The notes below the pieces were generated by a model, which saw only the letters and a program-made list of their open reading frames with translations, ran no database searches and was not told the DNA's origin. Source: an uncultured Oscillospiraceae bacterium (GTDB lineage Bacteria; Bacillota; Clostridia; Oscillospirales; Oscillospiraceae). From it: a DNA stretch of 15,493 bases. Location: contig CAKTED010000010.1 of NCBI GenBank assembly GCA_934546725.1, positions 1 to 15,493 of the forward strand. The letters are read 5' to 3'. Below, piece by piece: positions 1-15,493 of this stretch (position 1 is the stretch's first letter; every line of letters begins with the position of its first letter). The position numbers and the translations under genes were made by a program.

Positions 1-378
1 CTCCTCACAGATATCCTCATCCTCGGCTACAACGATGCAGCCGACCTCGGCGCCCTCCTGATCGGCCCAGTTATCAAGATATGCACGGCTCGGACCGAAG
101 GGGCTCTGGCCGAGCTGCTTTATGTCCTCGTCCTCCCAGGTGACTATATCAACGACACCGGGAAGAGCCTTTGCCCTGCTGATGTCCATTTTGATTATCT
201 TCGCGTTTGCGTAGGGGCTGCGAAGAAACTTTGCGTGAAGCATATTGGGCATGACGTAGTCCATGCCGAACTTTGCTATACCGGTGGCAAGAGCATAGGA
301 AAGCTTTCCGGGAAGGTTGTGCTTGCCGACTACGCGGAAATGCTCTCTTTGTCCGTTTACGCCTGCTATATCAGCCAT
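1..378 (-). CDS. Xanthine dehydrogenase-family molybdenum-binding subunit, N-terminal part (3' end beyond the window)
   Basis: The first 126 codons are visible; the gene continues past the left edge. The reading begins MADIAGVNGQREHFRVVGK and contains the family's N-terminal block: a GKLSYA stretch, DYVMPNMLHAKFLRSPYANA (residues about 40-59), ALPGVVDIVTWED, and a later VVAEDEDICEE stretch, matching the aldehyde oxidase/xanthine dehydrogenase a/b hammerhead domain. In this family the large subunit binds molybdopterin cytosine dinucleotide and hydroxylates, or reductively dehydroxylates, heterocyclic or aromatic substrates. The Mo-cofactor residues lie outside the window, so substrate and activity cannot be read. 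The start overlaps the stop of the (2Fe-2S) subunit by 8 nt (ATGGCTGA), which argues for translational coupling and one complex. An FAD subunit is not seen in the window and may lie further left. Confidence 0.85.
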   Translation of the reverse strand, partial: MADIAGVNGQREHFRVVGKHNLPGKLSYALATGIAKFGMDYVMPNMLHAKFLRSPYANAKIIKMDISRAKALPGVVDIVTWEDEDIKQLGQSPFGPSRAYLDNWADQEGAEVGCIVVAEDEDICEE

Positions 379-1051
379 TTGTCACCGCTCCTTCCTGCTG
401 GGACATTTTTTCAACTGCTTCCATTATGGCCTGAGCGTGGCGGGGATATGTTCCGCAGATGCAGATGTTTCCGGCCAGCGCCTCATTGCATTCCTGAACA
501 GTGGGGTGTGGGTTCTTGTCAAGAAGAGCCTTTGCCGAAACAAGGAAACCGGTGGTGCAGTAGCCGCACTGCATGGCGTCCCAGCGGCAATAGGCATCTA
601 TGAGCGGCTTCCACCTGGGATCTGCCGCAATGCCCTCGATGGTCTGAATGTTATGACCCTCACACTCAACCGCGAGCATCTGGCAGGAAAGAACGGCGCG
701 TCCGTCCATTATTACGGTGCAGGAGCCGCAAACGCCCTTGTCGCACATGTGCTTGGCGCCCGTGAGACCGAGACGGAACTGAAGCGTGCGCTTGAGAGTC
801 CAGTGCGGCTCGATGAGAACCTCGCAGTTTTTTCCGTTAAGCGTAAGAACAACGGTTGTCGGCGGTATTGCGCCGACGTGCTCGATGGAATAGTGCTGGC
901 AGATATCGGAATAGCTGCCGAAGACCCTGCCGCAGAGCGGACAGCGAAATTCGGTAAGCGTAGTGGGGATAGAGCCTATCTTCTCCGAAACCTTTTCGGA
1001 CGCGGTTTCAAGAGTGAAGGTCATATCCGTACCTTTTGGCTGAGTTGCCAT
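371..1051 (-). CDS. (2Fe-2S) subunit of a xanthine dehydrogenase-family hydroxylase, with an N-terminal C2H2 zinc-finger extension
   Basis: A 226-residue protein. Residues 67-226 form the usual small electron-transfer subunit. A plant-type [2Fe-2S] domain has C103-x4-C108-x2-C111-x11-C123, and a helical [2Fe-2S] domain has C162-G-Y-C165 and, 31 residues on, C197-I-C199. It would pass electrons from the Mo centre of its partner (overlapping gene at 1-378) to a flavin subunit or other acceptor. Family members are normally about 150-170 residues. Here about 65 extra N-terminal residues contain C37-x2-C40-x3-F44-x8-H53-x4-H58, an exact fit to the classical C2H2 zinc-finger pattern. The start at 1051 has a strong site (AAGGAGGGAACATA before ATG); a later in-frame ATG (codon 10) has no comparable site and would keep the finger anyway. 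The finger's role is unknown. Confidence 0.93.
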   Translation of the reverse strand: MATQPKGTDMTFTLETASEKVSEKIGSIPTTLTEFRCPLCGRVFGSYSDICQHYSIEHVGAIPPTTVVLTLNGKNCEVLIEPHWTLKRTLQFRLGLTGAKHMCDKGVCGSCTVIMDGRAVLSCQMLAVECEGHNIQTIEGIAADPRWKPLIDAYCRWDAMQCGYCTTGFLVSAKALLDKNPHPTVQECNEALAGNICICGTYPRHAQAIMEAVEKMSQQEGAVTNG

Positions 1052-1131
1052 TATGTTCCCTCCTTGAATGTGGAGGCGCGGAGCGTGGGGAGCGCCGCGG
1101 CCTCGCTGTGATATTTTCTGCTGATAATAAT

Positions 1132-1160
1132 ATATTAAGTTAAACGCGCGACTTTGTCAA
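1132..1160 (-). promoter_or_regulatory. Sigma-70-type promoter of the Mo-hydroxylase operon
   Basis: On the minus strand a consensus -35 TTGACA (1160-1155) is followed after 17 bp by TAATAT (1137-1132, 4 of 6 matches to TATAAT). Predicted transcription starts near 1125, leaving a leader of about 75 nt before the ATG at 1051. Consensus -35 and ideal spacing make this likely; there is no experimental support. Confidence 0.6.
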
Positions 1161-1320
1161 CGTTTGTTAACAGCAAATTTGGGTAAAAAACTGAAATAAA
1201 GTTGCCTGAAGGACAAAAAATGTGAGGAATTGCACATATTTGAGAGAAAAATGTTTCATTATAAAATTTTTGATATTTTTATTTGAAAGACACATTATAC
1301 ACAAATGAGAATATAAAATG

Positions 1321-1332
1321 TTTTGGCCAAAA
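1321..1332. promoter_or_regulatory. Perfect palindrome, candidate operator
   Basis: TTTTGGCCAAAA is a perfect 12-bp palindrome lying between the two divergent promoters, about 85 bp upstream of the SDR -35 box and about 160 bp from the Mo-hydroxylase -35 box. A dimeric regulator site is plausible from position and symmetry only; no cognate regulator is assigned. Confidence 0.3.
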
Positions 1333-1415
1333 TACTTCATATGGAGCAGAATGGGAGATTAAGAATTATCCATGTTTGACAAAAACAAAAAATTCAGGAA
1401 AAGACACAAAAACGC

Positions 1416-1445
1416 TTGACAATGCAGTGCGTATCCGTTTATGAT
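1416..1445 (+). promoter_or_regulatory. Sigma-70-type promoter of the SDR gene
   Basis: Consensus -35 TTGACA (1416-1421), 18-bp spacer, and -10 TATGAT (1440-1445, 5 of 6). Predicted start is near 1452, giving a leader of about 70 nt that ends in a GAGGAGAG ribosome site at 1510-1517 before the ATG at 1525. Strong by sequence, unlike an obviously activator-dependent promoter. Confidence 0.65.
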
Positions 1446-1524
1446 AAAAAGCAGGTATTAACAATACCATTAAAATCGTTTAGCAAAAATTAATTATATA
1501 AAATATTCCGAGGAGAGTGACAAC

Positions 1525-2517
1525 ATGAAAGATTTTGCAGGAAAATTCGCGTTTATCACCGGCGGCGCTTCGGGCGCAGGACTTGGCCAGGCAAAGGTTT
1601 TTGCAAAGGCCGGCATGAAGGTGGCCATTGCGGACGTTCGCCAGGATGCGCTTGACAGCGCCGTCGGCGAGATCCAGGCATATGCGGGCTGCGACGCGAA
1701 GGATATTCTCCCCCTCAAGGTAGACCTCACCAACCGCGAGGAGTATACCGCAGCTGCCGATAAGTTTGAAGAGATCTTCGGCGGACCTCCGCACCTTCTT
1801 ATCCAGACGGCAGGCGTTAACTCCTTCGGCCCCGTCGAGGCTTCCACCTTTGACGATTTTGACTGGGTCATGGGCGTTTGCCTGAACCATGTCGTGAACG
1901 GACTGCTCATTTTTGTTCCGCGCATGATAAAGGCCTATGCGCACAAGACCGAGTTCCATGTTGCTACGACCTCTTCCATGGGCGCTTTCATGGCAGGCTC
2001 CGGCACCGGCCCCTATTCCGCCGCCAAGGCCGCCGTTAACAACCTCATGTATTCCTATGCCGACGCTCTGAAGAAGTATGGCTCCGGCGCGACCGTTCTC
2101 TGCCCCGGCAACATCAATTCCAATATCGGCAACGCTGAGAAGTACCGTCCCGAAAATCTCCGCCATACCGGCTACCATGTAAGCGAGGGCACCATGATGC
2201 ACCTGCGCTCTGTCCATGCCACCGGCATCGACCCGGTTGAGCTGGCAGAGATACTCAAGGAAGCCATTGAGAGCAACCGTATCATAGCGCTTCCCAACCA
2301 TGAACCAGACACATGGGCGGCTCAGCTGCGCGGTCTTGACGAGGTCATCGAGGAGTATACCCTTCCCGGCGACGTACGCGAGGCAAGAAATGCCGAGCGC
2401 ATGAAGGCCATGATGGAGAAAATGAAGGAATCCGGCGATGGTCCCATGATGTGGGCTGTTCCCGAGGGCGGCGAGGCCTTTGGTCAGGCACGCAAGGATC
2501 TTGATTGGATCGAGTAA
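1525..2517 (+). CDS. SDR-family NAD(P)-dependent oxidoreductase
   Basis: A 330-residue Rossmann-fold dehydrogenase/reductase. Visible features are the cofactor motif T12-G-G-A-S-G-A-G19, an acidic residue at the end of strand 2 (D37 in VAIAD) that usually means NAD(H) rather than NADP(H), and the catalytic set N121, S151, Y164-x3-K168 in canonical spacing (S is 13 residues before Y). The usual NNAG motif reads QTAG (94-97). The protein is longer than the ~250-residue norm because of a C-terminal extension rich in Met, Glu and Lys (about residues 250-330). It would oxidise an alcohol or reduce a ketone. It stands alone on the plus strand between the Mo-hydroxylase genes and the DAPG hydrolase-like operon, suggesting a step in the same pathway; the substrate is unknown. 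The start is set by GAGGAGAG 7 nt upstream. Confidence 0.92.
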   Translation: MKDFAGKFAFITGGASGAGLGQAKVFAKAGMKVAIADVRQDALDSAVGEIQAYAGCDAKDILPLKVDLTNREEYTAAADKFEEIFGGPPHLLIQTAGVNSFGPVEASTFDDFDWVMGVCLNHVVNGLLIFVPRMIKAYAHKTEFHVATTSSMGAFMAGSGTGPYSAAKAAVNNLMYSYADALKKYGSGATVLCPGNINSNIGNAEKYRPENLRHTGYHVSEGTMMHLRSVHATGIDPVELAEILKEAIESNRIIALPNHEPDTWAAQLRGLDEVIEEYTLPGDVREARNAERMKAMMEKMKESGDGPMMWAVPEGGEAFGQARKDLDWIE

Positions 2518-2590
2518 GTAATTACATAATATTGCGATATTTTGGGGCGCGGTCATTTTTGCCGCGCCCTGAGCTTTTGGAGAGTACAGA

Positions 2591-2636
2591 ATGGCGGACG
2601 CCGCAGAGAAAGGAGAACTGCGGCGCCCGTCATTTT
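2591..2636 (+). terminator. Intrinsic terminator-like hairpin after the SDR gene
   Basis: Arms 2591-2606 and 2618-2633 pair over 16 positions with one A-C mismatch and one G-U pair (core GCCGCAG/CTGCGGC), and the right arm runs into TTTT at 2633-2636. A second GC hairpin lies just upstream (2545-2552 with 2562-2569, GGGCGCGG/CCGCGCCC). Both sit between convergent genes and may limit read-through from either side; the T-run is short. Confidence 0.5.
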
Positions 2637-2661
2637 ACAATATGTTATTGAAGTGAAAAAC

Positions 2662-3438
2662 TCAGAACTCAAATTTATCCTTAAATTCGGCGTAAACCTC
2701 GGGAAGAATGGCGGCAAGATTGGTAAATTCCTTAATGTTGTGCATAAGCAGGGCCTTGACCGGCTGGAGCGGGAACTGAACTCCGTCGGGGATGAGCTTG
2801 ACGGGTTTGCCGTTTACAACGCCGCTGCCCATCCAGAAGCGCGTCCGCAGCTCGCAGCCGCCATCTACCGGACGAATGAAGTGAACCATAATGGTGGGGG
2901 CGTACTCATCGCCGGAGCAGACGATCGTGCCGTCAAACTCAGCCAGCTTCTGTGGGTCAAAGCCGATGTCGACAGGGTTGCGGAAATGAATCTGAATTTT
3001 TTCGGGACCCATGCCGCAGTCCTCCTCAATATCGTGAATGGTATCCCAATAGCGCTCCTTCATGGAAAGAGAGGAATTGAGCGCCTTGTCAAGATTCTGA
3101 GTTTGGCAATAATAATGATCGTCATGATCCCAAATTTTGTAGCGCAGCGGTGCAACGCCGTGCCAGGCAAACCACCAGTCGAACATCTCGGGCGTAACGC
3201 CTGGCATTGGAGTCAGGTTGGCGAGGACGGCAGTGCCGTCCTGCAGCTGACAGTAACCCTTTTCCATGGGAAGATAGCCGGGGTCAAAGAGCCTGTTGAG
3301 CTCCTGCGCCGCGAGCGCCAGCGAAGGATCCACCGGAGCTTCGACCTCATCGTAGCGTGACTGCGCGGGTGCGACCATATCGCGTATAAAATATTTGTAA
3401 AGAGGGGATTTCATCTCCTCGGGTGTTACCGGAACCAT
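2662..3438 (-). CDS. DAPG/phloretin hydrolase-family protein (putative C-C bond hydrolase)
   Basis: A 258-residue protein that I recognise as resembling the 2,4-diacetylphloroglucinol hydrolase (PhlG) and phloretin hydrolase family. These metal-dependent enzymes cleave the C-C bond between an aromatic ring and an acyl carbon. Matching stretches are GYCQLQDGT (61-69), MPGVTPEMFDWWFAWHG (78-94), LRYKIWDHDDH (98-108), IHDIEEDCG (134-142), FRNPVDIGFDP (152-162) and, near the C-terminus, H233-x3-E237. The HxxxE pair and one of H105/H108 with E138 or E139 are candidate zinc ligands by analogy with PhlG. A longer reading from 3489 is possible, but AAAGGAGGT lies just before the ATG at 3438, so that start is used. 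It is last in a leftward operon, 20 nt after the flavoprotein gene. An acylphloroglucinol-like substrate is inference. Confidence 0.82.
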   Translation of the reverse strand: MVPVTPEEMKSPLYKYFIRDMVAPAQSRYDEVEAPVDPSLALAAQELNRLFDPGYLPMEKGYCQLQDGTAVLANLTPMPGVTPEMFDWWFAWHGVAPLRYKIWDHDDHYYCQTQNLDKALNSSLSMKERYWDTIHDIEEDCGMGPEKIQIHFRNPVDIGFDPQKLAEFDGTIVCSGDEYAPTIMVHFIRPVDGGCELRTRFWMGSGVVNGKPVKLIPDGVQFPLQPVKALLMHNIKEFTNLAAILPEVYAEFKDKFEF

Positions 3439-3458
3439 AAAAAAGACCTCCTTTAATA

Positions 3459-5135
3459 TCAGACTGTGGGAGCGGGCTGAATGGGCCATTTCTCAATGGG
3501 GACATCCTCTGTGGAAAGTGTCATTTCACCGTTTTTGTTCTGAATAATTATCCATTTGAGCCAGTTCTCGTTATCCATCTGCGGATAATCCTCGCGCAGG
3601 AACCAGCCGCGGGACTCCCTGCGCGCCATGGAGGCGGTGTAGTGCATCTCTGCGGAGAGAACCATGGCCTCGGCCTCATGGCAGGCGAGGAGGTCGTGCA
3701 TATCCTCAGCTCTGAGCGTTTTCGCCAGCTCCTTAGCCTGCTTTACATACTCGAGAGCCTTTTCCATGCGGTCGAGCTTCATGTAAACGGACTGCTCCAT
3801 GGGCGCCATTGCCTGCTGAACGAGGGCGATGACCTCTTTGGCTCTGTGGCCTTCGCTGCGCTCAAGCGGAGCGTAAACTGCTTTGAAGCAGTCTGCAACG
3901 GCCTCGGGGCAGAGCGCATGCTCGCCCTCGGGCATTTTGACGTCCTTCATGCCCTCTGCACAGACGACTGCTGCAAAAACGGCGTTAAGAATACCGGAGC
4001 CGCGGTTGCGCCCCGGAGGGGCGGGAACAGCACCGGGTGCGCCAGAGCCGCTGTAGCTGCAATCGCCGATGGCGTAAAGACCGGTGATGCTGGTCTGCAT
4101 GTCGTGCTCTACACGTATGGGAGACTGCTCACCTACGAAAAGCGGGCAGACCTCAAGATCCTTGTCCACCTCGTTGGCACTCTCGGTATTCAGGTCACGG
4201 AATTTCTGACCGTAAGGGCGTTTCCAGATGGCAAGCTGATCGTCCGAGCCGTCCTGCGGACCAAAATCAAGATGAATGGGGCCGGTGCCGTTCTGCATAT
4301 TCAGGTACCACTCGCGAATGGCGCTGCTGTTTATATCAGTTTCACGCATTTTGCAGAAATTCTTGGTAACGTGCTCGCCCTTTGCGTTATACATGAAGTT
4401 TTCTCCGAATACTACCTCATTATGGCTTTTTACCTTCATGAGCTGGGCAAAATTTCCAAACTCGGCATTGCGCATCTTTGCTCCTGCGCGGTAGGCCGCG
4501 GCAATGCCGTCTCCGCGCCCGCTGCTCCACATTGAGGCTATGCGATAGTTCTGGCTGCCGGTTGCGAGAACGACCTTTTTGGCTCTTATTGCGTAGAACG
4601 TGCCGTCAAGGATGCTGTATGCTGCGGCACCTCGAATTTCGCCGTTTTCAACAAACAGCTCCGCCATTGCGGTTTTGTCAAGAATGCGAACCCCGAGCTT
4701 TTCGGCGCGCCTGCGTATCTGGAGCGTTATGTCAAGATCAACGCAGATCATCGAAGTGAACGGACCCGTGGGAGCAACGTTGTAGCTTCCATCCTCGTTT
4801 TTGGGAACGTTCACGCCCCAGGAGGAGAGCCTGTCGAGCAGTGCGTGGTTCATCTCGACGTATTTGAGCATCATTTCCTGGTCGCCGAGGTAGCAGCCAA
4901 TGGCATTAACATGGAATGCGAGAAAGTCCATGGGAGTAATGCGATCAAGCTGAAAATACTGCAGCACTCCGCCGCCCTTGTTGGCCTTGCCTCCATATCC
5001 GGCGGTCTGCTTTTCAACGATGAGTATATCTAGCTCGGGCGACTGCTCCTTGAGAGCTGCGGCGCAGCACAGACCTGCAATGCCGCCGCCGGCGATAAGA
5101 ACGTCACAGCCAAGCTCCTGTCTTTTAATCTCCAT
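3459..5135 (-). CDS. FAD-dependent flavoprotein, fumarate reductase/adenylylsulfate reductase alpha-like
   Basis: A 558-residue FAD protein of the FAD_binding_2 type. The N-terminal dinucleotide fold has G16-x-G18-x2-G21 and E41 at the end of strand 2; VVLATGSQNYR (188-198) and LYAIGDCSYSGSGAPG (353-368) are the later FAD-contact motifs. A helical C-terminal domain (about 400-520) ends in RESRGWFLREDYP-x5-NWLKW, typical of the succinate dehydrogenase/fumarate reductase/AprA group. Its closest organisation is AprA with the ferredoxin AprB: here too a two-cluster ferredoxin gene lies just upstream (11-nt gap). No sulfate-reduction genes are near, so it is more likely an oxidoreductase acting on an organic substrate with ferredoxin-type electron supply. 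The start is preceded by AGGGGGC. The active-site residues of fumarate reductase were not identified, so the reaction is open. Confidence 0.88.
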   Translation of the reverse strand: MEIKRQELGCDVLIAGGGIAGLCCAAALKEQSPELDILIVEKQTAGYGGKANKGGGVLQYFQLDRITPMDFLAFHVNAIGCYLGDQEMMLKYVEMNHALLDRLSSWGVNVPKNEDGSYNVAPTGPFTSMICVDLDITLQIRRRAEKLGVRILDKTAMAELFVENGEIRGAAAYSILDGTFYAIRAKKVVLATGSQNYRIASMWSSGRGDGIAAAYRAGAKMRNAEFGNFAQLMKVKSHNEVVFGENFMYNAKGEHVTKNFCKMRETDINSSAIREWYLNMQNGTGPIHLDFGPQDGSDDQLAIWKRPYGQKFRDLNTESANEVDKDLEVCPLFVGEQSPIRVEHDMQTSITGLYAIGDCSYSGSGAPGAVPAPPGRNRGSGILNAVFAAVVCAEGMKDVKMPEGEHALCPEAVADCFKAVYAPLERSEGHRAKEVIALVQQAMAPMEQSVYMKLDRMEKALEYVKQAKELAKTLRAEDMHDLLACHEAEAMVLSAEMHYTASMARRESRGWFLREDYPQMDNENWLKWIIIQNKNGEMTLSTEDVPIEKWPIQPAPTV

Positions 5136-5146
5136 TGTTCTGCCCC

Positions 5147-5392
5147 CTATCTGTATCGCTCAAAGGTCTGCATGAAATGCTCGCTTGCATAGTCGGGAAT
5201 GACCTTGATGGCATCCTTCCTGCATACGCTTTGGCAGAAAAAGCAGTGTTCGCAGTCCTCTACGTATTTGAAAACAGGCTTATTTGAAGCCTCGTCCCAT
5301 CGGATAACGTCAACGAAGCAGGCCTTGTAGCAAAGCTTGCATCCGACGCAGCGGCTGGGGTCAAACTCTATCCTGTGATTTGTGTTTATCAT
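5147..5392 (-). CDS. Ferredoxin with two [4Fe-4S] motifs, AprB-like
   Basis: An 81-residue protein with two CxxCxxCxxxC motifs, CVGCKLCYKAC and CEHCFFCQSVC, each expected to hold a [4Fe-4S] cluster. The proline that often follows the fourth Cys is absent in both (CF and CR). A TTG at 5413 would add seven residues, but the strong GGAGG site lies inside that extension and 9 nt before the ATG at 5392, so the shorter start is preferred. It is first in the operon with the flavoprotein and the hydrolase-like gene, and is probably the electron donor or small subunit for the flavoprotein. The lysR gene diverges from its upstream side. Confidence 0.92.
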   Translation of the reverse strand: MINTNHRIEFDPSRCVGCKLCYKACFVDVIRWDEASNKPVFKYVEDCEHCFFCQSVCRKDAIKVIPDYASEHFMQTFERYR

Positions 5393-5431
5393 TACGCTGC
5401 ACCTCCATAACAAAACAGTAACATTTCGGTC

Positions 5432-5461
5432 TTGATATTACAAATACAAATATGGTAAAAT
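5432..5461 (+). promoter_or_regulatory. Promoter of the LysR-type regulator and probable binding region
   Basis: A -35 TTGATA (5432-5437), 18-bp spacer and -10 TAAAAT (5456-5461) predict a start near 5468, 28 nt before the ATG at 5496. The stretch ATATT-acaaatac-AAATAT (about 5435-5453) inside it is partly symmetric and could be a regulator site. On the opposite strand a perfect TATAAT (5468-5463) has no recognisable -35 at the right distance, as would suit an activator-dependent promoter for the ferredoxin operon; this last point is tentative. Confidence 0.5.
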
Positions 5462-5495
5462 GATTATAAACAAAAAGTTATTGGGGCGGTGCGAA

Positions 5496-6362
5496 ATGAC
5501 ACAGACTCAGGTGAAATGCTTTATGGCGGCTGCGCAGGAGGAGAATATGACCCGTGCGGCGAACAGATTGTACATATCTCAGCCGGCAATAAGCAAGAGC
5601 GTGGCGGCCATGGAGGAGGAGCTGGGATTTGAGCTGTTCATACGGGGGGAGAAAGGCCTTGCTCTTACATATGCCGGGCGCCAGCTTTATGAGTTTTTTG
5701 AGGAAACAGAGCGGAGATACTCCGAGGCTTTGACGAAAATAATGAGCGACCTGCACGGAAAAAAGGCGCGAATACGCCTTGGCTGTCCGGATACATGGAA
5801 TCCAAACCTGTTTTATGCAGGGCTGGAGGATGAATTGGGCGAGAAATATCTGGCAGAGAACCTCAGCATAGAATGCTTTGCGCTTTCAGAGCTTGTAATA
5901 CGCCTCAAAAGCGGAAGGCTGGACATGATCCTTACGCATGATCTGTATGACGTATCAGGCTTTGGCATAGCTGCCCGGAGCATAGCCGAGAGCCGCTGCG
6001 GTATACTTTATGCGAAAAAATATTTTCCGAATGTGTGCTGTCGGGAAGATTTCGGTGATGCGCCGTTTCTTGTCTACGATGTGAACATACAAAAGCGGAT
6101 TACCGGACTTTTATATACGGGAGAAGGAAAAGAATCGAATATACGGCTGTGCAGCAACCAGGCCACGGCGATCTTCGAGCTTTCTCGCGGACAGGGAATA
6201 ATGATATTTACGGACTGGGACGGGATCATCGATTCAAAGGCGTTCGGATTTCTGCCGATAGATGCAGTGATTCCCGTTAAGGCGCTGTATTTGGAGGATG
6301 GCGTTACGCCTGCTGTTTCGGAGCTTACAGACCGATTGAGACATATGTTTCTGAATGGTTGA
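5496..6362 (+). CDS. LysR-type transcriptional regulator
   Basis: A 288-residue regulator. Residues 1-60 hold the LysR winged helix-turn-helix with the characteristic run NMTRAANRLYISQPAISKSV followed by EEELGFELFIRG. The remainder is a periplasmic-binding-like effector domain. The start at 5496 is preferred to an in-frame ATG at 5460: the family begins just before the first helix, a GGGGCGG site sits at 5483-5489, and the predicted promoter overlaps the longer version. It is divergent from the ferredoxin-flavoprotein-hydrolase operon with 103 bp between, the classic layout for a LysR regulator controlling its neighbour in response to a pathway compound. It may also act on the SDR and Mo-hydroxylase promoters, which cannot be seen from sequence. 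Confidence 0.93.
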   Translation: MTQTQVKCFMAAAQEENMTRAANRLYISQPAISKSVAAMEEELGFELFIRGEKGLALTYAGRQLYEFFEETERRYSEALTKIMSDLHGKKARIRLGCPDTWNPNLFYAGLEDELGEKYLAENLSIECFALSELVIRLKSGRLDMILTHDLYDVSGFGIAARSIAESRCGILYAKKYFPNVCCREDFGDAPFLVYDVNIQKRITGLLYTGEGKESNIRLCSNQATAIFELSRGQGIMIFTDWDGIIDSKAFGFLPIDAVIPVKALYLEDGVTPAVSELTDRLRHMFLNG

Positions 6363-6387
6363 CAGCGCGGTCGGAGACATTTATACT
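6359..6387 (+). promoter_or_regulatory. Sigma-70-type promoter of the hflX operon
   Basis: Consensus -35 TTGACA (6359-6364), exactly 17 bp, and -10 TATACT (6382-6387, 5 of 6). The -35 box overlaps the lysR stop codon (6360-6362). Predicted start near 6394 gives a leader of about 36 nt. This marks hflX as a separate unit from lysR and argues against a hflX start at 6355. Confidence 0.7.
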
Positions 6388-6429
6388 TTTATATACTACT
6401 ACGATATTACGGAATTGAGGATAAACGGC

Positions 6430-7725
6430 ATGGATATTGAACAGGGCTTCAGCAGCAAATACGAAACGATGAACCGCGCACCTGAGCGGGCGATGCTCGT
6501 GGGCTTATATTCTGACGCGCTTGAGCCGGATGAACGTTCGGATGAGGTGACGATGGCGGAGCTGGAGGCTCTGCTGGAAACGGCGGGAGGAGTGGCCTGC
6601 GGTACGGCGATACAGGTGCGCCCAACGCCCGATCCGGGCAGCTTTATCGGCTCTGGCAAGGTGAAGGAGGTCAAAGCCGCCGTGGAGGCGAATGCCTGCG
6701 ACCTCGTCGTGTTCGATAATGAGCTTTCGCCTTCGCAGATGCGTGTGCTTGCTGAGGAGCTGGGCGTTAAGGTGCTCGACCGCAGCGGACTGATACTGGA
6801 TATTTTTGCGGGCCGGGCCAAAACGCGCGAGGGCCGACTTCAGGTGGAGCTTGCGCAGTATAAGTATCTGCTGCCGCGTCTTGTCGGAATGTGGTCGCAC
6901 CTTGTGCGGCAGACGGCCTCGGGCGGCAGCCGCATAGGGACGCGCGGACCCGGCGAAACGCAGCTTGAAAGCGACAGACGGCATATCCGCCGCAAGATAA
7001 GCGCTTTGGAGGAGGAGCTGGCGGAGGTACGCCGTGTGCGGGCGACTCAGCGCCGCCTGCGGGAGAAAAATTCCGTAAGCACTGTGGCTCTCGTCGGCTA
7101 TACGAACGCGGGAAAGTCTACGCTGCTCAATGCGCTCACGGATTCGGATATCCAGACAGGCGACCGCCTTTTCGATACGCTTGATACGACAACGCGCCGC
7201 CTGCGGCTGGATGATACACTCGAGGTGCTTCTTTCAGATACCGTCGGATTTATCAGAAAGCTGCCGCACCAGCTCATTGAGGCGTTCAAGGCAACGCTTG
7301 AGGAGCTGGAATATGCAGACCTCATCGTGCATGTCATTGACGTATCGAATCCGGAGTGGGAAAAGCAGGCGGACGTTGTGAACCGTCTCATAGCCGAGCT
7401 CGGCGCGGCTGAAACGCCAAGGATTGAGGTTTATAACAAGTGCGACAAGCCGGGCGCTGCCGAGATTTTCCCCAAAGACGGCGCGGTAAAGATATCCGCC
7501 GCCACCGGAGAGGGGCTTGACGGACTGAAAAAGCGTATGTTCGATATTCTCAGTGCGGGCATAAAAACAGTCGAGCTGCTGCTGCCGTATGATAAGGGCG
7601 CGCTGCTGGATACGATACACAGGGAGTGCAGGGTGCTCGAAACTGAGTACCGCGACAGCGGGGTTTTTGTTCGCGCCGTGTGTCCGGCAGAGCTTTATGG
7701 CAAGCTGCGGGAGTATGTGATATGA
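6430..7725 (+). CDS. hflX: Ribosome-associated GTPase HflX
   Basis: A 431-residue member of the HflX family, which binds 50S subunits and splits or rescues stalled ribosomes under stress. An N-terminal domain contains GSFIGSGKVKEV and VVFDNELSPSQMR. A linker carries the family signature SRIGTRGPGETQLESDRR before the GTPase domain: P-loop G223-YTNAGKST-231, switch II D270-T-V-G273 and NKCD (336-339). The frame is open to an ATG at 6355, but that start would lie at the promoter's -35 box; the ATG at 6430 has GAGG upstream and gives a normal family length. It heads a four-gene operon and its stop overlaps the next start by 4 nt (ATGA). Confidence 0.96.
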   Translation: MDIEQGFSSKYETMNRAPERAMLVGLYSDALEPDERSDEVTMAELEALLETAGGVACGTAIQVRPTPDPGSFIGSGKVKEVKAAVEANACDLVVFDNELSPSQMRVLAEELGVKVLDRSGLILDIFAGRAKTREGRLQVELAQYKYLLPRLVGMWSHLVRQTASGGSRIGTRGPGETQLESDRRHIRRKISALEEELAEVRRVRATQRRLREKNSVSTVALVGYTNAGKSTLLNALTDSDIQTGDRLFDTLDTTTRRLRLDDTLEVLLSDTVGFIRKLPHQLIEAFKATLEELEYADLIVHVIDVSNPEWEKQADVVNRLIAELGAAETPRIEVYNKCDKPGAAEIFPKDGAVKISAATGEGLDGLKKRMFDILSAGIKTVELLLPYDKGALLDTIHRECRVLETEYRDSGVFVRAVCPAELYGKLREYVI

Positions 7726-8366
7726 GCGGCTACCTTGTGCCGAAGGGCTTCGGCGAGGCGGAGTTTATTGAAAAGCGGAGCCGCTTCATCGGGCGCGTCT
7801 GGCGCGTTGAAAGCGAGGACGAGGCCATTGCGCATATAAAGGAAATGCGTGAAAAGCACTGGGACGCCACGCATAATGTTTATGCCTATATTATCCGCGA
7901 TGGCGGCGCGATGCGCTATTCTGATGACGGCGAACCGGGCGGCACGTCCGGCATGCCGACGCTTACGGTTTTCAGAGCGGCGGAGATTTTTAACGTCTGC
8001 TGCGTTGTAACGCGCTATTTTGGCGGTATCCTTCTTGGAACGGGCGGCCTTGTGCGCGCGTATTCGCAGGCGGCGAAGCTGGCGCTTGAGGCAGCCGGGA
8101 TAAGCCGCATGGACGTTTGGGACATTACCGCCGCTGCCTGCCCGTACAGCCTGTATGAGCGCGTGCGGCGCGAGCTTGAGGCGGCGGGGGCGATAGTGGA
8201 AAATGTGGACTATGGCGCTGATGTGACGATAGAGGCCGCGCTGCCGCATGGGGGCGACGAGGCGCTCAACGTAAGGCTTGCGGATATAAGCGCGGGCTCC
8301 GTGGAGCTGCTTGTGCTTGGAAGCGAGGAGCGGGCCATCGAGGTAAGGAAAGGGGAAAACGGATGA
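7722..8366 (+). CDS. YigZ/IMPACT (UPF0029) family protein
   Basis: A 214-residue protein with the family's hallmark motifs: RSRFIG (19-24), ATHNVYAY (49-56), DDGEPGGTSG (68-77), and VVTRYFGGILLGTGGL (95-110), followed by a smaller C-terminal domain from about 130. Bacterial members (YigZ in E. coli, YvyE in Bacillus) are conserved but lack a firm biochemical role; the eukaryotic homologue IMPACT acts in translational control. Placement directly after hflX fits a translation-linked role. The start at 7722 overlaps the hflX stop in an ATGA and has GGGAG upstream; an in-frame ATG at 7680 would lie deep within hflX and is unlikely. Confidence 0.93.
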   Translation: MSGYLVPKGFGEAEFIEKRSRFIGRVWRVESEDEAIAHIKEMREKHWDATHNVYAYIIRDGGAMRYSDDGEPGGTSGMPTLTVFRAAEIFNVCCVVTRYFGGILLGTGGLVRAYSQAAKLALEAAGISRMDVWDITAAACPYSLYERVRRELEAAGAIVENVDYGADVTIEAALPHGGDEALNVRLADISAGSVELLVLGSEERAIEVRKGENG

Positions 8367-9010
8367 AAAAAATATCAAACTATGAGCTTCAGTGCGAGGA
8401 CTGGCGGCAGCGGTTCCTGAAAATGGACGTTTCAGCGCTTATTAAAAAACTGCCCGAGCTGCGCATTGAGGGCGGCGACCTGGTCGTTTCGCATTATGCC
8501 CGCCGCTGCGGCGTTGAGCTTGAAACGGGGCTTATCCGCGATCTTGATGCTCCGGAGAAGCCGCTGAGCATATCGGAAAGACTGAATATTTATACGCTTT
8601 TTGAGTATTCAAAGCCGGAGGCGCGGCTGAGCGGGAGCTGGGTGCCGTTTTCCGAGCTGCGCGACGCCTCCGTTTTCACGGCGGCGTTTCGCAGGGGAAA
8701 TATAGAACCCTTTGCTGCGGCGTTTTCGGGAAGGCCGGAGGCGCTCGTGCGCGGCTGTGAAAAATTGGGCGGCACGCGGCTTGCAATGTCCGACGTCGGC
8801 TATGAGCTTAAGGCGTTCGACTGCATTCCCGTGAGGTTCCTGTTCTGGGACGGGGACGATGAGTTCCCGGCGCAGGCAAACATACTTTTTGACAGCAGCG
8901 CGGTGGACTTCATACACGTTGAAAGCACGGTCACGATAGCGTCCGTCGGGGTGGCGAGAATAGCCGAGGAGGCCGGCTGCGATGTCGGCGGCGGGTTTGA
9001 CATGATCTGA
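8363..9010 (+). CDS. DUF3786 family protein
   Basis: A 215-residue protein I recognise as DUF3786, a domain found in anaerobic bacteria, with no known function. Visible family-like stretches are the CEDWRQRF start, VVSHYARRCGVEL (41-53), SERLNIYTLFEY (70-81), GSWVPFSELRDASVF (90-104) and the C-terminal FDCIPVRFLFWDGDDEFPAQ with FDSSAVDFIHVES. No signal peptide or membrane segment. Its start overlaps the yigZ-like stop by 4 nt (ATGA), with AAGGAAAGGGG as ribosome site. Operon partners point to a housekeeping, possibly translation- or stress-linked job, but this is context only. Confidence 0.8.
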   Translation: MKKISNYELQCEDWRQRFLKMDVSALIKKLPELRIEGGDLVVSHYARRCGVELETGLIRDLDAPEKPLSISERLNIYTLFEYSKPEARLSGSWVPFSELRDASVFTAAFRRGNIEPFAAAFSGRPEALVRGCEKLGGTRLAMSDVGYELKAFDCIPVRFLFWDGDDEFPAQANILFDSSAVDFIHVESTVTIASVGVARIAEEAGCDVGGGFDMI

Positions 9011-9028
9011 CGGCGGGAGGAGAAAGCT

Positions 9029-9565
9029 ATGAACATAACCGTTTATCTCGGGGCAAGCGAGGGAAATGACCCCGCGCTGAAGTGCGCAGTGCGAGAGCTT
9101 GGAAAATGGATAGGGCAGAGCGGGAACCGGCTTATTTACGGCGGCTCGAAAACCGGACTGATGGGCGAGCTTGCCATGAGTGCGATTGAGGCCGGAGGCG
9201 AGGCGACAGGCGTTGAGCCGCGTTTCTTTGTCGAGGAGGAGCTTCAGCTCGACGAGCTTACGGAGCTGATCGTAACGGAGAATATGGCTGAGCGTAAGGC
9301 GAAGATGATAGAGCTTGGCGATGCTTTTATCGCCTTTCCGGGAGGTACGGGGACGCTGGAGGAAATTTCCGAGGTAATGTCCATGGTCTCGCTGAAGCAT
9401 CTGGCCGCGCCATGCATTATTTATAACCTCCACGGCTATTACGACAGCCTGAGGGTTCTTCTGAATCATATGATCGAAACGGGTCTCTCCTCACCGGAGC
9501 GGCAGCAGGGGATATTCTTTGCCTCCGACCTTGATGAGATACGCCGCATCCTGGCGGAACGCTGA
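9029..9565 (+). CDS. LOG-like (TIGR00730) Rossmann-fold protein, putative nucleoside 5'-monophosphate phosphoribohydrolase
   Basis: A 178-residue protein with the lysine decarboxylase-like/LOG signature: YGGSKTGLMG (37-46), R89-K90 and P104-GGTGTLEE-112. Characterised members hydrolyse cytokinin riboside 5'-monophosphates or related nucleotides to free base and ribose 5-phosphate; the older 'lysine decarboxylase' label is a misannotation. Bacterial members are often nucleotide hydrolases of uncertain physiological substrate. GGGAGGAG lies 6 nt before the ATG. It is last in the hflX operon, 18 nt after the DUF3786 gene, and is followed by a convergent intergenic region with a strong hairpin. 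Confidence 0.92.
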   Translation: MNITVYLGASEGNDPALKCAVRELGKWIGQSGNRLIYGGSKTGLMGELAMSAIEAGGEATGVEPRFFVEEELQLDELTELIVTENMAERKAKMIELGDAFIAFPGGTGTLEEISEVMSMVSLKHLAAPCIIYNLHGYYDSLRVLLNHMIETGLSSPERQQGIFFASDLDEIRRILAER

Positions 9566-9644
9566 GAATTTGGGTACACCATTTGGAGCACCCGACCCCG
9601 ACCGGCAGACGTAACAGGCTCAATGTACATAACGAAATAGCGCA

Positions 9645-9677
9645 AACCAGCCCGGACAGTCAATGTCCGGGCTGGTT
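9645..9677. terminator. Perfect 14-bp hairpin between convergent genes
   Basis: AACCAGCCCGGACA (9645-9658) and its exact reverse complement (9664-9677) flank a 5-nt loop. It lies between the end of the hflX operon and the end of the leftward secreted-protein gene, where a terminator is expected. There is no T-run on either strand beyond GGTT/GGTTT, so termination efficiency is uncertain. No gene was found in 9566-9789. Confidence 0.5.
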
Positions 9678-9789
9678 GCTGCAAGGGAGGATCATGGCCG
9701 CTTATTGTGCCACACTTTGTTGTAGTCACCTAAACGATAACACATAATGCTGTGATCTTATGCGCTGTTCCAGCAGCACCGGAGTTGGT

Positions 9790-11724
9790 TTAAGCGACAT
9801 TAAAAGACCTGCTTATGGAATATGTTGTCGACTCGTTTCCGTTTTCAGCCACGATGAGCACATAATATGTGTAGGAACCTGCCGGGAGATTATTGAAGAT
9901 CAGGTCATTGTTTATGGTCGACCGAATGTTGACTGACGCAGCGTTCGGCGTGTAAGTGCCCTTCTGCCCGCTCACTGTATTGCCGGAGGAGTTAAGGATA
10001 GAGCCGGTTATGCTGGTAATTTTTCCACAGTCCGTGGAGACAACACCACGAAGGCCGAAGTGACTGCCGCGCGTAAGTGTGCCGGAGGGCGAAACCTCAC
10101 CGCTGATGGAAATGGTAGGCTTCTGATAAGTGATTTTGCAGCGGTCGCTGCTGATCCAGCTGCCGTCTGACAGCTGATACCAGGTGTTGCCATAGTGATT
10201 CTGCGTTGTTCCCACGATGGCCACCTTTGTGCCGTCAGAGAGAGTCGACTTATAATATGCAGAGTTGCCATAGGGTCGGCTCTGCACATATGCCTTTTCG
10301 ACGATCGTTACAGAAAAGTCTGCCGCCGAGACCGTATAGGGGTAGGCCTCGCCGCATTTTTCACAGACGCCGAGAGAAGTGTAGCTGTGGTCGCACTCCT
10401 CGGGGGAACCGACTGTAAACTCGCGGGAGAATGTCTGCTGGACGGACTGCGTTCCATTCACTGCAACGGCTTTCACATAGTATGTGTAAGAACCGTTGGG
10501 AAGCTTGCCGAAGATCAGGTCGTTATTGATGGTCGTCCGAATGTTGACGGATGTCGTATTCGGGGTGTAGGTCCTGCTCTGTACCGTTTTGCCGGAGGAG
10601 TCAAGGATGGAGCCGGTCAGGCTGGTGATTTTACCGCAGTCCGTAGAGATGGTGCCGCGAAGACCGAAATTTTTGCCCGGTGACAGAGTGCCGGAGGGCG
10701 ATACCTCGCCGGTGAGGGTAAGTGTGGGCTTCTTGTCAGCAGTTTTGCAGCGGTCGCTGCATATCCAGTTCCCGTCCGACAGCCGATACCAGGTGTTTCC
10801 GTAGTGGTTCTTTGCTGTTCCAACGACGGTCACAGCCGTACCGGCAGGGATGGTGGACACATAGTACGAAGAGTTGCCATAAGGCTCAGATTGCGCATAC
10901 GCCTTGTCGACGGTAGTTGCAGCGAAATCCGCCTTGACCAGTGCATAAGGGTACGATTTGCCGCACTTATCGCAGATGCCGAGAGAATTATAGCTGTGGA
11001 CGCACTGGGGAACGGCGCTGTTGAGACTCCTGTTAGCGTTTCTGAGCCAAATTCCACGATTACCATAGGCGTAAATAAAGTCTGCATAGGTGAAATATTT
11101 GAGGTCGATTTTTGCACCACCCTCGTCATTCAATGATCCGGTATAGCCGAGAACATAGAGACCGTCATCATTACATGAGATAAAAGTCATCGAGTGTGCT
11201 TTATCATACTTTGACCCATCTGGAGAAGTGTAATAAGTTCTTATATGTTCGCCAGCCTGTGCATTTTCTTTCAGAAATGCCTTCAATGCCTCAGGGTCTG
11301 TTTTCTGCTCATCAGAAAGCTCAATCCGATCCCGTTCGTTGTACCCCTCTTCGTCATAGATAACTTCACTTACAAATAAAGCGTATGCCTTACAGCCCGC
11401 TGCTCTCTCCTGAAGCGTTTTGGTATAAGTTCCGTCAGTGATATTCTTAAACACAGGGCCTCGTTTATTGGGGTAATTGAAATTTCCACCGCCAATGGCA
11501 GCAAATTTTGAATCAAACAGGAAGTGCGAAATGTAAGCTTTTGCCTGCGCAGAGGTGATATTTGTTTTATCAAAGTTCTGCTTATCAATGGCACTGAGCA
11601 TCTCGGAAATACGGGCGTCATTTCTTTCACTTATTGTTTCTGACGCAAAAGCACTTGGCATCATGAAAGTTGTCAGTAAAGCGAACAGCAGCAATATGCC
11701 TAAAAATCGTTTCATCGTTTTCAA
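9790..11724 (-). CDS. Secreted protein with putative Cys/His peptidase-like domain and two tandem zinc-ribbon/SH3-like repeats
   Basis: A 644-residue exported protein. Residues 1-27 are a signal peptide (basic start, hydrophobic core, AFA before the predicted cut). Residues 30-235 look like a small papain/NlpC-like or transglutaminase-like domain, with C111 in RAAGCKAYALF and H177 in KAHSMTF as candidate catalytic residues; this assignment is tentative. Two repeats of about 200 residues follow (241-441 and 444-644). Each begins with C-x-H-x7-C-x2-C (C241/C444), then an SH3-like part containing HYGNTWY and DGxW, then a beta-rich part with SGEVSPSGTL or TGEVSPSGTL. The start is TTG: AGGAGG lies 9 nt before it, whereas the ATG at 11715 is 18 nt away. 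It follows the SLH gene by 16 nt in one operon. Likely cell-wall or extracellular; substrate unknown. Confidence 0.82.
   Translation of the reverse strand: MKTMKRFLGILLLFALLTTFMMPSAFASETISERNDARISEMLSAIDKQNFDKTNITSAQAKAYISHFLFDSKFAAIGGGNFNYPNKRGPVFKNITDGTYTKTLQERAAGCKAYALFVSEVIYDEEGYNERDRIELSDEQKTDPEALKAFLKENAQAGEHIRTYYTSPDGSKYDKAHSMTFISCNDDGLYVLGYTGSLNDEGGAKIDLKYFTYADFIYAYGNRGIWLRNANRSLNSAVPQCVHSYNSLGICDKCGKSYPYALVKADFAATTVDKAYAQSEPYGNSSYYVSTIPAGTAVTVVGTAKNHYGNTWYRLSDGNWICSDRCKTADKKPTLTLTGEVSPSGTLSPGKNFGLRGTISTDCGKITSLTGSILDSSGKTVQSRTYTPNTTSVNIRTTINNDLIFGKLPNGSYTYYVKAVAVNGTQSVQQTFSREFTVGSPEECDHSYTSLGVCEKCGEAYPYTVSAADFSVTIVEKAYVQSRPYGNSAYYKSTLSDGTKVAIVGTTQNHYGNTWYQLSDGSWISSDRCKITYQKPTISISGEVSPSGTLTRGSHFGLRGVVSTDCGKITSITGSILNSSGNTVSGQKGTYTPNAASVNIRSTINNDLIFNNLPAGSYTYYVLIVAENGNESTTYSISRSFNVA
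9793..11004 (-). repeat. Two tandem ~600-bp intragenic repeats
   Basis: Codons 241-441 (11004-10402) and 444-644 (10395-9793) encode clearly homologous units in the same order: Cys motif, SH3-like segment, beta-rich segment. The first unit has an extra Cys pair (CSDRC) where the second has SSDRC. The divergence shows an old internal duplication rather than a recent one. Confidence 0.85.
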
Positions 11725-11740
11725 TCTCTTTTTCCTCCTG

Positions 11741-12325
11741 TTATCGTATTACGATTATATTGGACACAAGAACGGCAATGTTTGAGCGTGTAATTACATC
11801 GCCCAATGTGTCTTCAACACCGCGGAGAAATCCGTAGTTATCAGCAACCGAGATATAGCCATTGGGATAGCCACCGGCGTCGATCGCCGCATCGTTATAT
11901 CCGATCCCGGCCATCAGCATTTTGATGGCTTGCTCATAGGTGACCGTATCCGAGGGACCGAATTTTCCGTTGCCGTATCCGCTTATGATACCCTGTTCAT
12001 AAGCCCATGCAATATAACCGTTTGCCCAGTGAGAGGTCGGCACATCCGTGAATACAGTGGTCGACATGCTCTGCGCATCTGTCTCCGCATCAAGCAGGCG
12101 ACATACGACAGCCGCACACTGAGCACGGGTGATACCCTGGTCGGGGTTGAAATTGCCGTTTTCATCCCCTGTAAATATCCCCATCCCCTGGGTCAGTTCC
12201 GCCGCCCATGCGTAGTCCGCGTCATCTGACACGTCCGGAAATACGGAGCCCGCAGACGCAGTAGTTGCAAGCATTCCTATCGCCAGCGTAAGACAAAGAA
12301 AAATACCAAATACTCGTTTTTTCAT
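11741..12325 (-). CDS. Small exported SLH-domain protein
   Basis: A 194-residue protein consisting of a signal peptide (1-25, ending TASA) and S-layer homology repeats only: SLH1 28-79 (VFPDVSD...GITRAQCAAVVCRLL), SLH2 91-140 (VFTDVPTSHWANGYIAWAYEQGI) and an SLH3 at about 143-190 (GGYPNGYISVADNYGFLRGV...ITRSNIAVLVSN). SLH modules bind secondary cell-wall polymers and anchor proteins to the wall. Larger S-layer proteins carry this same trio followed by a long effector region, which is absent here: the protein ends directly after SLH3. The start at 12325 has GGTGAGGG just upstream; the frame runs on to 12367 but without a signal peptide at its start. Its stop lies 16 nt before the next gene, and a short inverted repeat (ATCGTA-t-TACGAT, 11743-11755) covers the stop region. 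Confidence 0.88.
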   Translation of the reverse strand: MKKRVFGIFLCLTLAIGMLATTASAGSVFPDVSDDADYAWAAELTQGMGIFTGDENGNFNPDQGITRAQCAAVVCRLLDAETDAQSMSTTVFTDVPTSHWANGYIAWAYEQGIISGYGNGKFGPSDTVTYEQAIKMLMAGIGYNDAAIDAGGYPNGYISVADNYGFLRGVEDTLGDVITRSNIAVLVSNIIVIR

Positions 12326-12388
12326 AAATCCCTCACCTTTTTCATAATATGTACTTTTGTAAAACATGGTATATATTACTTTATTTAC

Positions 12389-12417
12389 AATATACTACAA
12401 AACATATGCTATTTCAA
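12389..12417 (-). promoter_or_regulatory. Sigma-70-type promoter of the SLH/secreted protein operon
   Basis: On the minus strand TTGAAA (12417-12412), 17 bp, then TATATT (12394-12389). Predicted start near 12382 and a leader of about 57 nt to the ATG at 12325. Good spacing and near-consensus boxes in an AT-rich stretch. Confidence 0.5.
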
Positions 12418-12520
12418 GGCTTGAACCGAATATTTCCAGCAAAATTGCGATTTTTCAGTGCTATCAGCTGCCGGGCTTCGTCCTGATTACGGTTGCCCAC
12501 ACTCGCTGCGCTCTCCTGCA

Positions 12521-12600
12521 ATTCAGAGGGAGCAGAGCGACCGGAGAATCCCCTGGATGGTTGATGCAGGGAAACGATAACGTACTGCCATGCGCCTCCG
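12521..12600 (+). repeat. 80-bp direct repeat, copy 1
   Basis: Begins ATTCAGAGGGAGCAGAGCGA and ends GTACTGCCATGCGCCTCCG. It matches copy 2 at 74 of 80 positions with no gap. The start resembles a type of intergenic repeat (on the other strand GGATTC...TCGCTCCGCTCCCTC) that I have seen scattered in Clostridia genomes, from general familiarity only. Confidence 0.8.
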
Positions 12601-12606
12601 AGAGGG

Positions 12607-12637
12607 ATTCAGAGGGGTACTGCGTACCCCTCTGAAT
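12607..12637. repeat. Perfect 14-bp inverted repeat with 3-nt loop
   Basis: ATTCAGAGGGGTAC (12607-12620), loop TGC, then the exact reverse complement (12624-12637). It sits between the two direct repeats, and its ATTCAGAGGG end equals the first ten bases of each direct repeat, so it belongs to the same cassette. There is no following T-run, so a simple terminator role is not supported. Confidence 0.75.
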
Positions 12638-12703
12638 GAAGGAGGTGGTGGGCTTCCGCGTCCACAGCGACGCGCCCCGGTTCGCGCTTGCCTTATGCAC
12701 GTC

Positions 12704-12783
12704 ATTCAGAGGGAGCGGAGCGACCGAAGAATCCCCTGGATGGTTTATATAGGGAAACGATAACGTACTGCCGTGCGCCTCCG
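12704..12783 (+). repeat. 80-bp direct repeat, copy 2
   Basis: Begins ATTCAGAGGGAGCGGAGCGA and ends GTACTGCCGTGCGCCTCCG. Six substitutions separate it from copy 1 at 12521-12600; the two start points are 183 bp apart. Confidence 0.8.
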
Positions 12784-12817
12784 TGTCCCCAAACTTTCCA
12801 TAAATAAAACTTTTTAA

Positions 12818-12855
12818 GCAGAAAAGGCAGCCACGATTTTTCGTGACTGCCTTTT
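12818..12855 (-). terminator. Intrinsic terminator of the hydrogenase operon
   Basis: On the minus strand, 38 nt after the hydrogenase stop codon, AAAAGGCAG-t-CACGA pairs with TCGTG-g-CTGCCTTTT around a 4-nt loop (one mismatch, 12855-12822), and the right arm ends in a T-run. A typical Rho-independent terminator. Confidence 0.85.
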
Positions 12856-12892
12856 TGAACGAATTGCTGGTTATCTGAAAAGCTGCGCCGGA

Positions 12893-14659
12893 TCAGTCGC
12901 GGAAGGCGGGGCGACCAGCATAGGTGGTGTGCAGCAGCTCGTGAGCCCTGTGAGAATTGGGCTCGCCGAGGTAATCCTTGTAAAGCTGCTGAACCTGGGT
13001 ATTATTATGAGACTGGCGCAGTACGTTGCGCTCGTCCTCGGAGTAAAGGGCCGCGGCTCTCTTTTCCTTATAGGTATCGAGAATATCGGCGTCCTCGTTG
13101 GGCAGGAAGCAGGGGCGGACATAGGGCTGACCGCCGCCGTTGATGCAGCCGCCGGGGCAGCCCATGATCTCGATGAACTGATACTTGGACTTGCCAGCGC
13201 GGATATCGTCAAGCAGAACCTTCGCGTTCTTCATGCCGTGAGCAACGGCGACGTTGACAACGGTGCCGTTGATATCGATGGCGGCCTCCTTGATGCCGTC
13301 AAAGCCACGAACCTGCTCGAACTTGATGGCCTCGTGCTCCTTGCCGGTGAGAGCGTGGTAAGCGGTTCTGAGCGCCGCCTCCATAACGCCGCCGGTTACG
13401 CCGAAGATGACGCCTGCGCCGGAGGCCTCGCCGAGGAGATCCTGATCGAAGTCCTCATCGGGCAGCTCGCGGAAGAGAATACCGGCGCGCTTGATGAGGT
13501 CGCCGAGCTCGCGGGTGGTGAGAACGGCGTCAACGTCCTTCATGCCGTCGTGCTGAAGCTGAGGTCTTTCCTTCTCGAACTTCTTGGCGGTGCAGGGCAT
13601 GATGGAGACGACGAAAATATCCCTGGGATCAATGCCGTTTTTCTCGGCATAGTAGCTCTTGATGATGGCGCCCTGCATCTCGTGGGGAGACTTGCAGGAG
13701 GAGAGGTGGTCGAGCAGATCGGCATAGTAGATCTCGGCATAGTTGATCCATCCGGGAGAGCAGGAGGTGATCATGGGAAGAACTCCGCCCTTCGTAATGC
13801 GGCCGAGAAGCTCGGTTGCCTCCTCCATGATGGTGAGGTCGGCGGCAAAGTCGGTATCATAGACCTTTGCAAAGCCGAGACGCTTGAGCGCGGCGACCAT
13901 CTTGCCGGTTACGGGGGTGCCGATCTTCATGCCGAATTCCTCGCCGAGCGCGGCGCGGACGGCGGGAGCGGTCTGAACGATAACGTGCTTTCCGGCAGCC
14001 ATGGCCTCGTCGACCTTGCTGATCTCGGACTTCTCCATGAGAGCGCCGGTGGGGCATACGCTTACGCACTGGCCGCACATGATGCAGGGGGAGTTCATGA
14101 AGGAACGGTTGCCCGCGGGAGCCACGATGGTGGCAAAGCCTCTGTTCTCATAGCCGAGTACGCCATTTCCGTGAGCGTTCTGGCATCTTGCGATGCAGCG
14201 GCCGCAGAGAATGCACTTGCTGGTATCGCGAACGATGGATGGGGAGAGGTTATCAAGAGTGGTGGGGGTCTTCTCTCCAATGAACATGTTCTCTCTCGCG
14301 CCGGTGAGCTTTGCGACATGCAGCAGCTCGCACTTGCCGTTCTTTTCACACTGCTGGCAGTTCATGGAGTGGTTGCTCAGAAGCAGCTCAACGGAGGTGC
14401 GGCGGGCGGCGGAGGCCTTCGGGGAGGAGATGGTGATCTCCATGCCCTCGTTCACGGGGTAAACGCAGGAGGCGACGAGGCCTCTGGCGCCGGTGGCCTC
14501 GACGAGACATACGCGGCAGGAGCCTCTGTTGCACTCGCCGTGATTGAATGCGCAGAGGGAGGGAATTTCGTAGCCGCAGCGTCTTGCGGCCTCAAGAATG
14601 GTCATTCCGTCCTCGACCTGGTAGGGACGGCCTTCTATTTTAATGTTGATCAAAGCCAT
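12893..14659 (-). CDS. [FeFe]-hydrogenase catalytic subunit, HndD/HydA type (NAD(P)-linked, probably electron-bifurcating)
   Basis: A 588-residue group A [FeFe]-hydrogenase. N-terminal [2Fe-2S] domain: C36, C48, C51, C65. Then the His-ligated cluster H97-x3-C101-x2-C104-x5-C110, and two [4Fe-4S] motifs (C149/152/155/159 and C192/195/198/202). The H-cluster domain has L1 TSCSPGW (298-304), L2 MPCTAKKFE (354-362) and L3 EIMGCPGGCINGGGQP (497-512). A C-terminal small-subunit domain follows (about 530-580). In the family this subunit, with a NuoF-like and a NuoE-like partner, couples H2 to NAD(P)H and ferredoxin. L1 has Ser (S301) for the second Cys and L3 has Gly for the usual Ala. AGGAGGAAG precedes the ATG; the NuoF-like gene ends 16 nt upstream. 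Confidence 0.95.
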   Translation of the reverse strand: MALINIKIEGRPYQVEDGMTILEAARRCGYEIPSLCAFNHGECNRGSCRVCLVEATGARGLVASCVYPVNEGMEITISSPKASAARRTSVELLLSNHSMNCQQCEKNGKCELLHVAKLTGARENMFIGEKTPTTLDNLSPSIVRDTSKCILCGRCIARCQNAHGNGVLGYENRGFATIVAPAGNRSFMNSPCIMCGQCVSVCPTGALMEKSEISKVDEAMAAGKHVIVQTAPAVRAALGEEFGMKIGTPVTGKMVAALKRLGFAKVYDTDFAADLTIMEEATELLGRITKGGVLPMITSCSPGWINYAEIYYADLLDHLSSCKSPHEMQGAIIKSYYAEKNGIDPRDIFVVSIMPCTAKKFEKERPQLQHDGMKDVDAVLTTRELGDLIKRAGILFRELPDEDFDQDLLGEASGAGVIFGVTGGVMEAALRTAYHALTGKEHEAIKFEQVRGFDGIKEAAIDINGTVVNVAVAHGMKNAKVLLDDIRAGKSKYQFIEIMGCPGGCINGGGQPYVRPCFLPNEDADILDTYKEKRAAALYSEDERNVLRQSHNNTQVQQLYKDYLGEPNSHRAHELLHTTYAGRPAFRD

Positions 14660-14675
14660 TTTTCTTCCTCCTGAC

Positions 14676-15493
14676 TTATTCCTTCACGATAGCGCCGAAC
14701 TTGCAGGACGCTATGCATGAGCCGCACTTGATGCACTTGGTCTGGTCGATCTCAAACGGGGTCTCCTTGACCTTGCCGGTGATGGCGTTGACCGGGCACT
14801 GGCGGGAGCAGAGGCTGCACTTTCTGCACTTGTCAGGATCGATCTTGTACTGCATGAGGTTCTTGCAAACCTTTGCGGGGCACTTCTTGTCCTGAATGTG
14901 GGCGATGTACTCGTCTCTGAAGTGGGTAAGGGTGGAGATGATGGGGTTTGCAGCGGTCTGGCCAAGAGCGCAGAGCGCGTTGGACTTGCAGGCGCGGCCA
15001 ATCTCCTCAAGCTCCTCAAGATCCTTCATGGTACCGGTGCCGTTGGTGATTCTGGTGAGGATCTCAAGCATGCGCTTCGTGCCGATACGGCAGGGGGAGC
15101 ACTTGCCGCAGGATTCGTCGCAGATGAACTCCATATAGAACTTCGCGACATCGACCATGCAGTTGTCCTCGTCCATGACGATGGCGCCGCCGGAGCCCAT
15201 CATGGAGCCCTTGGCTACGAGGTTATCAAAATCTATTGGCTCATCAAGATACTCAGCCGTGAGGCAGCCGCCGGAGGGGCCGCCGGTCTGGATGGCCTTG
15301 AACTTCTTGCCGTCGGGAATGCCGCCGCCGATGTCGAAAATGAGCTCTCTGAGCGTGGTGCCCATGGGAACCTCGACGAGGCCGACGTTGTTTACCTTGC
15401 CGCCGAGAGCAAAGACCTTGGTGCCCTTGGATTTCTCGGTGCCGTACTGGGTGAACTTCTCAAGACCCTCGCGGAGGATATAGGGAACGGTGG
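14676..15493 (-). CDS. NuoF/HndC-like NADH-binding subunit of the hydrogenase, C-terminal part (5' end beyond the window)
   Basis: The frame is open to the right edge, so the gene is truncated at its 5' end; the ATG at 15365 is internal, since the preceding codons ([17 protein letters not shown]) match the family. About 272 residues are visible: the SLBB-like soluble-ligand domain, [25 protein letters not shown], the N3-type [4Fe-4S] motif [20 protein letters not shown] with its distant fourth Cys in ALCALGQTA, and a C-terminal ferredoxin domain with [11 protein letters not shown] and [11 protein letters not shown]. The FMN and NADH sites lie outside. In HndABCD and HydABC complexes this subunit exchanges electrons with NAD(P)H and feeds the catalytic subunit encoded next. 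A NuoE-like gene is expected further right. Confidence 0.95.

Follow-up and report, generated by a model that had tools for sequence, protein, structure and literature searches.

A predicted C2H2 zinc finger ahead of the two [2Fe-2S] domains in small subunits of xanthine-oxidase-family molybdenum enzymes

Described relatives of the subunit and its finger

Iron-sulfur subunits combining a Fer2 with a Fer2_2 domain are represented in the xanthine oxidase family by chains of nicotinate dehydrogenase (3hrd_D), CO dehydrogenase (1n62_D), 4-hydroxybenzoyl-CoA reductase (4-HBCR; 1rm6_C/1sb3_C), and glyceraldehyde oxidoreductase (4zoh_C). Here, we describe a small subunit of the same fold, encoded in a window of 15,493 nt (the whole stretch of DNA analyzed) from an uncultured Oscillospiraceae bacterium, the closest named relatives of which are Oscillospiraceae/Clostridiales MAGs (85–88%). 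The subunit shares 38–42% identity with these chains (TMt 0.86–0.90), and a Foldseek search with the whole model returned only xanthine-oxidase-family chains among the 50 matches listed. However, the alignments to them begin at residue 65 of our protein or later, leaving an N-terminal C2H2 finger uncovered. E. coli PaoA (YagT; 5g5g_A) is likewise a two-cluster subunit, and its alignment covers residues 67–213; since the match begins at chain residue 63, PaoA also has an N-terminal extension.

Most bacterial C2H2 fingers described so far belong to regulators (excerpts from PMC9779718). The Ros/MucR fingers are, like ours, bacterial Cys2His2 sites in which Asp can replace the second Cys, and these CysAspHis2 fingers provide a precedent for the Asp versions reported below. 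The same excerpts place the Ros ligands at C79, C82, H92, and H97 with a 9-residue spacer, compared with 12 residues here, and describe Ros proteins as DNA-binding regulators with an extra helix, whereas our finger is fused to Fe-S domains. We therefore rejected a Ros/MucR identity on account of the 12-residue spacer and the Fe-S fusion; the Ros model was also absent from the 25 listed of the 26 Pfam families matched by 121 aligned proteins. The eukaryotic C2H2 fingers 2drp and 1xrz and the consensus finger 1mey share the spacing, core residues, and predicted fold of ours, which differs from them in being a lone finger of neutral charge attached to an iron-sulfur protein.

The closest functional analogy is offered by the archaeal zinc-containing ferredoxins, in which, according to excerpts from PMC2946596, zinc ties an N-terminal extension to the ferredoxin core and adds stability, with zinc-less isoforms also existing. 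Specifically, the zinc there is held by three His and a core Asp on a bacterial-type [3Fe-4S][4Fe-4S] protein of another fold, whereas the ligand candidates here are Cys2His2, so we did not assign our protein to this group. Finally, the reductive dehydroxylases Ucdh and 4-HBCR are xanthine-oxidase-family complexes that run reductively, as described in part of PMC12771579, the main text of which contains 0 occurrences of the word "zinc."

The small subunit and its N-terminal extension

The features that concern the finger lie at the left edge of the window:

1..378, minus strand: 5′ part of the Mo-cofactor subunit gene (first ~126 aa), which runs off the window and shares 8 bases with the end of the small-subunit gene (ORF, clustering)
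371..1051, minus strand: small [2Fe-2S]2 subunit with predicted N-terminal C2H2 finger, 226 aa (ORF, translation, Pfam)
425..643, minus strand: Fer2_2, second [2Fe-2S] domain, residues 137–209, with C162, C165, C197, and C199 (Pfam, alignment)
644..856, minus strand: plant-type [2Fe-2S] ferredoxin domain, residues 66–136, with C103, C108, C111, and C123 (Pfam, alignment)
878..949, minus strand: predicted C2H2 finger, residues 35–58, with C37 (941–943), C40 (932–934), H53 (893–895), and H58 (878–880) (translation, alignment, AlphaFold)
974..1012, minus strand: predicted helix before the finger, residues 14–26 (AlphaFold)
1058..1064, minus strand: ribosome-binding site AGGAGGG ahead of the ATG at 1051 (sequence)
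1525..2517, plus strand: short-chain dehydrogenase, divergent neighbor (Pfam)

An earlier note, made from the sequence alone, had given the correct coordinates of the small-subunit ORF while leaving its strand unstated; the gene lies on the minus strand, with an ATG start at 1051, and the plus-strand frame over 371..1051 was rejected as a protein. Its stop (371–373) overlaps the start of the Mo-subunit gene (ATG 378–376). The C37-x2-C40-x3-F44-x8-H53-x4-H58 pattern proposed in that note is present exactly in the minus-strand translation, and translation together with Pfam confirmed that an extension of ~65 residues precedes a complete eight-Cys [2Fe-2S]2 subunit. The Fer2/Fer2_3 and Fer2_2 matches exceed the Pfam cutoffs, and the eight cluster Cys (103, 108, 111, 123, 162, 165, 197, and 199) are invariant among the 121 aligned proteins. 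With both domains, all eight Cys, and a gene adjoining that of the Mo-cofactor subunit, the protein has the characters of a xanthine-oxidase-family small subunit.

The note had also considered that translation might begin after residue 60, behind the finger. We found that the only in-frame ATG, GTG, or TTG among the first 110 codons are codons 1, 10, and 102, so we rejected initiation between finger and [2Fe-2S] core. The sequence AAGGAGGGAACATA lies directly upstream of the ATG at 1051 and constitutes a strong ribosome site. A start at codon 10 would retain the finger, while one at codon 102, which has no ribosome site comparable to that of codon 1, would keep the cluster Cys and lose residues 66–101, i.e., the N-terminal half of the ferredoxin fold.

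Residues 35–58 read F-R-C-P-L-C-G-R-V-F-x5-I-x2-H-x4-H and, as proposed, follow the classical C2H2 rule, including the hydrophobic residue after the second Cys, with all three core hydrophobics present. Only 16 of 200,000 shuffles of the 64-residue extension fit the pattern, and this result, together with the conservation in homologues (see below), led us to reject a chance origin. AlphaFold models the finger as a beta-beta-alpha unit with block pLDDT values of 95–97 in the whole small subunit; in comparison, AF2 on the fragment gave 84–92 for the blocks spanning residues 31–60, although the alignments differed between both predictions. Searched alone, the N-terminal segment yielded weak but consistent matches to C2H2 fingers. 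Our protein scores 17.8 bits against the Pfam C2H2 model (curated cutoff, 25.2 bits), whereas zf-C2H2_4 matches 100 of the 121 proteins at E ≤ 0.01, and precomputed Pfam annotation gives PF13894, PF00096, or PF13912 for 18 of the 120 homologues. The predicted fold of the motif is that of a classical beta-beta-alpha finger, in which the Cys2His2 set would bind zinc.

Conservation and history of the finger

The strict C2H2 pattern occurs in 110 of 121 proteins (the query and its 120 best matches in the whole-protein search), the 11 misses being seven with Asp for C40 and four with His for F44. C37, H53, and H58 are invariant (121/121), and position 40 is Cys in 114 and Asp in 7. Residue 44 is F or Y in 113 of the 121 and His in 4, and residue 50 is L, I, or M in 120; R36 (114), P38 (108), and Y54 (109) are conserved as well, while most residues between the ligands vary. 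The ligands and the three core hydrophobics are therefore kept among homologues apart from these C40D and H44 exceptions, contrary to the loss of ligands that the earlier note had considered. Because a whole-protein query may favor the finger, the core alone (residues 66 onward) was also used; of the 120 best proteins listed, a set that largely overlaps the previous one, 117 carry the finger ligands (position 40: Cys in 114, Asp in 3). The three misses are P0133, which starts within the finger, P0124, in which the finger is cleanly absent, and P0147, which has no extension. A further alignment comprised 67 locus segments (4 of 71 excluded); these had been selected for the ligand pattern, which makes the invariance of their ligands uninformative, and we left it out of the counts.

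Two kinds of natural variants stand out. The substitution of Asp for C40 is seen in proteins P0058, P0069, P0076, P0082, P0088, P0112, and P0119 and at loci L024, L025, L048, L054, and L060, and it arose on at least two lines of the tree. P0124 is a 170-aa subunit that has retained a MYTQESAQ-type N-terminus and lacks the finger, i.e., a natural deletion.

Among 79 loci on genome contigs, found with six patterns of which one was derived from the finger itself, the finger is present in 72, absent in 6 (L070, L071, L072, L073, L074, and L079), and cut together with its subunit in 1. At L073 (7833–8483), a low-complexity NNHERQPANMP-type repeat occupies its place. The finger-bearing loci carry the labels Bacillota, Acidobacteriota, Spirochaetota, Planctomycetota, and Myxococcota. 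Of eight paralogues at ≤50% identity to which loci were assigned, six lack the finger and one, L095 (49%), carries it, the eighth (L097) being unparsed; at 15 further such loci (L104–L118), it was absent from all. In a family search, it was found in 6 of 6 proteins read from 8 matches at ≥59% identity. The core query at E ≤ 1e-45 was run on 295 genomes of one order, where 2 genomes gave 3 matches that all carry the finger, and on 199 genomes of the phylum to which an Acidobacteria MAG belongs, where 7 genomes gave 14 matches: 6 have the finger, 7 lack it, and 1 is cut. Several of the order and phylum matches are genes already found in the contig scan. At 48–59% identity, seven subunits of this phylum have no finger. 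L124 is cut by a contig edge such that only the H-x4-H half is visible.

In a tree of 104 rows, from which identical cores and reading frames of >400 aa had been removed, the finger proteins fall into one group of 93 rows (100/99) with 6 finger-less members inside. A 48-row tree of chosen rows, with more of the Acidobacteria-side phylum, required 4 changes; in it, a weakly supported branch (85/65) sets a finger-less group between the main clade and L095/L124. The trees fit an early gain of the finger followed by several losses, with two independent gains remaining as a second candidate history. The fusion, regarded as unexpected in the earlier note, is real and is not peculiar to this protein; rather, the finger marks a clade, within which it was apparently lost several times.

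The surrounding enzyme and the role of the finger

The usual gene order in relatives is small, Mo, and FAD subunit. Members of the Mo-subunit cluster were found in 69 sources, i.e., the window and 68 of the 79 loci, and none was found in the retrieved flank of L095. In the xanthine oxidase family, a Glu in the Mo subunit is catalytic. At this position, set by alignment to quinoline oxidoreductase and a CO dehydrogenase, 64 of 67 rows have His (e.g., H745 of L008:8644–10989) and 3 are gapped, and G[VALIS]GE occurs in the last 200 residues of none of the 67. The Glu is retained in three Mo subunits (~31% identity) encoded at two sister loci without the finger. The term molybdenum hydroxylase, applied in the earlier note, is therefore doubtful for the clade, as judged from relatives, since the window's own Mo-subunit copy ends before the site and its FAD subunit also falls outside.

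In 38 of the 79 loci, clustering and length revealed an FAD subunit of ~780 aa in which a Fer4_20 plus Pyr_redox_2 module is inserted into a CoxM-type fold (e.g., L004:3568–5913 and L008:10999–13338; Pfam-checked in L008 and L071). The best PDB matches of the L008 insert are NfnL/GltD-like chains, and the segment beside it resembles, by eye, the [4Fe-4S] insert of 4-HBCR, with TIGR03195 spanning residues 3–155. Together, the His in place of Glu, the insert, and the 4-HBCR-like segment speak for reductive rather than hydroxylating chemistry in the relatives, as reported for Ucdh and 4-HBCR in part of PMC12771579. By FAD-subunit type, the 72 finger loci divide into 34 with the inserted module, 16 with a plain subunit, and 22 with none seen, and 4 loci have the insert without the finger. 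A link between the finger and the insert was not supported, as the finger occurs with and without it.

Elsewhere in the window, relatives of the short-chain dehydrogenase (E ≤ 1e-20) occur in 16 of the 79 loci, nine of them at ≥52% identity. A DAPG/phloretin-hydrolase-like gene (PF18089), a fumarate-reductase-like flavoprotein, and a small ferredoxin lie in a row at 2662–5413 on the minus strand; no relatives of the DAPG-hydrolase-like gene, of the FrdA-like and ferredoxin genes, or of a LysR gene of the window were found at E ≤ 1e-20 in any of the 79 loci, many of which are short contigs. At 9790–12367 (minus strand), a 644-aa protein with two similar repeats and one weak DUF5776 match adjoins an SLH-domain protein, probably forming a cell-surface pair with it. 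An [FeFe]-hydrogenase large subunit and a NuoF-like partner (12893–15365, minus strand) form a pair that we take to resemble a bifurcating hydrogenase operon.

As for the finger itself, we lean toward reading the protein as the small subunit of a xanthine-oxidase-family Mo enzyme in which a predicted zinc finger would serve as a rigid, zinc-stabilized dock joining the ferredoxin domain to a partner subunit. A small domain ahead of the first [2Fe-2S] domain would be held in shape by zinc and, through its predicted rigid join to the ferredoxin domain, would enlarge the surface by which the small subunit touches the Mo or FAD subunit. Electrons would still pass via both [2Fe-2S] clusters, the finger holding the assembly and carrying none. 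We infer this docking role, and either of these two subunits as the partner touched, from sequence comparison and modeling. Against it, the finger is dispensable, being absent in the six close relatives among the 79 loci and in P0124 and P0147 among the 120 proteins. Its occurrence with both kinds of FAD subunit, the 4 loci that have the insert without it, and the sub-cutoff Pfam score of our protein also count against this reading. Comparison of 5 finger-less with 62 other Mo-subunit rows (any Mo subunit of >600 aa per locus, some perhaps outside the finger operon, with 4 of the 5 finger-less rows from one group) revealed no column tracking the finger by a gap difference of >0.7 or by disjoint residues with >80% agreement in the finger group, so the partner is not indicated.

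Instead of clamping subunits together, the finger might serve to receive an external electron partner, such as a ferredoxin, a flavoprotein, or a membrane carrier. The plant-type ferredoxin domain, on which it sits, holds the cluster nearer FAD in the xanthine oxidase family, and the clade has unusual electron modules in the GltD/NfnL-like FAD-subunit inserts; nevertheless, we consider this fairly unlikely, given that the finger occurs irrespective of the insert and of a Tat-like signal, the presence or absence of which should go with different electron partners. It is unlikely, too, that the finger fold has been kept largely as a passive N-terminal cap that needs no metal. The several absences on the tree, the clean loss in P0124, the repeat that replaces the finger in L073, and the Ros-like Ml4/Ml5 proteins, which fold without zinc according to excerpts from PMC9779718, would all suit such a cap, yet C37, H53, and H58 are invariant while most residues between them vary. 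A redox or zinc sensor, or an aid to cluster or cofactor loading before assembly, strikes us as quite improbable: sites of the Zn-Cys2His2 type can be oxidant-responsive, and anaerobes presumably make up many of the hosts, but the exchange of one Cys for Asp, seen on at least two lines in otherwise intact sites, is odd for a thiol switch.

Nucleic acid binding, whereby the subunit would moonlight as a regulator or be localized to nucleic acid, agrees with the fold and with Pfam and PDB matches that are mostly DNA-binding C2H2 fingers. Yet there is only a single finger, its net charge is near 0 (mean, −0.06), and helix positions −1, 2, 3, and 6, which we take to be residues 46, 48, 49, and 52, are variable. 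Furthermore, an RRxFLK segment, presumably a twin-arginine-like motif, precedes the finger in 6 of the 72 finger loci (L041, L045, L048, L051, L060, and L076); it is also found in P0104 and P0122 among the 120 proteins and is retained in the finger-less L072, and the Pfam TAT model matches 1 of the 121 proteins. Seven other finger loci (L022, L028, L029, L032, L035, L040, and L075) that matched a loose RR pattern were dropped by eye because the RR lay at or before the start Met or lacked the RRxFLK-plus-hydrophobic layout. An exported finger would not read DNA, and the Tat-like signals, neutral charge, and variable recognition positions thus make this role very improbable. Among the roles suggested in the earlier note, docking or structural zinc therefore remains the best, and nucleic acid binding is disfavored.

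No report of a molybdenum enzyme with a finger on its iron-sulfur subunit was found among the literature matches listed (in one case, 10 of 39), as judged by title and the start of the abstract in a search whose scope excluded most subscription journals. Literature matches for the Ucd genes and for dehydroxylation by the xanthine oxidase family were likewise not found. Given the automatic Pfam annotation of finger families on 18 of the 120 homologues, the architecture is already present in databases, unremarked as far as we have seen. It is a new architecture of known parts. We can offer only tentatively the wider picture of a widespread clade of reductive Mo enzymes in gut, termite, and sediment anaerobes that would combine a zinc-locked C2H2 clamp, His for the catalytic Glu and, in many members, an NfnL/GltD-type NAD(P)H module to drive reductions of plant aromatics. 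The locus also flags a Mo-enzyme clade with an active site devoid of the family's catalytic Glu. If the clamp reading is true, the finger would be a clear case of a C2H2 finger serving as a metal-locked structural part of an electron-transfer complex, for which its natural absences and Cys-to-Asp versions would be ready-made controls.
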